A stretch of 41,215 bases of DNA, taken from the NCBI GenBank assembly GCA_024434165.1, contig QMIW01000033.1, forward strand, positions 1 to 41,215. Direction: 5' to 3'. The translations under genes and the position numbers were made by a program. This document shows positions 1 to 41,215 of this stretch, piece by piece. Source of the DNA: Chloroflexota bacterium (GTDB lineage: Bacteria; Chloroflexota; Anaerolineae; Anaerolineales; Villigracilaceae). How positions within the stretch are numbered: position 1 is the stretch's first letter; the number at the start of each line of letters is the position of its first letter. Below the pieces are notes generated by a model. The model was not told the DNA's origin and ran no database searches. It was given only the letters and a program-made list of their open reading frames with translations.

Positions 1-83
1 AAATTTTACAAAAATACGCTCCCGGCGGCGTCCCCGCCGCCGAGGACGGCGGCATGAGCAGGAATTTGTTTTCTAAAAACTTA

Positions 84-189
84 TGACCGACTACTTAGTG
101 CCCAAACAACTTAAAAGTGGAGGGGCAAAAGCGGTTGAAATTCACCGCTTTTGCCCTACATCTTCATGTTGTTTGAGTACTAGTGGTCA
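84..189. repeat. Long imperfect palindrome (cruciform or MITE-like)
   Basis: Nested inverted repeats are visible. The core arms are 13 bp and perfect (123-135 GGGCAAAAGCGGT against 144-156) around an 8-nt loop. The next arms are 8 bp (103-110 CAAACAAC against 168-175). The outermost arms are short (84-88 TGACC against 185-189, with CTA at 91-93 against TAG at 181-183). The outer parts are bulged. It encodes no protein. It could be a small non-autonomous element, a repeat-derived RNA hairpin or the 3' end of an upstream transcript; the sequence does not decide. Confidence 0.6.
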
Positions 190-199
190 GTGAAATAGG

Positions 200-232
200 A
201 AAGCCTCGGAGAGCGGCATCTCCGGGGCTTTT
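200..232 (+). terminator. Rho-independent terminator of an upstream gene
   Basis: A 13-bp stem with one T-G wobble (200-212 against 219-231) closes a 6-nt loop GCGGCA and ends in TTTT. It would stop transcription entering from the left edge before the macroglobulin promoter. Confidence 0.75.
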
Positions 233-244
233 CATTATGGCGGA

Positions 245-253
245 TGTTATAAT
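245..253 (+). promoter_or_regulatory. Extended -10 promoter for the macroglobulin gene
   Basis: TGTTATAAT is a perfect extended -10 element (TG-N-TATAAT). It lies about 100 nt before the chosen start codon and just after a terminator. No good -35 is seen, as expected for extended -10 promoters. Confidence 0.55.
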
Positions 254-351
254 GTTGAGTGTATCGGTTTTTGCTTGTCTGACCTGCAATGGATAGGATG
301 AACACGTCCAACAATCCGTCATTTCAACACAGACACAAAGGATGGGAGAAA

Positions 352-1275
352 ATGCGTAAAGCCCACTCGAATATCCCCAGCGCCGCTTTTGCGGTATTGA
401 TCATTGTCAGCCTCGTCGCCGCGTGCGGACCTGTCACCCCAGTCCCGACGCGGGTAGATTCTTCTTCCGCGGAGTTGCCCGGGGGACAAACCGCAGAGCA
501 GGAGGTCTGGCTGGATGAGGCGGTGGATGTCCTTCAGTTCCCGCCAACGGGAAAGTTCGTTGTCCATTTCAAAAGCCCCATGTCGCCCACCAGCAGTTCC
601 ACGCCGGTCTTTGCCTGGCCTCATGTGGAAGGCGTCAGCAGTTGGAACGAAGACCGAACCACATTGACCTTCGATCCCGCTTCGATTTTGGACAGCAAAA
701 AGACCTACACCTTCTTTTTGGATCCTGCGCTCAAATATGCGGACGGGAAATCGTTGGAAAATCCCGCTGAGTGGAGAATTTACGTGCAAAGCGGACCCCG
801 GATCATTGGCGTGACCCCAACCGCCGGGGCGATCAGCAATCTATTCAAAACCATCGAGATTCGCTTCGACCGGGACATGGTCAGCGGCGATGTAAAACCG
901 GCGTTGAACATCGAGCCGCCGCTGCCCTTCGATACCCGCTGGAAAAGCAAGCGCGTTCTCCAAATCAATTTACAACAGCCATTTCCTTCCGAACAGCGAT
1001 ATACCCTAATTCTCAAAAACGGCGAACTATTTGCCGAGGATGGTTCCTACCTGGCGGAGGATTACAGTTGGTTCTATTGGCAGGAGCCCTTTGACGTGAC
1101 CGCCAAGGGCGGGGAAAAATCCGTATTGATCAGTTTCAACTATTCACTGGACGGGAAAAAGACCGGCTTGCCTTTTGTCATCTCTCCCCCATTGAGCGGA
1201 GAGTGGACCTGGCTGACGCCCCAGAAATTGCTGTTTGAGTCCAATGAAATGATCTCCCCCGGCATCGAATATTAA
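352..1275 (+). CDS. Alpha-2-macroglobulin-like lipoprotein, N-terminal part before an in-frame stop
   Basis: This is the first 307 codons of a large protease-trapping lipoprotein. The ATG at 352 is preferred over the ATG at 289 because GGATGGGAG lies just upstream and the protein then opens with a basic N-region, a hydrophobic core and a lipobox ending V-A-A-C, so it should be lipidated and exported. The rest is beta-rich and fits the N-terminal macroglobulin-like and Ig-like domains of bacterial A2M proteins. The frame stops at TAA 1273-1275 and then continues in the same frame as the 1303-6099 ORF. One G-to-T change (GAA to TAA) would explain the break. Read through, the junction is smooth (GIEY-x-LTATAPLVSLDGY). 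Either a real nonsense mutation or a sequence error. Confidence 0.85.
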   Translation: MRKAHSNIPSAAFAVLIIVSLVAACGPVTPVPTRVDSSSAELPGGQTAEQEVWLDEAVDVLQFPPTGKFVVHFKSPMSPTSSSTPVFAWPHVEGVSSWNEDRTTLTFDPASILDSKKTYTFFLDPALKYADGKSLENPAEWRIYVQSGPRIIGVTPTAGAISNLFKTIEIRFDRDMVSGDVKPALNIEPPLPFDTRWKSKRVLQINLQQPFPSEQRYTLILKNGELFAEDGSYLAEDYSWFYWQEPFDVTAKGGEKSVLISFNYSLDGKKTGLPFVISPPLSGEWTWLTPQKLLFESNEMISPGIEY

Positions 1276-1302
1276 CTTACCGCAACCGCCCCCCTCGTAA
1301 GT

Positions 1303-4300
1303 TTGGACGGCTATGAAATAGCGCAGATTCCCGCCGTAAAATTCTCGGGAAAGACACCCATCCAGCTGGTCACGGCGGGAATTAAAAAAAGTTCGTACAG
1401 CGACGAACTGTCTGCAGAACCTGACCTCGACGCCATCCGCCTCCAGTTCGACGTCCCGGTTGATCATGCCTCGGCGGAAGCGGCTTTTTCCATCACACCC
1501 GCAATTCCCGGCTCATTTCAGTGGGAGAAAGTCGAGAACACTTCAAAAGAGTTTTTGGTTTACGTTTTCCACGAGTTATTGGACCGCTCCACCGCTTATA
1601 CCGTGAAAGTGGACTCCAGCCTGCTCACCCCTGCAGGAGAGCGGGCCATGATTGAACCATTCCAATTGGAGTTCAATTCGCCCCATTGGGGGTATATCGT
1701 TCCTTCGTTTGGCGAAGCGGGCGATAACATTCAGGTGGTGGATGCGAATGGTCCCAGGCGAATCCAGATTTCGGGTAACGACCCGGATATTAGTTTTACC
1801 GCCTATAGTTTTGACCTGAGCGAGTACGCGGCGTTATACGCGGAGCATTATCGGTCCCGCTCTGGAAGTGTGCGCTCCATACCCATCCCCGCAGACTTAC
1901 AACCGGCGCTTACCTGGAAGCAGACCGTAAGCCGTGAAATAAAGGATAGCAGCATTACCGAAACCATCCTCCCTCCTGAGTTACCTCCCGGGTTGTACGT
2001 GGTCAACCTCAAAGTAAAGAATCGCCTGTACGACCGATTGTTCGTAGTCATTTCTGAAAATACCCTGGTGGTCAAAAACGACGGGGACGATCTCTTTGTC
2101 TGGTTGACGAACATCAACGGCGGGGTCGTGGCGGATGCCGAGGTGCGCGTGTACAACTCGAAGGGAGAAAAAATCCGCGAGGGGCACACTAATGAAAATG
2201 GACAGTATCAGGTCTCCGTCCCGCCGGATGCGGAGCCGATGCTCGTTTCGGCTTTTGTGAAGGCGCCCGGTCAGCCTAACGATGTCATCGTCACCGGTTT
2301 CTCTTCATGGAGATCGCGAATTTACTATGACTACTACGAACAGTGGGATGAGTGGCAGTTGCCCGAAGGCAAATCCTACCTTACCTATATCTATACGGAG
2401 CGCCCGCTCTACCGCCCGGGACAGACGGTGAACTTCAAGGTCATCCTTCGCAAGGATGACGATGTGAAATACAGCCTGCTGGAAACAGGCACGCCGGTTG
2501 ATGTGCAGGTCAAAGATGCGCGCGGGAATGTTATCGCAACTTACGAAATGGCGACCAATGAATTTGGCACGATTCATGGCTCGGTGGATATTTCCGAAGG
2601 CGCCATGCTGGGTGAATACAAAATCGAGGCGGAGGTGGAGGGCGTTATCTTTGAAGAGTCTTTCAAAGTGGAGGATTACCGAAAGCCGGATTATCAAATC
2701 AGCATCACATCCCTGCAGCCGGAGAAACAAGACCGATTTGTGCAAGGGGAGGAGGTTCGACTCCAGATACATGCCGCCTACTACTTCGGCGAACCGCTGG
2801 CAAACGCCAAACTGGATGTGGATGTTATGGAGGGATATTCGCCTCTTGCAATATCCTTGTCCACCTCATTGAAGACCGACGAGGACGGCAATGCAATCCT
2901 GTCCTTCAAAGCGCCTTTTAACTTTAATAGTTACGAGTCTTCAACCTGGTGGAGAAGACAGAATCCGCAGACGATACAATTGACTGCGAGCATAGATGAT
3001 GGGAGCAACCAGTCGGTGGCGGCTGTCCATCAATTCCTTGTGTACCCGGCGGCGGAGATACTCAGCCTGAATACCGATGGCTATTTCTTCAAACCCAACC
3101 AGCCTTTTTCTGTCTCCATTCGCGTTACAAACTTGTTCGAGCAGCCTATTGTGGGACGGGATGTTTCCCTGACCATTCATCCCTGGAACAGGGAGAATTA
3201 CAAATTCGGTTCTGTAATTCAATCCTTCTCCCTGCAGACCGATTCGCAGGGGCAAGCCGCCCAGGAGTTGGTTTTCCCATCCTCGGGTTACTATCAACTC
3301 TCGCTTCACGCCAGGGATGCGGATGGACACAAGATGGAAACCCGCCGTGTAGTGTATGTTTTCAAACAAAACGACCGCTGGTTCACTACAAGACAGACGG
3401 ATCAAATCCAGATTTTAGCGGAGAGGGATTCCTATAAGCCCTATGAAAAAGCCCGCTTTATGATCGAGTCCACCTTCAGCGGGCTCGCGCTGATCACATT
3501 CGAACGCGGAAGCGTCATTAATTCCAAGTTGATCGAATTGACCGCCCCGCTGACCGTCTTTGAAACGGACGTCATCCCCGAACATGCCCCGAATGTTTAC
3601 GTCACTGTTCACGCCTGGCAGCCTGCCGCAGAAGATGTATACCGCTATGGCTATTTGGACCTATGGACAACCGATGCGGACAGTTATTTGCGTATTGACG
3701 ATACGCAAATCCGGGTGGATGCGAGCGCAAAAGAACTCGACATCCGCATCACCACAGATAAGCAGACATATCAACCCGGTGAGACCGTAACTGCGACCAT
3801 TAACGTCAAAGACTCGCAGGGAAACCCTGCGCCTGCAGAACTCTCACTGGCGGTGGTGGATGAATCCATCTACGCGCTGGCGAGCGAGTTCGAGCCGGAT
3901 ATTTTCGATGCGTTTTATGGTCCGCGCCAACACACAGTGGCAACTTCCGACTCGATGTCTCCGTATCGAGTTATCATGGAAGGAGGCAGGGGCGGTGGCG
4001 GTGGCGGTGGCGCGCTCAAAACAAGGCAGGATTTTCTGGATACCTCTGCCTGGCTGCCCGTCATCCAGACCAATGAAAATGGGCAGGGCATCGTCACCTT
4101 TGAACTGCCGGATAACACCACCAGCTGGCGGTTGACGGTCAAAGCCATTACGCTGAAACACCAGGTGGGGCAGGCAAAGACCAACATCGAGACCAAAAAG
4201 GAAATCTTTTTGCGACCGGTATTGCCGCGCGTTCTGACCCGCGGCGACCAGGCAACGCTGGCAACCTTCATTCACAACTACAGCCCGGAGGAAAAGACCC

Positions 4301-6099
4301 TCACCCTTCAGTTTATTGCGGATGGATTGAAAATCGAAGACGGCGATGAAGAGCAAACTGTTACGCTTCAACCCGGGGAAGTGATGCCGGTCGGCTGGCG
4401 CATCGTGGTGGACCGGGCGACTCCCACCAAAATCAAATTCATCGCCAGGGACGAAAAAGGCGTGCTGGATGCCGTCGAAATGCCGATGCTGATACAACCG
4501 GCGGCGGTTCGAGATATTCAGACACAGTCCGGCGAATTCACCGGGACGCTGGCGCTGGAGGTGGCGCTTCCCGCTGTGGAGATGGAAACCAGCCAGGTCA
4601 CGCTCTCTCTCCACCAATCCATGAGCGGCACGCTGTTGAACGGCTTGGAATATTTGATCGGCTTCCCCTACGGCTGCGTGGAGCAGACCATGAGCCGCGC
4701 ACTTCCCAACGCAGTGATCCTGCGCGCCTCGGAACAACTCGGAATCGGCGGACCGAACCTGCAAAGACGGCTGGAGCCTTACATCGAAGAGAGCATCAGC
4801 AAACTTTACAGCCTGCAGCACGGCGACGGCGGCTGGGGCTGGTGGCAATACGATGCCTCGGATGAATATCAAACCGCCTGGGTATTGTTCGGTCTGGGCA
4901 TCATAAATGATTCGGGGCATACCGTCGCGCCAACGGTCCTGGATGATGCCGCCAGATGGCTGAATGACTCCCTCAGGTACAGGGATATGGATCCACGCAC
5001 ACGCGCTTACGCCCTGTACAGCCTGGCAGCGGCAGGACGGGGCAATCTGGAAGCAACCCAAAATCTGGTTTCCGAATCCATTCACGAACTGGACCCGTTC
5101 AGCCAGGCGGCGCTGGCGTCTGCGTTGCACAAAATGGGCGAAACGAAACAGGCGCGCGAGATTCTGGAATTGCTCGCCCAAAGCGCCACGAAAACCAAAG
5201 ACGAGGTTTACTGGTCCCAGCCGGCATACGACGGCGTCTACAACCGGAAGACCATGGCGTCCACCACCCGCACGACGGCAATGGTACTGCTGGCATACGC
5301 GGAAATTGACCCGCAGAATGAACTGGTCCCCGGCATGGTCGAATATCTTTCATCCCAGCGCAGGGGAAGTTACGGCTGGGGAACCACAAACGAAACCAGT
5401 TTCGCAATCCTGGCGCTGACCGAATATTTGGTTTCACAGGAAAACAGTTCAGGAGTTACCCCCTATCAAGTCAGCGTGAACGGCAGGGAGTTGTTTACCG
5501 GCACGCTCAAGCCGGGAGATACCAGCGTGACATTGGAGATTCCCATATCGGAACTTGAACACGGAGTCAATTCCCTCCTCGTGGACACTCAGGGAGACCA
5601 CCCGGTTTATTTCGACCTCTCCACAAAATACGACCTGATGCAGAAAGACGTGGAAGCCGCCGGAGCCGTCAAGATCACGCGCCGCTATCTTGACCCGAAG
5701 ACAGGCAAACCACTTGAGTCACTTCAAGCGGGACAGTTGGTGAAGGTGGAGTTGATCGTCAATTTTTCAGAACAAGCCTATTTTGTCGCCGTGGAGGATT
5801 ACCTGCCCGGCGGCCTCGAAGCGTTGAATGAAGAGCTGGGAATGTCCAACCAGTATCACGAAAATGAATGGGAATTCTTCCCCTATTTCTGGGAGGACTA
5901 TGGATACAACTACAAGGAAATCCGCGGCGACCGTGTCGTGTTCTTCATCACTGAACTCGAACCGGGCAGGCATACATTCACCTATTTTGCCCGCGCCACA
6001 ACAACCGGTCAATTCACGGCGTTGCCGGCACAAGCCTATGCCATGTACGACTTGAACACGTGGGGTCGTTCGGATAGCCTCGAGATAACCGTGAAGTAG
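1303..6099 (+). CDS. Alpha-2-macroglobulin-like protease inhibitor, main part with thioester
   Basis: This 1598-residue ORF continues the 352-1275 gene in the same frame. The nominal TTG start at 1303 has no ribosome-binding site, so independent translation is doubtful. Bacterial A2Ms trap proteases that cut their bait region, then bind them covalently through a Cys-Gln thioester. Visible here are repeated macroglobulin beta-domains, a short glycine-rich stretch with Arg and Lys around 3982-4026 that fits a bait region, the A2M domain (DTSAWLP onward), the thioester motif GCVEQ (Cys 4675-4677, Gln 4684-4686), the helical complement-like toroid with repeated GWGWW/YGWG motifs, and a C-terminal MG10-like domain. 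The PBP1C gene often paired with A2M in proteobacteria is not adjacent. Family call is firm; whether a full protein is made is not. Confidence 0.9.
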   Translation: MDGYEIAQIPAVKFSGKTPIQLVTAGIKKSSYSDELSAEPDLDAIRLQFDVPVDHASAEAAFSITPAIPGSFQWEKVENTSKEFLVYVFHELLDRSTAYTVKVDSSLLTPAGERAMIEPFQLEFNSPHWGYIVPSFGEAGDNIQVVDANGPRRIQISGNDPDISFTAYSFDLSEYAALYAEHYRSRSGSVRSIPIPADLQPALTWKQTVSREIKDSSITETILPPELPPGLYVVNLKVKNRLYDRLFVVISENTLVVKNDGDDLFVWLTNINGGVVADAEVRVYNSKGEKIREGHTNENGQYQVSVPPDAEPMLVSAFVKAPGQPNDVIVTGFSSWRSRIYYDYYEQWDEWQLPEGKSYLTYIYTERPLYRPGQTVNFKVILRKDDDVKYSLLETGTPVDVQVKDARGNVIATYEMATNEFGTIHGSVDISEGAMLGEYKIEAEVEGVIFEESFKVEDYRKPDYQISITSLQPEKQDRFVQGEEVRLQIHAAYYFGEPLANAKLDVDVMEGYSPLAISLSTSLKTDEDGNAILSFKAPFNFNSYESSTWWRRQNPQTIQLTASIDDGSNQSVAAVHQFLVYPAAEILSLNTDGYFFKPNQPFSVSIRVTNLFEQPIVGRDVSLTIHPWNRENYKFGSVIQSFSLQTDSQGQAAQELVFPSSGYYQLSLHARDADGHKMETRRVVYVFKQNDRWFTTRQTDQIQILAERDSYKPYEKARFMIESTFSGLALITFERGSVINSKLIELTAPLTVFETDVIPEHAPNVYVTVHAWQPAAEDVYRYGYLDLWTTDADSYLRIDDTQIRVDASAKELDIRITTDKQTYQPGETVTATINVKDSQGNPAPAELSLAVVDESIYALASEFEPDIFDAFYGPRQHTVATSDSMSPYRVIMEGGRGGGGGGGALKTRQDFLDTSAWLPVIQTNENGQGIVTFELPDNTTSWRLTVKAITLKHQVGQAKTNIETKKEIFLRPVLPRVLTRGDQATLATFIHNYSPEEKTLTLQFIADGLKIEDGDEEQTVTLQPGEVMPVGWRIVVDRATPTKIKFIARDEKGVLDAVEMPMLIQPAAVRDIQTQSGEFTGTLALEVALPAVEMETSQVTLSLHQSMSGTLLNGLEYLIGFPYGCVEQTMSRALPNAVILRASEQLGIGGPNLQRRLEPYIEESISKLYSLQHGDGGWGWWQYDASDEYQTAWVLFGLGIINDSGHTVAPTVLDDAARWLNDSLRYRDMDPRTRAYALYSLAAAGRGNLEATQNLVSESIHELDPFSQAALASALHKMGETKQAREILELLAQSATKTKDEVYWSQPAYDGVYNRKTMASTTRTTAMVLLAYAEIDPQNELVPGMVEYLSSQRRGSYGWGTTNETSFAILALTEYLVSQENSSGVTPYQVSVNGRELFTGTLKPGDTSVTLEIPISELEHGVNSLLVDTQGDHPVYFDLSTKYDLMQKDVEAAGAVKITRRYLDPKTGKPLESLQAGQLVKVELIVNFSEQAYFVAVEDYLPGGLEALNEELGMSNQYHENEWEFFPYFWEDYGYNYKEIRGDRVVFFITELEPGRHTFTYFARATTTGQFTALPAQAYAMYDLNTWGRSDSLEITVK

Positions 6100-6145
6100 C
6101 GGCGGTCGAGAATTGCAGCCAAAACCATAGATTTCCCTTTTGAGA

Positions 6146-6181
6146 GCGCATCCTCCAAGACCATCAATTTGGAGGATGCGC
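6146..6181 (+). terminator. Probable terminator after the macroglobulin gene
   Basis: A perfect 13-bp stem (6146-6158 GCGCATCCTCCAA against 6169-6181) with a 10-nt loop lies 46 nt after the stop codon. The following tract is only moderately T-rich, so termination may be partial. Confidence 0.6.
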
Positions 6182-6323
6182 ATTTCAGTTCAAATATCGA
6201 AATACCGCATCCTACATTGCACGATTGAAAACTGAAAACCGGCGGCAGAACAACCTCGGATAAACGGCAGGGTTATAATATGCAGCGTTAATTCCAACAA
6301 CCGACAATTCGATGAGGAGAGAG

Positions 6324-7130
6324 ATGCTTAACAAGCTGTTATTCCACCGATTCCCCAGCCTGAAAAGCCTGCTGGCACGCATCCAATACGACCTGGTGAC
6401 CACCTTCGACCGGGATAAGAACGCCATCTTCATGAATTTTGGATACGCTGCCCATCCGCACGGGCACGAACCCATTCCCCTTGAGCCGGAGGATGAAATT
6501 CACCGCTATCCGATGCAGTTGTATCACCACGTGGCGAAACACATCAGCTGGGAAAACGCCGATGTGCTGGAGGTCAGCTCCGGGCGCGGCGGCGGCGCGG
6601 CGTTCATCGTGCGGCATTTCAAACCCAAATCCTACATCGGCGTGGATTTCTCTCCGCGCGCCGTCGAATTCTGCCGCGAACATTACAGCCACCTGGCGGA
6701 ACTCAAATTCCAGCATGGCAATGCCGAAGCGCTCTCCTTCCCCGACAACTCGTTCGACGTGGTGGTGAATGTCGAAGCGTCGCTGTATTACCCAAACATC
6801 GCCAAATTCTTCGAGCACGTCAAGCGCGTGCTCAAACCCAACGGCTACTTCCTTTACACCGACCTGCGCTACGAGGAAAAGGTCCCCGCCTGGCACGCGC
6901 AAATCAAAGCCCTGGGATTGAAGGTCGTCCATGAAGAAGAAATCACCGACAACGTGCTCAAAGCGATGGAACTCGACCGCGAACGGCGCGTGGCGCTGGT
7001 GAACAAATACGTGCCGCGCATCCTGCGCAAGCCGTTCTATCACTTTGCCGGTCTCAAGCCCGAAACGCCGGACGCCCCTCCCCACCTCGATAACCGGCAT
7101 TATTGGTTCTTCATTTTGCAGAAGGCTTAA
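6324..7130 (+). CDS. SAM-dependent class I methyltransferase
   Basis: A 268-residue methyltransferase. Motif I is VLEVSSGRGGG at residues 81-91, followed by the acidic strand-2 end (GVDFS), motif IV around VVVNVEASLYYP, and a post-motif KRVLKPNGYFLYTDL typical of the Methyltransf_11 type. The glycine-rich SGRGGGAAF loop resembles that of phthiotriol and other lipid or small-molecule O-methyltransferases, but the substrate cannot be told. ATG 6324 is chosen over ATG 6312 because AGGAGAG at 6315-6321 spaces correctly only to the former. A TATAAT at 6274-6279 is a likely -10. Single gene, ended by a strong terminator. Confidence 0.85.
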   Translation: MLNKLLFHRFPSLKSLLARIQYDLVTTFDRDKNAIFMNFGYAAHPHGHEPIPLEPEDEIHRYPMQLYHHVAKHISWENADVLEVSSGRGGGAAFIVRHFKPKSYIGVDFSPRAVEFCREHYSHLAELKFQHGNAEALSFPDNSFDVVVNVEASLYYPNIAKFFEHVKRVLKPNGYFLYTDLRYEEKVPAWHAQIKALGLKVVHEEEITDNVLKAMELDRERRVALVNKYVPRILRKPFYHFAGLKPETPDAPPHLDNRHYWFFILQKA

Positions 7131-7133
7131 ATT

Positions 7134-7166
7134 AAAAGATGCGCCGCGCGGCGCATCTTTTTGTTA
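7134..7166 (+). terminator. Strong Rho-independent terminator
   Basis: Positions 7134-7161 form a perfect 28-bp palindrome centred on GCCGC/GCGGC, running into TTTTTG. Its T-tract overlaps a possible extended -10 (TGTTATCAT, 7162-7170) for the next gene, so terminator and promoter are packed together. Confidence 0.85.
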
Positions 7167-7187
7167 TCATCGGAACGCGAGGTGAAC

Positions 7188-8450
7188 ATGAAGATTTTAT
7201 CGGTGGATATCGGCACCGGCACGCAGGATATTTTTCTTTACGATTCGAATCTCGACATCGAGAACGGATTCAAACTCGTCCTGCCTTCGCCTACGATGAT
7301 GGTTCATCGCCGTCTCAAGCAGTCGCTTCGCCTTCGGACCCCGATGCTGTTCGCCGGGCACCAGATGGGAGGCGGACCCTCAGCCTGGGCAATCGAGGAA
7401 TATGCCCGGGCAGGGATTCCCGTTTATATGACTCCTTCCGCCGCGACGACGATCAACGATGAGTTGGACAAAGTGGAGGCGCTGGGGATAAGAATCGTCT
7501 CGGAGGACGAGATCGAAGGTCTCAAGCCGAAGGTCGAACGATTGGAGTTGAAGGATTTCGACTTTCCGCTGATTGCAAAAACGTTTGCGGATTATGGCGT
7601 TTCACTGAATGATTTGAGTGCGGTTGCGGTTGCGGTCTTCGATCACGGCAGCGCGCCGCCGGGAGTTTCGGACAGGCAGTTTCGGTTCGACTATTTGGAC
7701 GAGCGAATTCGGGCGAAGAATTCCCTGTCGGCATTTGCTTATCGCTCAACGGACATTCCCAGGATCATGACGCGCCTGCAATCCGTAGCAGACTCGGCGG
7801 GTGATCTGCCCTGCCCGCTGGTGGTGATGGATACGGCTCCGGCGGCAGTGTTGGGCGCGATGTTCGACACCAAGCTCAATTTCCACAACTCCGGCAATGG
7901 AGATAACTTCGGTAAGCGTGACAGCACTCGTGCCAACGGCTTTAATTTGCCTGCACGCAGAACAATGATCGTCTGCAATGTGGGAAATTTCCATACGCTG
8001 GCATTTCGGCTTGGAGAAAAGGGAATCGAGGGAGTCTTCGAACATCACACCGGCGAGATTGATTTACCGAAACTCGAATCCCTTTTGCGAAGACTGGCTG
8101 ATGCCTCGCTGAAACACGAAGACGTGTTCAACGACATGGGACACGGCGCGTTGATGTATACGGATGAGGCAGTTGAATTTGGGAAGGACGAGTTGGATGT
8201 AGTTGTGACGGGACCGAGACGTTCGATGTTTATGGAATCAGACAGCTTGCTGCCGAAGCAACGGGAGCAGGCTCCCTCACTCCAAAAGTTACGTCCATAT
8301 TTCGCCACCCCTTTTGGCGACATGATGATCGCGGGCTGTTTCGGTTTGCTGGCGGCTACGGCGGAGGTATTGCCCAATTTGGCGGAGACAATTACCGGGT
8401 CGCTGCGAGGCGGGCGCGGGCGGGGAGTCGCGCCGTGGGATGCTGAATAA
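7188..8450 (+). CDS. DUF1786 family protein, possible actin-like ATPase fold
   Basis: A 420-residue protein. The N-terminus ILSVDIGTGTQDIFLYD resembles the phosphate-1 loop of sugar-kinase/Hsp70/actin-like ATPases, and VVCNVGNFHTLAFRL-type strands later look like a second such loop; this is my reading, not proof. The overall pattern matches DUF1786, sometimes labelled as related to pyruvate formate-lyase activation without biochemical support. The ATG at 7188 is chosen because GAGGTG is spaced correctly before it; an upstream TTG at 7161 would sit inside the preceding terminator. Function unknown. Two small membrane proteins follow, but nothing shows they are linked to it. Confidence 0.7.
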   Translation: MKILSVDIGTGTQDIFLYDSNLDIENGFKLVLPSPTMMVHRRLKQSLRLRTPMLFAGHQMGGGPSAWAIEEYARAGIPVYMTPSAATTINDELDKVEALGIRIVSEDEIEGLKPKVERLELKDFDFPLIAKTFADYGVSLNDLSAVAVAVFDHGSAPPGVSDRQFRFDYLDERIRAKNSLSAFAYRSTDIPRIMTRLQSVADSAGDLPCPLVVMDTAPAAVLGAMFDTKLNFHNSGNGDNFGKRDSTRANGFNLPARRTMIVCNVGNFHTLAFRLGEKGIEGVFEHHTGEIDLPKLESLLRRLADASLKHEDVFNDMGHGALMYTDEAVEFGKDELDVVVTGPRRSMFMESDSLLPKQREQAPSLQKLRPYFATPFGDMMIAGCFGLLAATAEVLPNLAETITGSLRGGRGRGVAPWDAE

Positions 8451-8523
8451 ATCCTGATGGGGCTTGAAGCGGGTTGAGGGAGTTTGACAGCGCAAATTGA
8501 ATAAAGTGGCAATGGAGGTCCTT

Positions 8524-8976
8524 ATGTCCACATCGAGCCGTTTGATCTCGGCGTTTTTCACTATTCTCCCCGGGTCCTTTTTCTTCGTTTTGTTCCTGAC
8601 GAGCGGCTGGCTCGGCAGGGAATACTGGTGGGGAACGTACCTGGCGGCGTTCATCGTTTTGTTGTTCAGCGGTTTGTTCTTCGGCTCTGCTCTTCCGAAC
8701 CTGTTTCAAAAACTGGGATTGCGTCATCCGTGGGTGTGGATTCTTGCACAGGGAATACTGGCATGGACGGCGGCTTTTTTCGCGCTGACCATCTTGAACC
8801 TGACACCGCTGTGCGTGGGACAAAACAACGGCGATGGAAACAATGATCTTGGGATGTGCAATCTGATAACCGCATTATCGTGCATTGTGTACACGCCAGT
8901 CTATGGCGGCGTACTGGCGGTAAGTTCGCTGGCCGGTCATTGGATGCTGAAACTGCAACTGAACCGGAGGGAGTAA
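8524..8976 (+). CDS. Small integral membrane protein, unknown
   Basis: 150 residues with about four hydrophobic segments (near residues 8-26, 34-54, 70-92 and 115-140) and aromatic-rich ends (REYWWGTY). The ATG at 8524 has GGAGGT at 8513-8518; the longer TTG form from 8497 does not. A short loop between segments 3 and 4 carries two cysteines (PLCVGQN and GMCNL) that could form a disulfide. It precedes another small membrane protein by 2 nt, so they are one transcription unit. I do not recognise a family. Confidence 0.7.
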   Translation: MSTSSRLISAFFTILPGSFFFVLFLTSGWLGREYWWGTYLAAFIVLLFSGLFFGSALPNLFQKLGLRHPWVWILAQGILAWTAAFFALTILNLTPLCVGQNNGDGNNDLGMCNLITALSCIVYTPVYGGVLAVSSLAGHWMLKLQLNRRE

Positions 8977-8978
8977 TT

Positions 8979-9266
8979 ATGAAAGCCTTTCGATTCATCA
9001 GCCTGATTTTCCTTGCAGTGAGTGTCTGCTTTTTACTTGCCATTCCCGTTCTTGGATTCGGCTCAACGGCAATCAACTGGAAGGGAATATGCTACGGCTT
9101 CACCGATGGACAGACTCCCTGCTCATGGTGGGAATTCGCGCAAAACGAGATGTTCTGGACTTCGATGCTGGTCGTCCCGTTGCTGGCGATGACGCTGGCA
9201 ACATGGTTGATCGTAACCATCATTCGATGGACGGTTACGAGAACGAATTCAACACAAACAAAGTGA
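8979..9266 (+). CDS. Small membrane protein, unknown, co-transcribed
   Basis: 95 residues with two hydrophobic segments (about 5-27 and 63-85) and, between them, a loop with ICYGFTDGQTPCSWWEF that includes two cysteines. The ATG at 8979 is 2 nt after the previous stop and its ribosome-binding site CGGAGGGAG lies in the end of that gene, so translation is probably coupled. Like its neighbour it has paired cysteines in one loop, which suggests a two-part membrane complex. No family recognised. Confidence 0.65.
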   Translation: MKAFRFISLIFLAVSVCFLLAIPVLGFGSTAINWKGICYGFTDGQTPCSWWEFAQNEMFWTSMLVVPLLAMTLATWLIVTIIRWTVTRTNSTQTK

Positions 9267-9299
9267 GTAACATCCTATAGTGGGGACGAGGTAGTGGAA

Positions 9300-9477
9300 T
9301 ATAATCCTAAATCTCAAAGTAACCGGTGACCGAGTAGACAATGTGATTGCCCGCCGTCTACCGAGACCGCAGATAATCATCAAACAGCATAGTTCTGGCA
9401 AAGCGGTGATCTCGGTACGTGGCGCTCTGCGCCACACTCGACCACCAAGTATGAATCAAACAGGAGACAAATAATAA
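9300..9477 (+). promoter_or_regulatory. glmS promoter and structured leader with competing hairpins
   Basis: A TATAAT at 9300-9305 would start a leader of about 165 nt. It can form hairpin A (GTAGAC 9334-9339 with GTCTAC 9356-9361) or hairpin B (TACCGAGA 9359-9366 with TCTCGGTA 9410-9417, plus 9367-9370 with 9403-9406 across a 3-nt bulge), which share 9359-9361. ACCGAG occurs twice (9329-9334, 9360-9365), giving CTCGGT (9411-9416) two partners. A perfect GTGGCGC-TCT-GCGCCAC hairpin follows at 9419-9435. The glmS ribozyme core is not present. Regulation is inferred. Confidence 0.45.
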
Positions 9478-11265
9478 ATGTGCGGAATTTTCGGATATGT
9501 TACAAACAAAGAAGAAGATTTGGGTCCCATTCTGATCGAAGCAGCAAAGAGGTTGACCTATCGCGGCTACGACTCGGTCGGCGCGGCGGCGTTGAACGGA
9601 AGCAAGATTGATTTGCGAAAAGATGTGGGCAAAGTGGAGGAAGTAGCCGCAAAATATAGCTTTGCGGAACTGCGCGGGCAGCGCGGAATTACCCAATTAC
9701 GATGGGCAACCTTTGGAGAACCTTCTCAGGTGAATGCTCAGCCGCATCTCGACTCAGATGGCGACCTGGTCGGCGCGCACAATGGGAACGTGGTCAACAA
9801 CGTGGAGTTGCGCGAGCAGTTCATCGCCGAGGGCATGACTGTCCGTTCGCAGAACGATGGGGAGACGTGTGTCCACGCCGTGGAGCGATATATCAATCGC
9901 GGCTACGAGTTCATTGACGCGATCCGACTCGCCTATGGCGACCTCGAAGGCGATTATGCCTTTGTCATCGGGCGCGCGAATGACGACAAACTGTATGCGT
10001 TCAAAAAAGGTTCGGGCATGGTGGTGGGACTCGGCGAAGGCTTCACTTGTGTTTCGTCCGACCTGCCTTCGATCCTGCCGCTGACGCGCGAAGTGATTCG
10101 CCCGCAGGATGGGGAGATTGTCACCTTGTGGGCGGATAAGGTCGAGGTGCGCTCGGTCAAGGATGGAAAACCGATTGATCGAAAACCGGAGACAGTCACG
10201 GAAACGATGGATGCGGTGCAGAAGGGCGGGTATCCGCATTTCATGTTGAAGGAAATTCACGAGCAGGCTCAGGTCGCACGTGAGTTATCTCATGTCTTGA
10301 ATGGTAATCGTGAAGTCGAGACATTGATCGAGAAGATGAAGAACGCGCGTCATCTGTATTTCATCGGTTGCGGCACGAGCTATCACGCCGCGTCGGTGGG
10401 CGCGGTCTATTTCGCGCAGCTGGCGGGCAAGCCCGTCATCCCTGTGCTGGCACCGCAGTTCATCGCACAATATGCGCCGGCAGTGAATCACGATGACGTG
10501 GGGATTTTCGTCAGCCAATCGGGCGAGACCAAGGACGTGCTTAACGCGCTGGAAGCGGCGGAGCAAAAGGGCATGGCGTGTTTTGGATTGGCGAACGTGG
10601 TCGGCTCGACGTTGACAAAGACCGCCTCGCTCTGTCTCCCCTTGTGCTGCGGCTACGAAATCAGCGTCCCCGCCACGAAGACGTTTACCAACCAGGTTGT
10701 GATGTTCCTGTATCTGGCGTACAAGATGGCGGGCAAAGATGTCCATGGATTGGATGCGATCCCCGAATTGATGGAAAAAACCATCGAGATGGTCGAGCCT
10801 CAAATCAAAGAGATTGCGAAAGACATCAACGAGTGGAATGACCTGTACTGTCTCGGCTACGGAGCGACTTATCCCATTGCGCTCGAAGGCGCATTGAAAT
10901 TGAAAGAGATCACCTACGCCCACTGCGAAGGGATGCTCTCGACCGAGTTCAAGCACGGACCACTTTCCGCGGTGAGCAAGGGCTTCCCCATTATTTTTGT
11001 GGCAGGACCGAACGATGTGCCGCTCATCATCAGCGGCATCAACGAAGTGAAGGTGCGCGGCGCGCGGACCATCGTCATCGCCGAAGAGGACTCCCGCCTG
11101 CGCGCCAACGCGGACGATGTAATCGTGCTCCCCAAATCCGGCCCGCAGATTTCGGCGCTGCTGGGAGTCCTGCCATTGCAGCTGCTTTCGTATCACATGA
11201 GTGTGATGCGCGGGTTCGATCCCGATTTTCCGAGGAATTTGTCGAAGACGCTGACAGTGGATTAG
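9478..11265 (+). CDS. glmS: Glutamine--fructose-6-phosphate aminotransferase
   Basis: Makes glucosamine-6-phosphate from fructose-6-phosphate and glutamine, the entry step to UDP-GlcNAc and cell-wall or glycan precursors. 595 residues, close to the usual length. It begins MCGIFGYV, with Cys2 as the N-terminal nucleophile of the glutaminase domain (about 1-225, including LTYRGYDSVG and AHNGNVVNN). Two SIS sugar-isomerase domains follow (FIGCGTSYHA; LGYGATYPIALEGALKLKE) and the C-terminus DFPRNLSKTLTVD matches the conserved GlmS tail. The upstream AGGAG gives good initiation. It has its own leader and so is probably regulated separately from the membrane genes before it. Confidence 0.97.
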   Translation: MCGIFGYVTNKEEDLGPILIEAAKRLTYRGYDSVGAAALNGSKIDLRKDVGKVEEVAAKYSFAELRGQRGITQLRWATFGEPSQVNAQPHLDSDGDLVGAHNGNVVNNVELREQFIAEGMTVRSQNDGETCVHAVERYINRGYEFIDAIRLAYGDLEGDYAFVIGRANDDKLYAFKKGSGMVVGLGEGFTCVSSDLPSILPLTREVIRPQDGEIVTLWADKVEVRSVKDGKPIDRKPETVTETMDAVQKGGYPHFMLKEIHEQAQVARELSHVLNGNREVETLIEKMKNARHLYFIGCGTSYHAASVGAVYFAQLAGKPVIPVLAPQFIAQYAPAVNHDDVGIFVSQSGETKDVLNALEAAEQKGMACFGLANVVGSTLTKTASLCLPLCCGYEISVPATKTFTNQVVMFLYLAYKMAGKDVHGLDAIPELMEKTIEMVEPQIKEIAKDINEWNDLYCLGYGATYPIALEGALKLKEITYAHCEGMLSTEFKHGPLSAVSKGFPIIFVAGPNDVPLIISGINEVKVRGARTIVIAEEDSRLRANADDVIVLPKSGPQISALLGVLPLQLLSYHMSVMRGFDPDFPRNLSKTLTVD

Positions 11266-11322
11266 TTTGCCCCACCCAACCTAAGGTAGAATTGCTCCCA
11301 TACGAAGAAAAAAGGATGACTC

Positions 11323-13131
11323 ATGCCCATCGCTCTTCCCCGCTCCAAAGTCAAGAAAAACCAAACCTGGAACTCCGAAAGCGTCTTCTCTTCGCCCAAG
11401 GCATTCGACGCGGAGGTAAAAAGCCTGCTCGAAAGCCTGGAAACGGTGAAGAAGTATCGGGGTCGTCTTGGAGAAAGCCCCGACGTATTCATCGAAGCCA
11501 TGCAGTTCATGGATAAACTCGCCCGGCGCGCCGCAAAGGTTCAGGTGTATGCCACCATGTCCAGTGCGGTGGATACCGCCAACCAGGCGGGCGCGGCGAT
11601 GAGCGGAAAAGCCATGTCTGCGCTTGCCCGGGTGGGAGCGGAAACTTCGTTCGTAGATCCGGAACTCCTGTCCATTGGCGAGGCGAAGTTGCGCCAATGG
11701 CTGGCGGAGGACCCCTATATGGGGCTGTACGAGCATTACATCAACGACCTCTTCCGCAGGCAGGCGCATGTCCGCAGCGCCGAGGTGGAGGAACTGCTTG
11801 GCATGATGCGCGATCCATTCGGGACGGTGCGCACCACGGCGCATCTGCTGGCGAACGCCGATTTCAAATTCAAGCCCGCAAAAGACAGCAAAGGCAGAAA
11901 GGTGGATTTGACCCAAAGCACCTTCGACGCCATCCTCAACGGGGCAGATCGAAAAGCGCGCCAGACCGCATGGGAGAATTACAACGACAGGTACCTCGAA
12001 TTCAAAAACACGCTCGCCAGCAACCTGACCGCCTCCATCAAACAGAATGTGTTCAACATGAAGGCGCGCCGGTTCAATTCGTCGCTCGAAGCCACGCTCT
12101 TCAACGGGGATGTGCCGGTGGAGATGTTCCACAACCTTCTGAACATCTTCAAGAAAAACCTCCCGCTCTGGCACAAGTATTGGCGCATCCGCCGCAGGGC
12201 GCTCGGCGTAAAGACTCTGCATCCATACGATGTGTGGGCGCCGCTGACGACAAAGAAATACAAGGTCCCGTTTGAAAAAGCTGTGGACTGGATCAGCGAT
12301 GGGCTGGAGCCAATGGGCAGGGAGTACGTGGACACCATGCGCAGGGGCTGTCTCAAGGATCGCTGGGTGGATTGGTCGCCGAACGCGGGCAAGCGCCAGG
12401 GCGCGTTCTCGACGCGCGTGCCCAGCGACACACATCCGTTCATTTTGATGAGTTACACCGACGATATCGGCAGTATGAGCACGCTCGCACACGAACTCGG
12501 TCACTCCATGCATGCGTATTACGCCAGCCGCGCCCAACCAATGATCTACTACACCTACCCTTCCATCATCTCGGAGACCGCTTCCAATTTCCATCAGGCG
12601 ATGACGCGCGCTCATTTGCTCAAAGCCAACACCGATAAACATTTCCAGACCGCCCTGCTCGAAGAGGCGATGGATAACTTCCACCGTTATTTCTTCATCA
12701 TGCCCACGCTCGCCCGCTTCGAACTGGAAACACATCAGCGCATCGAAAAGGGACAGCCGCTCACCGCCGATTTCATGATCGAACTGATGGCGGATCTGTT
12801 CAGCGAAGGCTACGGCGGCGAAATGAACCTGGACCGCGAGCGGGTCGGCATCACCTGGGGCACGTTCACCACCCATCTTTACATTGACTATTACTCGTTC
12901 CAATATGCCATCGGAATCTCTGCCGCGAACGCCATTGCCAAACGTATTCTCGATGGCGTCCCCAACGCCGCGCAGGACCACATCGAATTCCTGAAAGCAG
13001 GCTCGTCCAAGCCGCCGATGGAGGTCTACAAAATTGCAGGCATTGACATGGCTAGCGCCCAACCCATCGAAGATGCGTTCGCGGTGCTGGAGGAGTATGT
13101 GAATCGGTTGGAGGTTTTGACAGACAAATAA
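11323..13131 (+). CDS. M3 family oligoendopeptidase (PepF-type)
   Basis: A cytosolic zinc metallopeptidase that cuts short peptides. 602 residues, the usual size for oligoendopeptidase F. The zinc site HELGH is at residues 390-394 and the third ligand fits Glu418 in SETAS. The N-terminal helical lobe and C-terminal YAIGISAANAI region match the family. ATG 11323 follows AAAGGATGA; a TAGAAT at 11287-11292 is a plausible -10. No signal peptide, so intracellular. It lies 57 nt after glmS and ends in a strong terminator. Confidence 0.93.
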   Translation: MPIALPRSKVKKNQTWNSESVFSSPKAFDAEVKSLLESLETVKKYRGRLGESPDVFIEAMQFMDKLARRAAKVQVYATMSSAVDTANQAGAAMSGKAMSALARVGAETSFVDPELLSIGEAKLRQWLAEDPYMGLYEHYINDLFRRQAHVRSAEVEELLGMMRDPFGTVRTTAHLLANADFKFKPAKDSKGRKVDLTQSTFDAILNGADRKARQTAWENYNDRYLEFKNTLASNLTASIKQNVFNMKARRFNSSLEATLFNGDVPVEMFHNLLNIFKKNLPLWHKYWRIRRRALGVKTLHPYDVWAPLTTKKYKVPFEKAVDWISDGLEPMGREYVDTMRRGCLKDRWVDWSPNAGKRQGAFSTRVPSDTHPFILMSYTDDIGSMSTLAHELGHSMHAYYASRAQPMIYYTYPSIISETASNFHQAMTRAHLLKANTDKHFQTALLEEAMDNFHRYFFIMPTLARFELETHQRIEKGQPLTADFMIELMADLFSEGYGGEMNLDRERVGITWGTFTTHLYIDYYSFQYAIGISAANAIAKRILDGVPNAAQDHIEFLKAGSSKPPMEVYKIAGIDMASAQPIEDAFAVLEEYVNRLEVLTDK

Positions 13132-13140
13132 GGCTTAGCG

Positions 13141-13180
13141 AGACTTCCGAATTCTTCGAGAATTTGGAAGTCTTTTTTTT
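13141..13180 (+). terminator. Strong Rho-independent terminator after the M3 peptidase
   Basis: A 15-bp stem with one wobble (13141-13155 against 13159-13173, loop TCG) runs directly into eight T. It ends just before the -35 of the ars promoter. Confidence 0.9.
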
Positions 13181-13184
13181 CCTC

Positions 13185-13212
13185 TTGACAAATAGACGAT
13201 TATCTATATAAT
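13185..13212 (+). promoter_or_regulatory. Sigma70-type promoter of the ars operon
   Basis: TTGACA (13185-13190), a 16-nt spacer, then TATAAT (13207-13212): both hexamers are perfect consensus. The spacer is filled by an ATAGA-N6-TCTAT palindrome, so repressor binding would block RNA polymerase. Confidence 0.9.
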
Positions 13213-13233
13213 ATCCCATAGAAGTTTATCTAT
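13192..13233. promoter_or_regulatory. Two ArsR-type operators, ATAGA-N6-TCTAT
   Basis: Two identical half-site pairs: 13192-13207 (spacer CGATTA) and 13218-13233 (spacer AGTTTA), 26 bp apart centre to centre. The first fills the promoter spacer and the second ends at the start codon of the first gene. Dyads of this size and AT-rich half-sites are typical of SmtB/ArsR repressors; the adjacent ArsR is the likely binder (inference). Confidence 0.7.
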
Positions 13234-13557
13234 ATGAAACCATCCCTCCCCATCGTCTGCAACATGAACGTTTTCACGCCCGAGCAACGCGACGCCCACC
13301 TGCAAAGGACCAACCAGTTGTTTGCGAAAGTCGCGTCCGTCGCGGCGCAGGAAAACGGTTATCGGTTTGCCCTGCCCTACGAGGCGGAGAGCCTTATCGA
13401 ACTGGGCAAATTCATTGCCAACGAACGGCTGTGCTGCCCGTTTTTGGAATTCTCGCTGACGGTCAAGCCCGGTGAAGAACCTGTCCTTCTATCCCTCTCA
13501 GGTCCCGAGGGCACGCGGGAGTTCCTGCGCGCCGAGTTTAGTGAGGCGTTTGCATGA
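13234..13557 (+). CDS. Small cysteine-pair protein of the ars operon
   Basis: 107 residues, no membrane segment or known fold recognised. The central ERLCCPFLEF motif (Cys67, Cys68) recalls small proteins found beside arsenic and mercury resistance genes; vicinal cysteines could bind a soft metal or metalloid, which is inference. Another Cys is at residue 9. The ATG at 13234 follows the second operator directly and has almost no ribosome-binding site. With the TSS near 13219 the 5' UTR would be about 15 nt. The stop overlaps the arsR start (ATGA at 13554-13557), so the two are translationally coupled. Confidence 0.7.
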   Translation: MKPSLPIVCNMNVFTPEQRDAHLQRTNQLFAKVASVAAQENGYRFALPYEAESLIELGKFIANERLCCPFLEFSLTVKPGEEPVLLSLSGPEGTREFLRAEFSEAFA

Positions 13558-13865
13558 AACTCAATCCCGTCCTGTTTGCCAAAGCCATCGCCGACGAGAC
13601 CCGCCAAAAGATCATGAGCGAGTGTTGCTGCTGCTGGATTTCCGTCGGCGAACTGACCGAGAAACTCAAGGTCACGCAGCCCACCGTCTCGCATCACCTC
13701 GCCATTTTGCGCGAGGCGGGTCTGGTGAACGTACGCGAGGAAGGCAAGCAGACCTTTTACTCGCTCAACCAGGAAAATATCGCCGTCTGCTGCGGTCAGA
13801 TCATGCTCAAGTTTGCGCCGGAGGAAGAAGCGACCGAAGCCGTCGTCAAAGTTGTAAGCAGGTAG
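13554..13865 (+). CDS. arsR: ArsR/SmtB family metalloid-sensing repressor
   Basis: 103 residues with a winged helix-turn-helix (about residues 29-72; VTQPTVSHHLAILREAGLV is the recognition region). Four consecutive cysteines (24-27, ECCCCW) lie just before the HTH, where As(III)/Sb(III)-type ArsR proteins place their ligands, and a second pair (79-80) lies in the C-terminal helix. It probably represses the operon through the ATAGA-N6-TCTAT sites at 13192, 13218 and 13899 and releases on metalloid binding. Coupled to the previous gene by a 4-nt overlap. The exact inducer is not known from sequence. Confidence 0.9.
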   Translation: MKLNPVLFAKAIADETRQKIMSECCCCWISVGELTEKLKVTQPTVSHHLAILREAGLVNVREEGKQTFYSLNQENIAVCCGQIMLKFAPEEEATEAVVKVVSR

Positions 13866-13898
13866 CCGCATGTATCGGTAATTTTTTTACCTCAATAA

Positions 13899-13914
13899 AT
13901 AGACAAGTTTCTAT
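13899..13914. promoter_or_regulatory. Third ATAGA-N6-TCTAT operator
   Basis: ATAGA (13899-13903), spacer CAAGTT, TCTAT (13910-13914), followed by ATGAAA just as at the second operator. It lies between arsR and the 43-residue peptide gene, suggesting that the peptide and arsM have their own ArsR-controlled promoter. No clear -35/-10 pair was identified here. Confidence 0.6.
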
Positions 13915-13928
13915 ATGAAAGAGGAACC

Positions 13929-14060
13929 ATGTACGCAGAAATCCTTCTTATCATCGGCATTCCCGCCATCCTGTTTGGCTTGGCGCGTTCCACTGAAAAG
14001 GTCCTGGACATCCGCCAGAGCCAGCGGGATAAAGGGATCAATTTGAAGCCCTACCTATAA
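13929..14060 (+). CDS. 43-residue single-span membrane peptide
   Basis: A short ORF with ATG 13929 and a GAGG Shine-Dalgarno 4 nt upstream. The first half is hydrophobic (ILLIIGIPAILFGLA), the second half basic and polar (STEKVLDIRQSQRDKG), so it should be a type of small inner-membrane protein with a cytoplasmic tail. It sits between arsR and arsM, 14 nt after the third operator and 18 nt before arsM. No family recognised. Its placement argues for a real gene; it has no cysteine, so it is not itself an arsenic ligand. Confidence 0.6.
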   Translation: MYAEILLIIGIPAILFGLARSTEKVLDIRQSQRDKGINLKPYL

Positions 14061-14078
14061 TTCCACAAGGAGAATCCA

Positions 14079-14876
14079 ATGACTGAATCCCCCACCCCCA
14101 TCCACGACGCCGTGCGCGAGCATTACGCCGAGCGAATCAAAAGCAGCGCCTCGTGCTGCGGACCTTCGGACTGCTGCACGCCAGAAAGCAATCTCTACCC
14201 GACAGATTTGCTTGCCACGCTCCCCGAGGGCGAATCGGCTGTCAGCTACGGCTGCGGCGACCCAATCACACTCGCCGCATTGCAGCCCGGTCAGACCGTA
14301 CTCGACCTCGGTTCGGGCGCAGGACTCGACTGCTTTTTCGCCGCACAAAAAGTCGGCGAAACGGGCAAAGTCATCGGCGTGGATATGACCCCTGAAATGA
14401 TCGAACGTGCCCGGTCCAGCGCGAAGCGGATGAATCTCACCAACGTCGAGTTCCGCCAGGGATATATCGAAGACCTGCCCGTCGAATCCGGCACGGTGGA
14501 CGTCATTATCTCGAACTGCGTCATCAACCTCTCGCCGGATAAAACCAAAGTGTTTAGTGAGACGTTCCGGGTGCTGAAGCCGGGCGGGAAACTGGCGGTC
14601 TCGGACATCGTCACTGATGGACCGCTGCCGGACGAAGTCAAGAAAAGCCTGAGTGCCTGGGCGGGGTGCGTGGCGGGCGCGGTGGAGGCGAAGGATTACA
14701 TCGCAATGATGGAAGCGGCCGGGTTCACGAACATTTCCATCCAGCCGGTGTTCTTCGACAAACAAACTGTTGATGATGCGCTGGGCGGCATGAAACTGGA
14801 TGCAAGCCGTTACTCGAAAGACGAAATCTACAAGGCAGTGTACAGCGCGAAGATCACGGCGTATAAGCCGGCATAA
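14079..14876 (+). CDS. arsM: Arsenite S-adenosylmethyltransferase
   Basis: Methylates As(III) with SAM to methylarsenicals, which can be volatile or exported. 265 residues. The SAM motif is VLDLGSGAGLDC (74-85). The three conserved catalytic cysteines fit Cys59 (YGCGDP), Cys147 (SNCVINL) and Cys197 (AGCVAGA). Extra cysteine pairs at 26-27 and 32-33 (SCCGPSDCC) are common in the N-terminus of this family. The AAGGAG before ATG 14079 is good. In the ars operon after arsR and the membrane peptide; no arsenite pump or reductase gene is beside it, so methylation seems to be the local detoxification route. Confidence 0.93.
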   Translation: MTESPTPIHDAVREHYAERIKSSASCCGPSDCCTPESNLYPTDLLATLPEGESAVSYGCGDPITLAALQPGQTVLDLGSGAGLDCFFAAQKVGETGKVIGVDMTPEMIERARSSAKRMNLTNVEFRQGYIEDLPVESGTVDVIISNCVINLSPDKTKVFSETFRVLKPGGKLAVSDIVTDGPLPDEVKKSLSAWAGCVAGAVEAKDYIAMMEAAGFTNISIQPVFFDKQTVDDALGGMKLDASRYSKDEIYKAVYSAKITAYKPA

Positions 14877-14901
14877 CACTGAAAACCGCCACCGGGTATG
14901 C

Positions 14902-14937
14902 AGCAGGCCGCGCTTGGAGCGCGACCTGCTTTTGTTA
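14902..14937 (+). terminator. Rho-independent terminator of the ars operon
   Basis: AGCAGG (14902-14907) and CGCGCT (14909-14914) pair with 14918-14923 and 14925-14930 around a TGG loop, with one mismatch, then TTTTG. Confidence 0.85.
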
Positions 14938-14948
14938 TTTTCATCATC

Positions 14949-14996
14949 TTGACAGTGCAATCCTTTGGGGGTAAAAACAAACCGACTAGTCGGTTT
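14949..14996 (+). promoter_or_regulatory. tetR promoter with palindromic operator
   Basis: TTGACA at 14949-14954 and a weaker TAAAAA at 14972-14977 (17-nt spacer) form a promoter. An 18-bp perfect palindrome, AAACCGACTAGTCGGTTT (14979-14996), covers the expected start of transcription. Dyads of the ACCGACnAGTCGGT type are common TetR-family sites, so autorepression is likely. Confidence 0.8.
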
Positions 14997-15006
14997 TATT
15001 TCAATT

Positions 15007-15039
15007 TCTCCCCTCCCTATGGGAGAGGCAGGGCGAGGG
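15007..15039 (-). repeat. REP-like repeat, reverse copy
   Basis: On the minus strand this reads CCCTCGCCCTGCCTCTCCC then GGGAGGGGAG, closely like the plus-strand copy at 15628-15663. It contains a small CTCCC/GGGAG hairpin. The plus-strand end GGGCGAGGG also serves as the ribosome-binding region of the tetR gene. Confidence 0.6.
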
Positions 15040-15042
15040 CTC

Positions 15043-15627
15043 ATGCAGCAGCGCAGTGAAGAAACCCGCTCCAGGATCATGGAGTCAGCCGTCAAATTAT
15101 TCTCGTCGCGCGGGTACAACGCCGCCAGCGTGGACGACATCTGCAAGGACGCAGGCATCAGCAAGGGCGCGTTCTATCACCATTTCGAGAGCAAACAAAC
15201 GCTTTTCCTCGCCCTGCTCGATGGCTGGCTGCAAACCATAGATCACGCCATCGAAGCCTCGAAGGACAAGACCGCCCCCGAAACCTTCATGCAGATCACG
15301 GAAGCATTCCCTTACATTTTTGCCTCTGCGAACGAAGGCTTGCCCATGTTCCTCGAATTCTGGCTGCAAGCCAGCCGCGACGAAAAGATCTGGCAGGCAA
15401 GCGTTGCCCCCTACCGGCGGTATCACAAGTATTTCACCTCGCTCATCAAAAAGGGCGTGGATGAAGGCTCGTTTGTGGAAGTGAACCCTGAATTAACGTC
15501 GCGCATGATCATCTCGACGGCGATGGGCTTGTTATTGCAAAGCCTGATGGACCCCAAAGGCGCCAAATGGGAAAAGGTCGCGCGCGACAGCACGAATCTG
15601 TTGGTAAATAGTTTGTTGAAGAAATGA
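15043..15627 (+). CDS. TetR/AcrR family transcriptional regulator
   Basis: 194 residues when started at ATG 15043 (MQQRSEETRSRIM), which is 4 nt after GGGCGAGGG. An ORF from 14965 exists but would run through the operator, so it is rejected. The N-terminal HTH (VDDICKDAGISKGAFYHHF, about residues 29-47) is typical TetR. The C-terminal half (QITEAFPYIF, LEFWLQASRD, MIISTAMGLLLQSLM) is a ligand-binding helical bundle. It probably binds the palindrome at 14979-14996 and controls itself; the downstream epimerase may be another target. Ligand unknown. Confidence 0.9.
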   Translation: MQQRSEETRSRIMESAVKLFSSRGYNAASVDDICKDAGISKGAFYHHFESKQTLFLALLDGWLQTIDHAIEASKDKTAPETFMQITEAFPYIFASANEGLPMFLEFWLQASRDEKIWQASVAPYRRYHKYFTSLIKKGVDEGSFVEVNPELTSRMIISTAMGLLLQSLMDPKGAKWEKVARDSTNLLVNSLLKK

Positions 15628-15663
15628 CCCTCACCCCAGCCCTCTCCCAGTGAGAGAGGGAAT
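15628..15663 (+). repeat. REP-like repeat, forward copy
   Basis: CCCTCACCCCAGCCCTCTCCC followed by a loop and GAGAGGG. A 7-bp hairpin (15640-15646 with 15654-15660) is included. This sequence style is a common dispersed repeat in many bacterial genomes. It starts at the base after the tetR stop and mirrors the copy at 15007-15039. Confidence 0.65.
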
Positions 15664-15674
15664 TAAGGAGAACT

Positions 15675-16652
15675 ATGTGGCTTGTCACCGGCGCAACGGG
15701 ACATATCGGTAATGTCCTTGTGCGAAAACTTTTGGAACACGGGGAAAAGGTTCGGGCGTTGATCCCGCCCGGAGAAAGCCGCGAACCGCTCGCCGGTCTG
15801 GATGTGGAGGCGGTGGAGGGCGATGTTCTCCATTTGGATTCGGTGTTCGAATCCCTGCGGGGCGTCAAAGGCATCTTCCATCTTGCAGGCGTGATCTCGA
15901 TCATGCCGGGAGCGAATCCCTTCGTGCGCAAAGTCAATGTGGAAGGGACAAAAAATATTCTTCATGCTGCGCGGGAAAAAAAGATCGGGAAACTCGTTTA
16001 CACTTCGTCCATCCACGCCATTCAGCGGGCAGAGGACGGCGTCATTGACGAAAACATCCCCTATGACATGAACAATCCCTACGGGGCGTATGACCGCTCG
16101 AAGGCGGAGGCGACTCTCGAAGTCTTGCATGCGGCTCAAACCGGACTGGAGGCTGTTGTGGCCTGCCCCACCGGGGTGATCGGTCCCTATGACTTTCGCG
16201 GCTCCATGATGGGAGCGGTCATCCACGATGCGGCGGCTGCCAAGCCCACGCTCTACGTGGACGGTTCGTACGACTTCGTGGATGTGCGCGACGTGGCGGA
16301 AGGTTTGATCACCACCGCTGAAAAGGGCAAGCGCGGCGAGAGTTATATCCTCTCCGGGCAGAAGATCTCGGTGCGGTACATGCTCGAAACCGTGCGCGAG
16401 ATCACGGGCAGGAATTTCTTCCAGATGAAAATTCCATTCGACCTGGCGAAGTTCGCCGCGTTATTCACGCCGATGTATTACCGGCTGGCGCGCGCCACGC
16501 CGCGTTTCACGCCGTATTCGCTGGAAGTGCTGAAAAGCAATGCGAACATCAGCCATGCCAAGGCGAGCCGTGAACTGGGCTACCAGCCGCGGTCGCTGTA
16601 TGAGAGCATTCGCGATACGGTGAAATGGTTTTTGGAAAGACGGAAGAGTTAG
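15675..16652 (+). CDS. NAD(P)-dependent epimerase/dehydratase family protein
   Basis: An extended short-chain dehydrogenase of 325 residues. The Rossmann motif TGATGHIG is at residues 5-12 and the catalytic Tyr139-x-x-x-Lys143 at YDRSK, with the upstream serine in VYTSSIHA. It resembles dihydroflavonol-4-reductase-like and HpnA-like proteins more than sugar epimerases, but the substrate is unknown. AAGGAG precedes ATG 15675. It lies 47 nt after the TetR gene, with the REP-like repeat between, so control by that TetR is possible. Confidence 0.85.
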   Translation: MWLVTGATGHIGNVLVRKLLEHGEKVRALIPPGESREPLAGLDVEAVEGDVLHLDSVFESLRGVKGIFHLAGVISIMPGANPFVRKVNVEGTKNILHAAREKKIGKLVYTSSIHAIQRAEDGVIDENIPYDMNNPYGAYDRSKAEATLEVLHAAQTGLEAVVACPTGVIGPYDFRGSMMGAVIHDAAAAKPTLYVDGSYDFVDVRDVAEGLITTAEKGKRGESYILSGQKISVRYMLETVREITGRNFFQMKIPFDLAKFAALFTPMYYRLARATPRFTPYSLEVLKSNANISHAKASRELGYQPRSLYESIRDTVKWFLERRKS

Positions 16653-16655
16653 GGA

Positions 16656-16683
16656 CAGTGATCAGTAATCAGTGATCAGTTTG
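16656..16683 (+). repeat. Heptamer tandem repeat (CAGTGAT)n, intergenic
   Basis: Four 7-bp units: CAGTGAT, CAGTAAT, CAGTGAT, CAGTTTG. They start 3 nt after the epimerase stop codon. The same unit recurs inside the M48 protease gene at 18624-18679. Confidence 0.8.
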
Positions 16684-16736
16684 AGGAAAGTGAAAAGTGC
16701 GAGTGAAATAAAAAAACAAGATAAAAAGAGGAGCCT

Positions 16737-17597
16737 ATGAAAATCGTAACCGATTGCGCGGCGGATATGCCGAACGAAGAACTCGAACGACTGGGAATCG
16801 TCCAAGCCCCGCTGTTCATTCAATTCCCCGAAGGTGAGGTGAATTCGGCGGATATTTCCGCCGACGAATTCTACAACCGCCTCGAAGCGATGCGTCCGCA
16901 GATTCCCACCACGGCGCAGCCCTCGAGTGGAATCTTTGCGGAGTTGTACCGCAAAGTGGCGGAGAAGGGCAGGGATATTCTATCCATCCACATTTCGTCG
17001 GGCTTGAGCGGCACGATCAATTCGGCGCGCGACGGCGGCGAACAGATCAAAGGCGAGGCGAACGTCCATTTCTGGGATACGCTCACGCTCTCCGGCGGAG
17101 AACGCTTTCAGGTGCTGGCGGCGGCGATGGCTTCCAAGGCGGGCTGGGCGCTGCAAGCCATTCAGGAGCGCCTGACCCGCATCCGCGAGAAGACCGAGGT
17201 GATTTACACGCTCGACACATTGGAATATCTTGCGCGCGGCGGGCGCATCGGACGGGTCAAGGCGCTGGCGGGAGCCTTGCTCAACCTCAAGCCGATCATC
17301 CGCGTGGATACGGACGGCAGGTACAGCACCGTCAAGACCGAGCGGACAATCAACAAGTCCATCGCATCCATTGCGGAGCACATCCGTGAAAAATACGGCA
17401 ACACGCCGTTGTGGGTCACCGTTCTGCATGGACGTTTTGCCGAAAAAGCCGACGCGCTTTCGAAGGAATTGCAGGAAAAACTCAACATCGCCAGACTGGA
17501 AGTGATGCGCATCTCGCCGGTGCTGGGTGTGCATACGGGTCCGGGAATCGTGGGGGCGGCGGTGGTGCCGATGGAGTTGATGGGCGATTTGGAGTAG
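16737..17597 (+). CDS. DegV family fatty-acid-binding protein
   Basis: 286 residues, typical DegV length. DegV/FakB proteins bind a fatty acid between two alpha/beta domains and can present it to a fatty acid kinase. Visible family motifs are the N-terminal IVTDCAADMP, the TTAQPSSG and SSGLSGTINSA loops that cradle the carboxylate, DTLEYLARGGRIG, and GPGIVGAAVV at the C-terminus. ATG 16737 follows AGAGGAGCCT. No fatty acid kinase gene is next to it. It shares a terminator region with the convergent M48 gene. Confidence 0.93.
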   Translation: MKIVTDCAADMPNEELERLGIVQAPLFIQFPEGEVNSADISADEFYNRLEAMRPQIPTTAQPSSGIFAELYRKVAEKGRDILSIHISSGLSGTINSARDGGEQIKGEANVHFWDTLTLSGGERFQVLAAAMASKAGWALQAIQERLTRIREKTEVIYTLDTLEYLARGGRIGRVKALAGALLNLKPIIRVDTDGRYSTVKTERTINKSIASIAEHIREKYGNTPLWVTVLHGRFAEKADALSKELQEKLNIARLEVMRISPVLGVHTGPGIVGAAVVPMELMGDLE

Positions 17598-17633
17598 AGA
17601 AATTTGCAAAGAGTTGCGAGAAGAGAAGAAAGA

Positions 17634-17662
17634 AAACGGGCACGCGATTGGCATGCCCGTTT
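17634..17662. terminator. Bidirectional terminator between convergent genes
   Basis: AAACGGGCA (17634-17642) pairs with TGCCCGTTT (17654-17662). The minus-strand side continues into TTTCTTTCTTC, making it the better terminator for the M48 operon; plus-strand termination after degV is likely weaker. Confidence 0.7.
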
Positions 17663-17667
17663 GAAAT

Positions 17668-18819
17668 TTATGAGGCAAACTTTCTTGCTTTCGCGATCCT
17701 CTCTCCAAGCGGCGGGTGGGAATAGAACATAAAGACCACCCACTTTTCGGGGTCAATCTCGCCGAGGTTCTGATTCGCCAGCCGCGTAAACGCGGAAGCG
17801 AACGCCTCCCCCTTGCCGGTGGAGCGCAGGGCGTAATCGTCCGCCATGCTTTCGCGCCAGCGGGAAAGCGCGTTTTCGAGCGGTTGAACCAGCAATCCGT
17901 ACGCACCGAGGATGAGCGTCAATGCCGGGAAGGCGGCAGGGTCGGCGATAGAGGTAAAGGAGAAGACGTTCACAGCGTAATCCATGGTTTGGGAGGCGAT
18001 GAACAGCCCAATGGTCACAAGAAGCGTGCCGGAGATGATAAGAAAGGGAATATCCTTGTGGACGTGATGCCCCAGTTCGTGGGCAAGCACGGTTTCAATT
18101 TCGTCCGGCGTAAATTCGTTGATGAGCGTGTCGCCGAGGATGATGCGGCGCGTGCTGCCGATGCCGGTCAATGCGGCATTGGCGGCTTTGGTGCGCTTGG
18201 ACATATCGAACTTGAACACGCCGCGCACTTTGGTGTTGGCGCGCCTGGCAAGGTTCAGCAGGCGTTCCTCGAGGTCTTTGTGTTCGTCGCCGAGCGGGAC
18301 GTATTTGTTGAAGAGCGGCATGATGAGCACTGGGGCGAGATTGGAGAGGATGACGTTGAAGAGAAGCAGTCCGCCCGCCGCCCATAGCCACCACGCGTCA
18401 CCGGCAAGACGCAGGGCGAGATACAGCAATTCAAGCAGAATCAACCCGATGGGCGCGCCGATGGCGAGACCTTTGAGTTGATCCACGATCCAGTCTTTGA
18501 GCGTCTGGTTGGATTGACCGAAGCGCCTGGGCAGGACAAATCCGCCATAATAGCCGAGGGGCAGGTTGAGCACAAAGTAGATGCCGCCAAAGACAATGAC
18601 GTAGAGGACGATGACCAGTGGCTCAGTGATCAGTGACCAGTCGTCAGTGATCACTGACCAGTAATCAGTAAGCAGTGTGCGAAGGGAAACGCTCCAGCCA
18701 AGGAAGAGCCAGGCGAGGGCGTAGATGGCGCTGAAGGCAGTATCCATCAGCCACAACCGGCGGCGGATGCGGGCGTATTGCCTGGCTTGTTTTTGTCGTT
18801 CGGGGTCGAGAGCGGTCAT
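17668..18819 (-). CDS. M48 family membrane zinc metalloprotease with repeat-derived insert
   Basis: 383 residues, Ste24/HtpX-like. Several membrane segments surround a cytoplasmic-side zinc site, HELGH at 247-251 (LAHELGHHVHKD), with the third ligand in the RWRESMADDYAL region. M48 enzymes cleave membrane-associated or prenylated proteins; the bacterial role is usually quality control. Residues about 47-66 (RTLLTDYWSVITDDW and on) are encoded by eight tandem CAGTGAT-type heptamers at 18624-18679, so this loop between the first two membrane spans looks like an in-frame repeat insertion. The start overlaps the upstream hydrolase stop by 4 nt (ATGA), implying coupled translation. Confidence 0.9.
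   Translation of the reverse strand: MTALDPERQKQARQYARIRRRLWLMDTAFSAIYALAWLFLGWSVSLRTLLTDYWSVITDDWSLITEPLVIVLYVIVFGGIYFVLNLPLGYYGGFVLPRRFGQSNQTLKDWIVDQLKGLAIGAPIGLILLELLYLALRLAGDAWWLWAAGGLLLFNVILSNLAPVLIMPLFNKYVPLGDEHKDLEERLLNLARRANTKVRGVFKFDMSKRTKAANAALTGIGSTRRIILGDTLINEFTPDEIETVLAHELGHHVHKDIPFLIISGTLLVTIGLFIASQTMDYAVNVFSFTSIADPAAFPALTLILGAYGLLVQPLENALSRWRESMADDYALRSTGKGEAFASAFTRLANQNLGEIDPEKWVVFMFYSHPPLGERIAKARKFAS
18624..18679 (-). repeat. Heptamer array inside the M48 protease gene
   Basis: Eight plus-strand units in a row: CAGTGAT, CAGTGAC, CAGTCGT, CAGTGAT, CACTGAC, CAGTAAT, CAGTAAG, CAGTGTG. It is open in the coding frame and encodes a polar loop. The intergenic copy at 16656-16683 uses the same unit. 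Confidence 0.85.
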
Positions 18820-19391
18820 TTTGATTTACGATGTACGATTTCGCCGGCAAGCAGGGCGATGATTTCATCCGTTTTCATCACCTGACCATAGGATTTGAGC
18901 GCGGCGAGAAACGCTTTGTGGACGTGTTCGGCAGGAATGGTCGTACCATCGTATTCGAGGTCGCGGGTGGCGCAGGCGTTTTCGGCGATGATGACTTTGA
19001 AGCCAAAATCGGCGGCGGCGCGGGCGGTGGCATCCACGCACATGTGGGTCATCATACCAGTGATGACCACGCGCTCGATGCCCCAACCCTTGAGCATCTC
19101 CAGCAGGTTCGTCTCGCGGAAGGAGTTGGGATAATGCTTGTAAACGATGGGTTCGCCTTCGAAATGCGCCACGGAGTCATGGATATCCGAGCCTTCGTCG
19201 CCGCGGATGAAGAACTTCGCATCGGGTTTGAGCGAGATGTGCTGGATGTGGACGTGATGCCCGCCGTGCTCGCGGAAGCATTGCAGGATGGTATACGCCT
19301 TCTTTGCGGCTTCGAGCGGTTCGACCAGCGGGTACTTCCCGCCGGGGAAATAGTCTTTTTGGATGTCAATGACGAGGAGGGCGGTTTTCAC
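18816..19391 (-). CDS. Cysteine hydrolase, isochorismatase-like
   Basis: 191 residues. The catalytic triad of the family is visible: Asp9 (VIDIQKDY), Lys85 (VYKHYPNSF) and Cys118 (MMTHMCVDATARAA). Relatives hydrolyse nicotinamide, isochorismate, N-carbamoyl compounds or similar amides; the substrate here is undetermined. The tail IVHRKSK is encoded by ATCGTAC-type heptamers (18825-18838), suggesting that the last residues came from a repeat. Overlaps the M48 start by 4 nt. Confidence 0.9.
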   Translation of the reverse strand: MKTALLVIDIQKDYFPGGKYPLVEPLEAAKKAYTILQCFREHGGHHVHIQHISLKPDAKFFIRGDEGSDIHDSVAHFEGEPIVYKHYPNSFRETNLLEMLKGWGIERVVITGMMTHMCVDATARAAADFGFKVIIAENACATRDLEYDGTTIPAEHVHKAFLAALKSYGQVMKTDEIIALLAGEIVHRKSK

Positions 19392-19463
19392 AGTTTCACC
19401 TTTCAGCCAGAAGAGTGCCTGGCAAATGACGTATGCGGGGATTATCCGACATTGTCACGTTAT

Positions 19464-21047
19464 TCAAGAAGCAATCAAATTTTTCAACAGGTCGTCCGCT
19501 TGCCGCCTCAAGTGTAACTTCTCTGTAATGGAAGATATTTTCTCAAAATCCGATTTCGCCTTTTCGAACCTCTGCAGCTCCAGGTACGCTTTTCCGCGTC
19601 CCAGATACAGGCGCGGCTCGCGCGGATTAATCGTCAGCGCGCGGGTGTACAACTCCACAGCGCGGACAAATTCCCGGTTGACGCGGCAGGCGTCGGCGTA
19701 GCCCTGAAGCGCGAGCGCGCTGCGCGCATTCCGCGCAAGGATGCGTTCATAATAATCCGCCGCCCAATCCAGGTTGCCCTCGTACAAAATCAGGTTGAGG
19801 TCGAACATCACCAGCGAATCCTCCGGCGAAATCTGCACCGCCGTATCCTGATCCCGGTGCGCGGATTCAAGATCGCCCAGCCGGAAGTGCGCCAATGAGC
19901 GCACGAGATAAAACAGCGGCATCCGCGATTGCAGGGAAATGGCTTTGTTCAGCCCCTCCAGCGCAGCCTGGAACTCGCCGCGATCCATGAGGGCGGATGC
20001 GCGGTCAAAGTACGGCACAGCCCAGTGCGGGTTGATGGCTTGCACACGCGAAAAGATTTCGAGCGCGGCGTCGTAATTTTTCTCCAGCATGAAGATCTCG
20101 CCGCGCAGCATCAACCCAAAGGCATGGTTCGGCTGGATGCGCAGCGCGCGCTCCACGTCTGCCAGGGCGCGCTCCTTTTGACCGGTCAGCAGATAACAAC
20201 TCGCCCGCCCAAGATAGTTCCCCGGCTGGTTGGGCTTCGCATCCACATCGCGCGTGTAATGCTGAATGGCGCGCTCGTAATCGCCGAGCAGGTAATAATA
20301 GCCCGCGCGTTTGAAAAGATAATTGGCTCCCAGGTTCAACCAGCGCAGCATGGAGCGGTTCAACGTGCTGACAGCCAGCGCGATCAGCACGCAGAAGGCG
20401 AGCAAAATGTAATCGCGGGTGAAGAGTCCAAACGCAACCAGCAGCAGCAGGAACGGAATGCTGACCACGAGCGTGATCCAATCCGCGTTGGTTTTGCCGA
20501 AGAGCCATTCCATCGCGGCGTGCAGGATGTTGCCGCCGTCCAGCGGATAAACCGGCAGGAGGTTGAACACAACCAAAACCAGGTTCACAATCGCAAGCGA
20601 GAACGCCAGGTTCTGAAAAGTCTGCATCCAGATGTATATGTCAACTTCGCTCGAATACGGCAGGGAGATGAAAGCCAGCGCAATGTAAACGAACACGCAA
20701 AGGAACGCCAGCAGCATGTTCACGAGCGGACCCGCCAGCGCGATAAACAGGTTGTGCGCGGGTTTATCCGGCTTGTAAGCCAGGTTGGTGAAACCACCCA
20801 GCAGCCACACCACCACGCTTTTCACTTCCACGCCGACAACCTGCGCCGCAAAAGTGTGCCCCAGTTCATGCAGCAGGATGAAAAACAGGAAACCAGCCAC
20901 CCACAGCAGCGCTTCGACCGCGCCGCGCAGATCCGCAGGCTCGAACAAATAATAGGCAATCGGCACGCTGAACAGGAGCGAAAAATGGAAACGGATATCC
21001 ACTCCGCGCAGGCGACCGAGCGACCACGACAAACCAAATAATTTCAT
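19464..21047 (-). CDS. M50 (site-2 type) membrane protease with C-terminal TPR repeats
   Basis: 527 residues. The N-terminal half is a site-2-protease-like membrane domain: HELGH at residues 60-64 within a hydrophobic span, and the second zinc-ligand motif NLLPVYPLDGG (Asn162 to Asp170). The C-terminal half (about 260-520) is a string of tetratricopeptide repeats (YLGRASCYLLTGQKERALAD, YFDRASALMDRGEFQAALE and so on) that should sit in the cytoplasm and bind partners. There is no PDZ domain, unlike RseP. The likely role is regulated intramembrane proteolysis, with the TPR part selecting or sensing substrates; that is inference. No anti-sigma factor gene is adjacent. Confidence 0.9.
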   Translation of the reverse strand: MKLFGLSWSLGRLRGVDIRFHFSLLFSVPIAYYLFEPADLRGAVEALLWVAGFLFFILLHELGHTFAAQVVGVEVKSVVVWLLGGFTNLAYKPDKPAHNLFIALAGPLVNMLLAFLCVFVYIALAFISLPYSSEVDIYIWMQTFQNLAFSLAIVNLVLVVFNLLPVYPLDGGNILHAAMEWLFGKTNADWITLVVSIPFLLLLVAFGLFTRDYILLAFCVLIALAVSTLNRSMLRWLNLGANYLFKRAGYYYLLGDYERAIQHYTRDVDAKPNQPGNYLGRASCYLLTGQKERALADVERALRIQPNHAFGLMLRGEIFMLEKNYDAALEIFSRVQAINPHWAVPYFDRASALMDRGEFQAALEGLNKAISLQSRMPLFYLVRSLAHFRLGDLESAHRDQDTAVQISPEDSLVMFDLNLILYEGNLDWAADYYERILARNARSALALQGYADACRVNREFVRAVELYTRALTINPREPRLYLGRGKAYLELQRFEKAKSDFEKISSITEKLHLRRQADDLLKNLIAS

Positions 21048-21101
21048 GAATCAATTTCTCGCTTCAAACCGGACCCCGGACCTGTCAGCCGCCATCGAGC
21101 T

Positions 21102-21725
21102 TTACTTCCGCCCAAAGTCGGCGGGATTCTCGCCCCACAGTGCAGTATCCCATTTCAACACCCGATCTTCGGGAAGTTCATTCTCCGCCAGCCAGTTCTC
21201 GGCGCTGCGGATGAGCGCAAACAGAATGACGTTTTTGGGGGAGCGCTTCAATTTGGTTTTGCATTCCCCGGTATACACCCACGAAATCGCATTCTCCGAA
21301 TCGGAGTAGACGGGCACATGCACGTTATGCTTCACCTGCCACGTCAGCGCGTGGACGATTGCCAGGAACTCGCCGATGTTATTCGTCCCCTCTGCATAGG
21401 GACCCGCGTGGAAGATCTGCTCGCCCGTTTCCGTGTTCACGCCGCGGAACTCCAGTTTGCCCGGCGAGCCGCTGCATGCCGCATCCACACAAATCGAAGG
21501 CAGGACGGGCTTTACGCTGGCGGTCTTCCACCGTCCGCTCGAAGAGACTTTGCCTTTGTAGTCATCGTAGCGGGCGAGGTAGGCGGCGTCGGCTTCGGCT
21601 TCGCTCTCGAACGCCTTGTATTGCGCGCCGACGAATCCCTTCACCTGTTTCTCGCATTCCGCCCACGAGGTGAAGATACCCGTCCTGCGCCCCTTCCACA
21701 CCACATAATATTTCTGCTTCGGCAT
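21102..21725 (-). CDS. Viroplasmin-RNase H fusion (RNase HI type)
   Basis: 207 residues. The N-terminal 45 residues (KYYVVWKGRRTGIFTSWAEC) match the caulimovirus viroplasmin/RNase H N-terminal RNA-DNA hybrid-binding domain. The rest is RNase H: Asp81 (CVDAAC), Glu119 (NIGEFLAIVHAL), Asp142 (YSDSENAI) and Asp203 (NPADFGRK) give the DEDD set. It should remove RNA from RNA-DNA hybrids such as R-loops or Okazaki primers. Complete, all four catalytic acids present. It lies 54 nt upstream of the M50 gene on the same strand. Confidence 0.93.
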   Translation of the reverse strand: MPKQKYYVVWKGRRTGIFTSWAECEKQVKGFVGAQYKAFESEAEADAAYLARYDDYKGKVSSSGRWKTASVKPVLPSICVDAACSGSPGKLEFRGVNTETGEQIFHAGPYAEGTNNIGEFLAIVHALTWQVKHNVHVPVYSDSENAISWVYTGECKTKLKRSPKNVILFALIRSAENWLAENELPEDRVLKWDTALWGENPADFGRK

Positions 21726-21765
21726 ATTGTCAATTTTACTTCAATTCACCGCATGAATATTTGAC

Positions 21766-21793
21766 TTGACAAAAGATTGCCGTCACGTAAAAT
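21766..21793 (+). promoter_or_regulatory. Promoter of the sulfurtransferase unit
   Basis: TTGACA (21766-21771), a 16-nt spacer and TAAAAT (21788-21793). Transcription should begin near 21799-21802, only 2-5 nt before the ATG at 21804, leaving a leader of about 230 nt before the sulfurtransferase start. Confidence 0.75.
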
Positions 21794-21803
21794 ACGCGCG
21801 AAT

Positions 21804-21851
21804 ATGTTTACACGATTCCACCTTTGCTTGTGTCTTTCGCGGGGTTCGTAA
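21804..21851 (+). CDS. Leaderless 15-residue cysteine leader peptide (attenuator)
   Basis: ATG 21804 opens MFTRFHLCLCLSRGS and ends at TAA 21849-21851. Two of 15 codons are Cys (8 and 10: TGC 21825, TGT 21831), within His-Leu-Cys-Leu-Cys-Leu. No Shine-Dalgarno is present and the predicted transcript starts almost at the ATG, so translation would be leaderless. Actinobacteria carry comparable short Cys-containing leader peptides before sulfur genes, and leaderless polycysteine ORFs act as cysteine-responsive attenuators in mycobacteria (established knowledge). The gene downstream here is a sulfurtransferase. Role in cysteine sensing is inferred from codon content and position. Confidence 0.55.
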   Translation: MFTRFHLCLCLSRGS

Positions 21852-21993
21852 TCGCCGCCTGAGACCCAATCCCCGGATTAAGCAGTCAACTCTCCAGACG
21901 GTGAAACGCTCCCCGCGCCCGATTGACCTGCGCAGGACGATTTGCCGTGCCTCCCTCCCGATGATTTCGGGTTCGTTCGGATGTTGACTGCTT
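21838..21993 (+). promoter_or_regulatory. Structured attenuator-like leader before the sulfurtransferase
   Basis: CGCGGGG (21838-21844), which is codons 12-14 of the leader peptide, can pair with CCCCGCG (21911-21917), or its GGGG with CCCC (21871-21874). A long-range 11-bp perfect stem joins AAGCAGTCAAC (21880-21890) to GTTGACTGCTT (21983-21993), followed by TTTATATTT, like an intrinsic terminator. Inside are CCTGCGCAGG and CCCGA/TCGGG hairpins. A ribosome paused on the Cys codons would cover CGCGGGG and could switch the fold (inference). No known riboswitch class was matched. Confidence 0.5.
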
Positions 21994-22029
21994 TTTATAT
22001 TTACAAAATCAGGAAAAGGAACTTTAGCC

Positions 22030-22869
22030 ATGTCGTATGCTCACCCCGAATATCTTGTAGATACCGAATGGGTCGCCAATCACCTGAACGACCCGCAAGT
22101 CCGCATCGTTGAATCGGATGAAGATCCCCTGCTCTACGCGGTCGGGCACATCCCCGGCGCCGTGCAAGTGGACTGGTTCAGTACGCTCCAGCACCCGCTG
22201 CGCCGCGATTTCCTCACCAGGGAACAGTTCGAGGAGGTCTGCTCGAAGCTGGGCATCGCCAACGACACCACCGTCGTCTTCTACGGCGACAAGTCCAATT
22301 GGTTCGCCTGCTATGCGTTCTGGCTGTTCCAATATTACGGTCACGAGAAGGTCAAAATCATGAACGGCGGACGCACCAAATGGGAACAGGAAAATCGCCC
22401 CCTGGTGAAGGAGGTTCCTTCCTACCCGGCAACCGTCTACAAGGCGAGAGAGGCGGATAAATCCATCCGCGCCTTCCGCGAGGACGTGTTCAAGGCGCTG
22501 GAAGCGAAGAAGCCGCTGGTGGACGTCCGCTCGCCGAAGGAATATACCGGCGAACTTCTGCACATGCCCAACTACCCGCAGGAAGGCGCCACGCGCGGCG
22601 GTCACATTCCCGGCGCGGTCAACATCCCGTGGGCGCAAGCCGTCAATGAAGCGGATTCAACCTTCAAGTCTCTGGAAGAACTGCGCGCGCTCTATGAAGG
22701 GAAGAACATCCAGCCGGAAGGCGAGATCATCGCCTACTGCCGCATCGGCGAACGCTCCTCGTTGACGTGGTTCGTGTTGAAGTACTTGCTCGGTTATCCG
22801 AAGGTCAAGAACTATGACGGTTCGTGGACCGAATGGGGCAACCTGGTGGATGCGCCGATCGAAAAATAA
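22030..22869 (+). CDS. Thiosulfate/3-mercaptopyruvate sulfurtransferase (two rhodanese domains)
   Basis: 279 residues with an inactive N-terminal rhodanese domain (about 8-125) and an active C-terminal one whose loop is CRIGERS with Cys237 (TGC 22738-22740). It moves sulfane sulfur from thiosulfate or mercaptopyruvate to thiols through a Cys persulfide. The basic loop CRxGER favours thiosulfate. The sequence closely follows the actinobacterial CysA-type sulfurtransferases ([31 protein letters not shown]), the genes often preceded by Cys leader peptides. AAAGGAAC lies before ATG 22030. Followed by SufE, which also handles persulfide sulfur. Confidence 0.95.
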
Positions 22870-22880
22870 GCCGCAGGTAA

Positions 22881-22917
22881 ACCCGGGCGTACGGATAATT
22901 TATCCGTACGCCCGGGT
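22881..22917. repeat. 37-bp near-perfect palindrome between sulfurtransferase and sufE
   Basis: ACCCGGGCGTACGGATAA (22881-22898), one T, then its exact complement (22900-22917). No T-run follows, so it is not a standard terminator. It ends 9 nt before the sufE start codon, so in mRNA it would form a very stable hairpin next to that start and could uncouple or lower sufE expression, or protect the upstream mRNA. Confidence 0.85.
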
Positions 22918-22926
22918 CCATCCGTG

Positions 22927-23358
22927 ATGAATATGACTTTACCCAAAACCCTTCAAGACATTGTGGACGATTTCGCGGGCATGTCGCGCGAGGAAAAGCT
23001 CGAAACGCTCATCGCCTACGCTGAGTCCATGCCGGACCTGCCCGAGCGCTTCAAGGACGAACGCGCGAAGATGGAGCCTGTCCCGGAGTGTATGACGCCG
23101 GTCTTCATCATCGCAGAAAAAGATGCGAACGGCGGGATTCTCTTCCATCTTGACATTCCCAAGCAATCCCCCACCGTGCGCGGACTCGCCTCGATTCTGA
23201 CGAACGGGTTGAACGGCTGTACGCTCGAAGAGATTCTCGCCGTCCCTGCGGATTTTTACCTGCCCATGAATTTGCAGGAAGCCGTCTCGCAGCAGCGCAT
23301 CAACGGCTTCATCGGCGTGCTGGCGCACATGAAACAAGCCGCCGTTAAAGCAGGGTAA
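22927..23358 (+). CDS. sufE: SufE family sulfur acceptor
   Basis: 143 residues from ATG 22927; GTG 22924 and ATG 22933 are alternatives and no good Shine-Dalgarno is seen because the palindrome ends just upstream. SufE accepts persulfide sulfur from the cysteine desulfurase SufS and passes it to the SufBCD scaffold. The acceptor cysteine fits Cys55 in PVPECMTPVFI, and PTVRGLASILTNGLNG matches the conserved helix. No sufS or sufBCD here. Pairing with a sulfurtransferase under a Cys leader suggests shared sulfur-trafficking control. Confidence 0.92.
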   Translation: MNMTLPKTLQDIVDDFAGMSREEKLETLIAYAESMPDLPERFKDERAKMEPVPECMTPVFIIAEKDANGGILFHLDIPKQSPTVRGLASILTNGLNGCTLEEILAVPADFYLPMNLQEAVSQQRINGFIGVLAHMKQAAVKAG

Positions 23359-23370
23359 TGATCACAACAA

Positions 23371-23403
23371 AAGCCCGCCCCGGAAGCCTGGAGCGGGTTT
23401 TTC
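23371..23403. terminator. Terminator between convergent sufE and reductase genes
   Basis: AAGCCCGC (23371-23378) pairs with GCGGGTTT (23393-23400, one G-T pair), with additional inner CCGG/CTGG pairing and TTTTT on the plus strand. The minus strand continues TTTTGTTGTG, so it can act both ways. Confidence 0.75.
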
Positions 23404-23405
23404 AT

Positions 23406-24278
23406 TTATTCTTTCCCTCGAAAGATGTCGTGAACAGGCTGCCAATTCAACGTTGATCTTGCAGATTGGTTGCTGCAACGCCACGAAGGCGGACAGGCTG
23501 AATTCTCATCCCGTTTTGGTTTATCTGCCCCAATCGAAATCGCCAATCGGTCGCCATATTCATTTTGCCGCCACGGTTCGTCAACGACATTGAAAATCGA
23601 ACCGGCGGGAGCATAGTCGAGCGCTGCAACGACGGCAGTTGCCATGTCTGCAACGTGGATCAGTGAGATGAAGTTTCTGCCGTCGCAAGGGATGATCTCC
23701 CAGCCTGCACGCAAGTTCCCGATCATCGCGTCTTGAAACGTGCCCCGACCGACAAACGAACCTCCGCGAAGAATGCACCAATGCAGATCATGGGATGAAA
23801 TCTTTCGGATCATCTCTTCCATCTCTATCACAGGTCCGCAAAGCCATGCGCGTTCCGGGGAGGTGTCGAGAGGAGTATCTTCCGTGATCCATTCTTCCCC
23901 ACGATCCGGGTATGCCATGGTGATACTTTGTTGAATGTAGCGCTTTACCCCGGCTTCAAGCGATGCCCGCAGTAGAATACGTACAACATCTGTGCGCAAC
24001 CGCGTGTTTGCGTCCCAGGCATCGGGGACGGAAAAGTCTCGTGGGATGGCGGTGGCAATATGGAGGACCGCCTCACAACCGGAAATGAACGATCCAATCG
24101 TTCGTTCAAGATCCAGGGACAGCAGATCACATTCCACGATCTCAACGCCCGCCGGGAGGGATGCTTTCGCTTTTTCAGCCGAACGTGCCAAAGCCAGCAC
24201 TTCATGCCCCTGTTGTACGAGCAATGGAATGACAGCGCGTCCCAAAATTCCTGTTGAACCTGCAACTGCGATTTTCAA
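23406..24278 (-). CDS. NAD(P)-dependent epimerase/reductase, atypical SDR
   Basis: 290 residues. The Rossmann motif GSTGILG follows the first strand KIAVA. TTG at 24276-24278 is chosen as start because AGAGAGG lies 7 nt before it and the protein then begins right at the first beta-strand; a TTG at 24303-24305 is the longer alternative. The usual Tyr-x-x-x-Lys is not clear (an IEMEEMIRKI helix occupies that place), so this may be an atypical SDR that binds NAD(P) without classic dehydrogenase chemistry. The tail ARSTLNWQP matches sugar-epimerase-like families. Function unknown. Confidence 0.8.
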   Translation of the reverse strand: MKIAVAGSTGILGRAVIPLLVQQGHEVLALARSAEKAKASLPAGVEIVECDLLSLDLERTIGSFISGCEAVLHIATAIPRDFSVPDAWDANTRLRTDVVRILLRASLEAGVKRYIQQSITMAYPDRGEEWITEDTPLDTSPERAWLCGPVIEMEEMIRKISSHDLHWCILRGGSFVGRGTFQDAMIGNLRAGWEIIPCDGRNFISLIHVADMATAVVAALDYAPAGSIFNVVDEPWRQNEYGDRLAISIGADKPKRDENSACPPSWRCSNQSARSTLNWQPVHDIFRGKE

Positions 24279-24323
24279 GCTAAAACCTCTCTCAAACAAG
24301 ATCAACTTGGCAGGCAGCCGAAC

Positions 24324-24944
24324 TTATTCTTTCACATCACCCACTTCGAACCGGCAATATTCATCCCCTTTGGCGATGCAATGGGTTTCGTTGATCTCAT
24401 AATCTTTTCCCGTTGCCCATTTGACCGCCTCAGAAACAGAGCCGATGTAAAGGTAACAAATGGGATGATCGCTATGGCGGGAGTTACAAATCGCGCACGT
24501 GGATTCGATATACGCGAGCTTGCCCCCTCCGTCCTCCACCCAGGCATTGACTTGCGGATTGCTCTTCTTGAGCGCATCCGCCATCCCATTCAGGATGAAC
24601 TTGATGCGCTGTTTTTCCGGCAGCAGTTTGAGCGCCACCCCGGCAATGCCCAGCAGCGCCGCCTGCTCACGAACACCATACTGGAAGGAGGCACGACCGA
24701 TGCGGAGCAGCATCCCTTTGCCGCCGCGCCCGTAAAAATCCTCGATCGCCTGGTTCAACTGCGCATATTGCGAAGCCTTGATGGATGGTTCAAGATCATT
24801 CGGAGGGAAATTCCCCGCGAACCGTTCGAGCCCGCAGGACTTCAACACAGCGTTCAAGCCGTTTTCCCCCATCACCTCCTGCATCGAAACCAACGCCTGC
24901 CGCACAAGCGAGTTGATGATGACTGCCTCTTCCCGGGTTGTCAT
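24324..24944 (-). CDS. V4R (4-vinyl reductase) domain protein
   Basis: 206 residues. The C-terminal half is a V4R domain, a small-molecule-binding fold found in BchJ-like chlorophyll proteins, in activators of aromatic catabolism and in archaeal signalling proteins. Conserved features are CAICNSRHSDHPICYLY and HCIAKGDEYCRFEV, with five cysteines that probably bind a metal or hydrocarbon ligand. The N-terminal half is a helical lobe (VSMQEVMGENGLNAVL). ATG 24944 follows AGGAG. No photosynthesis genes are near, so a sensor or ligand-binding role is more likely than chlorophyll synthesis. Confidence 0.8.
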   Translation of the reverse strand: MTTREEAVIINSLVRQALVSMQEVMGENGLNAVLKSCGLERFAGNFPPNDLEPSIKASQYAQLNQAIEDFYGRGGKGMLLRIGRASFQYGVREQAALLGIAGVALKLLPEKQRIKFILNGMADALKKSNPQVNAWVEDGGGKLAYIESTCAICNSRHSDHPICYLYIGSVSEAVKWATGKDYEINETHCIAKGDEYCRFEVGDVKE

Positions 24945-24985
24945 AGTGACTCCTCTCTCTCCAAGAACGGGCTGTTACGTTACAG

Positions 24986-25285
24986 TTACGCTCGCACTCG
25001 TGGTCGCACTTCTCGATCAAGGCGACTCCCCAATGCGTCAAGCGTAACATCCAAATCGTATTCTGCTTGTAATCCAAGCCAGAATTGCGGAGAAACGCCA
25101 AAATAGCGAGACAAACGCAAGGCTGTATCTGCTGTAACGCTGCGAACGCCCAATACGATCTCATTGATGCGACGGGCGTCAACGCCAATGTCAATCGCCA
25201 AACGGTTCTGACTAAGATTCATCGGCTTCAAAAACTCTTCCAGTAAAACTTCACCGGGGTGAATGGGATTTAATTTATCAGTCAT
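24986..25285 (-). CDS. higA: HigA-type antitoxin (XRE HTH)
   Basis: 99 residues. The N-terminus PIHPGEVLLEEFLKPMNLSQNRLA and the following HTH (IDIGVDARRINEIVLG, about 29-45) are diagnostic of HigA antidotes, and FGVSPQFWLGLQ closes the domain. It should neutralise HigB and repress the shared promoter. It starts 14 nt after the toxin gene, with toxin first as in typical higBA operons. Confidence 0.93.
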   Translation of the reverse strand: MTDKLNPIHPGEVLLEEFLKPMNLSQNRLAIDIGVDARRINEIVLGVRSVTADTALRLSRYFGVSPQFWLGLQAEYDLDVTLDALGSRLDREVRPRVRA

Positions 25286-25299
25286 TCTTACCTGCCAAT

Positions 25300-25581
25300 C
25301 TAGTGATAATCGGTAATTTCAACATCATAGGCATCACTGCCTTCCCATCGAAAACATACCCGCCATTGATCGTTTATCCGAATACTCCATTGACCTGCAC
25401 GATTCCCGCTTAATTTTTCGAGATGGTTGGCGGGAGGAACTCGCAAATCATTGATGGCAATGGCATTGTTTATCATGCGTAACTTTCGCAGGGCGACTTG
25501 TTGAATATCAGCGGGCAACTTACGAGAACGTTGACGTTGATAGATTTTCTGCGTTTCGTCGTTTTTGAAAGTCTTTATCAC
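25300..25581 (-). CDS. higB: HigB-type mRNA interferase toxin
   Basis: 93 residues, RelE/ParE superfamily. IKTFKNDETQKIYQRQRSRKLP is a typical HigB N-terminus, and WSIRINDQWRVCFRW with VEITDYH gives the catalytic basic strand and C-terminal His. HigB cuts ribosome-bound mRNA. The start is GTG at 25579-25581, which lies about where transcription should begin (see promoter), so the message is probably leaderless; no Shine-Dalgarno is present. Confidence 0.92.
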   Translation of the reverse strand: MIKTFKNDETQKIYQRQRSRKLPADIQQVALRKLRMINNAIAINDLRVPPANHLEKLSGNRAGQWSIRINDQWRVCFRWEGSDAYDVEITDYH

Positions 25582-25587
25582 ACGCTT

Positions 25588-25616
25588 ATTCTATAGTGTG
25601 TCGCACTAAATGTCAA
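25588..25616 (-). promoter_or_regulatory. higBA promoter with operator in the spacer
   Basis: On the minus strand: TTGACA (25616-25611), 17-nt spacer, TAGAAT (25593-25588). Within the spacer, TAGTG-N5-CACTA (25594-25608) is a dyad suited to HigA, which would block polymerase directly. The transcript should begin at or next to the GTG start codon. Confidence 0.85.
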
Positions 25617-25903
25617 CCACCCAATTCAGCAGTTGACAAGGCACCACCCGCGGACGCGCTACCCTCTCCCAGCGGACATGCCGCGCAATGACAGAGGAGG
25701 TCTTCATCCCATAGCGCCGCCCAAGCGACGAGACTCTCCCCATCAAACCACAAGCGGATGTTTTCCTTATCGTCCAATCCCCATGAATTGAGCCGATACG
25801 GCAGGTCAATCACATGCAGGTGGTCTGCCTGGAATTGACAAGCGAGATCAATCATTGATAGTTTATCTTGTTCGTGGAGAAAGGAACGGTGAGTCATTGT
25901 CAT
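25613..25903 (-). pseudogene. Truncated GNAT acetyltransferase-like N-terminal fragment
   Basis: 96 codons. The first 70 residues (ADHLHVIDLPYRLNSWGLDD, then ENIRLWFDGESLVAWAALWDE) look like the N-terminal strands of a GNAT-family acetyltransferase, but the acetyl-CoA-binding half is absent. The tail (GEGSASAGGALSTAELGG) is compositionally unlike the rest and runs into the higBA promoter. The gene was probably cut when the toxin-antitoxin cassette arrived or by a nearby deletion. It could also be a divergent short protein, so the pseudogene call is moderate. Confidence 0.55.
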
Positions 25904-25954
25904 TCAAAATTTTCCTTCTTTTATAATTCAAATTATATCTCCTCCCCAAAACAA

Positions 25955-25986
25955 AAAGCCCTGCCCTAAAACTGGGGCAGGGCTTT
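25955..25986 (-). terminator. Terminator after the DUF5615 gene (also plus-strand capable)
   Basis: AAAGCCCTGCCC (25955-25966) pairs perfectly with GGGCAGGGCTTT (25975-25986). The minus-strand exit is TTTTTGTTTTGG, a good T-tract. A near copy lies at 26862-26894 after smc. Confidence 0.85.
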
Positions 25987-25988
25987 CC

Positions 25989-26002
25989 ATCGTCTATCGT
26001 CC
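25989..26002 (-). repeat. Heptamer repeat (ATCGTCY)2 at the end of the DUF5615 gene
   Basis: ATCGTCT (25989-25995) and ATCGTCC (25996-26002) on the plus strand. The last base belongs to the gene's stop codon. Matches the array at 26897-26924. Confidence 0.7.
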
Positions 26003-26364
26003 TACTTGAAATCCTGCAAAAATCGAACCATATTTTTCAATTCGTCTTCCGAAACGCTTTCCAGTAAATTCGTCACTCGCTTTTTCAATTCACCTTGCGG
26101 AATCTCATTGGATACGACAATACCGTAATGCTCCTTGCCCTCCATCATATATTCAGATGCAAGCGGAATGAAATCCTTGATATTGAATGTGACCACAGCC
26201 CGATGATTCTTTGCCGCTTCTTCAAGAATGACAGGGTCTGGCGTATTGCCAAGCCCCACCTCGGTGACATGATAAACATCAAAGCCTTGTTCGCGTAAAA
26301 GCGTGGCTAGATAAACCCAAATCTGCTCATCAAGAAGAAGCTTGGGCGAATTGGATTTATCCAT
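26002..26364 (-). CDS. DUF5615 PIN-like protein, probable toxin
   Basis: 120 residues. LLLDEQIWVYLATLLREQGFDVYHVTEVG gives the first acidic residue and helix, and AVVTFNIKDF the conserved Asp/Asn region of DUF5615 PIN-like proteins, regarded as VapC-related nucleases. It starts 1 nt after the stop of the DUF433 gene, the usual partner, so the pair is a probable toxin-antitoxin module. Nuclease activity is inferred. Confidence 0.85.
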   Translation of the reverse strand: MDKSNSPKLLLDEQIWVYLATLLREQGFDVYHVTEVGLGNTPDPVILEEAAKNHRAVVTFNIKDFIPLASEYMMEGKEHYGIVVSNEIPQGELKKRVTNLLESVSEDELKNMVRFLQDFK

Positions 26365-26365
26365 T

Positions 26366-26785
26366 TTATCCCCCGGTGAGTTTACGATATTGATCTTCGC
26401 CTAGCTTGTCTGCTAAAACCTTCCGCCCAGCCTCTTCCGAGTTTTCGCGGCGTTCTTCATCAATCTCTTCTCGGTGCGCCTCATAATATCGTTGCGCATC
26501 GAGCACTTGTTCAAGTTTCAAAAAAGGCAAAACCTGTTCTGCAATGGACTGAGGAGTCTCACCCATCAATAAATATCCAACAATCTGGCTCACTTTGACA
26601 CGTGTACCACGGATGACAGCAGATTCTCCGCCTGTAAACATCACTTTCGCAATATGTGGAAAATCAGAGTCAAGTGCAGGTTCATCAAGCACAACCACCA
26701 ACGCCCGCCGCGCTCCCTGCAACGGCACGGGCTGTAGAATTTTTACTTGTCCCTTTTCATCAATTATGGCTTCAACAGTAATCAT
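26366..26785 (-). CDS. DUF433 antitoxin-like protein with AbrB-like N-terminus
   Basis: 139 residues from ATG 26785, which has AAGGAG just upstream; the longer ORF from 26875 lacks support. The middle segment SAVIRGTRVKVSQIVGYLLMGETP is the DUF433 (VapB45-like) HTH core, followed by LEQVLDAQRYYEAHREEIDEE. An N-terminal strand set VEAIIDEKGQVKILQPVPL resembles an AbrB/SpoVT swapped-hairpin element, so this may be a two-part antitoxin. The tail ENSEEAGRKVLADKLG is charged and may cover the toxin. Partner of the DUF5615 gene. Confidence 0.82.
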   Translation of the reverse strand: MITVEAIIDEKGQVKILQPVPLQGARRALVVVLDEPALDSDFPHIAKVMFTGGESAVIRGTRVKVSQIVGYLLMGETPQSIAEQVLPFLKLEQVLDAQRYYEAHREEIDEERRENSEEAGRKVLADKLGEDQYRKLTGG

Positions 26786-26861
26786 GGGCTTTCTCCTTGC
26801 GAAAGAAACTTTCAATACAGGTATTTTATCATCAACCACATTCTCATTTATACCAACAAAA

Positions 26862-26894
26862 AAAGCCCGCCCCAAAAAACTGGGACAGGGCTTT
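26862..26894 (-). terminator. Terminator after smc
   Basis: AAAGCCC (26862-26868) with GGGCTTT (26888-26894), and CCC (26871-26873) with GGG (26882-26884). The minus-strand exit is TTTTTTTGTTGG. Similar over about 50 bp to the terminator at 25955-25986, including the flanking ATCGTCT-ATCGTCC. Confidence 0.8.
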
Positions 26895-26896
26895 CA

Positions 26897-26931
26897 ATCG
26901 TCTATCGTCCGCGGTCAATCGTCCGATTATC
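26897..26931 (-). repeat. Heptamer array (ATCGTCY)n at the smc stop codon
   Basis: Units ATCGTCT, ATCGTCC, GCGGTCA, ATCGTCC and GATTATC in 7-bp register; the last overlaps the smc stop codon (26927-26929). Confidence 0.75.
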
Positions 26932-29900
26932 CCCTCTTCAACATATCATCCGTAACCTGATCCAACCTCAAACTGATCACCTGACTCGCCGAGTCGCGTC
27001 CCATCGTCACGCCGTAGATCACGTCTGCGGCTTGCACCGTATTGCGGTTGTGCGTAATGACAATGAACTGCGTATCCTTGCTCAAGTCCACCAGCAGGTC
27101 GCGGAAGCGCCCCACATTGGCTTCATCGAGCATCGCGTCCACTTCGTCCATCACGCAGACGGGGGTTGGCGATACTTTGAGCAGCGCGAACACCAACGCG
27201 ATCGCGGTCAGACTGCGCTCACCGCCGGAGAGCAACGCCAAGCCCTGCTCACGTCGCCCCGGCAGGCGTGCTTCGATCTCGATACCGGTCTCGACCAAAT
27301 TTTCCGGGTCGGTCAACGCAAGTCTTGCCGAACCGCCGCCGAACAGACGCACAAACGTCTCGCGGAATTGCTTGTCCACGGCGTCGAAGGTCTTCACGAA
27401 TTCCTGCTTGGTCAACTCATCGAGTTCCGCCACCACCTGCTTCAAGTCTGCCTGGGCTTTGTGCAAGTCTTCCACCTGAGTCTTCATGAACTCATAGCGT
27501 TCTTTTTCGGTTTCGTACTCCGCTTTCGCATCGGGATTAATCGCGCCCATGCGGCGCAATTGTGCGCGGTTGTGAGTCAACTGTTCTTCCAAGTCCGGCG
27601 CGAGTTCGGTAACGATTGGCAGCTGCTCCACCATCCCTTCGATGGGCAGCGGCACGGGTCCCGAAACATCGGCGGCGTATTCGAACATCACCAGACCGAA
27701 GTCATCGGTGATCTTTTGTTGTAAATTATCGAGCGCTTCCTGCTTGCGGGTTTGCTCCAACTGCACCTGCCCAAGCAAGCGTTCCGCGTTTGCAAATCCG
27801 CGCTGGGCGTTGTTTTCCAATTCCTGCAAACGCGCTTCTTCCTGCTCGGCAGCGGCAAGTTCTTTCTCTGCCGGTTCGATCTGCACGCGCTGGTCTTCGA
27901 TCTGCACATTCAACGCCGACTCACGTTCACGCAGCGCCGCCTTCTCGGCATCCAGACTGTGCAAACCGCCATCCAACTCGGTCAGACGATTCGCCAATTC
28001 AACACGACGCGAATCCAAACGTGAAATATCGTCGCCGCGTTCCTTCAATTTATTTTGCGCCGCGCTCAGGCTTTGTTCCGCCACTGCCGCGCGCGTCGTC
28101 CAATAGGAAACCTGTTCCTGCAACTCACCCGCTTCGAGTTCCGCGAGTTTTGCCGCCACCACTTTCAATTCTTCATGCGCCTGCGCCGATTGCGCTTCCA
28201 CATCCACTTGCGCTTCGCCAATTTTTTGCTGGAGGGATTTCGACTCTTCCGCCTCTCCCTGCAGTTGACTTAACTGACTCTTCTGCCATTCCAACTGCCG
28301 AGCCATCGCCTCAGACTCAAGACCGGCTTGTTGCTCGGTCTCCTGAGCTTCACCCAATCTGACGCGGGTTTCGCGCGCATCGGATTCCGCTTGCAGCAGT
28401 TCACGCTGCGCTTCGGCATATTCATTCGACAGGCGTTCCACCAAGTCATTCGACTCGGCAAGTCGGGCGACGAGTCTGCTCAAGGCGGAGTCGAATTCTC
28501 GTTTCTGGCGTCCCCGGCTCAAGGTCGAGGAAGAGGCGGTTTTGCCAGCGATGACCAACCCGTCACCTCGGAAGACTTCTCCGCGCAGAGTCACCACGCG
28601 GGCATGCGTCGGAAGATCCGCTTGAAATCTGCGAGCCGTCGCACGGTCACGGACGATGAGAGTCTGACCGAGAGTTAATCGAACCGCACTGCGCAGTTCT
28701 TCGGGCGCGTTGACGAGTTCGGAGGCAATGCCGAGATAATTTTCGTCTGTATTTTCGTAGCGCAAGATTTCATCTTGCGCCGCCAAAGGCAACAGCGCGG
28801 CGCGACCCGCTTCATCAGACTCAAGCAACTGCAAAGCATTCTCTAATTCACTCGCGTCAATCAGCACCGCATCGAGCGTGTCACCGAGCGCGGCGGCAAT
28901 CGCAGTTTCGAGTTCAGCAGGCACATCGAGCGCGGACGAAAGCGCACCACGCGCACCATTGAGGCGCGACTGACGCGCGGCATCGAGCAGGAAGCGCGCA
29001 CCTTCGGCATAGCCCGCCAGCGACTGCTCGGACTGTTCGAGCACTTCGAGCTGTGCCTTCAAGCGCGAATGTTCAGATTCTTCTTTTGTGCGGCGTTCGA
29101 GTGCGGCGCGGCGTTCACCATCAAGGCGATCCACTTCGGCGCGTTTGGCGAGGGCTTTGTCTTCGGCGCGCTGCAGTGTTTCAGTGATGCCTTCGCGAGT
29201 CTTGCGGGCGTATTCGTATTGGGCTTTCGCTTTTTCCGTTTGCGCTTCGGCGTTGGCAATCGCATATTGGGTTTGTGCGATCTTCTGCGTCTGCGCTTCG
29301 ATGCGGGACTTGAGTTCATCGAGGCGGGCATTGTTCTCGGCACGCTGCTGCGTGAGTTCTTCGATGCGATTGCGAATGGCTTGAATTTGCTCTTCGATGC
29401 TCGATCGTTCAGACTGCCGCGTGGAAAGCGCAATTTGCGCGTTGCTGAGCTGTGACCTGGCTTCTTCGGCTTCGCTTTGCACACGGGCAACGTCCGCTTC
29501 GGCGGCTTGATAGCGTTCGCGCGCCAGATGCAGTTCGTTCATCACACTTTCCTGGTCGGAAAGAACTGAAGCCTGCTGCGCGGTGAGCGAACGGCGGCGT
29601 TCTTCGAGCACGGCGAGTTCACGGCTGAGGGTTTCGCGCTGGGTGTGCAACTCGGCGGCTTTGCGATGCCATTCATTTAAGTGCGCACGCAAGCCCGAAA
29701 GCCGTTCACGGAAGGCGTTGTATTCCGCCTGGGCTTTTTCGTGGTTTTCACGCGCCTCATGGACGCGCGCTTCCTGGGCGCGCACGGCTTCACGGGCGTC
29801 GGTCAGGTCGCGCTGGGCGCGGTGCCAGTGATAACCGTACCACTCGCGCAGGATGACTTTTAAATCCGCTTGGGCGCGGGCAAATTCGATGGCTCGTTTT

Positions 29901-30532
29901 GCCTGCCGCTCCAAACTGCGGATGCGCGGCTCCAGTTCGGACATGATGTCGAGCACGCGCTCCAGATTGCGTTCGGTGTTTTCGAGGCGTTTGAGCGCGT
30001 CTTCGCGGCGGGCGCGGTACAGACCCACCCCGGCGGCTTCCTCGAAGAGGCGGCGGCGCTCATCGGCTTTGAGGGCGAGCGAGGCATCCACCAAGCCCTG
30101 ACCGAGGATGGTGTACGTCCGTTCGCTCAAGCCTGCCTGGGCGAGCAGTTCGTTCATCTCGCGCAAGCGGACTTGCTGCCCGTTGATGATGTACTCGTTG
30201 TGACCGTCGCGGTGGGCGACGCGCCCGATGGAAACCTCGGTAAAATCAAGCGGCAGCCACTGATCGGTGTTGTCGAAATGGATGGTCGCCTGCGCCATGC
30301 CCGCACGCGGGCGATGCTCGGAGCCGGAGAAGATCATGTCTTCGGTCTTTTTGCCGCGCAGAAGCGTGTAGGATTGTTCGCCCAGCACCCAGCGCAATGA
30401 GTCGGCGATGTTCGATTTGCCCGAGCCGTTCGGCCCGACAATGGCAGTGACGCCCGCGGCAAATTCAAAGACAGTGCGCGAGGCGAAGGTTTTGTATCCT
30501 TGCAGTTCGAGTGATTTCAGGCGAAGGGGCAT
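26927..30532 (-). CDS. smc: Chromosome segregation protein SMC
   Basis: 1201 residues, normal for bacterial SMC. Walker A GPNGSGKS at 33-40, long coiled coil (about 170-500), hinge (about 520-680, with GALSSALDVPAELETAIAAALG), returning coiled coil (about 680-1020), then the signature LSGGERSLTAIA and Walker B VCVMDEVDAM near the C-terminus. With ScpA/B it forms the condensin that compacts and separates chromosomes; scpA/B are not in the window. Lies 32 nt after rnc, on the same strand, so probably an rnc-smc operon, an arrangement seen in other bacteria. Confidence 0.97.
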   Translation of the reverse strand: MPLRLKSLELQGYKTFASRTVFEFAAGVTAIVGPNGSGKSNIADSLRWVLGEQSYTLLRGKKTEDMIFSGSEHRPRAGMAQATIHFDNTDQWLPLDFTEVSIGRVAHRDGHNEYIINGQQVRLREMNELLAQAGLSERTYTILGQGLVDASLALKADERRRLFEEAAGVGLYRARREDALKRLENTERNLERVLDIMSELEPRIRSLERQAKRAIEFARAQADLKVILREWYGYHWHRAQRDLTDAREAVRAQEARVHEARENHEKAQAEYNAFRERLSGLRAHLNEWHRKAAELHTQRETLSRELAVLEERRRSLTAQQASVLSDQESVMNELHLARERYQAAEADVARVQSEAEEARSQLSNAQIALSTRQSERSSIEEQIQAIRNRIEELTQQRAENNARLDELKSRIEAQTQKIAQTQYAIANAEAQTEKAKAQYEYARKTREGITETLQRAEDKALAKRAEVDRLDGERRAALERRTKEESEHSRLKAQLEVLEQSEQSLAGYAEGARFLLDAARQSRLNGARGALSSALDVPAELETAIAAALGDTLDAVLIDASELENALQLLESDEAGRAALLPLAAQDEILRYENTDENYLGIASELVNAPEELRSAVRLTLGQTLIVRDRATARRFQADLPTHARVVTLRGEVFRGDGLVIAGKTASSSTLSRGRQKREFDSALSRLVARLAESNDLVERLSNEYAEAQRELLQAESDARETRVRLGEAQETEQQAGLESEAMARQLEWQKSQLSQLQGEAEESKSLQQKIGEAQVDVEAQSAQAHEELKVVAAKLAELEAGELQEQVSYWTTRAAVAEQSLSAAQNKLKERGDDISRLDSRRVELANRLTELDGGLHSLDAEKAALRERESALNVQIEDQRVQIEPAEKELAAAEQEEARLQELENNAQRGFANAERLLGQVQLEQTRKQEALDNLQQKITDDFGLVMFEYAADVSGPVPLPIEGMVEQLPIVTELAPDLEEQLTHNRAQLRRMGAINPDAKAEYETEKERYEFMKTQVEDLHKAQADLKQVVAELDELTKQEFVKTFDAVDKQFRETFVRLFGGGSARLALTDPENLVETGIEIEARLPGRREQGLALLSGGERSLTAIALVFALLKVSPTPVCVMDEVDAMLDEANVGRFRDLLVDLSKDTQFIVITHNRNTVQAADVIYGVTMGRDSASQVISLRLDQVTDDMLKRG

Positions 30533-30564
30533 TGGGATTTACGATTGATGATTTTGATAGGTTT

Positions 30565-31266
30565 TCAAATTTTCTTCAGCGCGTCCCTGGCGGCTTCGCG
30601 TTCGGCGTTGGCTTTGCTGGAGCCTGAGCCGCGCCCCCTGACCTCGCCGGCAATCTCCACTTCCACTTCGTAGGTGCGGGCGTGGTCGGGTCCGCTGGTG
30701 TTCACGACACGGTAGCGCGGGGCGCCGAGTTTTTCTGCCTGGGTCAGTTCCTGCAACTGGCTTTTGGGGTCGTTGATCTCTTCCAGCACCGATTCGCGCT
30801 TCGAGTCCAGGAGCGGATTCATGAAGCGCCGGACCTTATCCAAACCGGCGTCCAGATAGATTGCGCCGATCAGGGCTTCGAAGGCGGAGCCCAGCAGGCT
30901 GTCGCGCAGGTGGCCGCCGGAGGTTTTTTCTCCGCGGCCGAGGCGCAATGCGGCGCCCAGGTCAATATCCCGGGCAAAGTCGGCGAGGCGTTCGTTCCGC
31001 ACGAGGTGCGAGCGGATCTTGGTCAATGCGCCTTCGGGCATTTCGGGGAAGCGGTGGTACGCCCATTCCCCCACAATGAAATCCAGCACGGCGTCGCCGA
31101 GGAATTCAAGGCGTTCGTTGTCCATGGCGCCGTCCTGGTGTTCATTGGTGTAGGAGCGGTGGGTCAGGGCGGCTGTCAGCAGGGCAAAGTTGGAAAAGGA
31201 CAGAGCCAGCCTTGCGTCCAGGCTGGAAGCGGGCTCGATTTCCCGCTTTGGAATATTCGATGGCAC
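30565..31266 (-). CDS. rnc: Ribonuclease III
   Basis: 233 residues. The RIII signature NERLEFLGD is at 50-58 (Glu51, Glu54, Asp58), a second acidic site lies in RDSLLGSAFEALIGAIYLD, and a dsRNA-binding domain fills about 160-233 (DPKSQLQELTQ, ending AEREAARDALKKI). It processes rRNA precursors and cuts structured RNA. Start is GTG 31266 with GGGAGG about 6 nt upstream. That ribosome-binding site is the 3' arm of a hairpin, which suggests self-control. Followed by smc. Confidence 0.96.
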   Translation of the reverse strand: MPSNIPKREIEPASSLDARLALSFSNFALLTAALTHRSYTNEHQDGAMDNERLEFLGDAVLDFIVGEWAYHRFPEMPEGALTKIRSHLVRNERLADFARDIDLGAALRLGRGEKTSGGHLRDSLLGSAFEALIGAIYLDAGLDKVRRFMNPLLDSKRESVLEEINDPKSQLQELTQAEKLGAPRYRVVNTSGPDHARTYEVEVEIAGEVRGRGSGSSKANAEREAARDALKKI

Positions 31267-31272
31267 GGGAAC

Positions 31273-31290
31273 CTCCCGGAACTCCGGGAG
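31273..31290 (-). promoter_or_regulatory. Hairpin hiding the rnc ribosome-binding site
   Basis: In the mRNA, CUCCCGG and CCGGGAG form a perfect 7-bp stem with loop AGUU. The 3' arm plus the next G is the Shine-Dalgarno of rnc. Opening or cutting this stem would change rnc translation. Confidence 0.65.
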
Positions 31291-31401
31291 CGATATCCAC
31301 TTACCGCCATAGTGAGGGGATGTCGTTCCATGAGTTCCAAATTTATTTTTTGAGCGGGCTGAATTGTAACCTGAATTTTTTTGGGAATCAATTTTTTAAG
31401 A

Positions 31402-31407
31402 TAGAAT
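31402..31407 (+). promoter_or_regulatory. Probable -10 of the aldo/keto reductase gene
   Basis: TAGAAT 26 nt before the start codon, in an AT-rich stretch between two divergent genes. No convincing -35. Confidence 0.35.
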
Positions 31408-31432
31408 CGGGCGCAACTCCGAGGAAATCATT

Positions 31433-32365
31433 ATGAACGATGTCAGCATTGAAACGCGTTTTTTGCACGCCATTGAAATGGGTCTGGGGGCATGGCAGTG
31501 GGGCGACCGTGTGTTATGGGCATACGGGCAAACCCATTCGGAAAAGGATGTGCGGGAGGCGTTCGAGGTTTCGCTTGGGCTTGGAATCCGTTTTGTGGAT
31601 ACGGCGGAGATTTACGGAAACGGCATATCGGAACGGCTGTTGGGGTCGTTCCTGAAAGAGACCGACCAGCCCGTGTTGGTGGCGACCAAATTCTTTCCGT
31701 GGCCCTGGCGGTTGAGCAAGGGATTTATTCCGCGCGCGCTCAAAGGGAGCCTGGAACGACTGGGGCGGGAGGCGGTAGATTTGTATCAGATCCACTGGCC
31801 CTCGCCGTTGATGTCTCCTGAAACGATGATGGAGGGGATGGCGGAATGTGTAAAGCAGGGACTGGCGCGCACGGTGGGCGTTTCCAATTTCGGTCACAAG
31901 CGCATGTTACGGGCATACTCCACGCTGGCGCGGCATGGGATTCCGCTGGCGTCGAACCAGGTGCATTACAGCCTGTTGAGCCGAGAGGTGGAGAAGAACG
32001 GCACGCTGGCGCGCTGCAAGGAATTGGGCATCCGTTTGATCGCTTACTCGCCGCTGGAGAAAGGTTTGCTCACTGGAAAGTATTCAGTGGAAAACCCGCC
32101 GCCCGGTTTGCGCGGGAGCCACTACGCGGAGTTCCTGAAAAGGCTTCCGCCCGTCATTAGGACGCTGCAGGGAATTGCGCAAAATCACGGCAAGACGGTT
32201 TCGCAGGCGGCGTTGAATTGGCTAATTTGCAAGGGGGCGCTCCCCATTCCCGGCGCGAAGAACACGCGCCAGGCGGAGGAAAATGCCGGCGGCGCAGGCT
32301 GGCGGATGACCGACGATGAGGTCGCCGCGCTGGATGCGGTGACGGATAACTTCCGGCCCTATTGA
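31433..32365 (+). CDS. Aldo/keto reductase
   Basis: 310 residues, the usual AKR barrel length. The catalytic tetrad is visible: Asp56 and Tyr61 (VDTAEIYG), Lys86 (VATKFFP) and His121 (DLYQIHWPS). The NADP-binding end is seen in SNFGHKRM and IPGAKNTRQAEENAGG. It resembles plant-type and Tas/YajO-like AKRs acting on aldehydes or ketones; the physiological substrate is unknown. A Shine-Dalgarno GAGGAA lies before ATG 31433. The zinc-ribbon gene starts 11 nt later, in one operon. Confidence 0.93.
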   Translation: MNDVSIETRFLHAIEMGLGAWQWGDRVLWAYGQTHSEKDVREAFEVSLGLGIRFVDTAEIYGNGISERLLGSFLKETDQPVLVATKFFPWPWRLSKGFIPRALKGSLERLGREAVDLYQIHWPSPLMSPETMMEGMAECVKQGLARTVGVSNFGHKRMLRAYSTLARHGIPLASNQVHYSLLSREVEKNGTLARCKELGIRLIAYSPLEKGLLTGKYSVENPPPGLRGSHYAEFLKRLPPVIRTLQGIAQNHGKTVSQAALNWLICKGALPIPGAKNTRQAEENAGGAGWRMTDDEVAALDAVTDNFRPY

Positions 32366-32376
32366 GGAGGTCGAGC

Positions 32377-32616
32377 ATGTCTGCCCTTTCGTTCTGGCAG
32401 AGGATTCTCAAAGCCGTTGCCTCGCGGGAGATGTTCGCCGCGATGGAGTCCGAATCGCGGACATGGATGGCGCAGTGCTCGAATTGCAAATTCGAGCGCT
32501 CCATTTGGGAGTTGGGCGGTGTCCGCTGGAGGGCGGCGGGAAGTCCGCGGGTGTACCGCGCCTGCCCGAATTGCAACCGGAAACACTGGCACACGGTTTA
32601 TAAAAAAGCGGGGTGA
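32377..32616 (+). CDS. Small zinc-ribbon protein
   Basis: 79 residues from ATG 32377 with GAGGAGG at 32364-32370, overlapping the reductase stop. Two CxxC knuckles (CSNCKF about residues 34-37 and CPNCNRK about 63-66) should bind one zinc. The N-terminal helix is amphipathic (FWQRILKAVASREMF). The core between knuckles is tryptophan-rich (SIWELGGVRWRA). No family recognised; small zinc ribbons often bind nucleic acid or another protein. Confidence 0.75.
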   Translation: MSALSFWQRILKAVASREMFAAMESESRTWMAQCSNCKFERSIWELGGVRWRAAGSPRVYRACPNCNRKHWHTVYKKAG

Positions 32617-32653
32617 GTTCGCAATCTCCGCCAGATTCCGAAGGTTGCGGCGA

Positions 32654-33502
32654 TCATCCCTGTTCGTGTTCGGACTCGAACACATGCGAGTGCATGTTGG
32701 CGATCCACTGCTTGCCGTCTTCGGTGAGGCGGAGGTAGACAAGCGCATCCTGGATGTATGGGCTGACCTGTTCCCAATAGAAGCGGGCGTAATTCTTCCT
32801 GAGGTCGTTCGGCGTTTTGTATCCCAGTTTCCCGTTAATGCCAAGCTCTGCAAATTCATAATACAAGGCGGGCGATTTGCGGAAGTAATCCGGGTCGCCG
32901 AGTTGACCGATGAAATCCGCCGCGCGCACCAACCCGCCGAGTCCCTTTGTATCCTTGTAGAAGTCATCCTTAGGGGATGGAAAGCGCGTCATTTCGATGA
33001 GCGAGGCGACCAGTTCGGCATCGAGGTGTCTGGTCATGTCTTCGAGCAGACCCGACCCAAACCGCTCGCGGACGAACAGCTTGCTGCGGTTGACGTGATA
33101 CGGGGTAAGCGAAACATCGGTCCAATCGGGCGAGATGTAAATGAGTTCCTCCCCCACGCCGGTGGCAAATTTATCTCTTGTATCGTTCCTGCACACGCCG
33201 CGCACGTACCCGATGTCGTGGCAAAGCACGGCAATCATGTAGTGCATCCAGTCGCGCGGGGTTACGCCGCCTTCGCGCAGGTGCTTCCCCTCGATGATCG
33301 CCAGCCCCGCCAGCGAGACCATGATGGTATGGTCAATGTCGTGATAGAGCGCGTCGGAGTTCGAGATGTTTTCGAGCGCCAGCCGTCCGCACCAGGCAAC
33401 GATACGCCCGAAATCGCTATTGATGTCGCCGTATGTCCTTTGATACGATGTGCGTAACTGCTGGACGAACATATCAATCGTCAGTTCCTGCCAGTTGATC
33501 AT
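32654..33502 (-). CDS. HD domain metal-dependent phosphohydrolase
   Basis: 282 residues from ATG 33502, with AGGAG just upstream; a longer ORF to 33601 has no support. HD-type metal ligands are visible: His54/His58 (LYHDIDHTIMV), the His95-Asp96 pair (VLCHDIGYVRG) and a later RAADFIGQLGD helix. HD enzymes hydrolyse nucleotides or cyclic nucleotides. The HxDH arrangement and size resemble HD proteins of the cyclic-nucleotide phosphodiesterase-like group, but no sensor domain is attached and the substrate is unknown. Convergent with the zinc-ribbon gene and divergent from miaA. Confidence 0.85.
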   Translation of the reverse strand: MINWQELTIDMFVQQLRTSYQRTYGDINSDFGRIVAWCGRLALENISNSDALYHDIDHTIMVSLAGLAIIEGKHLREGGVTPRDWMHYMIAVLCHDIGYVRGVCRNDTRDKFATGVGEELIYISPDWTDVSLTPYHVNRSKLFVRERFGSGLLEDMTRHLDAELVASLIEMTRFPSPKDDFYKDTKGLGGLVRAADFIGQLGDPDYFRKSPALYYEFAELGINGKLGYKTPNDLRKNYARFYWEQVSPYIQDALVYLRLTEDGKQWIANMHSHVFESEHEQG

Positions 33503-33575
33503 AGCGACTCCTGAAATGATAAAATGAAAATGCGGATACAGGCGAAAGTTTACCAGAAACATCCCAAAACATGGC

Positions 33576-33683
33576 ATCCAGGTGTATTGTGTGCAGCGCA
33601 AGACAGTCAGCGATCTATGCTCCCTGCGCTGGGAACGCTCAACGAAGGGCTGCCGAGGTTTTTACACTATATCCAGGTGTATT
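33576..33683 (+). repeat. 13-bp direct repeats before miaA
   Basis: ATCCAGGTGTATT occurs at 33576-33588 and 33671-33683, 82 bp apart. The second copy ends 12 nt before the miaA start. The interval has a CAGCGC/GCGCTG pairing. Could be paired regulatory sites or the footprint of a small insertion. Confidence 0.6.
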
Positions 33684-33695
33684 CCGGTTGTATTG

Positions 33696-34631
33696 ATGGA
33701 TAGATTACCCCTTGTTCTCCTTGTCGGTCCGACCGCCGTTGGAAAAACGGAGATTGCCATTCGGCTGGCACAACGTTTGAACGGCGAGATCGTCTCGGCG
33801 GATTCGCGTCTCTTTTATCGCGGTATGGATATTGGCACCGCCAAACCGTCAAAGGAAGAGACGGCGCGCGTGCCGCACCACCTGATTGACATCGTCAACC
33901 CGGATGAAACTCTCAGTCTTGCCGTTTTCCAACGCATGGCACGGGAGGCGGTCGCAGGAATTCACGCGCGCGGCAAACTGCCGTTTCTCGTCGGCGGGAC
34001 GGGGCAGTATGTCCGCGCGGTGACAGAAGGATGGCTGCCGCCGGAGGTCAAACCGGATGAGAAGTTACGGGGGGTTTTGGAGCAAATGAAGGAGGAAAGA
34101 GGGAAAGAGTGGCTGCATGCAAAACTTGCGCTTCTCGATCCAGGCGCCGCCTCAGCCATTGACCCGAGAAATGTCCGCCGCACGATCCGCGCCCTGGAAG
34201 TGATATTTGCCACCGGCAGGAGATTTTCCGAGCAGCGCGGGCAGGGCGAATCACCCTACCAACTCATCACGATTGGGTTGACCCGTCCGCGTGAGGAGCT
34301 CTACCGCCGCGTGGATGAACGCATCGAAAAGATGTTTGCCGATGGGCTGCTCGAGGAAGTCAAAACCCTGCTCGATATGGGCTATTCCCCCAGCCTGCCG
34401 AGCATGTCCGCGATTGGATATCGGGAATGCGTCCGGGTGGTCAAAGGCGAATGGACAGCAGAGCAGGCAAAGGCGGAGATGAAGCGCGTCACCCGCATCT
34501 TCGTCCGCAGACAGGCGAACTGGTTCAAGGAATCCGACCCGGGCATCTGCTGGTTCCATCCATCTCATGAAAAAACAGCCGGTGAGATCGAGGCATTCAT
34601 CCGTAACTCGCTCAAAACTTTGGGGTTGTAA
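33696..34631 (+). CDS. miaA: tRNA dimethylallyltransferase
   Basis: Adds dimethylallyl to A37 of tRNAs that read UNN codons. 311 residues from ATG 33696, which places the P-loop GPTAVGKT at residues 11-18 as in other MiaA proteins; the ORF extends upstream without support. Other signatures are DSRLFYRGMDIGTAKP, VGGTGQYVRAVTEG, DPRNVRRTIRALEV and YRECVRVVKGEWT. Upstream lies a 13-bp direct repeat. The Shine-Dalgarno is weak (AGGTG too far). Single gene; the promoter of the CoA ligase gene begins next to its stop. Confidence 0.95.
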   Translation: MDRLPLVLLVGPTAVGKTEIAIRLAQRLNGEIVSADSRLFYRGMDIGTAKPSKEETARVPHHLIDIVNPDETLSLAVFQRMAREAVAGIHARGKLPFLVGGTGQYVRAVTEGWLPPEVKPDEKLRGVLEQMKEERGKEWLHAKLALLDPGAASAIDPRNVRRTIRALEVIFATGRRFSEQRGQGESPYQLITIGLTRPREELYRRVDERIEKMFADGLLEEVKTLLDMGYSPSLPSMSAIGYRECVRVVKGEWTAEQAKAEMKRVTRIFVRRQANWFKESDPGICWFHPSHEKTAGEIEAFIRNSLKTLGL

Positions 34632-34660
34632 TTGACTTTTAAAATTATAAAGTTTATACT
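34632..34660 (+). promoter_or_regulatory. Promoter of the acyl-CoA synthetase gene
   Basis: TTGACT (34632-34637), 17-nt spacer, TATACT (34655-34660). Starts at the base after the miaA stop codon. The leader is about 40 nt and ends with GGAGGAGG. Confidence 0.8.
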
Positions 34661-34705
34661 TGCCATATAACGTCTTCGCCCAAACTATCCACTGGAGGAG
34701 GAAGC

Positions 34706-36406
34706 ATGGACAGCAAGTTATGGCACAAGAACTACGATAAAGGGGTGCCGACCACAATCGAATACCCCAAAGCGCCGCTATTCCATTTTCTCGAAGAAGC
34801 CGCGCGCAAATTCCCGGACCGCGCCTGTACGATCTTCAAAGGTGCGGTCATTACTTATCGCGAGATGAACGCCCTGACCGACCACATGGCAGCCGCCCTG
34901 GTGGACATGGGCGTGAAGAAGGGCGACCGGGTGGGACTCTTTCTTCCAAATACCCCCCAGTTCGTGATTGCATATTTCGGCATCCTCAAAGCGGGCGGCG
35001 TGGTGGTGGCGGTCAACCCGACCTACCCGCCGGATGAGGTCATCACGCCGGTGAACGACGCGAATATCGAAATCATGTTCACGCTGACCCGCTTTTACGA
35101 ACGGCTCAAGAAGGTGCGTGAAAAATCGAAACTCAAGCGCATCATTGTGACGAATATCAAGGAGACCCTCCCGCCGCTCCTGCGGTTCCTCTTCACGCTG
35201 GCAAAGGAGAAAAAGGAAGGCGACCGGGTCGAGTCGCTTGCCGAAGGCGACGTGTGGATGAAAGACCTGCTGGCAAAATACGCCAACTCCCCCAGACCCA
35301 ACGTGGAAGTCACGCCGGACGATACGGCGTTGTTCCAATATTCCGGCGGGACGACCGGCATTCCGAAGGGCGCAGTTGCCATGCACCGCAACGTAGTGGC
35401 GAATACGCTCCAGATCAAATCCTGGATGACGGGGCTGGAAGAGGGCAAGGAAGTGGTGCTGATGGGCATCCCGCTCTTCCATGTGTACGGCATGGTGGCT
35501 GGAATGAACTTCGCCATGGCAGGCGGCGCGGCGATGGTGATGGTGCCGAACGCGCGCGATTTGAAGGATGTGCTGGAGAACATCAGTAAATTCAAGGCAA
35601 CCATCTTCCCCGGCGTGCCCCTGCTCTACAACGCCATCAACAACCACCCCGATGTCAAGGCTGGCAAATATAACCTTTCGTCCATCAAGGCGTGCATCTC
35701 CGGCTCCGCTCCGTTGATGCGCGAGACCAAGGAGCAATTCGAGAAACTGACCGGCGGCAAGGTCTTCGAGGGATACGGGCTTTCCGAAGCGCCGACCGCG
35801 ACGCATTGCAATCCCCTGAACGGTGTGAACAAGACCGGCTCCATCGGCATGCCCCTGCCCGATGTGGACGTGAAGATCATCAGCCTCGACGACGGCGAGA
35901 CCGAAATGCCGCAGGGTGAAATCGGTGAGATTGTGGTCAACGGACCGCAGGTGATGAAGGGCTATCACAACATGCCCACCGAAACTGCAAACGCCCTGCG
36001 CCAGTTGAAGGACGGCAAGACCTGGCTCTTCACGGGCGATATCGGCCGCATGGACGAGGACGGCTACTTCTACATCGTGGACCGCAAGAAGGAATTGATC
36101 AAACCGGGCGGGTTCCAGGTGTGGCCCCGCGAGGTGGAGGAAGCCATTTCCGCGCATCCGAAAGTGCTGGAGGTGGGCGTGGGCGGCATCCCAGACCCGC
36201 ATCGCGGCGAGACCGTGAAGGCGTGGATCGTCGTCAAGCCGGGCGAGACGCTGACGGAGGAGGAACTCAAAGCCTTCTGCAAGGAACATCTTGCGCCGTA
36301 TAAAGTGCCCACCCACTACGAGTTCCGCACCGAACTGCCCAAGACCACCGTCGGCAAGATTTTGCGCCGCGAATTGGTGAGGCAGCACAAGGAAGGGATG
36401 AAGTAG
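34706..36406 (+). CDS. Long-chain fatty acid--CoA ligase (AMP-binding)
   Basis: 566 residues. Activates fatty acids to acyl-CoA through an acyl-adenylate. The AMP-binding P-loop YSGGTTGIPKGA is near residues 212-223, followed by GYGLSEAPTATHCNP (A5 motif), TGDIGRMDEDGYFYIVDRKKELIKPGGFQ (A7-A8, hinge Asp) and PKTTVGKILRREL with the catalytic Lys of A10. Length and motifs fit FadD-type long-chain ligases rather than acetyl-CoA synthetases. It has its own strong promoter and ribosome-binding site and stands alone before the convergent ftsH. Confidence 0.93.
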   Translation: MDSKLWHKNYDKGVPTTIEYPKAPLFHFLEEAARKFPDRACTIFKGAVITYREMNALTDHMAAALVDMGVKKGDRVGLFLPNTPQFVIAYFGILKAGGVVVAVNPTYPPDEVITPVNDANIEIMFTLTRFYERLKKVREKSKLKRIIVTNIKETLPPLLRFLFTLAKEKKEGDRVESLAEGDVWMKDLLAKYANSPRPNVEVTPDDTALFQYSGGTTGIPKGAVAMHRNVVANTLQIKSWMTGLEEGKEVVLMGIPLFHVYGMVAGMNFAMAGGAAMVMVPNARDLKDVLENISKFKATIFPGVPLLYNAINNHPDVKAGKYNLSSIKACISGSAPLMRETKEQFEKLTGGKVFEGYGLSEAPTATHCNPLNGVNKTGSIGMPLPDVDVKIISLDDGETEMPQGEIGEIVVNGPQVMKGYHNMPTETANALRQLKDGKTWLFTGDIGRMDEDGYFYIVDRKKELIKPGGFQVWPREVEEAISAHPKVLEVGVGGIPDPHRGETVKAWIVVKPGETLTEEELKAFCKEHLAPYKVPTHYEFRTELPKTTVGKILRRELVRQHKEGMK

Positions 36407-36451
36407 GAACGTAGGCAGGAAAACACGCAGACCCGTCAACAGGAACTAAAA

Positions 36452-36493
36452 CAAGGAAAGAGCCTTCGGTGAAAACCAAAGGCTCTTTCCTTG
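36452..36493. terminator. Bidirectional terminator between ligase and ftsH
   Basis: A 15-bp perfect stem (36452-36466 against 36479-36493), one mismatch, then GGT/ACC around GAAA. The minus-strand exit is TTTTAGTTCC, so it best serves ftsH; it also lies about 45 nt after the ligase gene. Confidence 0.8.
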
Positions 36494-36550
36494 TATACCT
36501 GGCTGCTTGTGTACTTGTATACCTGCTTACCTGTGTACTGTATCACCTGC
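36490..36550. repeat. Degenerate short repeats downstream of ftsH
   Basis: Repeated TATACCTG, TGTACTTG, CTTACCTG, ATCACCTG and CTACTTAC words fill the stretch between the terminator stem and the ftsH stop. The period is about 8 but irregular. No coding potential. Confidence 0.5.
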
Positions 36551-36554
36551 CTAC

Positions 36555-38417
36555 TTACCCCGCCAACTGAGGCGTACCGCTCTTCTTGCCGAAGGGCGGC
36601 GGGAAGATTTTTTCAAACTCTTCGCGGTTGATGGTCTCTACTTCGAGGAGTTTCTGGGCGACCAGGTCGAGCTGTTTGCGGTATTTCTTCAGGATCGCGC
36701 GCGCGTTCTTATAGGCGTCTTCCACGATCTTGCGGACTTCGCGGTCAATTTGCTCGGCAACCGCTTCGGAATAATCGCGCTGTTCGGAAATTTCACGCCC
36801 GAGGAAGATCAGTTCTTCTTTCTGACCGTACACCAGCGTACCCATTTCCGGGCTCATGCCGAGGCGGGTGACCATGGCGCGCGCAATGCGCGTCACCTGC
36901 TCGATGTCGTTGGAAGCGCCGGAGGTGATGTCGTCGAAGATCATTTCCTCGGCGGCGCGCCCGCCCAGCGCCATGGACAGCATGGCAAGCATCTTCTTGC
37001 GCGACATCAAAATGCGGTCTTCGTCCGGGCGGTACCATGTCACGCCGCCAGCCTGTCCGCGCCCGACGATGGTCACTTTCTGGACGGGGTCCGCCTCGGC
37101 GATGGCATTCGCCACCACCGCATGACCCGCTTCATGGTAGGCAATGATGCGCTTCTCTTCATCCGAAATCAGGCGGGACTTGCGCTCCGGTCCCATCACC
37201 ACACGTTCGATGGCTTCTTCCAATTCGGACTGACCGATGGATTTCTTGTTGCGGCGGGCGGAAAGAATCGCGGCTTCGTTGACGAGGTTTTCAAGGTCGG
37301 CGCCGGCAAAACCGGGCGTGCCGCGCGCAATGGCGGCAAGGTCTGCCTGTGGATCCAAGGGCTTGCCCTTGACATGTACTTTAAGGATGGCTTCACGCCC
37401 CTTTACGTCCGGGCGGTCGAGCGTTACGCGGCGGTCGAAACGACCGGGGCGCAGCAGGGCGGGGTCGAGAATATCGGGGCGGTTGGTGGCGGCGATGATG
37501 ATGACGTTGGTGTCGGTGTCGAAGCCGTCCATTTCGACGAGCATCTGGTTGAGGGTCTGCTCGCGTTCATCGTGTGAGCCGCCCAACCCCGCGCCGCGCT
37601 GCCTGCCCACCGCGTCAATTTCATCCACAAAAATAATGCACGGCGAATGACGCTTCGCCTGGTCGAACAGGTCGCGCACGCGGCTCGCGCCCACGCCCAC
37701 GAACATTTCCACAAATTCAGAGCCGGAGATGGAAAAGAACGGCACGCCCGCCTCGCCGGAGACGGCTTTTGCCAGCAGGGTCTTGCCGGTTCCGGGGGGA
37801 CCGACCAGCAAAACGCCCTTCGGGATGCGCGCGCCGAGTTGAATGAATTTCTGCGGTTCCTTGAGGAACTCCACCACTTCGGCAAGCTCCTGCTTCGACT
37901 CCTCCGCGCCCGCCACATCGGCAAAGGTCACGGTGGGGTGTTCCCCGCTGAACATGCGCGCGCGCGATTTTCCAAACGACATGGCGGCATTGTTGCTGCC
38001 CTGCGCCTGCCGGAAGATGAACCACAGCAAACCGCCCATGAACAGGACGGGCAGAAGATACAATGCGCCGCTCAACACGCCGCCCCAAACCGAGGGGGCA
38101 CTGACTTCGATGTTGATCTCGGTCAGCTGCTCGGGAGTGACGCCATATTCGCGGAGCTGCTCTACTAAAGTTGTATCCGCCTCCTTGCGGGACTCGAGGG
38201 CTGTTTCCTCGGACCCGTTGACCTTTACCACGCGGATGGTGTCGTCGCTCTGAACGATAATGCGCGCGATCTCGCCATTTTGGACCATCCTCGCCACTTC
38301 GCTGATGGTCAGCGGTTCGCCGGCGGCGGTATTATCACGGAAGCCCATGTACAACATGGCTCCGATGGCTATGAGCAACAGAAAATACACGAAAAAAGAT
38401 TGACCACGCGAATTCAC
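36555..38417 (-). CDS. ftsH: ATP-dependent zinc metalloprotease FtsH
   Basis: 620 residues from GTG 38417, spaced 5 nt after GGAGG; a TTG at 38429 would overlap that site. Two N-terminal membrane spans (about 8-26 and 116-136) flank a periplasmic-side domain. The AAA+ module has Walker A GPPGTGKT (206-213), Walker B IIFVDEID and the SRH region, and the protease domain has HEAGH. It degrades unneeded membrane proteins and short-lived cytosolic ones as a hexamer. An extended -10 (TGGTATAAT on the minus strand, TATAAT at 38452-38447) precedes it. Confidence 0.97.
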
Positions 38418-38446
38418 GGAATCCTCCAAATTTAACTTGCGCTCGG

Positions 38447-38455
38447 ATTATACCA
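38447..38455 (-). promoter_or_regulatory. Extended -10 promoter of ftsH
   Basis: Minus strand TGGTATAAT, a TG-N-TATAAT element, about 30 nt before the GTG start. No clear -35. Confidence 0.55.
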
Positions 38456-38503
38456 AGTCATCCTCCCAGACGCGGCGACCCGGCGTTTTATTATTATGAA
38501 TCT

Positions 38504-39274
38504 CTAACACGGCGAATCCAAAACCAGTTCCACCGGGCAGTGATCGGAGCCCGGCACCCGGTCGTGGATGACCACATCGCTCACGCACGGCATGAGCGCC
38601 TCGGAGACGAGAAAATAATCCAGCCGCCAGCCAATTCCCCGCTCACGGGCATTGAGGCGGGATGTCCACCAGGTATATTGGACCTTCTCCGGGTACAGAC
38701 GGCGGAACGCATCCGCAAAGCCGTGGTCGAGGTATTTTTGAACCCATTCGCGTTCCTCGGGCAGAAAGCCGGAGGTCTTTTGGTTTTCCTTCGGGTAACG
38801 CAAGTCAATCGGCTGGTGCGCAGTGTTGAAGTCGCCTGTGAGGATGAGGGTCTCGCCCTTTTCATGAAGCGCGCCGCACAGTTCGAGCAGCGCGGCATAG
38901 AATTCGAGTTTATAGCCCACGCGCTCGTGTCCGCGCGAGCCGCTCGGGAAGTAGATGTTCAGGAGCCGCAGATTCCCCCAACGGGTCTGAACGATGCGCC
39001 CCTCCACGTCGAATTTCGGGTTGCCCATTCCCATTGCGACTTCGTCGGGCTGGTTTTTGTAGAACGTCGTCACCCCGCTGTAACCCGCCCGCTCGGCGGG
39101 ATTCCAAATATATGGGAGTTCCAAAACCGAACGATGATCTTCGCTCAATTGTTCCGGCCTCGCCTTCACTTCCTGCAAACACAGGGCATCGGGGCGCTGC
39201 GCGAACGCCCAGCCCAACGCATCCTTTCGGAGCGCGGCGCGAATCCCATTGACGTTCCAGGTGATGATTTTCAT
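38504..39274 (-). CDS. xth: Exodeoxyribonuclease III
   Basis: 256 residues, ExoA/Xth type of AP endonuclease that nicks DNA 5' to abasic sites and trims 3' ends in base-excision repair. Catalytic motifs: WNVNGIRAA, LCLQEVKA (Glu35), YSGVTTFYKN, LTGDFNTAH, WRLDYFLVS and GSDHCPVEL at the end. Complete. Divergent from the response regulator gene; it ends about 70 nt before the ftsH promoter on the same strand. Confidence 0.95.
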   Translation of the reverse strand: MKIITWNVNGIRAALRKDALGWAFAQRPDALCLQEVKARPEQLSEDHRSVLELPYIWNPAERAGYSGVTTFYKNQPDEVAMGMGNPKFDVEGRIVQTRWGNLRLLNIYFPSGSRGHERVGYKLEFYAALLELCGALHEKGETLILTGDFNTAHQPIDLRYPKENQKTSGFLPEEREWVQKYLDHGFADAFRRLYPEKVQYTWWTSRLNARERGIGWRLDYFLVSEALMPCVSDVVIHDRVPGSDHCPVELVLDSPC

Positions 39275-39297
39275 CGGCGATGACCGGTTTTGTTTTA

Positions 39298-39306
39298 TGG
39301 TAAACT
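39298..39306 (+). promoter_or_regulatory. Probable extended -10 of the response regulator gene
   Basis: TGGTAAACT (TG-N-TAAACT) 20 nt before the ATG. It shares the extended TG style seen before the macroglobulin and ftsH genes. Confidence 0.45.
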
Positions 39307-39326
39307 TGCCTCGAAATCGGAGCCTT

Positions 39327-39716
39327 ATGGATCAAACAACCGTCAAGCGAATCCTGTGCGTGGAAGACGAGCCGGAAATGATTGACCTGATCAGGTTGAT
39401 CCTCAGCCGGAAGGGATTTGAAGTTTACGGAGCGTCGGGCGGTTTGGAGGGAATCAAGATGGTCCGCTCCCTGCACCCGGACCTCGTCCTGCTCGATTTG
39501 ATGATGCCCGATATGGACGGCTGGGAAGTATACCAACAAATGAAAGCGGATACTTCCACGCGCGACATCCCCGTCATTGTCGTCACCGCCAAGGCGCAGA
39601 ACATAGACAAAGTCCTCGGCTTGCACATCGCCAAAGTGGACGACTACATCGCCAAGCCGTTCAGTCCGCAGGAGTTGATGGACAGCGTGGACAAGGTCTT
39701 CAATCAACAACACTAG
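39327..39716 (+). CDS. Single-domain response regulator (CheY-like)
   Basis: 129 residues, receiver domain only. Phosphorylation-site residues are all visible: Glu13-Asp14, Asp57 (LVLLDLMMPDMDGWE), Thr88 (VVTAKA) and Lys110 (IAKPFS). ATG 39327 follows GGAG; the ORF can be read from 39249 but that overlaps the exonuclease start. No output domain and no histidine kinase nearby, so it probably relays a signal by protein contact. Confidence 0.92.
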   Translation: MDQTTVKRILCVEDEPEMIDLIRLILSRKGFEVYGASGGLEGIKMVRSLHPDLVLLDLMMPDMDGWEVYQQMKADTSTRDIPVIVVTAKAQNIDKVLGLHIAKVDDYIAKPFSPQELMDSVDKVFNQQH

Positions 39717-39730
39717 GTTGAGTTTTCAGG

Positions 39731-39759
39731 ACAGGGCGGCGGGTTCGCCGCCCTGTTTT
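39731..39759 (+). terminator. Rho-independent terminator after the response regulator
   Basis: Perfect 11-bp stem (39731-39741 ACAGGGCGGCG against 39745-39755) with a short GGT(T) loop and TTTT. Confidence 0.88.
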
Positions 39760-39770
39760 GCAATGGAAAC

Positions 39771-40142
39771 ATGCCCCGCTTCATTCACGTCCACAACCTC
39801 AGCAAACGGATCGAACAGCCTGCGCGCGTGGGATATTGCGATTCGTTCCTGTGCCGCCTGCGCGGGTTGATGTTTCGCAAACGCCTCGCGCCAGACGAGG
39901 GACTGCTCCTCGTCGAAAAGCGCGACTCACGCCTCGATACGTCCATCCACATGTTCTTCGTCCCGTTCGACCTTGCCGTTTTTTGGATCCATTCCGACAT
40001 GACCGTGGTGGACAAAGTCCTGGCAAAATCATGGAAGCCAGCCTATTTCCCGAAATCAGATGCAAAATACACATTGGAAATTCACCCCGACCGCTGGGGG
40101 GATTATGACATCGGCGACAAAGTCGAATTCGCGGATGCGTAA
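39771..40142 (+). CDS. DUF192 domain protein
   Basis: 123 residues. Features of DUF192 are CDSFLCRLRGLMFRKRL, GLLLVEKRDSRLDTSIHMFFVPFDLAVFWI and the closing EIHPDRWGDYDIGDKVEF. The family is small, beta-rich and often secreted, of uncertain role; here there is no signal peptide. It overlaps the next gene by 8 nt, so the two are translated together, which may tie it to the cell-wall protein. Confidence 0.88.
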   Translation: MPRFIHVHNLSKRIEQPARVGYCDSFLCRLRGLMFRKRLAPDEGLLLVEKRDSRLDTSIHMFFVPFDLAVFWIHSDMTVVDKVLAKSWKPAYFPKSDAKYTLEIHPDRWGDYDIGDKVEFADA

Positions 40143-41215
40143 CCGCATCTTCATCGTTGTCCTTCTATTTGCTCTTATTGTCCCGCTGAAACCCGCCTAC
40201 GCGCAGGATGCCGCGGGACCGGTTTACATCGTTCAGCCGGGCGACAGTCTTTCCTCCATCGCTTCCCGCTTCAACGTAAGCTTGAACGACCTGATGGCGG
40301 CAAACGGAATCGTTGACCCCAACCAGCTTGCGGCGGGTCAGCAATTGATCATTCCGGGGCTGGAAGGCGTAACCGGCATCCTGAATACGAGATACATCAA
40401 CTTCGGCGATTCCTACCGGAGCATGGTGCGGCAGACTCAGGTTCCCGAAGACCTGTTCAAGAAACTGAACCACGTGGTCAGCCCCAGCGAATTCTACGTT
40501 GGCGTGAGCATGATCATCCCCGAACAACAGCAAAGTCAGTACAACAAACGCATCTCGCCTGCCGTGGGCGAATCCCTGCTGGAGGCTGCGGTCAGGAACA
40601 ACACAGACCCGTGGACGCTGGTTGAAATCAACGACCTGCACGGCTCCTGGGGTGGATTGCCGGGCGATACGCTCTTCACACCCGGCGAAGCCAGCGCCGC
40701 AGGAGCAAGCGGGCTGCCCTCCGCCTTTATCGGTGCGGAAATCCGCGACCTGCCCATCAAGCAGGGCGGCACCGGGGTCATCAAAATCGTCACCCAGCCG
40801 GACGTCCAACTCGGCGGGATTCTCGTAGACCGCCCGCTCCACTTCTTCCCCAATGGCGACGGAACGCAGGTCGCTTTGCAGGGAGTCCACGCCCTGCTCG
40901 AACCGGGGGTATATCCGTTAAGGTTGGACGCAACCCTGCCGGATGGCAGCGTTCAATCGTATGAGCAGTTCATTTTGATCGTTTCGGGGAATTACCTCAC
41001 CGGCGAAAGCCTGCCAGTGGACCCGTCGTTGATTGACCCGGCCGTCACCGAACCGGAGCAGAAACAGATAGAAGGAATCACCGTATCCACGCCGCCAACG
41101 CCCACGCGCTTCTGGCAGGGACAGTTCATCTCGCCTGCCATCGCCTACGCCGAATCAACCTACTTCACTTCACGGTATGGAACCCGGCGTGTGTACCTCG
41201 GCCAGGGTACGGATC
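40135..41215 (+). CDS. Secreted LysM protein with M23-like C-terminus, cut by the window end
   Basis: 360 codons are present and open to the last base. Residues 1-24 form a signal peptide (IFIVVLLFALIVPLKPAYA). A LysM domain follows (VYIVQPGDSLSSIASRFNV to QQLIIPG, about 31-77), then two LysM-like segments (NFGDSYRSMVRQTQV; SLLEAAVRNNTDPWTLVEIND) and an Ig-like stretch. The final residues SRYGTRRVYLGQGTD match the start of an M23 (LytM) peptidase. It probably binds and trims peptidoglycan or acts in division. ATG 40135 lies inside the DUF192 gene, with no strong Shine-Dalgarno. Confidence 0.85.
   Translation, partial: MRNRIFIVVLLFALIVPLKPAYAQDAAGPVYIVQPGDSLSSIASRFNVSLNDLMAANGIVDPNQLAAGQQLIIPGLEGVTGILNTRYINFGDSYRSMVRQTQVPEDLFKKLNHVVSPSEFYVGVSMIIPEQQQSQYNKRISPAVGESLLEAAVRNNTDPWTLVEINDLHGSWGGLPGDTLFTPGEASAAGASGLPSAFIGAEIRDLPIKQGGTGVIKIVTQPDVQLGGILVDRPLHFFPNGDGTQVALQGVHALLEPGVYPLRLDATLPDGSVQSYEQFILIVSGNYLTGESLPVDPSLIDPAVTEPEQKQIEGITVSTPPTPTRFWQGQFISPAIAYAESTYFTSRYGTRRVYLGQGTD

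Follow-up and report, generated by a model that had tools for sequence, protein, structure and literature searches.

The stretch of DNA analysed here (41,215 nt of contig QMIW01000033.1, hereafter the window) raises the question of whether a very short ORF, placed directly behind a strong -10 box and upstream of a sulfurtransferase gene, is a cysteine leader peptide and, if so, by which mechanism it would control the genes behind it. A preliminary description of this DNA had proposed a 15-codon ORF with Cys at codons 8 and 10 and no Shine-Dalgarno sequence, and this is what we found. The ORF, MFTRFHLCLCLSRGS, occupies positions 21804-21851 of the forward strand (ATG 21804-21806, stop codon TAA 21849-21851), with its Cys codons at 21825-21827 (codon 8, TGC) and 21831-21833 (codon 10, TGT). 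The promoter-like site, at 21766-21793 on the same strand, matches in 11 of 12 positions (-35 TTGACA at 21766-21771, a 16-nt spacer and -10 TAAAAT at 21788-21793), and the ATG lies 10 nt 3' of the -10 box with no Shine-Dalgarno sequence before it. Transcription is expected to begin about 7 nt past a -10 box. Judged from the position of the promoter, the transcript would start at about 21800 and carry a 5' UTR of about 4 nt, leaving no space for a Shine-Dalgarno sequence ahead of the upstream ORF (uORF).

An ORF of this size could arise by chance. In the whole window, MFTRFHLCLCLSRGS is the sole forward-strand ORF of 8-30 codons with a C-x-C; the reverse strand holds four such ORFs, two of them nested, with promoters of at most 7/12. 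The decisive evidence is comparative, and on that sequence evidence the leader ORF at 21804-21851 is confirmed as real and chance is excluded. The genes behind it had been named as a CysA-like sulfurtransferase and SufE, and both identifications held. The first (22030-22869, forward strand) is CysA2-like, contains two rhodanese stretches (Pfam) and resembles solved thiosulfate sulfurtransferases, PDB 1uar, 3hzu and 3hwi among them. The second (22924-23358, forward strand) encodes a SufE-family protein (Pfam) and starts 54 nt past the end of the sulfurtransferase. The interval between the two contains an inverted repeat (22881-22917; 18 bp, perfect, 1-nt loop), for which a genome search found no second place in the same genome.

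Is the leader conserved? Of 150 family genomes searched for the sulfurtransferase, 68 gave a match, many of the matches being weak and probably paralogous. At the 30 best sulfurtransferase loci, a homologous leader with the same uORF ending and the same RNA was present in 19, the window's own included, and absent from 11. The proposal that sulfurtransferase orthologues would be preceded by a conserved short Cys ORF was thus borne out at 19/30 loci, and the leader occurs far more widely. One sulfurtransferase locus, L017, retains a TTGACA promoter-like site and misses the leader, as if it had been deleted. In the window's own genome, a DNA search found a second copy on contig C46. Its uORF, MKTFDYCLCLGRGS with a stop codon, lies downstream of a ThiS-type gene and ahead of a PLP-dependent cysteine synthase-like gene; a covariance model recovered the window's copy and this one and no other. 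At L041 a JAB-domain gene comes next after the leader's cysteine synthase-like gene. This set of ThiS-type, cysteine synthase-like and JAB-domain genes resembles the mycobacterial CysO-CysM-Mec pathway.

Two covariance models, R1 built on 16 leaders and R2 on 102, were used to map the distribution of the element. R1 placed it in 121/152 genomes of the family, in 25 of 26 genera (E up to 0.001), and in 17/298 genomes of a sample of the class; with R2 the latter count rose to 30/298 (E up to 0.01), other families of the class included. In a sample of 400 genomes of the phylum, R2 found the element in 34, all inside the window's class; three matches of this sample (G690, G738 and G749) had no locus and were left out of the reading. 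When the distant or weak matches were read by eye, 17/17 had an in-frame C-x-C uORF and 16/17 a CysM, CysK, sulfurtransferase or DUF4395 gene downstream (blastp), the remaining one (L150) preceding a PLP enzyme of Cys/Met metabolism (Pfam). A pattern scan of a collection of species genomes, tuned to the leader type found outside the family, returned 37 stretches, 30 from records named as Chloroflexi, Chloroflexota, Anaerolinea(e), Anaerolineales, Anaerolineaceae, or Ardenticatenia and groups within it, and 7 from other phyla. An in-frame start codon was present in 29 of the 30 Chloroflexota stretches (28 ATG, 1 GTG or TTG), and one of the four gene types lay downstream in 26. Eight stretches without an in-frame start codon were rejected as chance matches: seven from outside Chloroflexota (L164, L169, L171, L176, L191, L193 and L197) and one from within (L181). 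The scan partly duplicates genomes already read, as eight loci from genomes of the window's class are identical over 600 nt to scan records, named as Ardenticatena sp., Ardenticatenaceae, Ardenticatenales, Ardenticatenia, Anaerolineae or Chloroflexi. The same identities put the window's genome in the class of these records and bear out the earlier guess, made from the letters of the window, that this DNA came from Chloroflexota.

We then asked whether the uORF behaves as a coding sequence among the relatives. The set comprised 103 leaders, that is 115 matches in one set of 100 sources minus 12 antisense matches, which were dropped because they fall opposite true elements on the other strand, the terminator of these elements being palindromic. 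All 103 contain an in-frame C-x-C uORF that ends in a stop codon (TAA 60, TAG 40, TGA 3). The first Cys codon is TGC in 100 leaders and TGT in 3, the second is TGT in all, and the residue between them is Leu in 60, Ser in 26, Met in 9 and another in 8. An ATG with an open frame was found in the Cys frame of 102/103 leaders, and in the other two frames of 2/103 and 5/103. Since the models contain the Cys codons, the matches are biased towards them; the frame result and the choice of stop codon are less so. Within the peptide, the C-terminal half, C-x-C-[LIMP]-x-R-G-S, is far better conserved than the N-terminal half, and the length before the first Cys is variable.

The leaderless layout was also compared among these leaders. 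The best promoter-like site upstream of the uORF scored at least 10/12 in 103/103, with a spacer that was nearly always 16 nt, a count that has no shuffled control. The distance from the -10 box to the first in-frame ATG was 6-24 nt in 79 leaders, with a Shine-Dalgarno-like site in 0/79, and 28-47 nt in the other 24, with such a site in 15/24. In the window, the promoter spacing is compatible with leaderless initiation, given the deduced start and a UTR of about 4 nt, and the relatives vary. Leaderless or near-leaderless initiation, as read from this spacing, therefore appears to depend on the lineage: the proposed layout would suit the window and the 79 leaders of its spacing class, and it is not a constant trait of the element.

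The leader RNA can form three structures that share strands, all of them read on the forward strand: a hairpin 1:2 (P1), an antiterminator (2:3 plus A:D) and a terminator (3:4 inside an outer stem). In the window, P1 (21832-21865; GTCT..GCGG with CCGC..AGAC) extends from Cys codon 10 to just past the stop codon and was defined from folds and covariation. In the antiterminator, arm B (region 2, 21852-21864), which begins immediately past the stop codon, would pair with region 3 (TCTCCAGACGGTGA, 21891-21904), and the pairing would be extended by arm A (21838-21844), the CGCGGGG located in the Ser-Arg-Gly codons of the uORF, and arm D (21911-21917), the CCCCGCG. Region 3 has the inner 3' arm, region 4, as its partner in the terminator, and around this inner stem an outer stem is formed by a 5' arm, AAGCAGTCAAC (21880-21890; folds, partner swap and pair counts), and a 3' arm with the U-run, GTTGACTGCTT (21983-21998; folds and pair counts). 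The fold of 21875-22002 was better than that of shuffled sequences (z -3.7, 0/200 shuffles), and that of the full leader, 21800-22032, only somewhat better (z -1.87, 9/200).

To evaluate these pairings we swapped the partners among 92 non-redundant leaders (91 for 3:4) and compared the pairing energies with those of 5000 permutations. Cognate partners came out stronger than swapped ones in four pairings, with z values of -7.0 for 1:2, -13.8 for 2:3, -12.9 for 3:4 and -16.7 for the outer stem and 0/5000 permutations in each case. The control pairings gave 2.3 (1:4), -1.7 (2:4; 235/5000), 2.7 (outer 5' arm with region 4), 0.2 (region 1 with the outer 3' arm) and 1.8 (region 2 with the outer 5' arm). 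Arms A and D gave -5.4 (0/5000, n=90), with controls of 0.3 and 1.6. Arm A reads GCGGGG in 96/102 rows of the leader alignment and arm D is exactly CCCCGC in 60/102; where GCGGGG is absent (six rows), the altered arm A still forms at least 6 pairs with arm D in five. The energy of the 2:3 duplex taken alone was less distinctive, with a median of -15.6 vs -12.0 in shuffled sequences, 15% of which reached the median. A duplex-scan overlap count for 2:3 was discarded as circular, because region 3 had been chosen by its fit to region 2.

Covariation was scored on the 102-row alignment (L050 fell outside the E-value limit), which was fitted to P1 and the terminator, not to the antiterminator. Paired cells and two-sided changes amounted to 90.3% and 41 for P1, 95.6% and 196 for the terminator, and 82.6% and 56 for the antiterminator, some pairs of which fail in a third to half of the rows; in all three, 0/500 shuffles reached the covariation score. 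Since the antiterminator was outside the structure of both covariance models, its support is not built in. In the earlier 16-row alignment the antiterminator already covaried above the shuffles; P1 had no two-sided changes there, and the covariation of P1 and of the terminator was not above shuffles. Permutations and shuffles ignore relatedness, for which the control pairings on the same sequences correct in part. One pair of P1 is U-A in 42 of the 102 rows and C-G in 24; as read from the alignment columns, its two partners are the wobble position of the Gly codon and the final base of the stop codon, which thus change in step. Outside the uORF, the most conserved bases fall in the alternative pairings.

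Every row (102/102) has a U-run, defined as 5 or more T in 6, behind one or both of the terminator stems: behind both in 60, the inner only in 32 and the outer only in 10. This rule is loose, and when the upstream part of each leader was shuffled, 274/5100 stretches satisfied it. In the window's own leader the U-run of the inner stem has been lost and a small additional hairpin is present within 21950-21980, which leaves a U-run at the outer stem only. As its inner stem is followed by GCCTCCC and the inserted hairpin, the outer stem would be the terminator of the window.

Which genes lie behind the leader? Downstream ORFs were typed by blastp to four reference proteins, and the nearest recognised ORF was counted. 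The first recognised gene was CysM-like in 54 of the 103 leaders, a sulfurtransferase in 25, CysK-like in 14 and DUF4395 in 5 (98/103 in total); the sulfurtransferase count is not an unbiased share, as the loci were partly picked by a sulfurtransferase search. At the five DUF4395 loci (L048, L106, L118, L121 and L122), a CysK-like gene is located about 880-970 nt further on. The same leader also precedes DUF4395 genes at L142 (= L170) and L147 (= L184). At L132 the leader has a serine acetyltransferase-like gene downstream (Pfam), and at L109 a ThiF-type gene about 490 nt downstream (Pfam), whose protein also has a rhodanese stretch; L117 resembles L109 by sequence, and the ThiF-type gene distances of the two are some 350-490 nt. 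The contigs of L105 and L129 end before any recognised gene. L131 carries two putative Cys attenuators in tandem upstream of a CysM-like gene, each with its own leader peptide, at 301-462 (MSFNCLCLKRDL) and 606-757 (MSYYCSCLRRGL).

What the sequences show directly is a conserved uORF, competing pairings that covary, and an association with cysteine and sulfur genes. We are confident that the leader is a cysteine-responsive, ribosome-mediated transcription attenuator of the trp/his kind that senses charged tRNA-Cys, and it very probably turns the cysteine and sulfur genes on at cysteine shortage. From transcription start and translation through stalling and termination to the cysteine response, the sequence of events that we infer is the following. 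RNA polymerase would begin about 4 nt 5' of the ATG, and a ribosome would load on the emerging 5' end and start on the uORF with no Shine-Dalgarno sequence to guide it. With charged tRNA-Cys scarce, this ribosome would wait at Cys codon 8 or 10. A ribosome covers roughly 12 nt beyond its A-site codon; counted from the first base of Cys codon 8, arm A starts 14 nt further on, and region 2 starts within a few bases of the stop codon. The leading edge of the waiting ribosome would halt just before or inside CGCGGGG, leaving region 2 free to pair with region 3, and a wait at Cys 8 would additionally leave CGCGGGG free to pair with the CCCCGCG downstream. The antiterminator would capture region 3 and loop out the 5' arm of the outer terminator stem, with read-through into sulfurtransferase-sufE. 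With ample cysteine, the ribosome would reach the stop codon and mask arm A and region 2; region 3 and AAGCAGTCAAC would then pair with their 3' partners, and the polymerase would stop at the U-run at about 21996.

These steps were also modelled by folding the window's RNA. With a ribosome waiting at Cys 8, arm A and region 2 are free and the RNA up to 21925 takes the antiterminator form (-31.2 kcal/mol); with the wait at Cys 10, region 2 is free (-15.0); a ribosome that has reached the stop codon covers arm A as well as region 2, and the terminator is left (-46.1). When the complete leader was folded, the terminator remained favoured over the antiterminator even with a stalled ribosome in place; the choice must therefore be kinetic and fall during transcription, as in other attenuators. 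Modelled without a ribosome, the nascent RNA up to 21925 preferred the extended antiterminator over P1 (-34.2 kcal/mol), so that P1 may or may not form first and the outcome in the absence of translation may go either way.

Mycobacteria offer a different precedent. Canestrari et al. are said to have described in 2020 leaderless polycysteine uORFs located upstream of cysA2 and other cysteine genes in these bacteria. The Chloroflexota leader resembles them in being a short Cys uORF, apparently leaderless in the window, before a CysA2-type sulfurtransferase or cysteine genes, with cysteine as the likely signal, and differs from them in its C-x-C, in its conserved antiterminator/terminator pair and in its phylum. 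Cys leader peptides are known in mycobacteria, Propionibacterium and Bifidobacterium, with no conserved terminator hairpin detected for the mycobacterial ones (PMC1262725). The mycobacterial layout given there, a Cys run near the stop codon and no terminator hairpin, is not that of the Chloroflexota leader, in which there is a C-x-C, the second Cys lies five codons before the stop in the window and the terminator is conserved. The leader upstream of mycobacterial cysA2 shows ribosome occupancy (PMC4633059), and a 2026 paper describes the mycobacterial leaderless polycysteine attenuators as translational (PMC13236596). The kinship with actinobacterial attenuators suggested in the preliminary description therefore holds for the idea of control by a Cys-codon uORF and would not extend to the mechanism, as an intrinsic terminator is predicted here whereas the mycobacterial attenuators are described as translational.

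Could the uORF nevertheless act in the mycobacterial manner, governing ribosome access to the sulfurtransferase start instead of termination? We consider this improbable. A leaderless Cys uORF before a cysA2-type gene is known from mycobacteria (PMC4633059), and the minimum-energy fold of the full leader, a fold of the window only, pairs uORF bases with the likely ribosome-site stretch downstream. However, stems with U-runs occur in 102/102 rows and the terminator stems covary, and in the window the competing arms end at 21998, leaving the probable ribosome site of the sulfurtransferase (about 22013-22020, by eye) outside them. An intrinsic terminator with a competing antiterminator fits transcription attenuation better than translational control.

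A second alternative, compatible with attenuation and slightly less probable again, is that the small peptide acts in its own right, say in metal or redox binding through C-x-C-L-x-R-G, or as an arrest peptide. The much better conservation of the C-x-C-[LIMP]-x-R-G-S half would agree with it, but both the residue between the Cys codons and the length before the first Cys vary. Moreover, RNA pairing can explain the conservation: CGG GGN, the Arg-Gly codons, serve as arm A in two stems, and Cys2-Leu contributes its GUCU to P1. An NCBIfam scan of the leader peptides, a weak test for such short peptides, gave no match.

That a metabolite-binding riboswitch is at work and the short ORF is accidental or secondary is very unlikely: a conserved structured RNA with a terminator does lie upstream of biosynthesis genes, but the Cys frame has its open ATG in 102/103 leaders vs 2 and 5 in the other frames, the stop is kept though TAA, TAG and TGA alternate, both Cys codons are kept, the most conserved bases outside the uORF sit in alternative pairings, and Rfam had no match. 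The Rfam search of 21700-22100 had no match at the gathering score, and up to E 5 nothing beyond one antisense match, to a Bacillus-plasmid RNA (17.5 bits vs a cut-off of 31), which was taken as chance; eight related loci likewise had none at the gathering score.

Transcription attenuation by charged tRNA-Cys places the leader beside two known systems. Enterobacterial trp and his attenuators follow a 1:2, 2:3, 3:4 logic, in which region 1 opens with the control codons and region 2 adjoins the stop codon. The Chloroflexota leader has the same logic and the same placement of codons and stop. It also has a short ORF with codons of the regulated amino acid (C-x-C in 103/103, ATG in 102/103), an antiterminator and a terminator that exclude each other on a common strand (region 3 with region 2 or 4), a predicted terminator stem with a U-run before the first gene (102/102 rows) and downstream genes for the synthesis or handling of the amino acid that the control codons specify (98/103, blastp). 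Unlike trp and his, it has Cys codons, a uORF that is near-leaderless in this lineage, the extra A:D clamp and a second, outer terminator stem round the first. In Alphaproteobacteria, the uORFC-8-2 motif before cysS in Rhodobacterales is predicted to act by ribosome-mediated transcription attenuation through charged tRNA-Cys (PMC8632094); it has tandem Cys codons, usually at positions 14-15, before the cysteinyl-tRNA synthetase gene. The two elements are alike in layout, each having a uORF in which two Cys codons are conserved and a stem that resembles a terminator (PMC8632094), and the Chloroflexota leader differs in its C-x-C, in preceding biosynthesis and sulfur-transfer genes, and in an antiterminator backed by covariation. 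Our literature search by title and start of abstract (the best 20 of 48 for some queries, with few subscription papers) found no description of this element, nor did the passages matched by term in PMC11109978, PMC2965389 and PMC3766115.

The expectation that Cys-leader control would extend to another phylum appears well founded, with conserved C-x-C uORF leaders across one class of Chloroflexota. The element would work like a trp/his attenuator, as a variant without a published description in the literature covered, and its response to cysteine is a prediction from sequence. With some hesitation, we lean towards a broader picture: a Cys regulon across this class under a single, hitherto unrecorded family of attenuators with an origin separate from those of actinobacteria and Alphaproteobacteria. 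In this picture, a near-leaderless ribosome would be the sensor, the last uORF codons would form an antiterminator clamp 14 nt past the first Cys codon, just beyond the waiting ribosome, and two nested stems could each terminate. A 2013 survey that included five Chloroflexi genomes suggested that amino-acid attenuators may have originated in gammaproteobacteria, with very few horizontal transfers (PMC3766115); here the full anatomy of an attenuator is seen in a phylum remote from them. In 121/152 genomes of one family, leader peptides below the usual size of gene finders are now marked. The sulfurtransferase-sufE pair and DUF4395, a domain of unknown function, become tied to cysteine supply, and the near-leaderless uORFs may serve as a natural test case of whether attenuation can run on such initiation. 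The Chloroflexota gain a predicted cysteine sensor whose codons can be checked one by one.
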